Source: Lophium mytilinum
Lineage: Eukaryota > Ascomycota > Dothideomycetes > Mytilinidiales > Mytilinidiaceae
Length of the DNA: 64,000 nt
Reading direction: 5' to 3'
NCBI GenBank assembly: GCA_010093605.1
Contig: MU004197.1
Location: 310,001-374,000, forward strand
Position 1 is the stretch's first letter; each line of letters starts with the position of its first letter. The notes beneath the pieces are model-generated. The model was given only the letters and a program-made list of their open reading frames with translations. It was not told where the DNA came from and did no database searches. The translations under genes and the position numbers were made by a program. Shown piece after piece: positions 1-64,000 of this stretch.

Positions 1-857
1 GTACGCACTTGCTAAATTTTCTTAGGCCTGCTCGCCAAAATCAAGCGGAAGCTCAGTGTCTAATGGGAAGACGTCTAGTCTTCGCCACGGGGAGAAGAAT
101 GTGCTCGGATACTAGAGGTACTATAGCACTCGTGGGCTCCTTTAGGGCTTAGCGGCGAGATGAATGGCTGTCTGGTACTATCCCAATCGCTTGGTTTTGT
201 TTTTATTAGGCGTTAGGGTGTGGCGTGGACTCTTTCTAGCGCTGTGTAAGGTGCCACAGTAAGGTTGGCACTCTGTGACTGACCTGTTCTTCTTTCTTTA
301 ATTTCTACTTTGTTCATTGCAACGACTGGTCCTCGGTGGCCTTTTCAATGCTTCCTCTATTATTTGTCCTAGATCTCCTAGCATCTTGTTCGCCATGGTC
401 GGCACCTTTCTTTCTTCATTACGCTCACGCAGGATGGGTGGGGGTCTGCGCTCTAAGGCTACGATGAACGATGCGATGCGATGGTATAGATTAGAGGATG
501 GGTGGCTTTCTTTACTACCGCTCTCGAGGTTTTTGGGGGCGTATTATCCTAGGTACCTGACGCGTTATGCGGAACGAACACGAGTATGCCATTGCCATCT
601 CGTCCCAAGGCTTGTGTGCAAACCGTAGCTATTTGTGACAGCAGTCAACTTTGATGAGAGGGTAACGTGGGGCTGATATGTGCAAGTCATAAAGTTATGC
701 GGCCCGTGCACAAAGACCCCACCATCTTGACTAAGAAAGAAATGCGGCCAACATCCCACCACCACCGCGAGCGCGTGAAGTCGACGCCCACAACAATTGA
801 CCCCTCTTTTCTCCTACACCCTACACATCACCTACAGAATACTCCAGAGTCGCGATC
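1..857. other. Left-edge intergenic DNA and SES1 upstream region
   Basis: No credible gene is seen. Open frames here lack codon bias, domains or ATG starts. The last ~60 bases before the SES1 start are pyrimidine/A-rich, as in a fungal 5' leader. Confidence 0.5.
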
Positions 858-3197
858 ATGGTACGCAATCCCCCCAAACCTCTTGTTTCCACCCTTCCAA
901 CCGCTCCAATACCTCCCGCTTCCATCTCCACCCTGCCCACGGTCCTCACATCCTAACTTCCGCAACCATTCCTTCCCTTCGACATGCCTCAACCTTTCTA
1001 GTGAATAGATGTGCTAACGTGGATTGGTTCGGATAGCTCGACATCAACGACTTCATCAAAGAGCGCGGCGGCGACGTGGCCAAGATCCGCCAGAGCCAGG
1101 AGAAGCGCCACGCGAGCGTTGAGCTGGTCGATGAGATTATCGAGGGCTTTGAGGTGCATCGGAAGAGTGCGTTATACCCTGCCTACACTACCCTACCTAC
1201 CCACCCCGCTTCCTTGCTCTGGTTCTTCATCGAAATCCTCACGATAGCCATTTGGGGTATACAAAAGACGCAGGCACAAATGGGCTCAACGCGCCAGAAT
1301 TTGAGAACATGCGCTAACATGCTTCCTTTTGAATAGCTCAATACGCATCCACCCAAGTCGGCGCCGCCATCAACCCCATCCAGAAGCAAATCGGCCTCAA
1401 AAAGAAAGCGAAGGAGGACGCGACGGAGCTGCTCGCCGAGGTCGCGAAGCTGAAGGAGGACAAGAAGGCGAAGGAAGAGGAGGCTGCGGAGCTACTCGAG
1501 AAGCTGTTGCGGAAGGTCAAGACGGTGGGGAACTATGTGCATGAGAGTGTGCCGGTTAGCGGGAATGAGGATGATAATGAGACGATTAAGGAGTGGGCAC
1601 CGGAAGGGGTGAAGGTGGAGCACAAGCCGGATGTGCTGCCGCATCATGGAGGTGAGTGGGGATACTGGGGTGGAAGAGGGAAGGGCGGAATGCTGATATT
1701 GGGTAGTGCTCACACGTCTGGATGGGTATGATCCGGAGCGGGGTGTGAAGATTGTTGGTATGTGGAGTCCTCATGATCTCAGAGAAGGGGTAATGATGTG
1801 CTGACTCTTTAAGGCCACCGGGGATACTGCTTGACTGGCTACGGTCTCTTCCTCAACCTCGCGGTAATATTCCTCCCCTTTCAGACCCCCAGAAACCAAG
1901 CTAATGAAAACAGCTCGTCAACTACGGCCTCGAATTCCTCTTCAACCGCGGCTTCACACCAAATCAGCCTCCGTTCTTCATGCTACGAGACGTCATGGCG
2001 AAGACGGCACAGCTCAGCGACTTCGATGAAGAGCTCTACAAAGTCACCGAGTCGAAAGACAAGCCGGAGACTGACAAGTACCTCGTATGTAGCCGTTTGC
2101 CGTTTGCGTAGAAGAAGGAACGTAGGACTATAGCTAACCGAGCATGACGTGTAGATCGCAACTTCAGAACAACCGATCAGCGCTCTACATTCCGATGAGT
2201 GGTTACAGGAGAAGGATCTGCCCATCAAGTATGCTGGCTACTCGACGAACTTCAGGAAGGAGGCTGGATCGCATGGGAAGGATGCTTGGGGTTGGTCTTC
2301 TCCCGACTCCGCTTCGGATTGATACGGGTGCTAAGTCATACAGGCATCTTCCGGATACATCAGTTTGAGAAGATCGAACAATTCCTCGTATGTACCCCTT
2401 CCAGAAGCCGTCTCACTATCCGATTGTGGGGTCTAGCCATCATCGAAAAATGAGCTCTAACCGTTTGTTTAGTTCACAAAGCCTGAGGAGTCATGGAAAG
2501 CGTACGAGGAGATGCTCGAGAACTCAGAAGGTACAAATCCCGTCGCAATTCTTCTCATTGCAAGCTAACACGATTTCAGCTTTCTACCAGAGCTTGAAGC
2601 TGCCATATCGAGTTGTCAAGATCGTCTCAGGTACGCTTAGCGAGAACGTCATCGCATTAAATCCCTCTCTTCAGACCTTACGAAGCGTCCACTAATCCAA
2701 GCCCAGGTGCCCTAAACAACGCCGCCAGCGCCAAGCGCGATCTAGAAGCATGGTAAGACCACCTCACTCCTACCCTAGTGTCGCGGCCGAATGCACATAC
2801 TAACACTACTCCAGGTTCCCCTACACCGGCGAATACAAAGAACTCGTCTCCATAAGCAACTGCACCGACTACCAAACCCGAGAACTTGAGGTCCGCTATC
2901 CCCCCTCAACCACCCTCTTTCTCCCTATCCATCTTACTCACATCCCCCCAGATCCGATTCGGCCCCAAGAAGCAAACCGGCGGCCGCAAGGAGTACGTCC
3001 ACGCGCTCAACGGCACCCTCTGCGCCACCGAGCGCACCCTTTGCTGCCTCATGGAGAACTATCAGACCCCCGAGGGCATGGTTGTGCCCGAGGTGCTGCG
3101 GAAGTATATCCCCGGCCAGCCTGAGTTCTTGCCTTTTGTGAAGGAGTTTAGGCCTGAGAAGGCGCCGGCGGCGGTGATTCCGGATCGGACGAAATGA
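858..3197 (+). CDS. SES1: Seryl-tRNA synthetase, cytosolic
   Basis: Charges tRNA-Ser with serine in the cytosol (class II synthetase). The ATG at 858-860 is an exon by itself, followed directly by a GTACGC donor; exon 2 opens at 1037 with [20 protein letters not shown], the classic SerRS N-terminus. Next comes the coiled-coil arm (K/E/A-rich, about 1337-1600), then TSEQPIS, the motif 2 region [20 protein letters not shown] (about 2250-2365, interrupted by an intron), and motif 3 near the end ([20 protein letters not shown]). About ten short introns are needed; the spliced product is roughly 470-480 aa, normal for the family. The stop is at 3195-3197. A downstream start is unlikely because Met-Leu-Asp is the conserved N-terminus. 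Neighbours are not functionally related. Confidence 0.95.
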
Positions 3198-3814
3198 GTG
3201 CTGGGTATTGCTGTTGGTGGTTGTGTGGTCTTTGCCTGAGCGGTGATTTCGGATCGGAAGGAATGAGCGCTGGGCATGGTTGTTAGTGGTTTGATAGCTG
3301 GAGTTTGGGATGGGGCTGGCTCGCATAAAAGAGCTGTGCATGAGTGTGGTTGCTGGTTGAGTTAGAAATGTCTATGTCGAGTTCATCGTGCATATGCCTT
3401 GACCCTTCGTGGCACAACGTTTGGACCTTCTGCTGAACACACTGTGTAAAGGGACCGTCTGACACAGTTTGAGGTGGCCCACAGAGCTTTTAGTCTTGTT
3501 AAAACTGACCTTTTCCAATCTTTTATAATGGCTTACAGGACCCAGGCGGTGCTAGGCTAGTGTACGAGAAGACTCAAGATTGCGGCATATCGTCAGTAGC
3601 AAATACGCAGTTGATGTGACCTTGTACTAACACATGTGCCGTGAAAGAACCATCCAGCGCAAGTGAGGACCCCGATTCCCGACGGAAGTATGAGCAGTCG
3701 GACGAGGCGGGGCGGGAGCGTTGGGACGGGAAGTTCTGCTAGCTGCGGTGTAGCCACAAGTCTAGGCACACGGACAAGCTCCAATGAGGCTCCAACTTGA
3801 CCACTAGACACCAC

Positions 3815-4107
3815 TGTTGGGAGTTGCCTGGCCGGTGTGCAGGCAATTGGTCAAGAGGTAGTCTGACCTGCGATGTTTGGAACTTGACATTGGGATTGAG
3901 TCTTCGGAATCCTGTGGGGGGTACTGCAAGCAGTGGTAAAGCAGTTTGCGGACTTCTGACCTGTCACTAACTACTGAATTATAAGTCTCGGCCAACGGCT
4001 TTGTCCATGCTTGGTTCGAGTATTGCTCATTAGATACTACTGTAAAGGGAGCCTGGCCACCACGCAGCCAACTAGTCAAGAGGCAGTCTAATATGAACTC
4101 CACCAAA
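3815..4107. repeat. Diverged direct repeat pair, spacing ~220 bp
   Basis: Both units carry GCCTGGCC, a ~10-base variable stretch, then a GGTCAAGAGG[TC]AGTCT-like core. On the minus strand both translate to a similar short peptide (LLT-x2-L-x2-GQA). Similarity is partial, so the duplication is old. Confidence 0.45.
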
Positions 4108-4412
4108 CTTCCATGCCTATCTTCTAGCCAGCTTCCTCGCTAGCACACCAATCCAATCCAACCTTTGATCTTACATATCAAGCTCTCACAGCAGTCCATA
4201 CAACCAGTTGGATCCTAATATGGTTTTCAAAATCTTGAAGGGAACTAGTATCATGGTCGGCAAGAATACGGTTAAACTTGGCCTGGATGTCACCTAGAAC
4301 GCGGCTCGAGCACGCCATGCGCACGCTTTGAATCTGTTCCGCCACTTTCCCTAACCCTCTTCTCATCTCAATGCCCCACTGCTGCTCTCCCGACCGTAGA
4401 CCCATGAACTGC

Positions 4413-4585
4413 AAGACCATAGCGTAAAGTGTGCTGATCGTATTGGGAGGAAAGGGCTCTATGCTATCTATAGAAAGCCAAACCTAAGACACATAGTCCA
4501 TCCCGCCTTGATGCTGACTGAAGACCATAGCGTAAAGTGTGTTGTATCCGTCGGGAGGGAAGGGCTCAGTGTCCACTCTGACTGT
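4413..4585. repeat. Direct repeat pair, spacing ~105 bp
   Basis: A block containing AGACCATAGCGTAAAGTGTG occurs at about 4416 and again at about 4523, each followed by a similar GGGAGG-AAGGGCTC stretch. The ~20-base core is perfect and the flanks have diverged. Confidence 0.6.
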
Positions 4586-4976
4586 GAGGCGGATAAATTT
4601 GACGCATCGTATCCCATCCCGCCGTGATGTTGCGTTGTTGTTGTTGAATGGGAAAGGAAGGGGAGGGAGCACTGTGTTGTGATGTCGCCCGTTAGACCTT
4701 CAACCACGAACAATATCGGCTTTCTTAAAGGAAGTCGCAATCCGCTCGGCTTTTCATTGATAGGTGTTCACCCATCTCTCCACACGCGAGTTCATCCGCC
4801 ACTCTCGTGCTCCCGAGCAAGCGTGAGCTTTTGGTAGTTGTCTGCCAGAGAGCTATCCCGTTGACTTGTGTCGCTTTCGCTGAAGATTCTTTTGCTGGGG
4901 TTCTCTAAAGTGTGGCGAGATGGTGAAGTGTCAGTATATATACGATTTCTGCGAAGAGGGCGGCAATAAGAAATGT

Positions 4977-5294
4977 CTAAGCTCGCAGATTATGGGGCGT
5001 GGGTGGAGATATACTCTTCAGGTTTGAGCGTTTTTCAGCCATCATCAGATGGTTGATTGCACCATCCCAAAGCTCCTTCGCGATACGCCGCATGTCACGC
5101 CGGTTCTCGATCACTTGGTGCAGTAGCTAACGAATCGTTCCTCTATCGCGTTCGCTTTCCTCGATGTTGCGTCAATCCAGGTGCGCGTTCAGTTGTATGG
5201 CGTGGAGTTGATCGGTAAGGGATCGGTCGAGCCCGTGCAAGTCATTGAGCTGTCTAATCCTAGCGAGTCCTAGGCGGTGGGCGTCCATGTTCAT
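4977..5294 (-). pseudogene. Decayed gene encoding a helical, coiled-coil-like protein
   Basis: On the minus strand, from an ATG at 5294 to a TAG at 4977, the reading reads like a real protein (MNMDAHRLGLARIRQLNDLH at the start; LWDGAINHLMMAEKRSN near the end), rich in Leu, Arg, Asp and Glu and probably helical. It is broken by two in-frame stops: a TGA after codon 40 and a TAG after a further 14 codons. The frame does not shift, so this looks like point-mutation decay of a former gene or gene fragment. The family is not recognised. An intron spanning the first stop cannot be excluded but no good donor/acceptor pair is obvious. Confidence 0.45.
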
Positions 5295-7030
5295 TGCGTC
5301 CAGGTTGTGGGATTAAGTTTGCGAGTGGGGTTGCGCGTGCTTGGAGATGGTGGATGATCTTTAACCTTTGGCGTCTCTGGGGTTGTAGAGAGTAGTCCGA
5401 TTGCAGCAGGCTGGAGTTGTGGAAAGGAAAATCGCAACACTTTTATCCCATCTTCCCGGTTTGTTTAGCCCCAGAAAGCTTGTATTCATATTCTAATGAT
5501 TTCATGACAACGCGAATTCATCAGGCTTTGCGACAGGGTGACTTTGATGCGTGGATGGAGAGAGGGTAGTCCGGCGGATGCTGGAATTGTTGCGGTCGAG
5601 GTATGAGCGATTGCTTCCTCAGGCTTGAACTCTCCATTATTTTCAGGAGCTGAGGCGATTCCGTGGTCTAGGTTGTCCGCCCTAGTAACAAAGTATCCCC
5701 TACACGTATCATAGTCCGTCTCCTTCCGAGAGCATCTGGCGCCGTGCACGATGCGAGATATATATGGTGTGAGATGAGTGGGTATATATTCAATAGAGGC
5801 TAAAAGATGTTTCGCGTATAGTCTTTCCCAAGTTCACGCCTCGCATAAGATCTGTAGTGAATTCCAGGGTGTCATGAATGGCACTACACACCCTTCTGCG
5901 AGCTGCCTGTTGTTCCAGTGTGGTTGAAGTTGGTACGTCTCGGGGCTGGAGCGCGCGTCTTCGCGGCAGTCTTTAGCCGCTCCTGAGCTATGAGAGAGAA
6001 GGTTCTGCTGATGATTTCATAGGCATTAGCTAGCTGAAGCCTCTGGGCATCTAGCCCTTCCGCGTACTCTGAATCGCGGAGTGTATATAAATTGGGGTTG
6101 GGAAAGTTGTGGGGTGGAAAACGTGGTGTAACGGGATGAGCGGTCTGTTATAGTCAGTTCAGTATCAACATCAAAAGTTTGGGTTTTAGAATGTATACAA
6201 AGACTACTTGCTTGCCGGATGTTGGGTGGGAGGATGGTTGTTGATTGCGACTTTGTTTATCAGCCATTTCCTCCGTGGCAAAGTTTGACCTCATCCACAA
6301 ACTCCGCAAACATCATGGTTCAGAGCATGAACACCAAAAGCGGAGCTTTGAGAAGAATAGTTGCCACTACTGTAATAAGAAGAATTTGCTTACGTAGGTC
6401 TTGCAAACCTGGAGCGGGTAGGTCAGTGCTAATCTTTGCAGCAGTAAACAAGGTGATCAGAAACAGCGTCGCGATGCGTCAACCCGGTCCAAACACCAAG
6501 CTTCCATCCTCTTTCAGTTTCTTAGACTCAATGCTAAGGACCATGAGCAGTAACAAGAGATTGTAGACTAACCTAAGCTGCATTTTAGCACAAAAATTCA
6601 ATCACGGTTCATCAATCAGAGCAGCAATCCACACAACATCCAATAGAACAAAAGAAACTTGATTCAGGTAGGAGGATACTCTTAGTGTTCGCATCCGGCA
6701 TTCGGCATTTGTAGTGAACAGATCCCAATCTGAGGGTATATGTGGGTATAGTGGTTCGGAGTGAAAGAATGAAATGTATTGAAATTTAGAAGGGTATCGT
6801 ACTCCCATACTCCGCCCAAGCCCAGCAGCAAAACAAGCCAGACCATCCAACAGAAATGTATGAGATGTGTACGCATTGGACCCACACGTATGATGAGATA
6901 ACAGAAAGAAAAGGATACCGTTGAGGCACAGGAAGTTTACCGGTATCAAACCAGTACCCGACAAGCACATATCGCTCCAGGGGATTCCTGCCCACAACAT
7001 CCCCGCACCCGGTGATGTTGCAAGCCAACT
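5295..7030. other. Gene-poor region upstream of the WAPL 3' end
   Basis: No supported gene. A weak direct repeat of the type GAGAG-TAGTCCG-x-GCTGGA[GA]TTGT occurs at about 5390-5420 and 5560-5590, another hint of local decayed duplication. TATATA-like tracts lie near 4940, 5758, 5787 and 6080 but cannot be tied to a gene. The last few hundred bases probably include the WAPL 3' UTR. Confidence 0.4.
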
Positions 7031-10000
7031 CTAAACAGCAATCAACCTCTGTACCACCTTCCCCAGCCGCTCCGTAAAGCCGCTCCAAATCTCCCTGCCC
7101 TCGTCCCCTTCCACCATGCGCACTTCTTGGTCGACTCGGAGATTGTACTCGATGAACTCGGTGACGGCGTTGACGAGAATGTCGATTTTCTGGTTTGGTA
7201 GCTGGCGGACGACCTTGCGCTTGACATCCGTGTTCTGACATAGGTTGCCAAGGAGGACGGTGAGGTAGCCATATGCAACGTTGGACCTGGAAGCTTCAAG
7301 CGAGTCGGCCTCCGCAGACCTCTCAGTGCCACTCAAGAAGTGCGTGACCAGACGTTCAAGCATTGCATCTCCCTGAGTACCCTTCTTTTCGCACACCGCG
7401 CCGCGAGCTGCGTCGCTGAACTCGGCGAGATTGATCATGGCGCCCAAGCTTAGATAGAGGCTTTCCAGATTCGTCTCCCTACTCTCCTCGTCCATTTCGT
7501 CTTCGTCTAAGATGTTGAAGAAACGATCGATGGATCGACACAGGGGCAAGACAAGTGCAGTAGATGAGAAGATTTCGCAGGCCCGAGCGTTGTTATTAGT
7601 CAGGTTGATGACAAGTCGGATAGCGAGGCGGTCGAGCGTGACTTTCATCTCCGGGGCAGTATCGGTATCCTTATTCCCCAGGGCGTCCATGAAGAAAGGC
7701 ACCATAGAAGCGACACGCTTTATACTCTTCGAGCTCCAGACTCCGACTTTCACGCTACTGAGAGACAGTGACTCCGTTATGCTAAGGCAAAGTTTGAGTG
7801 CCCTGAAATCTGGTGCTTGCATCTGGTCGGACTTCAGATTCTCGACGTGTGTGTTGGCAATCTCGAGTAGCCTTGACACCACCTGATCGTCCAGTAGATC
7901 GTCTTTACTCCCAGCCTTCCTGAGGCCGCGTACAAGAAGGTCTAGACCGCGAAGGGCTACTAGCTGAGGGGATACCAGGTCCGGCTTGTCATCCTTCCAG
8001 AGAGTAGAGTCGTAGACGACCTTGCGAAACTCGATCACATCCTTTTGTGCTAGCTTTGACAGGTTCGACTTCCGTTCCTTCGCTATGCGTGTAACATCTG
8101 TGTCGCGTTCTAGCAAATTAGCAAAACACGTCGCAGCGCCTGTGTTGTATATGTTCTTAAGCACGCTCCGCGCTACGCCTGCTTTGATGACAAATGCGGT
8201 GGCTGCGGCGGCTGTGAAGTTGAAGATGGGGTCCTCGGAGCTCGATAGCCTCGAGAATAGTTGGCGATCAAGGCCGAGCTCGATGACGCGGTGTACGATT
8301 GCGGCGTCAGACAATTTGGTTGCAAGTTCGAGCATTGCGCTGCGCCGTCGCGCCTTGCCGTAGGATGTCGTGTCTTTGATGTCGTCCAACAGGGCTTCGA
8401 TATCAGTCCTAAATCGGAGGATTTCACCGCCCTTGCGGAGCTCGTGAATACTGCGGACCGTGTTTGTTGGCTGGTCGTCGTCTTCCTCATCAGCTAAGTT
8501 TGGAAGGCCCGATCCTGGTTTGGCGTTGAGCCCGCGTCGCTGGGCTGCTGGAGCTGGGCTCTCCATAGGCAACGAAAATAGAAGTTCAGCTTCAAGATTT
8601 GCTTCGTCCAGGTACGAGCGCTGTTTGGCATAGGTTCTCTTCGGGCCGTCGGCAAGAACAGGAGCAGATTGTGATGACTGGGAAGCTTCCGCTGTGTCAA
8701 TGTCGATGTCCATATCTTCCATGATGTTGTCGATATCTTGCGGCGCAGCGAGTAAAGTTCGCTCAGCTCGGCCGTAAGTCCGCTTCTCGGTTCTATTTGG
8801 GAGACTACGGGGCGCGTCGGCCATTTTCATTTCCACTTCTTCCTCCTCGGATTCTTCTTCATCGTCATCTGATGCAGGCGCTGATTTCATGAGCGAATCG
8901 ATCAGCCGGGGTCGTTTGTTGTGTGTTGTATGTGGAATGTCCGAGGATGATCGTCCGAGCTTAGTAGCTATCTTATCCCCGCGGCGCTCTGACGAGATGC
9001 GTAGGTCTTCTAGCTTGAGGATTCCAGGCGTGGCAGTATTGTCGCCTAGAAGTTTACTCCAAGCCTGTCTCTGGCGAGGAGTAACGGCTCCACTATGCAT
9101 TGGTGATCGGGGTGAATCAGACTGACGAGGTGGGGTGGAGGGCAGCATCTCAGAATACTCGGTGTTCTCCATAGCATGATCATCTCCGGGCGAAGATGGG
9201 AGGCTTGGTACAGGCGAAGGATAGCGAACAGGTCGAGAGTCGCGAACAGCTAGCATGTTGTGTAATTTTGCGGGCGCTGACTGGCCCTTGGACAGAGGGG
9301 CCGTAACTGGAACTGTTCGCATTCGAGTTCGTTGAGGTTTATGGACGGCCACCGCTGCCTTGTCTGGCCTTGGTGCTGGGAAATCGTCATCCGCAAATTG
9401 GATTTTTTTCTTAACGTCTCGCGGAGCGCTTGCTTCCCGTCGCAAGTGTTTCGCGCTCCGTTGATGCTCCACAGGAACTGTATCTTTGTATGCATTTTCC
9501 TGATTTGCAGACCCTTGTGATCCTGCCGATGAGCTCGCAATATATCTTTTTCTCTTCTTCGCGGTAGTAGAAGAGTCGGATTCGGTCAATTGCTTTGGAG
9601 AGGTTATTATATTGGTAGATTTCGATGGGTCCGTGGCTTTGGAGATAGGAGCTTGTTTTGGTCGAGGCTTTAGTGAGGTCTGGCGTTGAGGGGGCCTGTC
9701 ATCGTCCGTTGACGGCACATCGAACATATCATATTCCGCCTTCTTTGCAACCACGGGGCCCTTCTTTTCCAATCGTTTCGTAAGCGGGGATGTCTTCTTT
9801 GGCGTGGTAACAGGGCTTTTCGTGAGAATATCCTCGCCAGACGACGGCAAATCGAATATATCGTACACTGGCTTCTTCGATGCATCTCTCGGCTTTCCTT
9901 CTTGTCGTTTTAGCACTGTGGACTGGGCTTTCGAAGGCACTTGCACCGATTTCCCCAGTTTGGATCTCATCGAGTTGTTTTCCCCAGAGACCCCGAAAAT

Positions 10001-10573
10001 CTTCGCAACCTTCGACAACATCGGTTGCGCAGGCTGCTTCTCGTCGATACGCCCAGTGCTCTTCGCCAGTTGCGCGGGTCGAGATGTACCAAAAGTCTTC
10101 ACAGATGCCTTTCTCGACGCAAGCTTCTTTAGCTCGTCCTCCGAAGACAACGGCACGTCGAAGATCCTGGCTTCTCTCTCTTGTACATCCTGACTCTTCT
10201 GCCCATTACTCGCAGTGTATATCGATTTGGTCGGCCTTGATGCTCCCGCAGGCTTTCCAAATGCCTTCTTCGGCGAAGGCTGCGACAGCTCGTCCTCGGA
10301 AGATGATGGCACGTCGAAAACATCCCCTCCAGACTTTTGCGCATCGATCTTCTTGTCCCCAAAGCCTGGTTTCGACACATTCTTTGGCCCACTCGCGCCC
10401 CAACTCCCGGCAGCTGCCGCGGCCGGTTTCATTTCCGGCTTCTCGGGCGAAAGCAGATCGCTGTTAAAGGCGAAAGGCTTGCTACGCGACTTGCCATAGG
10501 TCGCAAGCCGCTTTCGGCGGGGTGCGGAGGTGGAGGCGAAAGACTGCTGCATGGCCGTCGCAGCAGTCGCCAT
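7031..10573 (-). CDS. WPL1: WAPL-type cohesin release factor (wings apart-like)
   Basis: An intronless 1180-aa protein. The C-terminal ~500 residues form the WAPL helical-repeat domain (from about SIHELRKGGEILRFRTDIEA to the stop), which works with Pds5 to open cohesin rings. The start chosen is the ATG at 10573 (MATAATAMQQSF); the frame is open further upstream but has no conserved sequence or ATG support. The disordered N-terminal half has three TYG-type motifs (RRKRLATYGKSR near the N-terminus, KRTYGRAERT and KRTYAKQRSY before the domain), comparable to Pds5-binding motifs of other WAPLs, and four copies of an acidic F-D-[VL]-P-S motif. An acidic patch (DDDEEESEEEEVEM) lies in the linker. 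It diverges from FUR1. Nuclear action is known for the family, not shown here. Confidence 0.9.
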   Translation of the reverse strand: MATAATAMQQSFASTSAPRRKRLATYGKSRSKPFAFNSDLLSPEKPEMKPAAAAAGSWGASGPKNVSKPGFGDKKIDAQKSGGDVFDVPSSSEDELSQPSPKKAFGKPAGASRPTKSIYTASNGQKSQDVQEREARIFDVPLSSEDELKKLASRKASVKTFGTSRPAQLAKSTGRIDEKQPAQPMLSKVAKIFGVSGENNSMRSKLGKSVQVPSKAQSTVLKRQEGKPRDASKKPVYDIFDLPSSGEDILTKSPVTTPKKTSPLTKRLEKKGPVVAKKAEYDMFDVPSTDDDRPPQRQTSLKPRPKQAPISKATDPSKSTNIITSPKQLTESDSSTTAKKRKRYIASSSAGSQGSANQENAYKDTVPVEHQRSAKHLRREASAPRDVKKKIQFADDDFPAPRPDKAAVAVHKPQRTRMRTVPVTAPLSKGQSAPAKLHNMLAVRDSRPVRYPSPVPSLPSSPGDDHAMENTEYSEMLPSTPPRQSDSPRSPMHSGAVTPRQRQAWSKLLGDNTATPGILKLEDLRISSERRGDKIATKLGRSSSDIPHTTHNKRPRLIDSLMKSAPASDDDEEESEEEEVEMKMADAPRSLPNRTEKRTYGRAERTLLAAPQDIDNIMEDMDIDIDTAEASQSSQSAPVLADGPKRTYAKQRSYLDEANLEAELLFSLPMESPAPAAQRRGLNAKPGSGLPNLADEEDDDQPTNTVRSIHELRKGGEILRFRTDIEALLDDIKDTTSYGKARRRSAMLELATKLSDAAIVHRVIELGLDRQLFSRLSSSEDPIFNFTAAAATAFVIKAGVARSVLKNIYNTGAATCFANLLERDTDVTRIAKERKSNLSKLAQKDVIEFRKVVYDSTLWKDDKPDLVSPQLVALRGLDLLVRGLRKAGSKDDLLDDQVVSRLLEIANTHVENLKSDQMQAPDFRALKLCLSITESLSLSSVKVGVWSSKSIKRVASMVPFFMDALGNKDTDTAPEMKVTLDRLAIRLVINLTNNNARACEIFSSTALVLPLCRSIDRFFNILDEDEMDEESRETNLESLYLSLGAMINLAEFSDAARGAVCEKKGTQGDAMLERLVTHFLSGTERSAEADSLEASRSNVAYGYLTVLLGNLCQNTDVKRKVVRQLPNQKIDILVNAVTEFIEYNLRVDQEVRMVEGDEGREIWSGFTERLGKVVQRLIAV

Positions 10574-11559
10574 GGGTCGCGGAGGAGGTTCGGTGGTGTG
10601 AGGGATGGTCGCGAGAGCGGTGTCGTGAAGGGTGGTGGTGGAGTCAGACGGCGCGCATCGTGTCAGTGAAGGTGGGTGGGTTGAAACGGCAATAACAATG
10701 GGCTGCGCGCAGCCAGACAGTGAATGAAAACAAAAGCTCCCCTGTCTTGAATGCGGCTCGGGCAGCTGCAGAGGGCGAGTAGGGTTAGGGGCGGCGGGTG
10801 TGTGCAGGTCGGCGCGTGGTGGTGCAGATGGCGGCTCGGGTCTGTGCAGGTGTGATGTTGTTTCGAGGTGTGGCGGGAGCGAAGATGGGTGAGGCGCAAG
10901 AGTGCGGTGAAACGTCACTTTCAGATTGCTGATTGGATTGGGAGTTAGGAACACCACACTTTTGACCACGGATTGTTAATGAAAACTTCTGGTTTCCAGG
11001 ACTATAAGAGCTTAGTTGTAAACGGCATCACCGAATCTATCTCCTCCTCTCTGATGCTCGTTACGTGCAAATTCACAGTACTTTGAGAGAATGAAGATCA
11101 CGTGAAAACCCCAGACCTACAGCATTTATAACCTCTCAAAAGTTTGAAGTACTTCAGAAAACCCTCGGTATACCCAAATGCGGCTACTCCAACGCCTTCA
11201 TATTCGACATCCGACAAGACGTGTTCACGAACTCCCTCGGTCCCTGAAAGCGTCTGATTGGCTTCCGTTCACATGAAACGCCATCTTCACCGCTCGCCCA
11301 AAGCGGACTGGTGAAATGGTGGAACTCGCCGAAAGGCTGGAGTGACCTCGACCTCTTCTTCCAACAAGTGGGCTGCGTGCCCGCGCTATATAATCTCTCC
11401 TTCCTTTCCTGAACTCATTCTCTTACCTAGGCCCCCAATCCCCTCGAATGCACCGGTAAAAAGAGCAATTGGGAGTTCCTCACCCCCACCATACCGCACA
11501 CCTATACCTGCAGCTACCCGCAGACCCCTCCTCACACGACCACTTCACCAGCCCTCAAA
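10574..11559. promoter_or_regulatory. Divergent promoter region between WAPL and FUR1
   Basis: 986 bp separate the two divergent start codons. The FUR1-proximal 150 bases are C/T-rich, typical of fungal core promoters and leaders. No coding sequence is convincing; the frame upstream of WAPL is open but not conserved-looking. Confidence 0.5.
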
Positions 11560-12404
11560 ATGAGCCAGCCAGCACCCTCCCAAAGCGTGGGACCTCTATA
11601 CCGCTCCGAAAGCCAGAAACCCACGGCCACAGTCTCTACGAAACTAGAGCACGACAATGTACACATTCTGCCGCAGACGCCGCAGCTCATCGCCCTGCTC
11701 ACGTACTGCCCCCACTCCCCAATCGCACATTTCAAAGACCATAATACTGACGTACTCACTCGCGCAGTATGATCCGCGACAAAGAGACCAACCGCGCCGA
11801 CTTCATCTTCTACTCCAACCGCATCATCCGCCTCCTCGTCGAGGAAGGTCTCAACCACCTCCCCGTCGTCTCCCAAACCGTCGCCACCCCCGTCCCGGGC
11901 GAGAAGTACGCCGGCGTGCGCTTCGAGGGCAAGATCTGCGGCGTGAGCATCATGCGCGCTGGCGAGTCTATGGAGCAGGGTCTGCGCGATTGCTGTCGGT
12001 CAGTGCGCATTGGGAAGATCTTGATCCAGCGGGACGAGGAGACGTCGCAGCCGAAGCTGTTCTACGATAAGCTGCCGGAGGATATCTCGGAGCGGTGGTG
12101 CTTGCTGCTGGATCCGATGCTGGCGACGGGCGGGAGTGCTTTGATGGCTGTGGAGGTGTTGATCAAGAGGGGTGTGCCAGAAGATCATATTCTGTTTTTG
12201 AATCTGATCGCGAGTCCCGAGGGGGCGGTCAACTTTGCGCAGAGGTTCCCGAAGGTGAGAGTTGTGACGGCGTTTGTGGATCGGGGGTTGAACGAGAAAA
12301 AGTGAGTCTTGTCCTGGAGAGTATGAGGAGATTCGTGCTAACTGGATTGCAGCTACATCGTGCCGGGTCTGGGAGACTTTGGTGACAGATTTTATACCAT
12401 GTGA
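11560..12404 (+). CDS. FUR1: Uracil phosphoribosyltransferase
   Basis: Converts uracil plus PRPP to UMP (pyrimidine salvage). Three exons: 11560-11702, 11768-12301 and 12353-12404; introns of 65 and 51 nt. Splicing gives ...LIALLTMIRDKETNRADFIF..., the standard UPRT N-terminal region. The PRPP loop LLDPMLATGGSALMA, the GVSIMRAGESME segment, and the C-terminal uracil-binding stretch YIVPGLGDFGDRFY ending in TM are all present. The product is about 242 aa, close to yeast Fur1. A divergent promoter is shared with WAPL. The neighbouring URC1 homologue, two genes away, belongs to uracil catabolism, which makes the linkage notable. This enzyme also activates 5-fluorouracil in fungi (established knowledge). 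Confidence 0.96.
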
Positions 12405-12749
12405 GGGGTTGCGAGAGCGGTATGGTAAAGCTGCTTGGGTCGTATCATCAAGTGCTGGTGTACGAGGCGACGAAATTGATCTGAGGCCATACAAGACAAA
12501 TATAGCGTGCATGGGAAGGAAAAGGGATCTGAAGTACGATCCGGAACAGAACTTATCGTGGAAAGGCCTCGGAGGCGACTGCGTAACCACCACAAAAGAC
12601 TCACTCGAATAAGACACAATCTGATTTTCTCGTGGTATCCGTGAAGCAAACCTAAACGCCTGCAGAGCCAACCAGCCCCCTAATAAATCAAGCCAAAATA
12701 TCCCTCGTAGAACCGAGATCCCTATCTTACACCAGCCTTTCGACCCTCA

Positions 12750-13332
12750 TTACTCATCATACTCCCCTTCAGCATCCATCTCATCATCCACCACGAACCC
12801 ATCACCGCCATCGTATTTGTCATTCTCTCCACCATCGTCTTCCTCATCATCCCCATTTCCGCCTGCCGCAACACCGCTCGCTCTCCGCGCCGGTCCACTC
12901 CCGCGGTATGTCTCCTTCGGTCCCGTATCTGCCGCCGACTCCTTCGCTACGGCATCGCAAGCATCGATCCAGTCTGCATAGACGTCCACACCGGCGGACA
13001 TGACTGCACGTCTTTGTTAGCCAAGGCTCGAGTCGTGAAAGCTACCCCTCTCCGCAATCTAAATAGGAGGTAAAAGAAGAAGGTGCGCATACAGTTGATA
13101 TTTGTTTGGAAATCCTGACCACACACTTTGCAGTTGAGCCTGCCGATACCGAGCTTCTTTTCGAGGGTTACCGAGACCGAGTTCTCGTGGTTGCAGAATA
13201 GGCACTGGAAAGTCGTGGGGAGTTTTTCCTTCTGCAGACGCGAACATGTTAGTAGATTCGCAAGATGATAAGGAGTGAGGACCGTACCTTCTTCGCCGCC
13301 ATGGGCTTTGAGGCCTTCTTGCGTTTGCCCAT
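12750..13332 (-). CDS. ELF1: Transcription elongation factor 1 (Elf1 zinc-ribbon protein)
   Basis: Exons 13332-13288, 13231-13093 and 13003-12750 on the minus strand give a 145-aa protein. It starts MGKRKKASKPMAAKK, then a four-cysteine zinc ribbon (CLFC ... CKVC), then FQTNINFMSAGVDVYADWID, the signature of Elf1/ELOF1, followed by an acidic Asp/Glu/Gly tail typical of fungal Elf1. It binds RNA polymerase II near the DNA entry tunnel and helps transcription through chromatin (family knowledge). The second intron has a CTAAC-like branch site. It is divergent from URC1 (571 bp between starts). The tail of about 50 acidic residues is longer than in animals but normal in fungi. Confidence 0.93.
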
Positions 13333-13903
13333 GGTGTTTGTGTTGTGAAAGTGAGTTGGTTGCGCACTAGAATAAGGTGGTGGTGGTGGTAGTGGTCAAC
13401 TGCAGTTGATTTCGTTGCGTAAACAAAGACGGGCGCCGCAAATGATGCACCTAATAACGGACGCCTTGGAGTGAATGCGTTCCTGCATCGCCCTCGCTCC
13501 GATCCGGCACGCGCGCCAAGAGCCTCACGCTCACCGCCCGATAAGCAGCTCCAATCAGCTCTCTCCCACTCAGGCCCCTCGCCGACGGAGCTCCCCGCGA
13601 ATGCATCGTGGTGCAACGCTCAGGGCCACCTTCCAATTAGCTACAGGATCACAAATCTCTATTTAACCCGCCCATTCCCGCGCTGCTTCTGCTCTTCTTT
13701 CTTCTTCTTTTTTTTGCCTCTCCCATTTTTCCTTGGAGGGGTCACCACACGCTCAATTCTATCCCACTCTTCCCGTCTATCCTGTGTCTCAAGCTAGCCC
13801 CAGAAGGATTGGCTAAGTGGTCTTTCAGTGTCAGCACATCTCACTTTGTCAATTGTAATCCAGTCGCTTGGGCTTTCTTTGTCTCGACTTCCCAATTGCA
13901 GCA
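13333..13903. promoter_or_regulatory. Divergent promoter region between ELF1 and URC1
   Basis: Holds a strong CT tract (about 13680-13740, TTCTTCTTT-like runs) just upstream of URC1, a common fungal promoter element. No coding sequence is supported. Confidence 0.5.
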
Positions 13904-16203
13904 ATGGCGTCGGATACAACCGATCCTGTGCTCGGTCAGATATTGGAGGGGTTGGCGGCACTCCGTAAGGACAATGCTACCCTCGCATCAGCTGTTGACG
14001 AGATTAACGGCCGTGTGAACATGTTGGCGGGGGTCAAGCAGCTACATGATGTTGCTGCTGCGGCGAATGGTTCCTCAGCGCCCGTGAAGGCGGAGGAGAA
14101 GCCAGCGGAGACCGTTGCGAGCCTTAGTGAGACATATGAGGGTGCCCCCACTGCTGCTGAAGTGCCCAAGGAACGCCGTGCCAGCACAACCTCCAAGATC
14201 ATTCTCACAAGTTATCCTGGTCAGGCGGGCGTGGACCCGTTGCCTATGGATTGGGGCAATAAGGACCCGAATGTTCGAGGTCCAGTCGTAGTCTCTAGAC
14301 ATCCGAACACCTTTCGTCGACGAAATGGTAAATAAGTTCTCCTTATTCGACCCCTGTCTCTCCCCTCCACTGCTATCACAAATGTCCACAATACTCACAT
14401 GTCCAAGCTCTCGGTGCCCATGGCGGCTCCTACTCCATCTACCACGCCCTCGCCGTCGCCAGCAAAGAGCTCGATGTCTCGCACAAGCCTGATTTCACCA
14501 ACACGGAGCCCGCCGCCGACATAGGACCATTCCCGCAATGGAGTGATAAGAAGAAGATCGTGTCCATGGACCCTCTAGGCCATCTTGCCCCCTGGCTCTT
14601 CGCCGAGACCATCACCAAGGACAACGTCGAGATCCGGCCCACCATCGCCATCACCCGCGCGCACATGAAGCTGCCCGAGCTCGAAGAGAGCGTCCGCAAA
14701 GGACGCCTCGTACCAGACGGCAAGATCTGCCTCAACTCATCCGGCGAGCTAGCAGTCACCAAGTTTGCGGTCGAGCCCGTGTGGTATCTCCCCGGCGTAG
14801 CCGAGCGATTCGGAATCGACGAGGGAACGCTCCGGCGAGCATTATTCGAAGAGACCGGCGGCTCATACCCCGAGCTCATCACCCGCGGCGACATCAAAGT
14901 CTTCCTCCCCCCCATAGGCGGCCTAACCGTCTACTGCTTCGGCGACCCAGCCAAGATGTCCGACCCTAACGTGCGTCTCGCGCTGCGCGTGCACGACGAG
15001 TGCAACGGCTCCGACGTCTTTGGCAGCGACATCTGCACCTGCCGCCCCTATCTCATCTTCGGTGTCGAGGAGGCGGTCAAGGAGGCGCAGAAGGGCGGGT
15101 CTGGCGTCGTGATCTACTTCCGAAAGGAGGGTCGCGCGCTGGGCGAGGTGACGAAGTATCTGGTCTATAATGCTCGTAAGCGTGGTACGGATCGCGCGAG
15201 TGAGTATTTTCAGCGCACGGAGAATATTGCGGGGGTTAAGGATATGCGGTTCCAGGCGTTGATGCCGGATGTGAGTTTGTCCCTACTCCTCCCCATTCTA
15301 CTGCGGCAAGAATGAAGGTTCGACTTGGGATTCGACGTCTCCCTAAAAGAGAGTGCTGGAGATGTATCTCATACGTACCGCTCGCCGCACAACAGGCTCT
15401 CAATTTACTAACCATCATACGCATGCAGATCCTGCATTGGTTGGGAATCACCAAGATCGATCGCATGCTCAGCATGTCCAAGTACGTTGCACCCCTCCTT
15501 TCCACTACATCGCTGCCCCTCAACACCAAGCCGCCCAGCTCGCCACTGCACACACACTTCCCCACTTTACACTCCCCAACATCCTGCACAAAACACGAGC
15601 TTTGCAACACAGCGATCGGCTTCCCCGACCTCGTCCTCCCAAACTACACATCCAATCCTGGTCAATCACTTACTAACACGCCCACAGCATGAAACACGAC
15701 GCCATCGTCGAGCAAGGCATCCCGATCCACGAGCGCGTTCCCATCCCCGACGACATGATCCCCGAGGACAGCCGCGTGGAGATAGACGCGAAGATCTTTG
15801 CTGGCTACTGTACGTTGCCCCCCTCCCTTTCCCTATTTCCCTACTTCCCAACCCTCTCTTTCTTCTAAAAGTGATCGCCCGGCTGGATCGGCACACCCGC
15901 AGCGATAGCCGTTTCTCGGTGTGGAGGGCTAGCAGTTCTAGACGCGCTTGGCTGTGCGCCGATCGGCGCATGCGGGGTGGAGGGGTGGCGATCTGGGCTC
16001 AAGGGTGTTTCATTCTAGACTCACGGGCTTGTTTGTGTGTGTGGGTTTTGGTATATGAAGCTAATGTAACGTAGTCACGACTGGCAAGGTCATGTCGATG
16101 GAGGAGTTGCAGAATGTTAAGGGGAGGGGGTGGGATGATGTTGATGTGAGTATTCTGCTTTCTGTGAGTCTGTATGGGTTGTAGCTGATGTTGATAGCAC
16201 TGA
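13904..16203 (+). CDS. URC1: GTP cyclohydrolase II homologue of the URC1 (uracil catabolism) type
   Basis: Six exons (13904-14327, 14408-15270, 15429-15481, 15688-15809, 16075-16145, 16198-16203) give 512 aa; the last exon encodes only His plus stop. The start is ATG MASDTTDPV; an upstream in-frame ATG at 13868 is less likely. The middle holds the GCHII core: RVHDECNGSDVF, the zinc cysteines in GSDICTCRP, the catalytic-type YFRKEGRALGEV loop, and the RTENIAGVKDMR region. An N-terminal extension (RHPNTFRRRNALGAHGGSYS) marks the Urc1 subfamily rather than riboflavin-pathway RIB1. In the yeast Lachancea kluyveri, URC1 is needed for uracil catabolism. No RIB1-type DHBP synthase domain is seen. 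It lies 1.5 kb from FUR1 with ELF1 between. Confidence 0.9.
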
Positions 16204-19200
16204 TCACTTCGACTATGATTGTGAGATGGAGAGGTGAGTGTGGTACGGACGATGGAGACAAGACGAAAGCTGTAGGTCCTATACGTGCTTGGTGCGAGAA
16301 TGCGAGAACGTCACGGGCAGTTGCGACGGTGCTGCGGTGTCTTGAGCGATGGGTGCTTAGAATGGGCGGTCCTTGTTTGCGAAAATGTGAATTGAAGAAA
16401 CTGCGAATTGATACAATACTTTCGTGATGTCGCTGCTGAGTCCAGATGAGTGAGGATGATACAAGGATAGCAACGCAACTTGGGTCTTCCGAGCCCTTCA
16501 ACATGTCTCCGACCTTCATGCCGCGACAGGACGCTGAGTGCGGCAGGTTAGGAGTATACAGACGTCGTGGTGGGGCGTACTGATTGGTAGCTGTGCTATG
16601 CTATCGCCGTAGAAGTAGTCTCACGACATCAACGTGGGTGATAGTATGGAGGATTGAAAGAGAGTTTACAAGGCTAGCAGATAAGCTAGGATATACAGAG
16701 ATGTAACTGAGGATTGGATCGCACTCCCGCTAGTAGTGCTCGAGCTCCTTTGGAGATATCCTGCTGGATGAGTGCACTGGATTACGCTCACGCTCACGCT
16801 CCTGATTCTCGAGATTCTGCGCACGACGCCTGCATGTACACTGTTAGGTGAGTGCACACCCACGCCAAATCGTCCGAGGATCAGGATTGAGAGTAAACGT
16901 TAACTAGTGCATGCCGATAGAGCATCTCATCAACCACAACCGAGGCGGAGCCAAGTACGATACTTGGTCACCTACGTTCTATGCCAATGTTGCCTAGAAC
17001 AAGCAACTAAACACCAGGCCTCTACAAAGTAGTTGGCCAGCGCGCGGAGGATAAGCAAAACACCATAGGGTCCGGTTCCTTCCTTCCCCGCACCGTGTCG
17101 CAGCCGTTGTGGAGTCTGACATGCATCTCCACCGCGCACCTGACACTCGCGGTAGCAAGTAAGAAAGCGGTTACAAGGCTGACGCCTCCGACTCTAGGGC
17201 TGGGCAGCCAGTCAACGCGCCGGGAGCCGGAGTGCTCATCGTCGAAGCGGGTGATTCGCTCCGGCGCGGGCCGTTGGCTGCCTGGGGGCGGTTTTGGGAG
17301 CCGTTGAAAGGATTCCCGCTATCGCAGCTAAGCAGGTTTTTGGGCGCGGGTGGGATTCTTGGAGGTGTCGAACGGGTTTTTGCTGCGGTTATCGAAGGGT
17401 GTTAGTAGTGGGGAGGAGCCAGTGGAGAGGGGCGAAGTTGTATACGCCGGAGTCGGCGCTGTAGTGAAGTGCAAGATAGGAAGGGAGCGGCGGTGTTTAG
17501 GTGTGTTAGTAAGGACAGAACGCGTAGACCGTCTATCAATAATGTATCAGACGATGAAATTGTGGAGAGTTGCAGATGGAGGTGATATATAGCAGGGGCT
17601 TGATTGAGGGTCCAGATGCGTCGCATGGTATGGCCTCGTTTGGGCAAAGATATGGACAGAATGTAGAGGTACTTCCCGACTCAGCCAGCACTGTGCGAGG
17701 CTGTCGTGTCTTTTGCGGTACCGGATTCCCGTAGTGGTGTGCAAACCTGTGGCCTCATCACGGCTAGGGCTGCTCGCATATGCCATGCTGCCCGTCGCGA
17801 GGGTGTGCTGCCCGGTAGCGTCGCCAGGGGGTGTGAAGTCCGGACGAGTGGGCTACAGGCACCCTGCGAGCTGGCATTGAAGCCGAGAGACTCGATTGGG
17901 ATGCATTACAGCGCTTCTGAAACCTCCGAAGCACTGGCTGTCCAGGAGGGTAAGTTTCAGCGCCGAGAAGCACGCTGCGGCACCAGTCCACGCGATGCGG
18001 GAGTGGGGTGCAAGGCGTGAGGTGGGCTGGTTTAGGTGGACTGGTGCGAGAGACTGGCGGCCAGCGTGCGTTGCAGGCGCTGTACGTGTCGTGCTCGAAG
18101 TGGTTGTGCTGCGTGTCGGCTGGGCAACGAGAGCACGAGTCGGGAAGAAGAGCGATGACGACAAGACTGTTGGACGAGATGACGGGAGAGGAGCAGCACC
18201 ATGGTGAGAGTGTGGGAGACAAAAGAAACGGCGGCAGTGTGCGGAGGAAGCATCGTGATCGCGGCGTGGGTGAGCGATGAGCGATGAGCGATGAGCGATG
18301 ATGAGAGCGGAGGCTTGCGGCAGCGGGAGACTCATCCGCGAATCCTTCCAGGTTCCTGGACATGCACCATCTCAAAAACCCTTGGAAGCCAGCACGACGA
18401 GATGTACACTTTCCTGTACTGCGTCCATGTATCGTTGTATCCAAGTCTCCCACGCGACTCCCCAAGCACGGCTATTCCTCCCGGAGACGTCTTCCCCTCA
18501 GTCTCGACACCTCCCCCGGCACCCTCGCCGGTGTTGGGACTCGAGGCGCTGACGTCCGGCCATACAAGATGCAATTTGATCCCCAACGTCTGAACTGGCC
18601 CTCGTCCGCAGACTCGAGTCGCGATAGACAGGGAGCGTGGCGGCCAGGCCAGCCCTCCCGCGCTCCCCGTCACCGATGGAGGCCATGATGCCAATCAGGG
18701 ACACATATATGCTGCCCTAACCTCTCCTTAACCACCCATTTCCCTGCCCGCCGACTGCTACTGCAACAACACACGCCTCATGCCTCGCACCATTTTGATT
18801 GAATGAATGACTTGCTCCTGGCCCCGCTCGCCCAAGCCCAGCAGGCCCAGCAGTCCACTTCGCGCTGCATCGCGACCACCCACCGCTCTCCACGCCGCTG
18901 ACTCGCACCCGCTTCCCACGGTACGGCTGACAGCGCAGCGGGCCAGGCTTGCTGCAGCGGAGCGACGGCACAAGCAAAAAAGACAACGGGCCCACGCTGC
19001 ATAACCGCCCTAGTCAGACAACGCATGGGATCCCAGCGGCGGATATATCCCGAGCAGTGAATTGCACCGGCCCTGCTTGTTCTCAGCTCGCCCCGTGGAA
19101 CTCAAATCTCTCGAGACTCGCTGCTGACTGACGTTGCCATTACTTTTACTCTCCACTACAAAACGAAGCCGTGACGCTCTCCTGTTCACGACCCTTTCAC

Positions 19201-19336
19201 GACTCGACTACGACTTTACGACTGCGCATTTATTGCTGCCTACGATACCCACTCAACGATTAACGACTCGACCATTCCGACTTACGACCATACCTCACTG
19301 CGTGTTCTCCCATCTACCACCAGACCACTATCCACA
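16204..19336. other. 3.1-kb stretch without a convincing gene
   Basis: Several long frames exist in this GC-rich stretch (for example 17764-18465 minus), but they overlap one another on both strands, lack ATG-supported conserved starts and show no recognisable domain. The last few hundred bases are C/T/A-rich and probably form the leader and promoter of the gene at 19337. A four-copy heptanucleotide repeat lies at 18272-18299. A lineage-specific gene cannot be excluded. Confidence 0.4.
18272..18299. repeat. Tandem heptamer repeat, GAGCGAT x4
   Basis: Four perfect head-to-tail copies of GAGCGAT, followed by a related GATGAGAGCGG. A short simple repeat with no visible coding context. Confidence 0.85.
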
Positions 19337-19804
19337 ATGGCGAACCGCTTCTACATCTCCCTCCCAGCGCCCTGCCCAGCAAAGCCCGCCAACCGCCGCC
19401 CTCCGCTCACTCCCTCCACTGTCTCAGCGCCCTCCCTGAGCGCATGTACACCCACCGTGTCCCGTCGTGACAGTGGCAGCGGCAGTCCCACCAAGGCGAC
19501 GTCACTTCTTGCAAAGGTGGCATCGCACCCTTCAACGCCACGCCGCGGCATGACACCTGCATCCTCGCCACTGCCCTCGCCCTCACCGAAGTCACCAGAG
19601 GAGCACAACTCGCCACTGTACACCCCACGCGAGAAGGACGGAAGGCCAATGATATGGAGACACGACTCGGCACGCCATTTCCACCGCCATCAGTCGCAGG
19701 ACGGCTACATCAGCTTCCCCGACTTCGAGAAGTTCTGCCAGACGCAAGAGTACCAGGCAAGAGAGGAGCATCAAAATGCCCAGAGAACGGCGGTGAAGAC
19801 GTGA
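19337..19804 (+). CDS. Small basic Ser/Pro-rich protein of unknown function
   Basis: An intronless 155-aa protein starting MANRFYISLPAPCPAKPANR. The N-terminal 100 residues are Ser/Thr/Pro-rich and look disordered (PLPSPSPKSPEEHNSPLYTP, with several possible proline-directed phosphosites). The C-terminal 50 residues look more ordered, with a His-rich stretch RHFHRHQSQDG and an FPDFEKFCQTQEYQAREEHQ helix. No domain recognised. The long C/A-rich 5' flank and a sensible ATG context support a real gene. The overlapping antisense frames lack such features. Function unknown. Confidence 0.65.
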   Translation: MANRFYISLPAPCPAKPANRRPPLTPSTVSAPSLSACTPTVSRRDSGSGSPTKATSLLAKVASHPSTPRRGMTPASSPLPSPSPKSPEEHNSPLYTPREKDGRPMIWRHDSARHFHRHQSQDGYISFPDFEKFCQTQEYQAREEHQNAQRTAVKT

Positions 19805-20709
19805 AGAGACGCGCGGAGTGAAGGATGGAACGTGCTTCAAGAGGAAGTGCTATGCTGAGACCAGGAAAGTCTCAGCCTAATCAACAAACAAATGTCTTAC
19901 TACGACTTTTATCTCCCGCGTTATCGGAGGCTACACCGTGTTTTGGGATTATCCGGTTGTTAGACGGAGACGGAGTGGTGTGTATGCGATAGGGCGAAGT
20001 CTATCGGGATCGAAGAGCACAGCATCGCCCATCGGCTCCATGGCCCGATTAGAGGCGGCATTCCTTGCAGGACGCCATCGGAAGGAAGTCATCGCCTGAA
20101 TGGTTCCACTCCTACTACAGAGTGTTGAAACGATAGTCACTGGTCATCTTCACGAGACAAGTCTCAGGTCTGATGTCCTCCTCGAGGCCGCTGTCACATC
20201 GTTCCTGAAGCGTACGGCGGCATCAATTAGCATTCATTAGCGAAGTCGTCTCACATGGACAGGCATGACGGGGAAAGCTTGGGAAAGGTCGCATTCGATA
20301 CCCCACCTACAGCTCGTGGTCCTATTATCGAACAGCAGATCGGCATCGATTGCTTCTTGATGCTAGATTGGAGGGACTGTCAGGTCAAAGAGTCTCCCAG
20401 CGCCGGCGTTTGCGGAGTATGTAAATAGACGCTCTTGCTAGCGTTCTTACTCAATTTAATACATGATACCACGACTTTTGAAAACCTATCTTGACAACTT
20501 CGTGATTTCGCCGTGATAAAGTTCTGTGATGCTCTTGCCGGACTCCCAGATCGCGGCTCCAATTGTTGTGAGTGCCAAGGCCGGAAAAACTATGCCGCCG
20601 GACTCGCTTCGGAAGGAGCCCACGACCGCTCCACCCGCAAAATCAATCTTGACGACGACCTCGTGCATCTCCAACCTCACGTCTCTTCCAGCACAACAGT
20701 CTATCCAAC
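19805..20709. other. Intergenic region upstream of RPS1
   Basis: No gene is supported. The frames here are short and overlapping. The final ~150 bases carry the RPS1 promoter and leader, with CTTCCAGCACAACAG-like pyrimidine/adenine sequence before the ATG. Confidence 0.4.
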
Positions 20710-21936
20710 ATGGCTGTCGGGTACGTCTAAATCCAATCTCCCCATTACGCTCGTCATTTTGCTCTGGACATTACTTTATGGACAACCCCGCACGGCCAAT
20801 AAATCTTCAATCGACATCGAAGCGCAGACAGTGGCGGCATGGCTTTGAGAAGATCATTGGGATGTGCGAGACTCTGCAAAGTAATCCTAGAGCCTGCACA
20901 TTTAACTTTCAATTGCGCATTTGAAGACCTTAGCTAACATTAATTTTCTACAGCAAGAACAAGGTACATCAAACCAGAACCACCCGCATTACACTCCGTC
21001 GCATACTAAACATCCGGTCAGAGACTTTCCAAGGGAAAGAAGGGCCTCAAGAAGCGAACCGACCCCTTCGCGAAGAAGGACTGGTACAACATCAAGGGTG
21101 AGATTGGCAGACGACTTCGCACTCTTGGATGCCATACTGAAGGAAGTACCAGCACCGGGCACCTTCCAGGTCCGCGATGTCGGCAAAACGCTCGTAAACC
21201 GCACCACCGGTCTCAAGAACGCCAACGATGCCCTCAAGGGCCGGATAGTCGAGGTTTCGCTCGCCGATCTGCAGAAGGATGAGGACCATGCGTTCCGCAA
21301 GGTCAAGCTACGCGTCGACGAGGTGCAGGGCAAGAACTGCCTGACCAACTTCCACGGCCTCGACTTCACCTCGGACAAGCTGCGCTCGCTGGTGCGCAAG
21401 TGGCAAACCCTCATCGAGGCCAACGTCGTCGTCAAGACCACCGACGACTACCTCCTCCGCCTCTTCGCCATCGCCTTCACCAAGAGGCGGCCCAACCAGA
21501 TCAAGAAGACCACCTATGCCGCATCTTCGCAGATCCGTGCCATCCGGAAGAAGATGACCGAGATCATGACGCGTGAGGCGAGCAGCTGCACGCTTTCTCA
21601 GCTTACCCACAAGCTGATCCCCGAGGTCATTGGCCGCGAGATTGAGAAGGCCGCGCAGGGCATCTACCCCCTCCAGAACGTATGTTCACGGTTCTCAAGA
21701 TTGTGATTGTAGTATCAGGCTGACACTTCTCAGGTGCACGTACGAAAGGTCAAGCTGTTGAAGTCCCCCAAGTTCGACCTGGGCGCTCTCCTCGGTCTAC
21801 ATGGCGAGTCTTCGGCGAACGATTCGGGAGAGAAGGTACGTTCCCACCCCCTCCACCACTCAAGCCCTTCGAAACCCATCTTAACAAATTACAGGTCGAG
21901 CGGGAATTCAAGGAGACTGTCCTCGAGGCCGTCTAG
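20710..21936 (+). CDS. RPS1: 40S ribosomal protein eS1 (S3ae)
   Basis: Six exons: 20710-20720, 20954-20963, 21022-21097, 21153-21679, 21734-21835 and 21895-21936; the product is 255 aa. Splicing gives [20 protein letters not shown] then [20 protein letters not shown], an almost invariant eS1 N-terminus. It belongs to the small ribosomal subunit near the mRNA exit. The first exon has 11 nt and the second only 10 nt, so seven codons are split over two tiny exons, a structure seen for several fungal ribosomal protein genes with 5' introns. The 233-nt first intron is the longest in the gene. Missing the microexon would cost the conserved KNK and the frame. Confidence 0.96.
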
Positions 21937-23358
21937 ATTCAGCTTCGCACAAAAAGTGTGGGTTGCTGAAGTTTATGACGCTGGTTGTTGGGGCTCGGCT
22001 TCTTTTCTCATTGGCATCGGTCAAGGTGTTTTCTGTTCAAAGGTTATCAACACAATGACCAAAAATCGAATCAAGTAGCTTGAACTCATCACCCGGTTTT
22101 TGCTGCATGTCTTGGAATGAGGAGAGAGATGTCCGGGATGCAGGAGATGTGGAAGAGGTGCAGACGGAATGTTTGCGTGTGTGAGGATAATGAGACGGCT
22201 TGCCCAACATGCCCATCCCTTCGATTTTCTTGTGAAACTCGACTACCTCGAACTCTCGATTTTCTCGCCCTATATTCCCGAACTTCTAACCCCTACCAAA
22301 TTACTGCTAACCATGCACTAACCCACCATCTAGACCCTTTCCCCTTCCCAACCCAAAAAGACCCACTCCCACACACCCAACTCCCGTCTCCCCAAAATGT
22401 CCAATATCCCATTTTAACACCCCATCCCCTCCCTTTCAAAACCCTCACACCTACGAGTTAGCGTATCCCCAGTCCAGCATAGCGCCCGCCCCGGCCCTGC
22501 GGCCGCTGCCGCGCCAACACACGTGGCTGTCTGGACACCGCTACATCCCAGATGCGAAAGTGGATCTGGAAATGTGGTTAACTTTGACTTCGGCCGGGGC
22601 CGGGCATGGCGTGGTTAGGGGATGTTGTTAGGGGGAGGTGAGGTGGCGGGGTTCACCGCTGTTTCGGGGGGGAGAGAGTGGGGGACAGAGGAATTGGGAT
22701 GAGTGTTTGAGGCTGATCGGTGAGTGTGATGTTCTGTGAGGAGGAGCGGTGGCATGGTATGATGGGAGGGGAAGTGGGATGTTGGGAGTTGGGAGTTGGA
22801 AGGTCAGGGGGTGGTGGGCATGGGAAGAGTTGGTTGTGGGAGATGAGGGATGACGTTGAGGTTGTGATAACGGGTTCTGCAGGTTCGAACTTTGTGGTTT
22901 GAGTTTGGAAGCGTAGTGTATGCAGGGTGGATGCAGAGTGATTGCAGACGGTTTCGGAGGTGCAGTAGGATGTGGGATGACGTGTCTGTAGAGTTCTAGG
23001 GTCTGTGGTAGTGTGCGTAGGATGCAGTAAGTATGCCGCTACGAAAGCATCGTCCAACGTGTCTTATCTTGCTTTCCATCTTGCTGCGCATGTGCGGGCT
23101 CTTAGCTTGTTTTGATTACTTTGTCTTGCTTTGTTCACTGATTGGCGGGGAGTAGAGGTTGTAGTGTTCCGCTTTTGATATTTGATATAGTCGGCTTCAT
23201 TTGCGCCTGCAAGTGTTATATGAGCCTTCTCTGCACCCAGGATCCTTACTCTTCGGTCTCCGGACTCGATTCAACCTTCGGAGCATCATCCTCTTCGTCC
23301 CACGTTCCTACTCTCAGCATTCGGACGCTTGGTGTCCTTTCAACAATCGTATACATCG
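21937..23358. other. Intergenic region with opposite strand-composition blocks
   Basis: Between the convergent 3' ends of RPS1 and ARPC3. About 22240-22460 is strongly C/T/A-rich on the plus strand, and about 22620-22920 strongly G/T/A-rich, giving a composition switch. Frames through it are low-complexity and not convincing genes. Confidence 0.45.
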
Positions 23359-24215
23359 CTAATCCCGGGTTCCCTCCAACGACTTCCCCATAAACTTCCT
23401 CTTCGTAAAGCTCAGCCACCATTTACTCGGCGTCGTCGCGCCATCCGCGTACACGCGAGCCAACAGCCGCTGCGCTAGCTCCTGCCGCATCTGCATGATG
23501 TACTGCCGTAGCTGCTCGGCCTGGCTCCGGTCGCGGGGTGCCTCGAAGGCTTGGTTGAGGGGGAAGGAGGCGTCGCCGGGGATGGGGAAGTTGGTGTCTA
23601 GGGCGACGTTTGTGACGGACTAGGTTGAGGTGCGAGTTAGCTTATGTGCTCGAGTATGTGTGTGTTCCGTGATTTGGGTCTTGAGGTGCTGCGAAACTTT
23701 GTCCTTCCCCGTAGTCTATTTTGACGGAATGGAGCATAGATTTTATAGGGAGGAATGTATGGTACCTTCTCCGCATCTCTCCGGCTCATTCCTGGCTTGA
23801 TCTTCCCTAATATCTCGCTCACATACAGGATCCCATAGATGAGCACGCGGTCTGCGGGGCCCTTGATCTCAAAGTTGCGGAAGAAGGTGTTGGCGCGGAA
23901 AAGGGATAAAATCTCGTCTAGGGGATCGTAGGACTCGTGTGCGGCGTCGATGGTGAGGTCGGTTACATCGGCGGGGAGGGGTGGAAGTTGCATGGCGGGG
24001 CCGCGCGTGCGGGTTCGGAGGGGGAGGAGGGCGAAGTTGCCTAGGAATTGTTAGAGGGGTCATTTGAGAGCTCGCGCTGGAAGCTAGGGGAGACAAAGCA
24101 TACCGATTAGCTGCTGATTTGGCTCATCGAGGAAGACGGAGTGGTAGGCCTATTTGTCGTTGTTAGTATTGTGGGAGCAGGGAGAATGAATGAAGGGGTT
24201 AGAGCGTACCGGCAT
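23359..24215 (-). CDS. ARC18: Arp2/3 complex subunit 3 (ARPC3, p21)
   Basis: Four exons on the minus strand: 24215-24210, 24149-24104, 24040-23766 and 23619-23359; 195 aa. The first exon is just ATGCCG, giving MPAYHSVFLDEPNQQLIGNF, the ARPC3 signature N-terminus. Then the NTFFRNFEIKGPADRVLIYG core and the C-terminal PSKWWLSFTKRKFMGKSLEG are typical. The subunit helps the Arp2/3 complex nucleate branched actin filaments for endocytosis. Length slightly exceeds the human 178 aa. It is divergent from RFC3 with 335 bp between the start codons. Confidence 0.95.
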
Positions 24216-24550
24216 GTTGGGTGTATAGGCCTACAGAAGGCGACAGATTGGGGGAAAGACGAGAATTGGGCAGCGTCTGTTCGTGTTGTGCTTACTGCGA
24301 AGCATTGATGTCGTATGTGGTGGTGAGCTCGTAGGGCTGAAGTGGGAGATTTATTACGCTATGTTAGATTGAGATAAGACCCGTAATCTCTTCTTCCAAT
24401 TTACGCGTCCGAACTTCAGCATGTCGTCCGTATCGACATATCTCGTCTTTCAGCTTCCTCACACATTCCCCGTACAATTTCTCGTAACTCACTTCTTGTG
24501 CGAGAGCTCTCGTCTCCTTTTGTTTCCCCGAAACCTATTAAACCTCAAAA

Positions 24551-25896
24551 ATGTCCGACTACGAGGATGAGATGGACGTTGACGCGCCCGCCATCGACGC
24601 CCCAGTCAAGTTCACCTCAGACAATACCAACTCGAAAGGGAAGAGAAGCGCTGCAAATCTACCAGTAGAAGCTGAAGACTCATTGCCATGGTACTTGTTC
24701 CTATCTCTACGTCGATGCTCTGGCTAATTGGCTTTTAGGGTAGAGAAATACAGACCAAATACTCTAGACGATGTGGAGGGCCACCAAGACATTCTGGCAA
24801 CCATCAACAAGTTTGTAGATACAAATGTGCGTCCGAAGGACTTTCTGTTTCGACAGTAGAAACAATTGCTAACAGGCCTCAGCGACTGCCTCATCTTTTA
24901 CTGTACGGACCCCCAGGAACGGGGAAGACATCGACAGTTCTCGCTCTCGCACGACGGATATACGGGACCAAGAACATGAGGCAGATGGTCTTGGAGCTGA
25001 ATGCTTCCGATGACAGAGGTATCGATGTTGTCCGGTACTGGCCATTCTACCACTACCCTTTGGGGATCCGGCTAATTGTTCATAGAGAACAAATCAAGAC
25101 CTTCAGCAGCACGAAACAAATCTTCTCCGCGGCACCCCAACCAGGTGACCATGTAACGCTTGCCACCTTCAAACTCATCATCCTCGACGAAGCGGACGCA
25201 ATGACATCTACCGCACAGATGGCTCTACGAAGGATCATGGAAAAATACACCGCAAACACCCGCTTTTGCATCATCGCAAACTATACCCACAAGCTCTCGC
25301 CCGCACTACTTTCCCGGTGTACACGATTCCGATTCTCTCCTCTCAAGGAACCTGACATCCGGCGGCTAGTGGACAAAGTCATAATCGAGGAGAACGTAAA
25401 CATCACACAGGATGCTACCGAATCTTTGGTCACATTGAGCAAAGGTGATATGCGGCGAGCTCTCAACGTTCTCCAAGCATGCCACGCTTCAAGCACCCCA
25501 TTACAGATCCCGGGCAAACCAGCGCCAGATCCCAAGACCATTGTCCGGGATCAGATCACGCAAACTACAATATACGAGTGTATTGCTGCACCTCACCCAG
25601 AAGATATCTACCGGATAATGGAGTTGCTCTTAACAACATCGGATGTCACGCAGTGTGTCAAGACAATCGGTTCGCTGAAAGCGGCAAAGGGTTTGGCATT
25701 AGCGGACATTCTAGCCGCGCTAGGAGAGGAGTTGGTCAAACGGGACGTTCCGACGCAAACCATGGTGATGTGGATGGAAGGACTTGCGGAAATCGAGTAC
25801 CGGCTGAGTGGTGGTGGAAGTGAGGCTATCCAGACGGGGGCAGCGATCGGGGTGGTGCGAACGGGTGTTGAATTGATGGCGAAAGGAAGAAAATGA
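24551..25896 (+). CDS. RFC3: Replication factor C subunit 3 (clamp loader, small subunit)
   Basis: Exons 24551-24690, 24739-24835, 24883-25034 and 25086-25896 give 399 aa. After an acidic N-terminal tail comes WVEKYRPNTLDDVEGHQDIL, Walker A GPPGTGKT, Walker B ILDEADAMT, and the SRC arginine-finger motif ALLSRCTRFRFSPL, all intact; the C-terminal collar domain follows. It loads PCNA at primer ends as part of the RFC pentamer. The combination of sequence around NASDDRGIDVVREQIKTF and the C-terminal region fits Rfc3 best, though Rfc2/Rfc4 are close relatives. Introns are 47-51 nt. Confidence 0.93.
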
Positions 25897-26186
25897 AGGT
25901 TTGAAGCTTCTCAGGTGAACTTCAGCGTATGATATCCACGGATCTTTCATGGCGTCATGATTCGGTATCTCATTATGAGAGGTTCAATCAACCAAACTAA
26001 TATACATCTTACGTTATGAAGCTTTGCTGATGACGAGCTGAAGAGTATCCTAGGTGGACACTGCAACGTTTTCTTATTTCACGACGGCCCAAAAGATGGA
26101 TACTACTAACGGTCCGCTTGCAAGATACGATGTTCACTGCTCCTAAAACACTCAAGAAAATAAGTAAATACTACAGGTGCATCACG
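25897..26186. other. RFC3 downstream region
   Basis: No gene is seen. It holds the probable RFC3 3' UTR and spacer before the tRNA-like cluster. Confidence 0.4.
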
Positions 26187-26306
26187 TCCGGCACCAAGGA
26201 TCGAACTTGGGTCTTGTCAGGCGGGTCAACTTCTATCCACCTTATAGGTGGACCCGAAAAAATCCTCAAAACCTAACACCATGCTAACCAACTACACCAC
26301 ACCGGG
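26187..26306 (-). tRNA. tRNA-like sequence 1 with long anticodon-arm insert (possible intron-containing tRNA or pseudogene)
   Basis: Read on the minus strand it has an acceptor strand CCGGTG pairing with TGCCGG, a D-arm/A-box TGGTGTAGTTGG, an anticodon-side stem TGTTAGG/CCTGACA, and a perfect T-arm (CCAAG-TTCGATC-CTTGG). About 50 extra bases sit in the anticodon loop and fold as an inner hairpin (CCACC/GGTGG). Position 1 mismatches. No U33-anticodon can be assigned safely, so it may be a pseudogene. Confidence 0.5.
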
Positions 26307-26482
26307 TTAGAGACCACGGTGGTATTGACAGGCTTATGTGCCCATGGCCAGATTTTGGGGGGGGGAGTACGTTCTTATCCTATTGTCGCGTAAACTGACT
26401 TTCCTTTTCTCACAGAATGTTAGCTAGCACAGCAATGCTTTGATGAACATGCAGAATGGCAAAAGAATAAGACTCGTGAAAG

Positions 26483-26574
26483 TCCGGCGCCAAGGATCGA
26501 ACTTGGGTCTTGTCAGGCGGATCCTGCAACAGGCTCCTATCCTGACATATTATAACCGACTAAACCACACCGGA
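26483..26574 (-). tRNA. tRNA-like sequence 2 with inserted hairpin
   Basis: Acceptor strands TCCGGTG/CGCCGGA pair fully, and the T-arm CCAAG-TTCGATC-CTTGG is perfect. A 7-bp stem TGTCAGG/CCTGACA occupies the anticodon position, enclosing a 23-nt insert with a CCTG/CAGG hairpin. The D-arm (TGGTTTAGTCGG) is weaker than in copy 3. The anticodon is not identifiable. Confidence 0.5.
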
Positions 26575-26705
26575 TTAGACTTGCTGCTGAAAGACGAACC
26601 TCTTAAGCACATGACGATATGACAAGCGTTCGTTCACAGCCTTCATGATATACTATCAACGCTTTAGTCGAGGCCTCATGTGGCAGAAACTAGGGGTCGA
26701 AACAG

Positions 26706-26798
26706 TCCGGCGCCAAGGATCGAACTTGGGTCCTGTAGGCGGATGTGGTGGTCATCCGTAGGGACATATCTCATGCTAGCTAACTACACCACACCGGA
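26706..26798 (-). tRNA. tRNA-like sequence 3 with inserted hairpin
   Basis: Acceptor TCCGGTG/CGCCGGA pairs with one G-U, the D-arm TGGTGTAGTTAGCTAGCAT is good, and the T-arm is identical to the other two copies. The anticodon region holds a CGGATG/CATCCG hairpin with loop ACCACCA, not a normal anticodon arm. The anticodon is not identifiable. Confidence 0.5.
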
Positions 26799-27268
26799 TT
26801 GGAGAGAGAGAGAAAAGATAACAGACTTGTATTCCCATAGGTATGGTTTCTGTGCTTAGTCGTTTCTTTAGTGTCCAAAACCTGCTATACGATATCTCTT
26901 CTAGTAGCCCCTAGTGGCGATTTGTTTCCGGGAGCGTGGTGAAAGTGGTTCGGTTCCAACAATAGTTTGTCCGAAGTCGTGTGCCTGAGTGCTTAGTTTG
27001 AACAGAATGGCAAGTGATCACCCCATTCAAACACAGTGGTATTCTTTCAAATCACCACAACTATCCTAGTATAGATATAAGTAAGTATCAAGCGGCTTTT
27101 CTTTCGCAATTCAATTAAACTATGTTTCCCTCGTAGATCTTGCTCTTGTGATTTTCTACATAAGCAGCCAGCCTTCCAGACCTGCAAGTATTGCCACAAC
27201 TGCTGAGGGGTTCCTGGTTTCCTCTTATTTCCAAAGGTCGTCCATTAGCTCAAGATTAAGATATTGAG
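26799..27268. other. Spacer upstream of family copy F
   Basis: No gene is seen. It includes the presumed promoter of copy F. Confidence 0.35.
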
Positions 27269-28000
27269 ATGGCAGAAGACAGACTTGGACGTACCCTTCG
27301 CTCTCCTCCGGATCAGCCCAATGAGGATGACAAGCCCAAACATGGCATTGGCAAGAGACCTGCTCAGAACCCTCCAGGAAAGCCTGCAAAAAAGCGTGTC
27401 AGGAGGCGTTCCAGGAGGCCCGCGTCATTGAATGCTCATCCGGATGACAAATATGACAGGAGAAAGCGCGAAGAAGGTGTTGAGAATGGTTTACAAAAGG
27501 GAGACATCATCGAGACGGACCTACGCAGTCCTTTCGTTCGCTTCAGCGACCCGTGCTTCGATACCAAAGCGCTCGGAATGCAGAAGGCCGACGACAAAAT
27601 GGTCGGAGTGACGTGCAAAGCCGTCAAATGCTCTCGCGAGACCGCGCTCTATGTGTACGACGAACGACCATACACCTCCCCAGCCAAAGCAGCATTCATC
27701 CGTACCCATCTCTTCGCTCGCCTGCAGAAGATCAACTCTGCCGAGAATAAGAAAGAAAGGTACCTCCAGCGATCGCTAGCCCAGCAGGCTGATGAGTTGG
27801 TAACGTACCACACTCGCGACAATGGTACTCAACACTATGCCGATTTAAAGCCAGATGAGTCTGAAAAGTGGCACGAATGGGCAGTCTGGATTAGGACAGC
27901 CACGCGGTATGGCTTGATTCATAGAAAGGAAGACGGCTGCGAGTGCTGTAAGGTTGAGCTTCAGAAGAGGTGGCTCTATCCATGGTTGATGATGATTTAG
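27269..28000 (+). CDS. Paralogous cluster family, copy F (unknown function)
   Basis: An intronless 243-aa protein from ATG at 27269. The N-terminal 60 residues are very basic with a KKRVRRRSRRPAS nuclear-localisation-like stretch. The C-terminus, W-HEWAVWIRTATRYGLIH then DGCECCK, matches the end of copy E (TWAEWIREAVYTGVWHL then EECECLG) and more distantly copies A-D (WAKW-x6-AGLFH-x5-C). A VKCSRET cysteine lies where the others have CxxHC. No signal peptide or membrane segment. With copy E it forms the divergent, plus-strand pair at the two edges of the cluster. Family and role unknown; the family assignment rests on visual alignment. Confidence 0.65.
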   Translation: MAEDRLGRTLRSPPDQPNEDDKPKHGIGKRPAQNPPGKPAKKRVRRRSRRPASLNAHPDDKYDRRKREEGVENGLQKGDIIETDLRSPFVRFSDPCFDTKALGMQKADDKMVGVTCKAVKCSRETALYVYDERPYTSPAKAAFIRTHLFARLQKINSAENKKERYLQRSLAQQADELVTYHTRDNGTQHYADLKPDESEKWHEWAVWIRTATRYGLIHRKEDGCECCKVELQKRWLYPWLMMI

Positions 28001-28458
28001 ATAGTCTTCTTTGAAGGAATCTAGAGTCTTTTCCGTTCATTGTGGCAACTCTAGCGGGAATTTAAACAAGTAGATGAACTTCTGGATTTGGGCGGTATTT
28101 TGTTTCCAACTATTAGATGGTGATACAAGTTTGCTTGAACTATTCACACTATGGATGAGGGAATTCTCGGGGCGAGATGTGATGAATCTACTACCTCCTC
28201 CACTTCACTAGTCCCTAGTCTGGAAGAATCATCCGTCTGTGATGCCAAACCTCACAGCGTATCTATTGCATTGAACCTCAGGTATTACGCAAAATGTCTT
28301 TCTCTTCGATCTAACCGCAGTCACCGACATGCCCGAACCTCTGAAAACTTTGAAGGGATATCTCAAAACACCCATGCCGCAATTTAAACCCCAAACATCG
28401 CCTAACCTTAGCAGACTTGGCTCGAAACGCTAGAGATGTTCGCTTTCGCCTCCTCTTC

Positions 28459-29253
28459 TTACTCTCCGAAAGCCCGCTGGACCTGCTTTTGGAAAGATCC
28501 GTACCGCTCATCTGGGCGATGGAAGAGCCCCGAAGCAGCAGAATTCGCAATCCACTTTGCCCACTCTACATTCGCTCTGACAAAATTAGGATCAAAACCA
28601 CGGTACTCAATATCCAGGGTCTGCACCTCCTCCAAATACCCAGCTAAATAAGTGGAAATTTGGTCGATGGAAGGTATGTTTTGGTCGTTCTTGATGGCCT
28701 TAGCCGTCTCTATGTCATAAAAACGTTCTAGACCCTCCAGCATCCTGTTGCGATGAGCGAGGTTCGAGTTCGGAACGGTGGAGCGGAGTCTGGCGACTTC
28801 CTCCTCGCGACAGTGGTTCTCGCATTGCGTATCACCGGTATGAACGTCGAGTCCTTGCTTCGCAGCCTCGTTATGGGAACTTTGAGGTGGTGCCAAGGCG
28901 GTGAGCGTGTTGGTCTCAGCTGCAACCTATATTATACTTAATCAAATCAGCGCTAGACTCACTTTCATTCTCCCCGGGTACCGTAGAGTTAGATTCTCCA
29001 TCTTTTGCTCGGCATCATCGATGTTCTGAGCTAGAAAGTGCAAAAAGGGCTGGTAGCCTTACCTGGAGGCCTTGGGAGTTTGATCCTTTGGCTGATTTGT
29101 TAGTAGACTTGTTACTCTAATTGAGTGGATTGAAGCCTTGCCTTGCTCTTGTGCGGCCTTTTGCGCGGTTGATGGAATGCTCTTTTGATTTTGGTCGGCC
29201 TCTTTCTGCTTCTGAGTTCTTTTTGGGTCAACGCGGAGGCTGTAAGGTTTCAT
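28459..29253 (-). CDS. Paralogous cluster family, copy A (unknown function, possibly degenerate)
   Basis: The last exon (28926-28459) encodes the family domain: CENHC, REEEVARL, HRNRMLEGLERFY, DIEYRGFDPNFV, then WAKWIANSAASGLFHRP. The first exon begins at ATG 29253 with MKPYSLRVDPKRTQKQKEAD, matching the PYNLR starts of copies B and D. A short middle exon 29025-28963 is open in the right phase. The obvious donor (GTAAGG at 29062) leaves a 2-nt overhang that throws the middle exon into a stop, so either another donor (GTAACA near 29115) is used or the gene is broken. It lacks the acidic TYFE segment, and the final conserved Cys is Tyr. Confidence 0.5.
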
Positions 29254-29762
29254 GGTGATAATCGCTTTGGTAAAGAGTTGGCTTCCTGGGAGGGTGTGGA
29301 GTGTGTGCTGATGCCGTTTCTGGCGATGATTGGCAGAGTTGATGGAAGATATCGCTTTGAGCAGCTTACACAGAAGACTCATATAGAGCCAGAGAACAAA
29401 CCTAAGTGGCGAACAGAATGTGTGTCCCCAAGCATGTGACAATTCCACACTGGTGCTCACGCTCACGAGCAAACTATCCACGGCGTCGAACTGACTTATG
29501 GTTTAGTGATTGTGGTCTGCGTGGCCGAAATTGTCCAAATAGCAGTATCACGGGCCTGGCTGGCTTTTCGCCTGATAAATCGAACTAGACTAATACTCTT
29601 TTCGCCAGTGCAATCAAGTGTACTCATTGTCTTTGCTACCATTGTGTGAGACAGAAAAGCGAAGCCGAAGTCAAGCCCCCCCCCCCACAGCTCAACAAAC
29701 GATAATGAAACCTCAAGAAAGAACCCAAACCTAGCAGCTCCACCCCATATCTGTCCTCGCTC

Positions 29763-30818
29763 TCACTCTCCGCAAGCTCGCTTCACCTGCTCTCGAAAGG
29801 ACCCGCACTGTTGATTCGGGCTATGAAATAGTCCAGCTGCTGCAGCGGTGGCCACCCACTTCGCCCACTTCAAACGACTTTCCACAAGGTCAGGGTCGAG
29901 GCCACGGAACTCGAGATCGAAGTACTTCATACTCTCTATGGAGCAGACTAGATCAGTGGCGATCTGTCTCGGAAGTAGCATGGGACTATTGTCGCTGGCG
30001 GTTTTGAAGAGCTGTTTCCGATAAAGGCGCTCCAGGTCATCGAGGAGATCATCACGCCGCTGGAGCACCGCGTCTGGTGCGGCTTCATGGAGTCTGGCGA
30101 TTTCGTCGTCCCTGCAATGAAGAACGCATTGGGTGTCGGAAAGTGTTAGCTGTCCTAACAAAATCGTTTGGAGGTCCTCGACATCAGGATAGGTTGTGCC
30201 ATCGTCATCCGCGACGGCATCATCGGTGGCACTGGAGTGAACTGTTCTTTTCGGAGTAGATGTCTCAGCATCCCCCATGGTGAAGTCTGTTTTGTCCATG
30301 TCCATGCGAGATGCATCCGCGCTTGTGGCCTGGGATTCCTCGGTCACCGAGCTTGAGTTCCGAGCTTGGAATAGGGTGATACTAGTGTCATCTTCATCCG
30401 CTACCTGAGAACCAAGGAATCAGCTTTCTTTTCACCCTCGAGCAACTCAGAGGTACTTACTGTGGTATCATCCACTCCTTGAACGGTATCGTCGACGTCC
30501 TGTGATGGAGTAATGTCACGAAACCCGGCGAAGTCGCGTGCTCGGGGTTCTCGAGAAGGTTGTATCTGTCCCAACATCTGAAACGATCATCAAGTTAGGA
30601 TTGGCTTTGATGAGACTCGGAAATACCCGCTTGCTCACCTGAAGAGTCCCATAGTTCGGAGCCTTGAGCAATTGATCACTGGCACTGCTAATCCAGCTGG
30701 TTGAAGTCTTCCCTGCAGAATTGCTAGACGTTCCGGTAGTAGCATCGATCGGCTTGTCCTCAGCTTCCTTGGCCTTTCGAGACTTCTCTGGCGAGCGGCG
30801 AAGATTGTATGGAGGCAT
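29763..30818 (-). CDS. Paralogous cluster family, copy B (unknown function)
   Basis: Exons 30818-30639, 30577-30461 and 30404-29763, both introns phase 0, give 312 aa. Exon 1: MPPYNLRRSPEKSRKAKEAE, basic, then Ser/Thr-rich. Exon 2: MLGQIQPSREPRARDFAGFR with a D after it. Exon 3: an acidic segment, then CVLHC, DDEIARL, DDLLDDLERLY, DLEFRGLDPDLV, WAKWVATAAAAGLFHSP and CGSFREQV. No signal peptide, membrane segment or known domain. The MULE transposon starts 179 bp upstream of its start codon, so the original promoter may have been cut or replaced. Exon structure is the same as in copies C, D and E, which argues for a functional, selected gene model. Confidence 0.7.
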
Positions 30819-30988
30819 GGTAGAATAAGCTTTGGTATATTGATGAGGCTTCGAGGTGTTATAGATTAAGAATGGGCTTGAATGTCGTTGGCGGTTAGTG
30901 AAGTAGGTGGGATGTAGACTCGAGGAAGTTACAGGGCTGTTTATATGGCAATCGATACAAACCAGAAAGGTGAATATAATATCTGCCC

Positions 30989-30996
30989 CCAGAAAA
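30989..30996. repeat. Left target-site duplication of the MULE
   Basis: CCAGAAAA directly before the left inverted repeat; the identical octamer follows the right inverted repeat at 34219-34226. Confidence 0.75.
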
Positions 30997-31068
30997 GGGG
31001 AGGGATAAGCGCACACCCCCTAATTCCTCCACGCACGCCCCCTAATTCCTCCACGCACACCCCCCTAT
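30997..31068 (+). repeat. Left terminal inverted repeat of the MULE (72 bp)
   Basis: Begins GGGGAGGGATAAGCGCAC and matches the reverse complement of 34147-34218 without mismatch. It contains about 2.5 tandem copies of a ~21-bp unit built on CCCCCTAATTCCTCCACGCA. Beyond 72 bp the two ends stay related but diverge. Confidence 0.9.
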
Positions 31069-34000
31069 TGTCTAATTATTTTACCACCTTCTAATTAGCT
31101 TGGATTACTGCTCCGGAGCCTCTAAGTGGCTCGCTTAGCTTACGTATAGTTTCTAAATGCCCACTCTATATACAGCGTAGCTATAAATAACTATATTCTT
31201 ATTCTATACCTCTATAATATACTTACTATAAACCTCCTACCGCCGCTATAGTAGTTCTATAACTTCTTAAAGAAAGCTAAGCATGCGCTTATAGAGCACG
31301 TAAAGGCGCATGGCTATAGCTTAGTAAAAACCTACTTAAAGAAGGATAAGAAGGGCCTAGAAGTAAAGAAAGTATAGTTTAAATACTACTTTAGAGGTAT
31401 AATAGAGCCTATAAACTATATATATAGTACCTCTACTAATAGAGTAGACTATAAGATAAATAGTATACTTACTTAGTAGCCTTCTAGCTTTAATAGTAAA
31501 TATATATAGCTATAGAAGATAATAAAGGCCTTTTATAATAACTATTCTACTCTACTTAAATTAATAGTAGTTGCATGTAATAGGAAGCGCTTAGTATTAA
31601 TAAACTAGCTTATTTAAGCTAATGTATTAAGCGGAATAAGGCCTATAGAGACGCACGTAAAGCTGCTTAAGAAGGGGGTAACTATTACTCTAATAGATAT
31701 TAGAAACGAGCGTATATAGTAGCGGAAGAAGCTTCTTAATAGCCTTACACCTATCTAGGCGCTCCTTAATATATTAGAAACCTCTATATTTCTAGCATCT
31801 AATAGCTATAATAGAAAGTATATATATAACTTTATAAAGGATAAGTAGAACTAGATTAAATACCTCTTCTTTATACACCTAGATTCTATTAAAATTCTCT
31901 AATTAAACTATAATATTATACTATTAGATTGCACCTATAAGACTAATAGATTTAGTATACCCTTTCTCTATATTACGGGCGTTACCTATATAAGTAATAA
32001 CTTTAAAATTAGTTACTATTTCCTTCTAAAAGAAAAGAAGATAAACTATAACTAGGTAGTATAGTAGCTCTTTAAGCTCTTTAAGTGCTATTCTATTATA
32101 CTATATATTTTTCTAATAGATAAAGAATAAGCTCTAAGAAACGCACTATATAAGTAATAGCCGAGAGTTCCGCGCCTTCTCTATATATAGTATATTAAAA
32201 AGAACATTATTACTAAGCTAGCTAAGGTATATAAGAAGGAACCTAAGTATACTATAGGTAGCGCGCTGCCTGCGCCTACGCCTATATTAGATAAAGAGAA
32301 GAAAGCTATTAAAAAGAAGAAATAAGAGAAAAGGGGCGCCTTTATTACCCGTTAGATAGCTATAATAAAGCTAGAAGTCCTAGCTTAATTTAAAGAGGCT
32401 TAGAATAAGCTACTTAATAACTATAAGAAGCGCCCTAATCTAGTAAAGTATATAGAGGATAAGTAGTAGCTATATAGATAGAATTAGGCTAGCTACTATA
32501 CTTATATAGCGCGGCACTTTAGTACTATATAAGTAATTTTTCTTAATACTAAGATATCTAAATTTAATGCCTAAACTTTACACGGGGTCTATATACATGC
32601 TAAATAAGTAGTACTAAAGAGAATAAAAGTATAGCTTAAAGAATAACTAAGAAATAAAGAAGTAGTAGAGGTATATAATACTAATTTAATTTCTTATAGT
32701 ATTATATTATAGAATAAGGGCGCGCACGGCTAGCTTAAGGGCTTTCTCTAGGTATTAACTAGCTATCTATTTAATATTCTCCTTAATATATAGAACCTTA
32801 TTCTTACTACTAAAGTAAAGTATAAGAACCTTAAGGTAGTATAGCACGCCCGAACTTATTATAAGGTTAATAAAAAGGAGTTCCGTAATCTTATTAAAAA
32901 GGTAACGCTGTAGACACTTATTTACCTTAAGAAGTAAATTAAAAAGGCGAAATTAAATAAATATAACCCGCGTAACTATACCTAGACTTTTACTTCTATC
33001 TATAGTATACTATGCGCTTATACTCTTTATAATTATCTATACTAAGCGGCTACTACTCTTTCTTCTTTAGATCTAGTGCTCTATATATAACTAGAAGAGA
33101 TAAATTACTATTAGTAGTTTATTTAGCCTAGAGTATATTAGCTAGCTATTTCTTTTAGCCCCTTTAATAAGGTACTTAATCCTGCTATTATTAAGTATTA
33201 TTAGGGCCGCCCTGCTATTATAAGAAGAGGTTATTATATATATAATAATACCTAGAGAGATCTATTAAGATTTAAGATTACTATAGGTATAGGTGCGGTA
33301 GCTAGACCTATAGGTATACCTATAGGACGCACGCTAACAGTTCTACTATTAAAACCGCCTAATTCTATAGCCCCCCGTCTACCTTCTATTACTTAGAGTG
33401 CTTCTTAGTTAGCTGCTATACTAGCTATTATAGATTTTAATAATTTACTTACTAATCTACCTAAGTTTAAGTATATAGTAATATATAGGCCCTTTTCTAT
33501 ACCCGCACCTATTACTATACCTATCGCCGCACCTATTACTATATTTAAGAAGCGTAGCCGGCCTCTTAGTTTAAAGAATAAAGTACTAAGGAAGAAGAGA
33601 GTAGTTATAGATTACTAGAATAGTGCTTATCCTAAGCCTTAGCTAGCTCCTTAGCCTTAGCTAGCTCCTTAGCCTTAAGCAGCGCTAGCGCTGCTTTCTA
33701 TTAAGAAGCTTTAATATTAAATAGCATTATATAATTAGTATATAGAGGGGTTAATAGATTAGAATAGCTAGGGAGGCGCGGCGGCAATATAGGGGGGCTA
33801 GGTTTAATGCGGAGAGGCTGTAATAAGGTAAGAATTTAACTATTTTAGTATACTTATAGGTATATAGGTATATAGATAGTAATATAATAGCCTATATATA
33901 CTATAGGAAATAGAAAGTATATATAGTAAAATAGGTATACTATATAGCCTTACTATAAGTACGGCCTTACGCACGGCCTATATATATAGCCTTATCTATA

Positions 34001-34146
34001 GCCTTATCTATAGCCTTACGCGCAGCTAAATATAGGCTGTTAGAAACGGTAAGAATGCACGATAAAATGGGAAGGCTGTGCAGCCTTACTATTTTAAGCG
34101 CCGGAGCAGTGATCCGAGCCCTCCGGGCTAATTAGAAGATTAGATG

Positions 34147-34218
34147 ATAGGGGGGTGTGCGTGGAGGAATTAGGGGGCGTGCGTGGAGGAATTAGGGGGT
34201 GTGCGCTTATCCCTCCCC
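34147..34218 (-). repeat. Right terminal inverted repeat of the MULE (72 bp)
   Basis: Reverse complement of the left end, perfect over 72 bp; ends in ...GCGCTTATCCCTCCCC and is followed by the CCAGAAAA target duplication. Confidence 0.9.
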
Positions 34219-34226
34219 CCAGAAAA
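34219..34226. repeat. Right target-site duplication of the MULE
   Basis: CCAGAAAA, identical to 30989-30996. Confidence 0.75.
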
Positions 34227-34731
34227 TGACTGCGTTAGTCGCAGGTTTTAGGTAGCAGGGGGCCGGGAGTCTTTTCCAGTGAATATGTATGCCCAGTCGA
34301 GGTCATGAGAGCGTGTTTCTAGTAAGTTGGTCGTATTTGCGAAGAAGCAGCTGCCTGTTTAACCGCGTTTGCATTGAAGTCATGGGATTTTCTCGTCTTT
34401 CCTACAAACCTGCGAAGCTACTGGTGCGCCGAGGTTGTAAGGGGGTACGCTATCACGTAGTAAGCTGTGAGGTCGCATTGGGAATGGCTGTCCAGTGACA
34501 CTTATCATTGGAAGTGGCGCAGAAAGGAGCTTTAAAACTGCTGCATTTCAGTCGAGATACCTCTCGTTCCTGTATTGAGTAAAAAATTGATAGCTTGACC
34601 CTTTTGATCGAAACTCGGAAGTAGATCGACCCAGACTCCTCACGAAAATGACAGTACCGCTCAGAAGCAAAACAGAACGTGATACTTCCACAGATACGAA
34701 CAATTTGCCTGACCTTGCTCTGAATCTGCTC
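34227..34731. other. Spacer between the MULE and copy C
   Basis: About 500 bp downstream of the copy C stop codon, with normal base composition. No gene is seen; probably the copy C 3' region. Confidence 0.4.
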
Positions 34732-35982
34732 TTATCGAACCTGGTCTCGAATGGAGACGCATTGCTCATTAGGATAATGAATCAGCCCACCTTCCGCCGC
34801 CTTCCATGCCCAATCCGCCCAAGCTAGACGAGCTTCCACGACAAGAGGATCAAGGTATCGGACCTCAATGTCTTCTTCCTTATGGTCTTTGCGGAATTTG
34901 AACAGATCTTCCGCGACTTCGCTCAAGGGAAGAATAGGTCGGCCCCGCTTTGCAGCCCTCTCTTTTTGTATGCAATACGCGCGGTCGAGATCGTCCAATG
35001 CACAGCCCCTGTATGAAAGACTTCTTGCCGGAGAAGCAGCATACAACCGAGCTGCCTCTTCTTTGGTGCAATGGTGGGGGCAAGGAGGTGCGGACTCTTC
35101 TGGTACCGCTGTTGCGGTTGGCGACTCGAAGTCCTCGCCTGGATATGGAACACTGTCTTCTTCCCCATACGAATCATCGATGACCCTGTCGTCCGGGAAC
35201 TTCCTTTTGAAGCGCAATTTTGCTGGAGCTGTTGGAGATTCCACGTCTTTATCCGCATAGACTGAGTCATCTGGTTCGAAATAGGTGTCATCGATGACCG
35301 TGCCGTCCGGGAATTTCCTCTTCGGTGGCAAGGCTACTGTTTCAATTGGAGCGGCGACACCCTCATTTGGGTCGTTGGGTTCGAAAACAGTTTCTTCAAT
35401 GACGCGGCTGTCATCTAGTGCTGTGAAGGACGGTGTGTCCAGAAGCGTTATTGGCGAGAGGTTAAGGGGGTGATCTCCTCCGTCTTTGTCCGTCGCTAGT
35501 TGTACTTCTGAGCCCTCTCCACCGAACGCTCGTCCAGATCGATGCCTTGATTTGACAGCCTGTGTATCTTGCTCTAGAGACGCCTGTAATTAAGTATATC
35601 AGCCATCTGCAGGCATTGCTCACGGTGCCAGCGGCAGCACTACATTGGGTACTCACAGTGGAAAAAGCTCTCGGAGTTTCTGTGCCGTCGCGACTCTCAG
35701 AGGGGAGCTTATCACGGAATCCAGGAATGTTACGAAATCGAAGCTTTCGCGAGTGTTCTCCATGGTCCAGAATCTAGGCTGTAGTGTCAGCGCGAAAAAA
35801 AAACTAGTTAACAATAGTAGAGGTCAATAATTCCCTACCTGTAATTTCCGAGCGTTCGGAAGTGGTTGACTTGGTTGAGATAACGGAGCATGCGCGGGAG
35901 CTTTGCCTTTTCTACGCTTCTTGGATGCCGGAGCTCTCACATCTTGGTCCTTTAGCTTTCGTGATCGAAGCTCAGGTGGCAT
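34732..35982 (-). CDS. Paralogous cluster family, copy C (unknown function)
   Basis: Exons 35982-35839, 35773-35657 and 35583-34732, all phase 0, give 370 aa, the longest copy. Exon 1 starts MPPELRSRKLKDQDVRAP and is Lys/Arg-rich (SKKRRKGKAPA). Exon 2 contains RKLRFRNIPGFRD, aligning with the FAGFRD of copy B. Exon 3 has an acidic motif repeated in tandem: KRKFPDGTVIDDTYFEPDD then KRKFPDDRVIDDSYGEEDS, with a weaker third copy upstream (DDSRVIEETVFEPND). The family domain follows: CPHHC, KEEAARL, YRGCALDDLDRAY, WADWAWKAAEGGLIHYP, C-x4-DQVR, then the stop. No known domain. Confidence 0.7.
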
Positions 35983-36377
35983 GCTTGTGAGTACGAGGAC
36001 TATATAAAAAGTAGCGGGTAGTAAGCCTGCTAATCTAGTGATGTCGTGGGCTGGTTGCCGATGGTTGTCCGGTGGTGGGGGGCGTGAAGAATAAATAGAA
36101 AGCAACGAGAAGAGCGCCCTTTTCCATACGCGAGATATAAGCTTGGAACAATAAAATAGTACAGTAGCCCTGAAAATTTAAGTTCGTGAATGTCGAGCTA
36201 TCAACTTTACGAACGCAAGGAGTGAAGTATTGGAATAGTGTCTACTCTATGTTCATTAGGCGCACAAAGCCATGTAGTCACTGGTTGACCCAAATTCCCG
36301 CAAATAGCAAAACGCTGCCCCGCTTTAGACATCGCTAGAAACTCAGAAGAGATATTAAGTCCTTGGGCTTGCGAACC

Positions 36378-37462
36378 CTAAGGGTCTCGATCCAGAACCT
36401 GATCGCGGAGCGATCCGCACTGTCCACGTGGGAGGTGGAAGAGACCCGCTTTGGCTGCTTTCACAGCCCACTTCGCCCATTCAGTTTGCGAGTCGACGTA
36501 GTACACATCCAAACCACGATGCTCGATGTCGTTATCTCGATCTCGCATGAGATACCTCGCGTGGTCAGTAGCAATAACGACGAGGGGACGAACCACATAT
36601 CCAGCGTACTTCTCCGCCTTCGCTTGCTCAAGGAGGAAGATCCGCTCGATGCCGTCCAAGATGCAGTTTCGGTACGCAATCTCCGTCCGAGGAGCAATAG
36701 CATGAAGTCGGGTCGCCATATCTTCGTCGCAGTGTCTTGAGCACGCGACTTCAGTCTTGGCGAGGCCGTCCGCAGCTGTCTGGAAGTCCTCGTCCGGATA
36801 CTCCTCGTCGTCTGACTCGAAGTACGTGTCTTGAATCTCCACGCCGTCGAACCTCCCCTTCGGCGTGGACTCTGCGTCAGGCATGGTGATATCTGTCCTG
36901 TCTTGCAGATCAATCTGCGAGATACCCAAGGAGATGACCCCTTCGTCCTCTTCAGTTGCAAGCTCAACCGGTCGACCCTGGGCATCGACTAACTGGCTGC
37001 CCTCCTTCCACACTGAGACAACCCGATCGTCCTTTTCAAAAGGAACATCCTGCTACACACGGACATATTAGATTTTGAGTTATCCTGAAAGGGGGGACAT
37101 CGCCACTTACAGAGGACGGTTCTACTTTAATAGTGGTGGTGTTGTCGGCAATATCGAATTGGCTAGGTTTCTCGCGATACCCAGCCCACTTGTTTCGAGC
37201 GGTGGGGTGGACAGTCAGTGGCACTTGGCCAAGCATCTAATGGAGAAGATTAGTAAAACAGGTCTTTCGTCGTTTCTGACTAAAATGAAGCGCTTACGCC
37301 CAGTGTTTGAAAGTTCGGCAGAGCTGGCTGATGCGAAGGAGCCTTGTAAGTATTTGCTGTATGTTTTCCTCGCGTTCCATTGGGAGCGGCGGGTGCGGTC
37401 TTGAATTCTTGCTCCTTGCGCGCCTTGTGGTCTGCGTTGCGGAGGTTGTATGGGGCCGGCAT
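36378..37462 (-). CDS. Paralogous cluster family, copy D (unknown function)
   Basis: Exons 37462-37298, 37236-37111 and 37049-36378, phase-0 introns, give 320 aa. It starts MPAPYNLRNADHKARKEQEF, exon 2 starts MLGQVPLTVHP (compare MLGQIQPS of copy B), and exon 3 carries GRFDGVEIQDTYFESDDEEY, a single copy of the motif that is duplicated in copy C. Then CSRHC, DMATRL, YRNCILDGIERIF, DIEHRGLDVYYV, WAKWAVKAAKAGLFHLP and CGSLRDQV. Likely nuclear or cytosolic, as there is no signal peptide. Function not recognised. Confidence 0.7.
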
Positions 37463-38522
37463 GTTATCTGAGTTGAGTGTAGATTATGTGGGAGAAACGG
37501 CTGGTCAGCAAGGTTTGCGGTTTACTAGTTGCGTAGTTTGTGGAGAGCCAGTTGTTGGTGTTGGTTGCGCTAGTAAGTATGTTATGAAGCTGATTGTAGG
37601 GATTAATGGGTTTATATAGGTAAAAGAAACAAGCGAAGGGCAGTGAACGGAGGGAGCGTGCCTGGACTAGTGGGCTCTAGTGTTGTAGCATCTTGAAGTG
37701 TAAAATTCACATCTAAATTGATTTAGTTTTTTGGGACTTCGTCGGGGATTACTGACGAGAGCCTCGCAAAACGGAGCGTGTCCCCGCTGTGAGTTCTCTA
37801 CGAAATCGCACGCTTGGAGGTGGAGAGGATTGGAGCTTTACTCCTACCGGAGAAAGACGAGTGGATTGCAGTTTAGATTTGGCCCTAGAGAGGTATCTTG
37901 AGCAAGCAGGACTGCGAGCCATATGCGTGGTGCTTGATAGTATAGATTAGCGGGTTCCCAATCCTTACTCCTATGGTTCATCGATGGGATTAGGTCTTAG
38001 AATTGCAGTATAACTTGCATTGGGCCGCAAATACGATCAGATGAGGCAATCCTAGAGTCAGGCAACCCAACAGATTGGTAAGTGCCCGGAATACACCCAG
38101 GGGAGACGGTTATATGCATGATTGGTCGACCGGATCTCGACAACAAAGCGTTTGTTCTATATATAACGCGAGTTAGCATACGCGATCTTCCAGCTGGAAC
38201 GTCGGAAGTTCACCGTCAAGTCTGCCGCCGTACGTAGCCCACTCGGTCAGCCTGATGCGACTTGCTTCTTTGTTTATGTCGTTATTCAGTTCACTGTCTG
38301 GTTTTGCCGTCGTTGCTATAGTAAATAGACTGAAATCTCGGCATAACCGTCAGCACATCTATTATGCCCAAAGAATAGATATATAAGAGTGGACTTACAA
38401 GTTCCCCGTTCTCAGGTCGCCACTCCGCAACCTCCACAACTGCAACACCACCGCGCCAGACCTTCCACACCACATCGACTGAATCTCTGTATAGTATTAT
38501 TATATTACATATCCAATACAAA
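37463..38522. other. Spacer between divergent copies D and E
   Basis: 1.06 kb between the two start codons. No supported gene. It presumably holds both promoters. Confidence 0.4.
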
Positions 38523-39592
38523 ATGTCTCTCGGCAGGCATGAAAGAGAGATGATGAGGAGGTTCAAGATCCTCCAGCAGCAAGGCCTTGTGCCATCCCCT
38601 CCCCTATTCAGCAAAGAGGTAAGCCAAAATTATCGGAGCAGTGAAGCATATCATTACTAAATGAATACGGCAGGATGATCCCATAGAGGCTGCAGAATCG
38701 CAGCAAGATCCGATGCAGATCCCAGCATGGCGGTCGCGAAAGCCGCTGGCCGATCCCGCCGTCAGTCCACCCGGTCGATCTCTTCGCGAGATTCAGGAAG
38801 CGTTGCGGGCCAACGATAACGAAGAACACGAGCACCCACGGAGGGTAGAGTCACCAATCGACTTCGGCCTGGGAGAGGTAAGTCAATATGGGTGGTATGA
38901 ATCGGAGTTCGAATACTTACATCGTCTAGTCCGACAAAGCAAGTCTTTTGGAGCATGCCCCCTCGCCAACCCGCCCTAGTTTCCGGGCATCTCATACCTT
39001 CGATTCTCCACCGAGCTCAGGCTATGTGCCGAGTACAGCTACAAATCGTATCCCCTCATTCCCAGATACGGATTGGAACCAAGCCCCACTGGCTTTATAC
39101 TTCGAGACGATGAGCCACCTGGTTGATCGTCACCTCATATACTCCGAGATCCGTACCGGCTTGCACTCGAAGCCTGCGGTAGATGGACGATCACCGACCA
39201 CGTGCAGTGTACCCAAAGACGTAACCGAGGCGCACCTTGCTGGTGAAGGGCAGGCTATCGCGCACCGGTCGTCCGCCCAGATCGCCGGCTCTATCGTTCA
39301 AAGGATCGAGAGGATGATTTGTATGGATAGGCAACGGGTTGCGCAGGATTCCGCGTGGGTACATCCAAAGCCTCAGCCCAAGCCACTAAGAGAGATTGTG
39401 GCTGATATGTTCCACTACCTAGAGCAGGCCAAGGAAAAGCGCGTCGCAGCCGGAGAGAGCCCATGGTACGTGGTTCACGAGTTGACCTGGGCCGAATGGA
39501 TTCGCGAGGCGGTCTATACTGGAGTGTGGCATCTCGCGGGAGAGCGGGAGGAGTGCGAGTGTCTCGGTGTGGCCGTGTATGAGGCCGACTGA
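38523..39592 (+). CDS. Paralogous cluster family, copy E (divergent member, unknown function)
   Basis: Exons 38523-38618, 38674-38877 and 38930-39592, both introns phase 0, give 320 aa, the same length as copy D. The start is MSLGRHEREMMRRFKILQQQ, without the PYNLR start of the central copies. Exon 2 has a basic/Pro-rich stretch with PGRSLREIQEALRANDNEEH. The C-terminal domain is diverged: VQRIERMICMDRQRVA, a lengthened middle, then LTWAEWIREAVYTGVWHLAG and EECECLG. It has a TTCS cysteine but no CxxHC. The shared intron pattern, plus the WAxW-G-H-C ending, ties it to copies B-D; the ending is closest to copy F. Confidence 0.65.
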
Positions 39593-40090
39593 CTTGAAAT
39601 TTGGTTGACATAAAATCTGTAGATAGGCTCTGAAAGAAACCTAGATTTGTCTTGGCGTTATAGAGATGGTGCGCTTCGCTCCGGTTTAGAGTCCTGGTAA
39701 CGTGTCAGTCTCGGGTCTTATCTATAAAGTCATACACATGTCGGATAAATTGCGCTTCCACATCCTTGAGTGTTCTCCAGGAACTCCGTATTTCTCGCTG
39801 CTAGATCTGCTGTGTCAAATGTCGAGCTCGAGTGTTTTCATTTTCCACTCGTTGGTTTGAGAGGATGGATAACACATGTCAAAAGATATGAACACTTTCC
39901 GCGTACTACTGTCAGTTTTGCTGCTACCGCGGCCACTGACATCAGCAGTAACTCAAGATACTTAGTAATATTTTAGCCAATATTTCCGCATGCCATGTTC
40001 CTCCTCTGATTTTTCATTCCCTTCACGAGAGATCCCTTCGACCCCAGGTATGGTTACCAAGCTAGCGTCCGAACCTGAACCGGTTTCTCC
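39593..40090. other. Intergenic spacer before the ALE1 3' end
   Basis: No gene is supported; probably 3' UTRs of copy E and ALE1, which converge here. Confidence 0.4.
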
Positions 40091-42029
40091 TCACTTTCTT
40101 TTAAACTCTGCCAACTTTTCTTCAACGGCCTTCCTGATATCCATCCCAACACTGCCACCCCTCTTCCGCCTCTCTTCAATCTCTTTCCTGACCTCCGCAA
40201 CAATCTCGTCCATCTCCGCCTCTGGATCATCTGGCAGTCCGAGAGTGGGTGCGCGTTGGATTCTCTCCTTTGCTTGCTCGATCTTGACGACTTCCTCGAT
40301 CTTGCCCTTGTTGCGTTTCTTGAGCTGGGCTTGGAGCTGTGGCTTGATAGGAGAATTGAGGGCACCAAAGCACACAGCGACGCCAATGAGGCAGTAAAAG
40401 TAGACACGGGACCAGACGGTGATGGAGCCTGTGAATGAAAGGAAGACAAAAGGTGCGACGGTGAAGGAGAAGGCGAGCTGGGTAATGAGTATCGTGACAA
40501 GGTCATAGTAACGCTTCTTGGGGGTCTCGGAGCCACCGTCGGCGGTAAGGAAGAATGGACGAAGCAGGCGACGGCCATCTGTGGCATGTTAGTCAGTTGC
40601 ACTGAAAGAAGTCGTGGTAGGGTTGAGATGTATACTCTTAGCAATCGTTTGTAGAAGAGATGCGAGGATGAAGGCCATGTAGTATCCTGGGTAAAAGCCG
40701 TGCCAGAATGCGCTGGTAAAGAAGGTGGCCAGAGTTGCCCGGAAGCCTGGCTTCTTGCCCTTTGGTGTTACCCTCAAATATACGTAGTTGCGGAGCCAAT
40801 TGTTGGTATTGATATTCCAGTTTCCAAGGTAAGCTCTCGTATTCTGTGCGGTTTCAATATCCCAGGGTCGGACATTCTGTAAGCGATGCCATGAGGCGCG
40901 CCCCGTCTTGGCGTCAATACCGTTGTAACCAATCCCAGAAAGGATACATGCACCTTCCGTTAACGACCAGACGCCATAGTACTTCATGCGAGTAGTCAGG
41001 CCAAGCATGTGAAGATTCCAAACTCGGCGAATGATCCCGTACTTGAGGAAATCGTCAGAGAGAAGGGCACTGGTGTTATACCAGGCGGAGAACTTGAGAA
41101 ACGCGAGAATCCAGAGGATGCCATAGCCAAAGTTCCAAGCTGCTGGAGTACCGCTGCGGGGAATCTTGCGCTTCTTGCGGGTCGGAGGGGCCTTGGAAGG
41201 ATCTACGCCGGGAGGAAGCTGGAACATACTGGTGCTGATGTATTGACGATAGTCACAGTAGTCGAACGCTGGACCAGCCATCAATCCAGGAAAGAAAAAC
41301 TACATGCCCCATGAGTAATTATGTCGAGAGTGCTGATACAAAAACTTACGACATATCCGGCGTAATCAAGCAGGTCGGGAATTTCTTTGATGGCATGCTC
41401 TTTCTGAAATTCAGAGAGCTCGGTTTCGGGAAGCTTTCCATCATACACATTCCAGCAGAATGCCGTGAGCTTCATGATCAAAACCATTTGGGCACCAGTG
41501 ATATCGATAGACCCAGGGTCATTGATGGTCATCCGGTGGATGTGGTTCACGGACATATGGCCCATGTTGTAGGCGAATCCGATCCACGGCATGTAAGGGG
41601 AATCGACGAACATGGCTATAGCATAAGTTACCCCCGATGCCCATATTAGCGTCCGTAGGCCATCCCAGAGGTCGAATAATCCAATGAGATAAAATAGGGA
41701 CACTCTGCACTGAGTTAGTGTGGTTTCGGAGATAGACATGAAGTGTCACGAACCCCACTATGAACACATTCTTCCGCCAAGGTAAATTATCGGGGATTCG
41801 TTTTAAGATGGCAGCAAGAGGATATGAGAGGAGGAAGGAAAAGATGAGTTTGACTGTTGACAGAAATTAGGTCCAGTACTCGCATAATACTATTGCCAAT
41901 CTTACGCTCATCCACGGAAGCTCCTAGGGCGTTTCCCGCATACTCAAAAGCTACCAGCGGGCAAGTTAGATGGCTTTCTACAAGTCTAGATCCCCAGATA
42001 GACTCACGGGCGTTGATATAGGGAAGCAT
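40091..42029 (-). CDS. ALE1: MBOAT lysophospholipid acyltransferase
   Basis: Six exons on the minus strand (42029-42008, 41950-41906, 41853-41754, 41704-41350, 41299-40636, 40578-40091) give 557 aa. It re-acylates lysophospholipids in the ER membrane (Lands cycle). MBOAT hallmarks are visible: the NINTNNWLRNYVYLR segment with the family Asn, and SAFWHGFYPGYY with the catalytic-type His. Many hydrophobic segments fit a polytopic protein (VSLFYLIGLFDLW; LVTILITQLAFSFTVAPFVF). The C-terminal ~90 residues are Lys/Glu-rich and probably cytosolic. It begins MLPYINAPFEYAGNALGASV as in fungal Ale1. Divergent from CWC27 (341 bp between starts). Confidence 0.93.
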
Positions 42030-42370
42030 GATGAATGTTGAAGGTGCAGGGAAGCGATGTAAGATGCCGAGGGACAGTTTGTGCGAAAAGAAAAGGTGAC
42101 GTATTCAAGCTCGGTTCGTCTTCAAGGAGAGCACAGCATTTTCGAGCTTCGAGGTGGGGACATTGATAGAGATGGATAGTATCCAGCTTCTTAAATGAGT
42201 GAGGTTCTTCACAGGTCGGGAGATTCTGCCCGCTGCTTCCTTGACCTGGTGACGTCGCTTTAGACCCTGTGCAGCTACCAAGTCCAAAATCGCTGATCGC
42301 CGAAAGCGCGCCAAGGCGACACCCAAAAGCTCAACACCACGCCAAAACATCACAATCTCGCTCGCCCGCT
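42030..42370. promoter_or_regulatory. Compact divergent promoter between ALE1 and CWC27
   Basis: 341 bp serve both genes. No uORF of clear importance; an in-frame open stretch upstream of CWC27 starts only with a non-ATG codon. Confidence 0.5.
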
Positions 42371-43885
42371 ATGAGCTCCGTCTACAACCTCGAGCCCCAG
42401 CCGACCGCCAAGGTCCTGCTTCAAACGACCTCAGGCGACATCGAACTCGAGCTCTTCGCGAAGCAGACCCCGATTACCTCCCGAAACTTCATACAGCTCT
42501 GTCTCGATGGCTATTACGATGGCACGATATTCCACCGCCTGGTCCCAGGCTTCATCATTCAGGGTGGCGATCCGACAGGAACGGGATCTGGAGGGGAGAG
42601 CAGCTACGATGGCGAGCCGTTCGTGGACGAATATCACAGCCGGCTGAAGTACAACAGGCGAGGTCTGCTGGGGATGGCAAACTCTGGGAAGAAGGACGAT
42701 AATGCTAGCCAATTCTTTCTCACGCTGGGGAACACGCCTGAGCTCACTGGCAAAAACACTTTCTTTGGGCGCGTGGCTGGAGACACGATCTACAATTTGA
42801 TGAAGATGGGAGAGGCGGACCTGGCAGAGGAGGGAGGGGACAGGCCGCTGTATCCCACAAGAATCACAGGCACAGAGATACTGGTCAATCCCTTTGAGGG
42901 CATGGAGAAGAGGATCAAGACAGCAAAATCTACCGCAGAGGAGGTCAAGCCAAAGAAGAAGCCAAAGCGGAAGGCTGGAAAAGCCCTTCTTAGTTTTGGC
43001 GGAGAGGAAGGCGAGGACGACGCTCCAGCTCCGATAGTCAAGAAGGCGAAGTTCAACCCCAATCTTGTTGACACCGGCGAAGCAAACAAGCCCGCGAAGA
43101 AACCAGCCTCTACACCAGCCGCTGCAGAACCGACAAAAGAAATTCCCATACGACCAACACGCGCTTCTCCATCTCCTGTTTCAGTTTCAGCTCCAGCACC
43201 GGCATCAAAACCGAAATCCCCTCCTCGAACAGCGAAACCACGATCCCCATCTCGATCTCCCTCCCCAGAATCACGCCAGGCCGCCCTCCTCGCCCGAACA
43301 AACGCCCAAATCGCCGAGCTCAAAGCTTCTATGAAACGCACGACTACTACAGCAGCTGCGGCTCCCAAGAAGAAGTCTGTGCTCGAAGCACTAATACCTG
43401 AGACCTCGGTACGGGCGCGCAAGAGGCGACCAGGAGCCACAAACGCGGACACGGACAAGGACACATTGGCACTGCTAGATGCTTTCAAAGCGAAGCTAGA
43501 ATCTGCGCCTGTAATGGAGAAGCCTGCACGCCATGTGCCGGCCGCGGCGAACGGGAACGCAGATGGAGAGCCAAATGGAGCTGCCAATGGCGGCCATGCT
43601 CCGCTAAATGGCAATTCCGCGTCTGCGCCCGATGAGGATGATGAAAAGACGTGCGATCTACACTTCATTGTGGGCTGTCAGTCATGCACAGCGTGGGATG
43701 CGCAACAGGAGGAGGAATCGGAGGACGATGACGGGTGGATGAGCCACGCATTGAGCTTTGCGAAAGACAGGCTTGGGAAGGATCTCGAATGGAAGCGGAA
43801 GAATGAAGAGGAGCTCGTGGTCATCGACCCGAGGGAGAAAGCGAAAGAGATCAAACAGGGGAGGAAAGGTAAGGAGAAGAAATAA
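42371..43885 (+). CDS. CWC27: Spliceosomal cyclophilin-like protein Cwc27
   Basis: An intronless 504-aa protein. Residues ~5-175 form a cyclophilin domain (TTSGDIELELFAKQTPITSR, FHRLVPGFIIQGGDPTGTGSG, ASQFFLTLGNTPELTGKNTF). At the place where active cyclophilins carry the binding-pocket Trp, the sequence has Glu (TPELTGKNTFFG), as in human CWC27, so prolyl isomerase activity is probably absent. The rest is a Lys/Ser/Pro-rich linker (SPSRSPSPESRQ) and a conserved-looking C-terminal helix, SHALSFAKDRLGKDLEWKRK. The family joins the activated spliceosome with Cwc22. The start is ATG MSSVYNLEPQPTAKVLLQTT, with good family match. Confidence 0.92.
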   Translation: MSSVYNLEPQPTAKVLLQTTSGDIELELFAKQTPITSRNFIQLCLDGYYDGTIFHRLVPGFIIQGGDPTGTGSGGESSYDGEPFVDEYHSRLKYNRRGLLGMANSGKKDDNASQFFLTLGNTPELTGKNTFFGRVAGDTIYNLMKMGEADLAEEGGDRPLYPTRITGTEILVNPFEGMEKRIKTAKSTAEEVKPKKKPKRKAGKALLSFGGEEGEDDAPAPIVKKAKFNPNLVDTGEANKPAKKPASTPAAAEPTKEIPIRPTRASPSPVSVSAPAPASKPKSPPRTAKPRSPSRSPSPESRQAALLARTNAQIAELKASMKRTTTTAAAAPKKKSVLEALIPETSVRARKRRPGATNADTDKDTLALLDAFKAKLESAPVMEKPARHVPAAANGNADGEPNGAANGGHAPLNGNSASAPDEDDEKTCDLHFIVGCQSCTAWDAQQEEESEDDDGWMSHALSFAKDRLGKDLEWKRKNEEELVVIDPREKAKEIKQGRKGKEKK

Positions 43886-45356
43886 AGCGAATCGAAAATT
43901 CGTTATCTATCTATCCTTCATATAGTAGGATTCTCGTATTACTTCAAACAGCCTTCAAACGTGCTGGGCCGAAACAGATAGCGTTTCTCTACCATCAAAC
44001 CGAATGATGTCCAGGACCCCAAAAATACCTTGGAAAAGCACGTGCAATTACAGACAACTGTATGAACGTCGCAAGACGGCTTGGGAACACAAGAGCGATT
44101 GCCAAGTACGCAGCTGCACGGTCACAAGTGCCACGTGAGTAAGGCTAAGCCTATCTTTCCCCGGGGATACAATACCTCGGCCAAAGAACCAGCAACCTGC
44201 TCACAGAGATAGAGCGCACCGAACCTCGTGGATTGGAATTAGAAGGTAGACCGTGGCCTATGTCCTGGAAGGAAGTAATTAATAAAAGATCTTGCACCAC
44301 GACCATTTCATGAGCTTGTGGTGGGTATCGAAAGCGGATCCACTATGTTCGCCCGCATAAAACGTGGTCCCGGACACTTCATGCTTCTCGCCGAACACTG
44401 GTGGTTTGTTCTGCTGATGCTCGTCGCTGTCGCATATACATACTCCTCGCTATCCTTCTTCGCCATCCAGCAGCATACTTCAGCGAGCGGTGATCAACAC
44501 CGTCATATTTCCGCCCTCCACGCCCTCCACGCCCTCCGCCGCATTCTTCGTCTTCCTCTCCGTAATGTAAACCGCATCAGCTCACTTGCTCACTCCAAAC
44601 ATGAGCTTGTGCGGAGGCTGATATCGAACATGGGGCGGAGTGGCAGGATGTTCTTCCAGACAGTCGTTCTGCTCTACCCCAACCAGCATATCCCTTTCCA
44701 AAAAATGAGAGGTAGAGTGCGGGAGAGGAGTCTTTATACCCGGGCTCTGAGTCCATTGGGTGACTGTCACGTGATTCCTGCCTGAGAATGTGAAAAGTCA
44801 ACAAGGAATGCGTCGTCTGCCGACTCCTTAGTCCTTCCAAGAGAAGCTGACGATCACACGAACCAGCCCCGAGCTAAAGTGTTATTAGAAGGAGCTTGAC
44901 CCCTATTGAAACAGCACCCCGTCTCCTCACTTTATTCGGCAGGAGCCTGGAGTGCGAAGCCATTGTATCACCGAATAAGGGAGATCTCTAAAGGATGTGG
45001 AAAGTGGAGTAAATTACTAGCGCGCACTATCCCTAGTAGTCTTTAGTTCTCCGGCGACTTCAGCCGAGGATCTTCGAAAGCGGGGAGATCGGTGATCTTA
45101 TCGAAGGAGTACAAATGCTGACTGCCGCTGCAGTGATAATGCTTAGTTGTAAATATCTCTGACATAGGAGCGGACCTAACGATACAGTGGCGCCTTGAAG
45201 ACCGTTGACGAACCGGTCGAATACAACTTCATACGGTCGTATAAGCGCAGACTCGTGGGGAATTCGACACGTAGTGAAACGCAGAGACTTTCTTATGAGC
45301 CATGGCATGTATCAGTCAAATGACACTGTTCAAAACTCAAACTTTCTGCATTTGCA
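43886..45356. other. Intergenic region, one weak open frame
   Basis: The only frame of note is 44345-44785 plus (see separate entry). A TATAAAG on the minus strand at about 44737 and short antisense frames suggest there might instead be a small minus-strand gene, but neither is convincing. Confidence 0.35.
44345..44785 (+). CDS. Doubtful small protein with one hydrophobic segment
   Basis: From ATG 44345: MFARIKRGPGHFMLLAEHWW, then a hydrophobic stretch FVLLMLVAVAYTYSSLSFFA that could span a membrane, then a His/Arg-rich tail with an SALHALHAL repeat caused by a CCTCCACGC nucleotide repeat. No family recognised; codon use is unremarkable. It may be chance. Confidence 0.2.
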   Translation: MFARIKRGPGHFMLLAEHWWFVLLMLVAVAYTYSSLSFFAIQQHTSASGDQHRHISALHALHALRRILRLPLRNVNRISSLAHSKHELVRRLISNMGRSGRMFFQTVVLLYPNQHIPFQKMRGRVRERSLYTRALSPLGDCHVIPA

Positions 45357-47717
45357 CTAACTTTGTATTCTTGAAAGATAGCGCAGGTTCAAGTACCTAC
45401 CTAGCTCAAGATCATCCACTTGCCACTTTTTCAGCCACAGGAGCGAGATCTGTGTGTCGAGATGTTGAGGGCCAAGATGCTTTTCCCTTAGCTCGAGGCA
45501 TTTCTTCATCAGTGAGACAGCATCTTTGTCTCGGCTCTGCGACTTCCACGTACACGCCAGGTTGTTCATGCTAATTAGCGTCTCTCTATGCTCCGCCCCA
45601 AGTACTCTTGTCCTTATTTCCAATACCTTCTCCTCTAGCTCTTCGGCCTCCTGCAACCTCCCTTGTTTGCTGTACGTTGACCCCAAATTACCCATGCTAA
45701 TTAGCGTCTCTGGATGCTCCGCCCCAAGTACTCTTGTCTTTGATTCCAACACTTTCTCCTCTAGCTCTTCGGCCTCCTGTAACCTCCCTTGTCTATAATA
45801 CGTTAACCCCAAATTACCTATGCCAGTTAGCGTCTCTCGATGCTCCAGGCCAAGTACTCTTGTCCTTATTTCTAATGCTTTCTTGTCTAGCTCTTCGGCT
45901 TTCTGCAACCTCCCTTGCTCTTTATAGGTTAACGCCAGATTAGTCATGCTTATTAGCGTCTCTGGATGCTCAGGCCCAAGTACTCTTAAGCGCATTTCCA
46001 ATACTTTCGAGTCCAGCTCTTCGGCCTCCTGTAACCTCCCTTGTTTCTGAAGTACTGTCGCCAGCTGACTCATGCTAACCAGCGTGTCACGATGCTCGTC
46101 TCCCAGTATAGCCTTTCTAGACTTTAAAGTTCGGCGGTGCAACTTCTCAGCCCGAGCGTACATTCCTTGCTTGGACAGAACTTCGGCCAGGAGACTGAAG
46201 GCACTAAGTGTGCCGCCTCCATCGTCCCCATCTTGAACTCGGCGACCTTCGATCAATCTGAGAATTACGTCCTCGGCAGACTTATATCTTCCTTGTTGTA
46301 ATAGTACATTGCCTAATTTGAATAGGATTCCTAATGTCATCGAGTCCCTTGCCCCATACATGGTCTCGGCCAAGGATAGTTCTTCTCGCAGTTGCTCTTC
46401 CTCCATTTGTTGGTATCGCTCTTGTACAGCTTCTCGCGGTTGCGAATTCCCATGGAGCTGAGGATCCGCCGACGTGAGTTGGCCTTGGGATACGGGTAAA
46501 GGCGTGGAACCAGGGCGGAAGCCTGGAAGAGATCGATAGGCGATAGCCGGACTTTGGCCAGCGAAAGTGCTGTCTTGCGGCTGAACTATGCTTGAGATTG
46601 AGAGGGTGGGGGATAGGATCGGAGGAGTATGTGCGACAGGCGTACTACCGGCCGGTGAAAAGTATGGAATTACTGCCGAGTACGCAGGGCTTGCAAGCGG
46701 AGAAGCCCGTTCGGAAATAGTTCGATGGCTGGCGGCCGGACTTTGCCCAGCGAAAATGATACCCTGAGGCCGAACCATTCTCGAGGTTGAAACGGTAGGA
46801 GAAGGAAATGGAGGATGTCGTGCGACAGGCGTACTGTTGGGTGGTGATAAGTATGGAGTTCCTGCTGAGTACGCAGGGCTTGCAGACGGAGAACCGCGTT
46901 CGGAGACTGTTCGACAACCCACATCGGATGGTGTAGCTTCGGCATGTCAGTATCATATGTAAATAACACAGATTGACCATCGACTTACGCGCAGCGGGGC
47001 TAAAGACGTACGGGGAGCTTTCGGAAATATCATGCCTTTTCATCCATCTATCGATTTTGTGCGGCTCCACTTCGCTGCCTCTTACTTCAAAGATAAGCTC
47101 GCGTTTTTCGGTTTCGATGAACTTCCTTTTCTGTCGCTTTCTCACTATGGCTTCCATCTCCTTTGTCTTCACGTTCTTGTCCTTCTTCCACTGACTTATT
47201 CGTGTTCTGTATTGTCGCAGCCTTCCAGATGTAAGCTTAGTGCACGAATATACCAGAGATCCCATACCCTCAACCTGGAAGGAAGAACTTACTCAGCGTT
47301 AAATCCAAACTCGTACTCAATCCTCTTCTTCACTTCCGGGAGCGGCAGTTTCAGCGTAATATGGAGCTCTAGAACTCGCGCTTTGTATGGCTCCCAATCA
47401 TCAGCACGCAACGTCGGCGCTTTTCTCTTTCGGGGGTTGGCTGGCGGAGCCATGGACGTTCTGGGCATGGCTGGTGTATTGTCAACCAAGTCAGCGCTTT
47501 GAGAAGCATGGATGGGAAACGCTGTAGAGGGATGAATCAACTGGGGCACGCTTCTTTGACCAGTCGTTGCGTATCCAGTTGTCGGTAGCATCTGTGAGGC
47601 CATGTTATGGGGCACTATGAGACTCCCGTAGCGCCCATATGTTTGCTGTGAGACTAGGGGACCTGGTATGGGATCGAGCCCGCCTAAAATCGGCGGATTG
47701 GGTGTCCAGGGATTCAT
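45357..47717 (-). CDS. Clr5-domain protein with kinesin-light-chain-type TPR array
   Basis: Exons 47717-47293, 47221-46989 and 46936-45357 give 745 aa. Residues ~115-170 form a Clr5 domain (DDWEPYKARVLELHITLKLP, then VKKRIEYEFGFNAELRQYRT, RISQWKKDKN), a DNA-binding-like module common in filamentous fungi. A tandem pair of ~63-residue Ser/Pro-rich repeats follows (RTVSERGSPSASPAYSAGTP / RTISERASPLASPAYSAVIP). Then comes an array of about eight TPRs; the last six are 42-residue units of the type LQEAEELEEKVLE-x8-EHPETLISM-x-NLA. It is probably an adaptor; the target is unknown. The near-identical 126-bp repeats are prone to copy-number change. Confidence 0.85.
45560..46080 (-). repeat. 126-bp tandem repeats encoding TPR units
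   Basis: Four to five adjacent units share long stretches such as GCGTCTC-GATGCTC and CTCTTCGGC-TCCTG at 126-bp spacing, matching the 42-residue TPR period. Adjacent units are clearly more alike than family average. Confidence 0.8.
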
Positions 47718-48489
47718 GTTGACGTTTCTTCGGGACCTCCGCGTGGTGGTAGCCTGACTACGCTGTCCTTGGTTGAAAACTCGCGCTCAATAATATTTTC
47801 TGAGAGGATCAGGTAAATTTTAAAGGGAGTGATGTTGGCGAGTGGCCCATTATATACCACAGCCTGGCCGCGATATCCAGTGGGTGCACACAGACTGCAA
47901 ACCAGGCTGAAGCGCGCGGCGGTCGTAGACGAGGGCTGATTGGAAGAACAAAACTCCTATGCATCGTCACTGCGGCTGAGCATGCATGTGGCGGCATGGA
48001 TCATGGCGGCCAGCCCAGTGCAGGGGCGCGTGCAGCTAGACGCACATCCCGTGTTTTGCAAAAGTCCTATTCTCTCTCACGCGCTAGATTCGCCGCACAG
48101 TCTTCATTCTTTTCTTGATTGGTCGATATGGCCCGTGCATTTGCTGCACTGCTAACGGTGCACCACGCCGCAATCATAGAAGCCTCATTCAAAAGTACTA
48201 TCTTGCTCCTCATGGTGGTTCGTGTTGCACTTTTGGTACCTAGTGCCGGTGAGCCCCGAGTGCGCCACATAGCTTCTGGTCGGCATTCTGTCAACGTTCA
48301 ATGTGACATTTCCTCGCAAAAGTACTAAACTGGATGAATATAAGCTATCGTGTATACTCGTCTTCTTCTCACCAAGTGCGCCGGTTTCTTCGAAGTCCAG
48401 TCTATTCATTCCCTTCGCCCCTGAACATTACGCGTCTCATTGCTCCCCAAAACCATTCATACATCGAATTAGCTTCCACTTTTCGCACT
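47718..48489. other. Intergenic region
   Basis: No convincing gene. Contains presumed promoters of the flanking divergent genes. Confidence 0.35.
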
Positions 48490-48692
48490 ATGGCTCCACA
48501 TCTTCTGCCTGCGCAGGTCATCGTTCCTATCGTCTTTGGCCTTCTCCAGTTAATTATCGGACTTGTGTCGCTCTGGCAACAGCGCTACTTCCGCCCATCG
48601 GATCGTACGTTTTGCTGCACCCTGTGATAATCCACCTATAGACCAACATATCAGCAGGCCCAGCTCTTGAACGAAGACGAAATACTTTCTAA
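48490..48692 (+). CDS. Tiny membrane protein of unknown function
   Basis: Exons 48490-48604 and 48655-48692 give 50 aa: MAPHLLPAQVIVPIVFGLLQ, a hydrophobic helix of about 22 residues (IVPIVFGLLQLIIGLVSLW), then QQRYFRPSD and a basic end (ALERRRNTF). The intron is 50 nt with standard ends. The shape (one membrane helix, Arg-rich tail) and the clean splice support a real small gene, but no family is recognised. Alternative acceptors nearby would change only the tail. Confidence 0.45.
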
Positions 48693-49395
48693 GACGATGC
48701 GAAGTGTGGTGAAGGTCTATTTTGGCTGGGGTCACGTGTCTTGCCTGCGACAAACACTGCAAACACGACAAACCTTCGACTCTCGATTTTCGAAAGCATC
48801 CGAATCTTGTCACCGCACCACGGTACCGTACGAAACAGGCTTGCGTCTACCACCCCTCCCACAACGCAACCTCTAGAGTGGATAGCGTGCCGAACCTCCC
48901 TACCTTAGCACACAATGTGCTTGCTTCAGGCTCTCACTCCAAACCCTGAGCTTACTTCCTCAAAGATTCTTCTTTCCCCCAATATACACTTGTCCATCCA
49001 TTTCCATCTAAACTCCTCTACAATGTATACTAGAGGTTGGTGAGGTTGCGGTAATATACTTGATGTAACCCTAAATGTGGTTACTACCGATGGTTGGGCT
49101 GTTCATCACGTGATACTGCCTTGCCTCATGAACTGTTGACACAGCACCTACTGTATAGTCCTTCTACATACTTCCGCTGAAATACAGCTCACGAGCACCG
49201 GAACTAAAGAAACCATGCATCAGACATTTACTACCCGGTTGTTTCGTAAGTCTTATCTTTTTAAGCGATTTTCTAACTGTGGATGGGAACATGTGGTTAT
49301 GAGAGGGCAAACGGCACAAAAGCTCGTGGGTCTTCCAACGTAATGAGTTCAGCACAAATACAGCGGTATTTACAGATTGAGACTCACGAAGAGAT
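48693..49395. other. Intergenic region
   Basis: No supported gene; includes the 3' region of the NmrA-like gene. Confidence 0.35.
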
Positions 49396-50495
49396 CTAGC
49401 ACCCACACCCACCATCTCCCCCAATTTCTCCATGCCTCACCATCAACGCCACCCTCCCAACCTCATCCCGCCATCCGCTCCTCCCAGTCTCGCTCGCCCC
49501 CTCCCACCCCTTCCACGCTCCAACGCCATCATCCCAAACCGCCACCCTCCCCATCAACGCAACCCCCCCATCAAAATACCCCCTCTTCATCCTCTCCGTC
49601 GCCTCCTTCTTCGCGCCCTCGATCAACCCCTCATACCGATCCAACTCCTTCCCCAGCTTCTTCTCAACAACCTCAACCAACTCATCCTGCGACGCCTGAA
49701 AACTACACGTCCAAACCTCATTCCCCTCCCCTTTCCTCCGCCCAGTCGCCACCTCCACAATACTCTTCGCAACGTCCTTATAAGTCGACACAGCAATCTT
49801 AAGATCCTTATCATGCGGAAACACGACAACACTAGCCCACAAACAATCAATCCCAAGCACCCCATCCGTCTTCATCGCTTCCTCGAGCACGACGCCAGAA
49901 TAAATCGCAGTCCAGCTCATCCCGCTGCTTTTGAGCTTCTGCTGCGTGTCATAGCGCATGCGGTACGGATGCAGCAGTTCTCTGACTTTCGGGTTGCTGG
50001 TGTCCAGCCCGTATTCTGAGGGGATGAAGGTCTTGACGCCGGCGGCGGTTGCGGCGTCGATGAGGTCGGCGGTTAGGTGCAGGTCGGAGCCGGTCAAGTA
50101 GCAGATCAGGGTGTCATTTTCTCTAAGGTGTGTTTGGAGCTCGGAGGCAGAGAAGGAGGTTTCGATGTGTAGGATCTCGGAGTCGTGGGGGTGGTTGGTT
50201 GAGTCATGGGAGTGGTGGCCGGATGAGAGGGGGAGGGAGACGGTGGTTTTGCGGGTGAGGACTGTGACTTTGATGCCGGGTTGGTGGGAGAGTTCGTGGA
50301 GGAGGTGGGCAAGAAGTGGCTCTGTTGGTGTCTACACAGGGTTAGTACTGGTGTTTGAACATCGGATGTTTGGACTTGAAAGGAGGAGTCGGCTGTCACG
50401 TGACATGTCGACGCCGTGGCTGGGAACGTTGTTGGATTGGCTGCACTTACCGCCGCAACAACGACGCTTCTTATGCTATCTCCCGTGGACCCCAT
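49396..50495 (-). CDS. NmrA-like / isoflavone-reductase-like NAD(P)-binding-fold protein
   Basis: Exons 50495-50451 and 50331-49396 give 326 aa. The body fits the NmrA-like family of atypical short-chain dehydrogenases: VKTFIPSEYGLDTSNPKVRE, then YRMRYDTQQKLKSSGMSWTA and IYSGVVLEEAM. The N-terminus reads SIRSVVVAATPTEPLLAHLL, where relatives have a Gly-rich VAGATGxLG nucleotide-binding loop; here the glycines are missing, and the exon 1/exon 2 joint lies exactly there. Either the joint is misread or the protein has lost normal NAD(P) binding. No catalytic Lys can be assigned with confidence. Substrate unknown; such proteins serve as reductases or redox sensors. Confidence 0.75.
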
Positions 50496-50889
50496 TTTGT
50501 TTGAATGTGCTCTGGAAAAGACGTTCGTTCGATAGACTTGATATGTCTTCTAGAATCGGTCGACCGGAAGCGGGGTAAGTGGCGGAATGATGGATGATTT
50601 TTGAATTTCTATTGGAGCCAACTCTAGACTATTTAGTTTAGGCTTTAGGTACGGGCGAACTTACGGTCTTGAGTCTTGCGGCGGCCTGGTCTTTCAACTA
50701 CTCTTTCCAATTGAGTATCAAGCATGAAACTCGCAGTCCAATTTAACGATATGGATATTGTTACAATATCAAAAGAAGTTTCCGCGATGAAAGGAAATGA
50801 TCTGGGTCTGGTCAATGGCTAGTCTTCTCCATTTGTGGTAACTTTATTCCTCCCATCCCCGGTGGAATTCGTTAGCATCACCGCGGTAT
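50496..50889. other. Spacer between the NmrA-like and OsmC-like genes
   Basis: No gene is supported. Confidence 0.35.
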
Positions 50890-51498
50890 CTAAATCTTCC
50901 TCCCCCAACCAACTTGTCTCTCAATCCCATTCTCTTCCTTTCCCTTCCCTAGCACCCTGACCGCCAGGCTCGGCTTCCTTACCAATGTCTGTAGTACGAC
51001 ACAGTACCTCTCCGTCAGCTTACCCAGCTTCTCAACATCATCATCCGTGACCTGTTCACCTCCCTCTTTCAGGCCGAATTGCAGATCAAACGCCAGCCGG
51101 ATATCCGTGATCCCCACCGGCGCTGTCTTATCCACGCCCAACGTTCCCTTGAAATCCATGTCCCCCTCTGCTGTCACCGTGCCGCTTTCTATAGGTATTC
51201 CAAGGGCTGTTGCGACTGCTTTGAGCGTTACGCCGGAGCAAGCCACAAGTGCGTCGAGTAGCATATTACCGGAACATAGTTCGCCAGAGAGTTCGGGGTC
51301 GGGCCCGCCGGCTTTAGGATGCAGGCCTGCGACTTTTGCGGCAGATTTTAGGGCAGAGCCGGTGTCCAGTTTGCAGGTTATCGAGCTGGAGTCAAGGGAG
51401 CCGGTAGATTTGAGGGTTATGAGCGCAGCGTTGGGTGTGTCGCGGTAGGAGGACTTGATCGGGGCTTGCTGCTCGCGGAGGGATTGTGCTTGCGTCAT
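50890..51498 (-). CDS. OsmC/Ohr-like protein
   Basis: An intronless 202-aa protein, ATG at 51498 (MTQAQSLREQQAPIKSSYRD). OsmC-family features are visible: the ELCSGNMLLDALVACSGVTL helix with a Cys, a GTVTAEGDMDFKGTLGVDKT strand region, and a second Cys in TERYCVVLQTL. In bacterial OsmC/Ohr two such cysteines reduce organic peroxides; here the Cys positions (CSGN/ACSG and RYCV) suggest the same, but the chemistry is inferred. It shares a 430-bp divergent promoter with the SnoaL-like gene. No mitochondrial targeting signal is obvious. Confidence 0.85.
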   Translation of the reverse strand: MTQAQSLREQQAPIKSSYRDTPNAALITLKSTGSLDSSSITCKLDTGSALKSAAKVAGLHPKAGGPDPELSGELCSGNMLLDALVACSGVTLKAVATALGIPIESGTVTAEGDMDFKGTLGVDKTAPVGITDIRLAFDLQFGLKEGGEQVTDDDVEKLGKLTERYCVVLQTLVRKPSLAVRVLGKGKEENGIERQVGWGRKI

Positions 51499-51928
51499 GA
51501 TTGAGGAGAGGATGGGAAGTGAACCGCCAGCTTTTAATGTTTTGAGACGTGAAGTGAGGAAATTGAAAGTTTGAGATTGACGCGGTGAATGATTGAAACT
51601 TGAAAGCGGATGACGGTGGTTGAGTAGATCTTTGAGAGATGCAGAGAGAAGGAGAGCTAGCTTATATACCTGTACTACTCACACGGGCGGGAGCTTACTC
51701 GAATGACTGAAACTAGGAACATTACTTCTTTTGAGAAACCTTTCTAGACTTTACACTAATATCAACAAACGGCGATGGTTGTCGAATGTGGTAGGCTGGA
51801 GCTGACAGAACCCCGCAAAGGACCAAAGGAGCCGGCGGGGAAGCTCCACATCTTACTACGGACGCCTCCCGCGTTTGTGCTCCATCTCTAGCCATACAAC
51901 CCTTAACCCCCAAACGCCACCAAGCACG

Positions 51929-52402
51929 ATGTCGGAATACACGTCCACGCGCGAGGGCTTCCAGCGCGCTATGAAGTGGAGCCTCACCGGCCCGCCGGAA
52001 GAGGCCAAGCTGTACGCCGAGGGCACCGCGACGCCAACCTTCTACCAGGTTATGAACGGCCAGCGAATTGAGTACGACGACTACGTCAAGGGCATCACTG
52101 AGTGGAGGGCCAAGATTAGTGCCTATGAGCCGATGGTGTGGGTGGAGTCTTCTTCCTTTCTTCCTGTGTAAAGGCACTGCTTCAACCTGACATCCCTTGC
52201 TTACTCTAGTGACGAGTTCCTCCGCGACGGCGACCAGTTGGCGGCGCGCATGACGGGCACCATCAAGGTCGATGGAATCGAAACCGTGTTTGAGAGCTTC
52301 ATGTTTGCCAAGATCGACAAGGAGAGCGGTAGGATGGTTTCGCTGATCGAGCGCTCTGTTTGGGGACCTGCGGGCGCACAGCCAGAGCATGGAGTTAATT
52401 GA
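51929..52402 (+). CDS. SnoaL/NTF2-like small protein
   Basis: Exons 51929-52137 and 52210-52402 give 133 aa. MSEYTSTREGFQRAMKWSLT, then YAEGTATPTFYQVMNGQRIE, DDYVKGITEWRAKI, and after the intron DGDQLAARMTGTIKVDGIET and FESFMFAKIDKESGRMVSLI. The length, the helix-then-sheet order and the LAARMTGT strand fit the SnoaL-like polyketide-cyclase fold seen in many fungal unknowns. The intron donor used is GTGGGT, chosen because it keeps the frame into VDEFLRDGD. Function is uncertain: the fold serves as enzyme or binding domain. Confidence 0.75.
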
Positions 52403-53726
52403 GAGTCAACGGACAAGCACAAGCCTGGTCCCCAGGCACGGGAGAGGGAGATATCTGTTCGCGTCAGTACACCAGCTTCTGAATATATCGTCGACATTCG
52501 ACGCTGCCATGCCTCAGTCGCGGTCATCGTTTTGGTCCCAGTCATCATTTTTGTTCGAGCGATGACTGGATTTTAAACCGAACAATCTGGTGGAAGTAAC
52601 GGCAATGGTAGATGGAGAGGACGGATGTAAGAGTTCTTCCATGGTGGTGGCGGATCAAACAATCCTGTTCCCACGAGACATGTTGGCGCGCGGAGCAAAA
52701 TGACACACTACCCCACCGAATGGAGAGGTGGAGCTGGGCGTGAACCGCAGAGCCAAGGTCTTGCGATGAGCAAATTGAGAGTTCTTATCGCTCATGTGTG
52801 CGGTCCGGGGATTTTGGAAATCTGCAACGGTGGTGTGGTTTCGACTTTAGAACGATGATGGCAAACGTGTGTTTCTGCTGGTGACGTCGATGATAATCAA
52901 AAGCTCTTGACGATTGTGTTCCAGACTGTCTTGATCAACATTATTCAGGGCCGTAGACCGTCGTATAAGGTAGGTGCTGGCCATCACCACCGCCTGTTAG
53001 GCCCTGCACACTACTCACCCCCGAAAGACTCCATGAATGAATCCAATGTACGTTTTTGATCCCCAAACCAACCCACACACCCAACAGAACATGTGTTCTC
53101 ATAATGTTCTGTTTTTGATTCCGCAGACCAGTCCGACACATCGCGCTCTAGGTCTTGATTTTTGATCTGGATTGCAGACTTCGCCCTGGTTCTAGGATAG
53201 TAGAAAACGAACGCTCTTTTATACCCACCGGAAGAAGCGCGCACAGGGGATGCACGTGAACACCAAGAGTGCACGTGAGCTATGCTGATAGGGCAGGGAT
53301 TATCAAGGGCGAAAAACGAGAGAAGAAGATGATGGGTAAGTTAGAAGTTAGGATTAGAGATGTGCGAAGTGTACCAGTATTGCCACCTTTCTAGACACAA
53401 TTTTGCCAGGAACCTCGCGAAGAACAGTGCAATCTCTGAAACTGTAGTGATGAAAGTAGGGAGATACAACGTAGCAGATAACTAATATATCATCAATTGT
53501 GAAGCGCGAAGGCCCGCCGTTTCTAGTGTTTTTGATGGTTACGTCGTAAAGTATGAGCTGTCAAACTTGAGGTCAGCAACGTTTAAGTACCCGCCAAGTC
53601 GTAAAAGAACCTAGCATGATCACTGACTCCTCAAACCTCACTACCTAATTATACTTTTACGATTCGATGAGATCGTCTGGTCCCTTCGATAGTCTTAGCA
53701 ATCCTTCGAACACAAAATAGTCCAAA
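52403..53726. other. 1.3-kb gap without a gene
   Basis: Only short frames without support are present. It probably contains the 3' UTR of the SnoaL-like gene and the promoter of the gene at 53727. Confidence 0.4.
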
Positions 53727-54034
53727 ATGGGCCTCTTCAGCAAGAAGGAGAAATTCAAGACAGACAAGTACGGCCATCCAACCACGGGCAAATATGTCAG
53801 AGTCGATTACCCCACACCGCCCGGCGGAGCCCAGTACCGGGGTCGAGGTTCTTCACGCGGCAATCCCGTGCGGGGTGACTTCGTAGGTGGAGGACGCGGC
53901 GCTGGGTAAGTGAAGTTTGAACTTGCTGTCATTTCTATGTCAATATCTACCACGTAGACGACTACGAGTTGGCCAACAACGAAGAGCCGACAACGCGCAG
54001 CGCCTCCGTGATGTCAAAACAGCACGAGACTTAG
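53727..54034 (+). CDS. Small Gly/Arg-containing protein of unknown function
   Basis: Exon 1 from ATG 53727 reads MGLFSKKEKFKTDKYGHPTT, then RVDYPTPPGGAQYRGRGSSR and a Gly-rich end. A GTAAGT donor at about 53907 and an acceptor at 53958 are good. In one downstream frame the second exon reads DYELANNEEPTTRSASVMSK and stops at 54034; the simplest splice instead enters another frame ending at 54039, so the exact joint is unsure. The N-terminal MGLFSKK could be myristoylated (Gly2), which is only a guess. It lies next to a longer Gly-rich gene. Confidence 0.5.
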
Positions 54035-54112
54035 TTTGAGAATACTCCCCTGTCCTCAACATTTACAACTTTTTGAAGACTAAGCCCTTGCTCTTCTTGA
54101 GAATGAGTCAAC

Positions 54113-55678
54113 ATGGGAAAGCCTCGCAAACTGATACCGGGTCGCGACTATCCCGCACGCGAGCAACAGTCACGGCGTAGCTTGAACGCACCACTAACTC
54201 GTGGCCCTAGGCCTGGACAACAATTCGGCATGCGCGGTGGCATGCGCGGTGGGCCCATGGGATTCGGGGGGCCGAACCCCGTAACCGTGCCCGGTGTTTT
54301 TAATAACGACGACGAGGCGTTCGAGAATATCACATTCGGGGGAGGACCGGGCCTACCAGCGGGACTTGACGTACCAATTCGATTCAATACTAGAGGCGGG
54401 ACGGGCCAAGGCTTCGGTGGACGTGGCGGCGGGGGGATGGGAGGCGCGGTACCAATTCGAGGCGGATTTGGTGGGATGGGTGGGATGGGTCAAGGCTCCG
54501 GTGGAGCTGTGCCTGTACAGGGAGGATTCGGAATGGGCGGACGTGGCGGTATGGGGAGGGGAGGCTTCCGAGGGGGAAGTGGTGGAGGGTACGATAGTGT
54601 TCGACGTGCAACAATTGCTGGCCTAGGGCTGGGAGGCTTCCGAGGTGGTTTTGGAGGTCGTGGAGGACTCGCTGGTGGCGGTCGCGGTGGAGGTGTTGGC
54701 ATGGGCGGCGGCTTTGGGGCATTTCCTGCGGGCTTTGGTGGCTTCGAAGCTCCTGCGGCTGGTGGAGGCACGTTCGGTGGTGTGGGAGGTAGAGGGGGCT
54801 TTGGAGGAGGTGGTCGAGGTGGCGCATTCGGTGCCAACAATTTCGCGACACAGGCTCCAACTCAGTGGGATGGGACTATAGGAGATGATAATGGGGATCC
54901 CCTCGGCTGGATGAACGACAACTTTACTCAAGGAAACCAGAACGCTGGCTCTCAAAACGCAGGATCCCAGCACGGCGGTGATGGAGGCGCTGGACCAGGG
55001 GATCCACTCGCAGGTTGGGGAAACGATAATGTTATGGGAGATGGGGGATCCAGGGCTGGGAGCCAGAGGGCCAGAAGCCGAAGCGAGAGTCAGAGTGCTA
55101 GCAGAGCGAGCCAGAGCGGAACGAGTAGACAATCCTCGGCGGGATCTCGAGCGAGCACAAATGCAAACCAGGGCCAATGGCAGTCGGCAGCCTCAAATAA
55201 CAGGACTGCCTCCAGATCAGCGACTGCCAACACCACCCGAGGCAGTAGCCGAGCACCAAATGCAGCATCAGGATCCGATAGCCGCATACCACCGCCTGGT
55301 ACTGTGGTAACGGGCCCGATCATCTTGCGGGACTCGTCCGGGAACGCACTACACGCGCTATTTTTAACGCTCAAGAATCCAGCCCCGAAAATGGGAGATA
55401 TGGCTGAAGCAGCAAGAAAGAAAGGGAAAGAGAAGAGATCCAAAATCAGAGACACGACGGCGGCTGAGATTGCATTGAATGCGATGATACAAAAGAAGAC
55501 ATTGAGAGAAGTGTCAGATGGACCACGAGGGGCGATCTATGTAATTGAGAAGGATCAACACGAAGTCTATGGAGCGTTGGCAGAGCTTAGGACATGGCGA
55601 GGTGGCCGCTGGGAGTTGCTAGGAGTTGGGACCGACAAAAACGCGGGACGCCTGTTCATGCTGAAAGTTCCCATATGA
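54113..55678 (+). CDS. Gly-rich RGG/GGF-repeat protein with a conserved-looking C-terminal domain
   Basis: An intronless 521-aa protein. Residues ~30-240 are dominated by Gly with Arg, Phe and Met (GGRGG, GGF, GGM repeats), the type of low-complexity sequence found in RNA-binding and condensate-forming proteins. Residues ~260-380 are Gln/Asn/Ser-rich (SQNAGSQHGGDG; SRSESQSASRASQSG). The last ~130 residues look folded: VVTGPIILRDSSGNALHALF, then AAEIALNAMIQKKTLREVSD and a final GRLFMLKVPI. That domain is not recognised. The extreme codon bias of the Gly tract produces long antisense frames, which are ignored. Confidence 0.7.
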   Translation: MGKPRKLIPGRDYPAREQQSRRSLNAPLTRGPRPGQQFGMRGGMRGGPMGFGGPNPVTVPGVFNNDDEAFENITFGGGPGLPAGLDVPIRFNTRGGTGQGFGGRGGGGMGGAVPIRGGFGGMGGMGQGSGGAVPVQGGFGMGGRGGMGRGGFRGGSGGGYDSVRRATIAGLGLGGFRGGFGGRGGLAGGGRGGGVGMGGGFGAFPAGFGGFEAPAAGGGTFGGVGGRGGFGGGGRGGAFGANNFATQAPTQWDGTIGDDNGDPLGWMNDNFTQGNQNAGSQNAGSQHGGDGGAGPGDPLAGWGNDNVMGDGGSRAGSQRARSRSESQSASRASQSGTSRQSSAGSRASTNANQGQWQSAASNNRTASRSATANTTRGSSRAPNAASGSDSRIPPPGTVVTGPIILRDSSGNALHALFLTLKNPAPKMGDMAEAARKKGKEKRSKIRDTTAAEIALNAMIQKKTLREVSDGPRGAIYVIEKDQHEVYGALAELRTWRGGRWELLGVGTDKNAGRLFMLKVPI

Positions 55679-56222
55679 GGGATGTATTGAGTGACTGTTG
55701 ATGGTATTGCGGCACCAGGAGCAAAGAAAGGTAAACGGGTCAATGTAATGTTTGTAGTGTAGATAGCTTCTTTCTTTCATCGGGCAATTCAACTATGGCA
55801 TTATTTTGATAGCATGATCTGTGTGCTTCGTCCATGACTCGTGCATATTTGCCCCGGCACTTCCGGGATGTTTGAGGAAGAGGAATGAGGTGCAGGTAAG
55901 GGTTCTGATGCAAGCAAGCAGATTCGGGTGAGTTGAGGAGTATTGCAGGTCGTTTAAATGGCAAGATTGATGAATGGAAGTGTAGAGAAAGTGGTGATAG
56001 AAGCTTGGTGTTGACCTCGGGTCAAGGGCCTTGCATTCGCCGGTGGCCTGTGCGGCATTCTCGATTCTTCTGCAGCCGATCGTGAAGTTTTTATCGACGA
56101 GACATCAACAACCCAGCATCTCCTCCATCCATCGTCTTCTTCCCACCGTCTTTCAATCGGAGTACAGGAGCAAGGCTTGACTTTCTCTCTTCCTCTGTCT
56201 CTGTATACTACCACCTATCACA
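55679..56222. promoter_or_regulatory. Region between the Gly-rich gene and HSP60
   Basis: Contains the HSP60 promoter, including a candidate heat-shock element (see 56057-56071). Confidence 0.4.
56057..56071. promoter_or_regulatory. Candidate heat-shock element upstream of HSP60
   Basis: The sequence ATTCTCGATTCTTCT fits the HSF1 pattern TTCnnGAAnnTTC with one mismatch (GAT for GAA). It lies about 150 bp before the HSP60 start, a sensible position. Not tested. Confidence 0.4.
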
Positions 56223-58099
56223 ATGCAGCGAACACTGGCATCGAGAGCGCGGACTTCGGTTCTATCTTCGAGCTCGAAGCTACGCACATCCAGTTTCAAC
56301 CTCCAACAGCAGCGGTTTGCGCACAAGGTATGTTACTCTATGAATATCAATACCTTACATAGCTCTGAGTCCCATCTAACAATCTCTACAGGAGCTTAAG
56401 TTTGGTGTCGAGGGCCGGGCAGCTTTACTGAATGGCATCGAGACTCTCGCAAAGGCCGTTGCCACAACACTAGGTCCCAAGGGCCGGAATGTGCTAATCG
56501 AGTCTCCTTATGGCTCACCGAAAATCACAAAGGGTATGTGAGGGCAAAAGTCTAGAATTGTTGGACCACGCTGACAAACAAATAGATGGTGTCACCGTCG
56601 CGAAAGCCATCACCCTCAAGGACAAGTTCGAGAACCTGGGTGCTCGTTTGATCCAGGACGTTGCTTCCAAGACCAACGAGGTCGCTGGTGATGGAACTAC
56701 TACCGCCACTGTCCTCGCCCGTGCCATTTTCTCCGAGACCGTCAAGAACGTCGCCGCTGGATGCAACCCCATGGATCTGCGGAGAGGAACCCAGGCTGCC
56801 GTTCAGGCTGTGGTGGAATACCTACAAGCGCATAAGAAGGACATCACTACCAGCGAGGAGATTTCCCAGGTTGCCACTATCTCTGCCAACGGCGACACCC
56901 ACATTGGCAAGCTGCTGTCGAATGCGATGGAGAAGGTCGGCAAGGAGGGTGTTATCACCGTGAAAGAGGGAAAGACGACCGAGGATGAGCTCGAGGTTAC
57001 CGAGGGCATGAAATTCGACCGTGGATTCATCTCGCCCTACTTCATCACCGATACCAAGACTGCAAAGGTGGAATTCGAGAAGCCCCTGATCCTTCTGTCG
57101 GAGAAGAAGATCTCGGCTGTGCAAGACATCGTCCCTGCTCTCGAGGCTTCCCAGCAGCTCCGCCGACCCCTCGTCATTATTGCCGAGGACATCGACGGCG
57201 AGGCTCTTGCCGTCTGCATTCTCAACAAGCTCCGTGGCCAGCTTCAGGTCGCTGCCATCAAGGCCCCCGGCTTCGGTGACAATCGCAAGTCTATCCTCGG
57301 TGACCTCGGCGTTCTCACCAACGCTACCGTCTTTACTGATGAGCTTGACCTCAAGCTCGAGAAGGCTACTGTCGACCATCTTGGATCCACTGGCTCGATC
57401 ACCATCACGAAGGAGGACACCGTCATTCTCAATGGTGAGGGTAGCAAGGATGCTGTTGTTCAGCGCTGCGAGCAGATCCGCGGTGTGATGGCTGATCCTA
57501 CCACCTCCGAGTACGAGAAGGAAAAGCTCCAGGAGCGTCTTGCCAAGCTCTCTGGTGGAGTTGCGGTTATCAAGGTTGGTGGCGCCTCCGAAGTCGAGGT
57601 TGGTGAGAAGAAGGATCGGATTGTCGATGCTCTCAACGCCACCCGCGCTGCCGTCGAGGAGGGTATCCTCCCCGGTGGTGGAACCGCTCTCCTCAAGGCC
57701 GCTGCCAATGCGCTCAAGGACCTCAAGCCCGCCAACTTCGACCAGCAACTCGGTGTGAGCATCATTAAGAACGCCATCACCCGTCCCGCACGAATGATCG
57801 TTGAAAACGCTGGTGCTGAGGGAGCCGTCATTGTTGGCAAGCTTATGGACGAGTTCGGTGCCGACTTCAACAAGGGCTTCGACAGCGCCAAGGGTGAATA
57901 CGTTGACATGATTTCTGCCGGTATCCTTGACCCCTTCAAGGTCGTCCGCACTGCCCTCACCGACGCTAGCGGTGTTGCGTCCCTACTAGGAACGACTGAA
58001 GTAGCCATCGTAGAAGCACCAGAAGAGAAGGGCCCGCCACCAGGAATGGGTGGTGGAGGTATGGGCGGCATGGGTGGCATGGGCGGAGGCATGTTCTAG
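56223..58099 (+). CDS. HSP60: Mitochondrial chaperonin HSP60
   Basis: Exons 56223-56327, 56392-56533 and 56586-58099 give 586 aa. The N-terminus [20 protein letters not shown] is rich in Arg/Ser with no acids, a typical mitochondrial targeting sequence; the mature chaperonin starts near the first exon junction ([11 protein letters not shown]). GroEL-type signatures are present: [15 protein letters not shown], the ATP-site GDGTTTAT, and the C-terminal GGM repeat tail ([14 protein letters not shown]). It folds imported proteins in the mitochondrial matrix with HSP10. Codon use is strongly biased to C-ending codons, as expected for high expression. Confidence 0.97.
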
Positions 58100-58755
58100 A
58101 TGGAAAGCGAGGCTCCCTACTCCGACATCTCAATCCCTCCCTGCATTGCGCCTCTCTTGTATACCCCTTCCCTCTCCCGACTCTCCTCACTGCTCTCGTA
58201 TATGGCATCAGGATTGCTCAGCTCTCCACTCTCTTCACCCTACCTGATTCACAAATCCTTGCAAGCGGAATCTTGTTTTGGGATTGTTCTGGTACTGTAC
58301 CACATCATGTTTACATAAACGAATGGGGAAAATGAGAGGATAGATACAAAAGCAAAATGAAATCAAGAATAAACACTCAAACAGGCCCATGATTATGCGT
58401 GAAATGACCGGGATGCACTGATCTTGGTAATTGCTCACCAGCTGTGAATATTGACAGCCCGACTGACGGCGGTGGTCTGTGCGCCCCCACCACCAAAGCC
58501 TTCGACGAGGGGCATTTGCGGTCGCCTACTCAACTCTCCCCACGGCACCTTCGTACTCTCCTCCCTCACACTCCTCCAACCCGACCGTCGCATACTCGGA
58601 TCTATGTGGGTATCCTGTCGTAATCCTCTAGGCACCTGCGCGCAACAGGACTGGAACCTAGTACGAGCACGAGCTGACAGTGGCGATGCAGATAAGTAGG
58701 CTGCCTGCTGTAACAACACAACACCAACTCTCTTCCTCTTCACAGTAGCGATATT
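58100..58755. other. HSP60 3' region and cofilin upstream region
   Basis: No gene is supported; an antisense frame at 58435-58743 overlaps the cofilin promoter and has no recognisable features. Confidence 0.4.
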
Positions 58756-59633
58756 ATGGTGAGTTTGTCAATTTGGATGCGCTTTGTGGAAATTTACTAA
58801 CATGTGTAGGCTTCATCCGGGTACGTACATCTCCTACACGATCGCATCATTACAGCCCTCCCCGGTCTTTCAGGCCCTTATGCCCCTTCCGCCCCCTTTC
58901 CTCCTTCCCTCGACACATACACACAAACCCTCGCATCGAATCGGCGTCTGCGTATCGATAATGGTCTATTCCCTGAGCCCATACTCGAAGTCAGACTAAC
59001 AGGACCCCCCTCGATAGTGTCACCGTCGCCCCCGAGTGCATTCAGGCCTTCAACGACCTCAAGCTTGGCAAGAGCGTCAAATGGATCATCTTCAAGATTA
59101 GCGATGACTGGAAGGAGATTGTGGTTGATGAGCAGTCGACCGAGGACGACTACTCCACATTCCGCGAGAAGCTGCTCAACGCCAAGAGTACATGGAAGGG
59201 CAAGGAGGGCCTCGGTGGGCGATATGCCGTTTACGATGTTGCGTACGACTCGGGCGAAGGCCAGAGGTGAGTGTCGTAATACCCAACACCACGCATTGAG
59301 AATGCGGTCTCGGGACCGCATCTAAGAGTGGAATATCAGGACGAGGCTGATATATATACAGGAACAAGATCGCCTTCATCTCTTGGGTCCCGGATGATTC
59401 GCCACAGCACGTAAGTTAAACCCTACAATTGAACCCTACAGGTTCTATCATTGTTTAGTACCTTATTACTCGAACCGCAATACTGATCTCGACGAATACA
59501 GCCCCGCATGATGTACTCGTCCTCCAAAGAGTCCATCAAGCGCTCCCTCAACGGCTTCCACGCCGATATCCAGGCCAATGATGCCGACGACATCGAGTAC
59601 GACAACATCATCACGCGCGTGTCCAGGCGTTAA
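58756..59633 (+). CDS. COF1: Cofilin (actin-depolymerising factor)
   Basis: Five exons: 58756-58758 (ATG alone), 58810-58820 (11 nt), 59018-59266, 59362-59410 and 59502-59633; 147 aa. Splicing gives MASSGVTVAPECIQAFNDLK, the usual cofilin N-terminus including the regulatory Ser. The ADF homology region follows (KWIIFKISDDWKEIVVDE; GRYAVYDVAYD; KIAFISWVPDDSPQHPRMMY), with actin-binding helix residues in SSSKESIKRSLNGFHADIQA. It severs and depolymerises actin filaments and is essential in yeast. The first two exons are so small that many gene finders would start at exon 3. Confidence 0.95.
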
Positions 59634-60155
59634 ATCGGCCTACTCTGCAAGCGCATAACGTCCTGCCCCTCCTTTGGTCGCATGAGGAGCAGAAAAGGAC
59701 TTTCTACAATTGGGCTGGCTTTCTTTTGTGTTGATGCGATGATTGATGACGAATTGGCGGGTGGGTGGTAGCGGGGACATTCAGGAGCCCTTGAGCGGGG
59801 CGGTAGATGTGCTCACCAGAGCAGTTGCAGAGGGCGGTATATATCTACTGCCGAGAGTATGAGCGGTTGCAGGCATATTGAGGATGTGGGCGTCGGATAG
59901 AGAATGCTAAAACTGTCGTATCTGGCATATCACTCAGTCTCTTATATGTTGCAATGGACGAGCATGAACACATCTGATCATTATCTTTATACCTACAGTC
60001 GTCGCTGCCCGCTTGATTGCACTAGAAGAATGATCGACTCCTAATCGAAGTCGCCTAGAAATGAATATGTGCCCGGCATGTATGCGCTCAACTGTACAAG
60101 CCACACCAATCAACCCAATTTCCACTCCACCCCTCCCTCTACTCTCCCTCCACCC
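59634..60155. other. 3' regions of COF1 and GET5 (convergent)
   Basis: No gene is supported. Confidence 0.4.
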
Positions 60156-60903
60156 TCAACCCTCCTTTTCCCAAACCCCCCTAAACGCCTTCGCCCACCT
60201 CTCCCCCTCCCCCTCATCCCTAAGCCGCTGCACCAGAAACCCCTTCAAATCCCCCCAAAACTCCTCCGTCTTCAGTTCCTCCGCCCCACTCGGCCCCTGC
60301 GCCACCGCGCCCACCTCCTTCTCCTCTCCCATCACCGGCTGCGGTATCTCCACCGCCGGCGACCCCACCGGCGTGCCCCCCAACGCACCCATCACCATAA
60401 CCCCAAACTCCAGCCCTGCCTCCCCGCCATCGCCCGCGAAGTCGGATAATGTCTTCGAGTCCGGCGCTGGTTTCTTTTTGTATAGCACCTTGATCTTCGC
60501 GACGTCGGTGGAGGTCTGGGCAGCGTAGGCGGCTTTGAGGTCGTAGACGGAAGTGGAGAGGGGTTGGGATGGGAGCGAGATGGTGGGGTGGGAGGCTTTG
60601 AGGGGTTTGAGGGTGATGGTGAGGCCGCTCGTTGCGGAAGTGGGCGACTTGCGGCGGGGTTTGGAGGGGTGGTTTGAGGGGAGGCGGGGGAGGGTGTACT
60701 TCGGATGTGTTAGTTTGGGGGTGGTAATACGATGAGGGAGGCAGAGAATAGAGGAAGTTCAGAGGGTATGGGGAGGGGTGGGAACTACGTACGGCGTTTG
60801 AGGCGGGATAGGAGCGCGGGTCGGCGATGTGGTCGCTGGAGAGTTTAATGGGGCGCGAGTCGAGGGCTGTGAGGAACTGTTTTGCGAAGACGAGTTCGGA
60901 CAT
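60156..60903 (-). CDS. GET5: Get5/Mdy2-like ubiquitin-domain protein of the GET pathway
   Basis: Exons 60903-60793 and 60698-60156 give 217 aa. N-terminus MSELVFAKQFLTALDSRPIK, then SSDHIADPRSYPASNAYTLP, resembles the Get4-binding part; a ubiquitin-like region follows (LTITLKPLKASHPTISLPSQ; VYDLKAAYAAQT; VAKIKVLYKKKPAPDSKTLS); the C-terminal helix FWGDLKGFLVQRLRDE fits the Get5 homodimerisation domain. The GET pathway delivers tail-anchored proteins to the ER membrane. The spliced intron is 94 nt. The upstream flank carries one copy of a direct repeat (60978-61072). Confidence 0.8.
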
Positions 60904-60977
60904 TTTGGCGGTTGGGAGTCGGACTCTATGGTGTGGTGTTGAGGCGTTTTGGTGGTGTGTATTCAGTCTGGCTTCGA

Positions 60978-61072
60978 GACTGGGAACTCGAATCGATGGA
61001 TGACGATTTAGCTATTCTATATGAGCAGGGGTTCATCGAGCCGAGTCTTGGCACAAAGGCGGTGAGTGAATT
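60978..61072. repeat. Direct repeat, copy 1
   Basis: Matches 63735-63825 in the same orientation: the last 35 bases (61038-61072) are identical, the rest is diverged with small length changes. It lies 75 bp upstream of the GET5 start codon. Read on the plus strand it looks like an orphan coding exon (MDDDLAILYEQGFIEPSLGT, then KA) with a GTGAGT donor. Confidence 0.8.
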
Positions 61073-62358
61073 ATCGATTGGCCTTAGCACATAAATAGGT
61101 AAATAAACTTTCTAACTTTATCTTGAGATACTACTAGTAATACGTACTAGAGTACCTGTAAGTGCAAAGATACACTTGCGAATGTTTATAAGATATGGCG
61201 AGTTCAAATGTACACCTCAACAGTGTAGCACTGTAATCTATCAGCCAAAGCGTCGGACAACGTGCTAGTTTATTCTACTATCGCTCCTGCAAACATCGCC
61301 ACCTTTCTCTATTTTGACTAAGACAATTCCTCCGTCCTTACTCTATGGGCGCCTCGAATTTCCATCACCCAGCTTCCAACCTCCATTGTTGCCAGCCTCA
61401 ATGATACCTTCAACAAAAGGCCATTACTCAAATTCTTCGACTCGCTGCCAGTCTACTAATGTACTGCCCTTGAAATCCTTCTCCAGGTGGCACCCAACGT
61501 GTTCTATTCGCTACCTTCCACGAAATTGCGATCGCGAAATCTATAACTCAACTTTGATAATGTATCTCAAGTAGAAGGATGATATGCTACTGCCTCATGC
61601 TTTCGACTGCTTGTATAGTAATGCCCTGGAACCAAACGAGAACATAGTCCCTTCCCTACATCCGCGTTGGTGTTGCAGGTCACCCTCAGTCGTTTTTACT
61701 AGAACGAGCATGCAGCTTCTATTCCTTCCCTCCCGGCGGTCAGTGCTCACACCTTCCATCCATCTCTTCTCTTCCCCTCCATCCACCTTCTCTTCTCCTT
61801 CATCCATCCTCCATTCATCTTCCCTTCATCCCTTCATCCATCTTCTCTTCATTCATCTTCTCTTCATCCACCTTCTCGTCATCCACCTTCTCGGCCATGC
61901 ATCTTCCCGGCCATGCACCTTCTCGTCCATGTACCTCCTCGTCCGTCCACCTTCTCGTCCTCGTCCAGGCATCTTTCTGCCATCTGTCTTCTCTGTCTTC
62001 GCCATCGTTCTCTTTGGCATCATTCGACCTCAACGCCAACCTTACTCGTCCACACCGAAACATGCTGGCACTGAATGGATAAGGTGAGAACCCTCCCGAC
62101 ATGTTGGGCGTAGACTTGCAGCTGGTTGCAGCGTTTCCCATATGGTCCCTGTGGCTTCGGCTGCAGTAGTGGCGGAGCTACGGCAATGATGCTGCAAGGG
62201 TTTCGCGAGGGGTTCGATTCCTTGAGGGGCCGCTGCATTGACACTAGGGGGGGTCGGGTTAGAGGTTCTTCGGATCCACCACACCGCATCTCCTCAGCTT
62301 AGGCACACAGCTGACGAAGTGGAAAACGGGCATGAGCATGCTTCTAGGAATCGGTCGT
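61073..62358. other. Spacer between direct repeat copy 1 and the RNase H-like gene
   Basis: Apart from a pyrimidine-rich minisatellite (61750-61975) no feature is supported. Confidence 0.4.
61750..61975 (+). repeat. Imperfect ~15-bp tandem repeat (minisatellite), CTTCTC-TCATCCAC type
   Basis: About fifteen imperfect units built on CTTCTCTTCATCCAC; the plus strand is almost pure pyrimidine/A. The 15-bp period would code a five-residue repeat (FIHLL), but no gene is supported. Confidence 0.7.
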
Positions 62359-63414
62359 TCAGTCTTGCTTCGAACTCCTCGGTCTTCGTACGGTACCATG
62401 ACTTCTTGTCCTCGTCCCCATGCCAACCGTACATACGCGATGTACGGTTCCGGCCCGGCCTGTCGACGTTCTTTTCCGTTTACACCGGTGTCTTGGGCGG
62501 ATCGGAGGATTGGCTGAGCCTGATAATACCTTGCTGGCTTTTTTGTTTGGTTGACGACTGGCTTTTGCTATTCTGTTGGAGCGTTTGCGGCGTTGGTGGA
62601 TGACTTGGCTTGAAGGATTTGGCAGCTGAATTGGAGGTTCTGCAATCATTCCGCCTGGCGTTCCCTGATTAGTGTTAGATACTCGTGGTTTCACAAGTTT
62701 GCTTCAACTTGTTCTTACTTGTTCTTCTGATTTTAGCTGAGCTTCTTGAAGTATAAATTGACGAAGCAATTCTTCCGAGCATGGTGTGATGGTGACGTGA
62801 CGCAAAATGAGATCTGGTTGTTCTTTGGCCAGAATGAATGCTGCAGCTCGCCTAAAACGCTTTACAAGCTCGTCCACTCGTTCGTTTCCTTCGACAGAAG
62901 AATGGGCGGGAACCCATCGAAGCTCAACAGTAATTCCGACATCGTAAAGCATATTTGCGTATGTCAACAAGCTCTTCATCCAATCTGGGTTGGATAGAAA
63001 GCTGAAGATCGATCTTGATTGTATGCCTTGAAGTAATGACTGACAGTCAGTAAGTATCAGTAGACGGTCGAAATCGTTCATTAGTTCGCAGGCCTTGCGG
63101 AATGCTTCGTGAATGGCTATCATCTCTGCTTCAAGGGCAAATCTACTACCGTATGGAAGGGTGTTGAACGTGACGAGCTCCACCCAGTCCTTGGATGAAA
63201 AGTCCAGATACCTAACTGCGGCCGCAGTAAGTCTTTTCGCCCCTTTGACGCGAGGAGATCTTTCTACAGATCCATCGACCCATAGAACAAGGCAGCGCTT
63301 AATCAAACCTTGCTCATATATTTGATGACCATATTGAATTGCTGATGACCTATCCTGGATAACGATGTTGTCGGGAAACGGATATAAGGACTCTACGTTG
63401 CTTGGGGCGTCCAT
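62359..63414 (-). CDS. RNase H-like domain protein with basic C-terminal tail
   Basis: Exons 63414-62719 and 62664-62359 (54-nt intron, phase 0, with CTAAC branch site) give 333 aa. An RNase H fold is clear: VLWVDGSVERS, then EAEMIAIHEAF, LILTDCQSLLQ, and VPAHSSVEGNERVDELVK. The four acidic positions expected for catalysis (D, E, D, D) all remain. The second exon is a very basic tail (RRKRSNRIAKASRQPNKKAS). Such single-domain RNase H genes are common in ascomycetes and are thought to come from LINE retrotransposons; no reverse transcriptase is seen nearby. It sits between the two copies of the direct repeat. Confidence 0.75.
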
Positions 63415-63734
63415 GACGTATACCGGAGCTTTCTAACGGGATGCAAATTTGCGTTATTCGGGGCAGTTTGATGAGAAAAGTAGAAACGAGCTTGGGTCTA
63501 CATCTAGGCTACTGGTGTGAGGAATTGTGCAATGTGTTAACATTTGGGCCGCTGAGTAGTGGCCCAAATTTGAGACAGCTGGCGTCCATGGGTCCAGATT
63601 TGGGCCAAGACTTGGCTTGCTTAATAACTGCTCAGTCTTGAACCCTTTGCATGCTCAGGTTAAAAGAATGAACTTTGGCGAGGTCAGTTCTTCCCTAAGA
63701 GTATTCTTACTTAATGTCGAGACTACCTTTGTAG

Positions 63735-63825
63735 GACTGGAATCGATAGATGACGGTTTAGCTGTCCAGCTGTCCTGACAGGGATTCTGCGAGCCGAGTC
63801 TTGGCACAAAGGCGGTGAGTGAATT
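63735..63825. repeat. Direct repeat, copy 2
   Basis: Same orientation as copy 1 and 2757 bp downstream, in the upstream flank of the right-edge gene. Unlike copy 1 its reading frame is broken. Confidence 0.8.
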
Positions 63826-63931
63826 TTTCCAGCAGGTGGGTCCGGTCTTCGATTTTCGCGAAAGAAAGTTCGGAGCTTCACTCTACATCCAGATACCCTT
63901 TCTTCGACCGTAAACTCGACCCTACCGCGAT

Positions 63932-64000
63932 CATGGGTGTCGGCAATCGCATGAAGAAGCAGGGTCCGCCAGGCCCGCTAGACGAATCGCTCGTTACGCG
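63932..64000 (+). CDS. N-terminal fragment of a gene cut by the window edge
   Basis: ATG at 63932 starts MGVGNRMKKQGPPGPLDESL, followed by VTR, and the frame runs off the end. The context (a C/A-rich leader ending CCGCGATC before the ATG) is good. Basic and Pro-rich start; the product cannot be named from 23 residues. Confidence 0.55.

Follow-up and report, generated by a model that had tools for sequence, protein, structure and literature searches.

The 64,000-nt window that we analysed (C17:310001–374000, in the 43.18-Mb genome of Lophium mytilinum, which is assembled in 24 contigs) holds six genes of one family, flanked by genes for a replication factor C subunit (24739–25893) and an MBOAT protein (40592–41299). 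The six C-terminal reading frames lie on the strands and at the places given by an earlier sequence-only reading, with four on the minus strand in the centre and two on the plus strand at the edges. The left-edge copy F (27269–28000, plus strand, within an ORF at 27260–28000) is a 243 aa open frame running from an ATG, with a basic N-terminus and the family domain at about 27611–27997. Of copy A (28459–28926, minus strand) we have a C-terminal exon with 155 aa open and an intact domain, and a likely first exon beginning MKPYSLR at about 29062–29253. The other central copies, all on the minus strand, are B (29763–30818, C-terminal open frame 29763–30419), C (34732–35982, C-terminal open frame 34732–35589) and D (36378–37462, C-terminal open frame 36378–37052). 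The right-edge copy E (38930–39592, plus strand) is a C-terminal open frame with its domain at about 39212–39589, for which a gene start at 38523 had been given earlier.

Upstream exons, which extend the earlier description, could be proposed for copies B (30639–30818, 30461–30577 and 29763–30404, giving 313 codons without the stop), C (35839–35982, 35657–35773 and 34732–35583) and D (37298–37462, 37111–37236 and 36378–37049). This three-exon layout has introns of 61 and 56 bp in B, 65 and 73 bp in C, and 61 and 61 bp in D, all six in phase 0, and second exons of 117, 117 and 126 nt, which begin with MLGQI in B and MLGQV in D; in copy C an acidic linker motif is present twice. It should be noted that the splice sites were picked by eye from three-frame translations, guided by the similarity between copies, so that the agreement in phase is partly a matter of choice. 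The positions of CTRAY branch-site-like motifs played no part in that choice, and such a motif begins 17–22 bases 5' of the acceptor in each of the six introns. Copies A and F follow other plans: F is a single open frame, and in A only 135 nt separate the likely first exon from the domain exon, too little to accommodate a counterpart of copy B's second exon, and the frames join uncleanly. The N-terminal part of the protein appears poorly conserved, since the N-terminal half of copy B used as a query matched only its own gene and an acidic stretch of copy D (E = 0.007) at E < 1. A start resembling MPPYNLR was found at one other place in the genome, on C7 and in an unrelated frame.

The six genes are homologous and form one family. 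A profile HMM built from the four central copies only and run on all of the window's 1317 ORFs (30 aa or longer) recovered copy E at E = 3.3e-9 and copy F at 5.6e-7, with the next window ORF at 2.0 and the best match in ten shuffled sets at 0.1. A lack of HMM similarity between edge and central copies had been named beforehand as the outcome that would speak against the family, and these values show the similarity to be present. When the profile was enlarged to eight copies, again with the edges excluded, copies E and F were found at 1.1e-11 and 1.8e-9 (best of 20 shuffled sets, 0.18). Run on a larger set, 2820 ORFs of 25 aa or longer taken from the window together with six 10-kb pieces, this profile gave 2.4e-11 and 3.9e-9 for E and F, with all 13 frames at E ≤ 5 belonging to the family. 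The edge copies are far weaker as single-sequence queries than under the profile: against the whole genome, copy E matched copies C (1.7e-4) and D (1e-3), and copy F at E ≤ 1 matched two family members (0.10 and 0.63) and nothing else.

The shared motif that had been put forward for these proteins needs some redrawing. A W-A-x-W-x7-G-[LV]-x-H block is present in all six, but the [AG] thought to lie directly before the G is found in three only, and the Cys said to follow the block is present in five copies, copy A having a Tyr there. All four central copies have the [IL]-E-x-R-x-[LF]-D block, which is absent from both edge copies; likewise, the central copies match the LD-x-[LI]-[ED]-R helix fully or almost fully, and the edge copies match it loosely. 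At the beginning of their domains, the four central copies also carry a C-x2-H-C motif, which the earlier reading left out.

Between copies B and C lies a degraded terminal-inverted-repeat (TIR) transposon (30997–34218, no strand assigned), with TIRs of about 80 nt, an internal G+C content of about 0.32 and RIP-like dinucleotides; CCCAGAAAA adjoins both of its ends. This transposon is no part of the gene family. Its presence here, together with a roughly 0.65-kb element carrying the same TIR just telomere-ward of a broken subtelomeric copy and a sub-threshold match of one window copy to a Mutator-like transposase (E = 0.026), could be taken to mean that the family derives from a domesticated transposon protein and was spread by transposition rather than by ordinary duplication. 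We consider this quite improbable. A scan of 26000–40500 for repeats of at least 25 nt gave no good pair bracketing any of the copies, and around C or D there are no pairs other than I5 and I10, which are short and 72–73% complementary and which we take to be chance. Furthermore, the TIR element also occurs on seven other contigs, on none of which a family copy was detected, and all of the copies are confined to one end of one contig.

That confinement was seen when we searched the genome with six protein queries (the domains of copies B and D and of the further copies M9 and S2, and the frames of E and F). We found at least eleven family members, all of them on C17 and within the left 350 kb of this 1.6-Mb contig, which adds five copies to the six of the window. 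This number is a lower bound because the search scores the best candidates only and copy F itself was barely found by single queries. C17 opens with CCCTAA repeats followed by about 14 kb of AT-rich sequence, after which come four subtelomeric copies (at 15.9–16.3, 21.8–22.2, 24.5–24.8 and 25.2–25.6 kb) with other frames interspersed among them, including an XPA-like gene; copy M9 lies at 289 kb and the six window copies at 337–350 kb. The window cluster is set amongst frames of which nine of the ten chosen have Pfam matches, including cyclophilin, S3Ae, WAPL and Cpn60/TCP1, and from this setting we infer a core chromosome. The expectation of many copies per genome is thus borne out to a modest degree, with all of the copies found being on a single contig.

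The domain frame is intact in nine of the eleven copies. The two broken ones are S4 (at 24.6 kb), which has stops and frame breaks, and M9, in which a repeat insertion has left the domain divided between two frames. In the genome search with M9 there were 32 matches at E ≤ 1, of which 22 lay off C17, and 21 of these were limited to query residues 1–37; we take this segment to be a dispersed repeat that has inserted into M9, judging from the matches as a set rather than from each one singly. The remaining match, to a frame on C1 (E = 0.0175), was set aside as a candidate relative when the eight-copy profile gave 2.2 in that frame and 0.22 in a neighbouring one, as was a candidate on C4 (E = 0.54), where the profile gave 3.5 or worse across the locus.

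Amongst the nine intact copies the domains share 16–44% amino acid identity, and no near-identical pair was found among the copies. A tree of these domains had none of its six inner branches supported, and the order of duplication cannot be read from it. In all 36 pairs pN was lower than pS, with sites near saturation: the Jukes-Cantor dS was infinite in 19 pairs and 1.23–2.93 in the other 17. The pN/pS ratio was about 0.5 among the four central copies and about 0.7–0.9 in pairs with an edge copy (as raw values), which is a plain sign of constraint among the central copies and a faint one where an edge copy is involved. We note that saturation makes pN/pS a weak test, above all in pairs which include an edge copy.

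RIP might have driven the copies apart, and the transposon and the telomeric AT-rich stretch do carry extreme RIP indices (TA/AT of 1.82 and 1.75, and CA+TG over AC+GT of 0.27 and 0.28, respectively). The six window genes, with TA/AT of 0.52–0.73 and CA+TG over AC+GT of 1.05–1.38, are close to five neighbouring core genes (0.45–0.84 and 1.17–1.45), and on these indices we rejected RIP as the cause of copy divergence. The sole result leaning toward RIP comes from S4 and its neighbour S5, which are 62.4% identical in DNA (349/559) and where the differences from S5 to S4 include 68 G/C-to-A/T changes against 40 in reverse; the direction is unpolarised and the RIP indices of both copies are ordinary, and this bias is not counted as RIP. 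From the saturation at synonymous sites and the ordinary RIP indices, the duplications appear to be old, and over the long run the sequences seem to bear the mark of constraint.

These observations bear on two further explanations. The sequence-only reading had proposed local duplication followed by strong divergence, and this is upheld by the paralogy seen under the HMM, by the low identity and by the saturated dS. It had also proposed diversifying selection, as might act on an expanding and fast-evolving family of, for example, secreted or translocated proteins meeting a host or competitor. This we regard as distinctly unlikely, even though neighbouring copies differ so greatly over the domain and four copies sit no more than 26 kb from the telomere. 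The excess of pS over pN in every pair gives diversifying selection no support, as far as a measure so near saturation and compatible with selection at single sites can do so; the saturated dS, the lack of any near-identical pair and RIP indices so near those of neighbouring core genes also speak against this explanation. As for secretion, the nine proposed N-termini have no strongly hydrophobic stretch (the highest 9-residue Kyte-Doolittle mean is 0.39), although this was judged by hydropathy only. The opposite proposal, that the copies are decaying relics without a present function, draws on the two broken copies and on copy A with no room for the usual second exon, and we give it similarly little credence, since nine domain frames have stayed intact despite saturated synonymous sites, with pN below pS, and the proposed splice phases match in B, C and D.

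A comparable class of genes has been described in Neurospora crassa, where orphan paralogues are enriched in subtelomeres, are judged ancient by their divergence and have genes without a trace of RIP, with a mean amino acid identity of 36.1% for subtelomeric tandem paralogues (PMC2684829). By analogy, the pattern seen here matches that class: the tandem paralogues are very diverged (16–44% identity here), and low mutual identity is combined with ordinary RIP indices, the unpolarised bias between S4 and S5 being a counterpoint to the latter (PMC2684829). The likeness in position is partial, as all eleven copies lie no more than 350 kb from the end with the telomere repeats but only four of these are within 26 kb of it, and the window cluster sits 337–350 kb in and between core genes; in addition, the N. 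crassa work covers a genome-wide class and not the present family (PMC2684829).

The kind of gene is already known, and no description of this family or its motifs was found in the literature at the level of titles and abstract openings. The claim that no known domain could be recognised also held, with nothing significant in Pfam, NCBIfam, PHROGs or PDB. For the six window proteins without their upstream exons there was no Pfam match at the cut-off (best 0.026), and a second Pfam search gave 0.094 at best; NCBIfam had no match at 0.1, PHROGs none at 0.01, and the best PDB match by sequence was at E = 1.3. No homologue turned up in viral, plasmid, phage or prokaryote collections, each of which was queried with a single family protein. 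The sub-cut-off Pfam leads (Mutator-like 0.026, UTRA 0.067, S8 N-terminal 0.079 and Coleoptericin 0.4 in one search, and P47 0.094, DUF5685 0.099, tnp2 transposase 0.14 and ZNF380 0.17 in the other) are judged to be chance because each is a different family hit by a single copy.

In fungi, allorecognition genes tend to be clustered, polymorphic and restricted to particular lineages, and the copies could be self/non-self genes of this sort, that is, diverged paralogues held by balancing selection. The domains usual in such genes were not seen amongst the six window proteins searched without upstream exons against Pfam at its cut-off, and we think this explanation unlikely.

An AlphaFold2 run with the six window domains as the sole alignment gave a confident model for the domain of copy B (mean pLDDT 90.3, pTM 0.84) with five helices (7–16, 22–46, 53–73, 79–97 and 111–118). 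The model for copy F was of low confidence (58.8 and 0.52), with a similar order of the longer helices. Foldseek searches with the copy B model found nothing at E ≤ 0.001 in PDB (best 1.5) or amongst viral fold models (best 0.16, unnamed). The MazG-like/DUF6378 all-alpha phage proteins resemble the family domain in being helical and of similar length: DUF6378 names eight of the best 50 of 199 viral-fold matches at E ≤ 10 (E = 0.61 and worse), and the MazG-related 2yxh is among the best 50 of 66 PDB fold matches (E = 7.0). With TM-scores of 0.18–0.39, and judged by fold scores alone, this is taken as a chance resemblance between helix bundles.

The two Cys of CxxHC, the His of G-[LV]-x-H and the later Cys are candidate zinc ligands, and may form a site which holds the two ends of the domain to each other. 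Scored by eye across all eleven copies, including the broken ones, the first Cys and the His are each present in ten, the later Cys in nine, and the second Cys of CxxHC in nine, or ten under an alternative alignment of copy E. Copy F has a CxxHC spacing one residue longer, E lacks CxxHC (at least the first Cys), A lacks the later Cys, and S1 lacks three of the four candidate ligands together. This pattern of conservation is suggestive of such a site.

Eight of the nine intact domains have a pI of 5.4–6.8 and are net negative, which suggests that the domain does not have an ordinary DNA-binding surface; that of copy F is basic (8.96). Seven of the nine proposed N-termini are basic (pI 9.7–12.0), those of M9 and S5 being acidic, and there are basic clusters in copies C (KKRRKGK-like) and F (KKRVRRRSRR). 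These clusters and the basic first exons point to a probable nuclear location.

We tentatively favour, and regard as quite possible, the explanation that this is an old family, duplicated along one chromosome end and mostly constrained, of intracellular and probably nuclear docking proteins which are perhaps stabilised by zinc. The family, of which eleven copies were found, would have arisen as genes were duplicated in tandem and over short distances along the left end of a single core chromosome, and its copies would since have gone through birth-and-death evolution, mostly under constraint. The proteins would remain within the cell and probably in its nucleus, with a layout of basic N-terminus, acidic linker and C-terminal helical domain, in which the linker and domain may serve as a protein–protein docking module; the zinc site would perhaps stabilise the domain, and separate copies may have different or variant partners. 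Counted against this explanation are the non-basic N-termini of M9 and S5, the basic domain and poor model of copy F, the departure of copy A from the three-exon plan, the missing CxxHC in E and later Cys in A, and the poorly conserved N-terminal part.

A bolder form of this explanation, which we consider something of a long shot, is that the domain is a five-helix unit pinned by zinc, undescribed so far and without a close counterpart among solved folds, and that it defines a nuclear adaptor family which has been kept on one chromosome end despite an age that saturates dS. If so, the copies may act on, or be co-regulated with, that region of the chromosome. Direct tests are feasible both for the confinement to a chromosome end and for the possible zinc site. 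A great many fungal genes lack annotation, and for some of them the family provides a defined and confidently modelled domain; it is also an instance of diverged tandem copies that appear to be old and under constraint, not young and in an evolutionary race.

Among the window paralogues, which share a helical C-terminal domain, copy C (window 34732–35589) carries two occurrences of an acidic linker motif, KRKFPDxxxIDDxYxExD...; copy D has one similar form of it and copy B its end, YPDxEDLQT. The proposed N-termini of the subtelomeric copies S1 (L010 5933–6902, MARAKKTKQTKKGTRQP) and S2 (L011 1802–2902, AARKTAKNKPKQARKAPPR), located at the left end of the same contig, C17, have what we take to be some likeness to the histone H3 tail. 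Beside these subtelomeric copies lies an open frame (L011 6341–7636, + strand) in which a highly basic segment, MARVKKHRMSAKKRDAKRR..., is found along with LQMPTNDFLSG-like repeats in tandem, and this frame was absent from the family-profile matches up to E = 5.

The broken copy M9 (L013 6225–6606, or about 289.2–289.6 kb on G000:C17) has a short dispersed repeat inserted in it. In a genome search using the M9 domain as the query, matches read as this repeat lie on many other contigs, with three same-strand pairs spaced 450–481 bp apart (two on C7 and one on C18).

To the left of the paralogue cluster are three mutually related tRNA-like repeats (window 26186–26805), one of which was predicted by ARAGORN to be a tRNA-Pro (AGG) (26482–26574); no tRNA was found among the Rfam matches at the gathering cut-off for window 20000–45000, these repeats included.

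Between copies B and C, window 30997–34218 is occupied by a transposon with terminal inverted repeats (TIRs), about 3.2 kb long and degraded by RIP. Its TIRs are about 80 nt long and 98% complementary, and short elements of 0.6–0.65 kb with the same TIR are found on C6, C10, C15 and C17 (23468–24120). Both ends of the transposon are adjoined by CCCAGAAAA, and a target duplication of 8–9 bp would suit hAT or Mutator-like elements.
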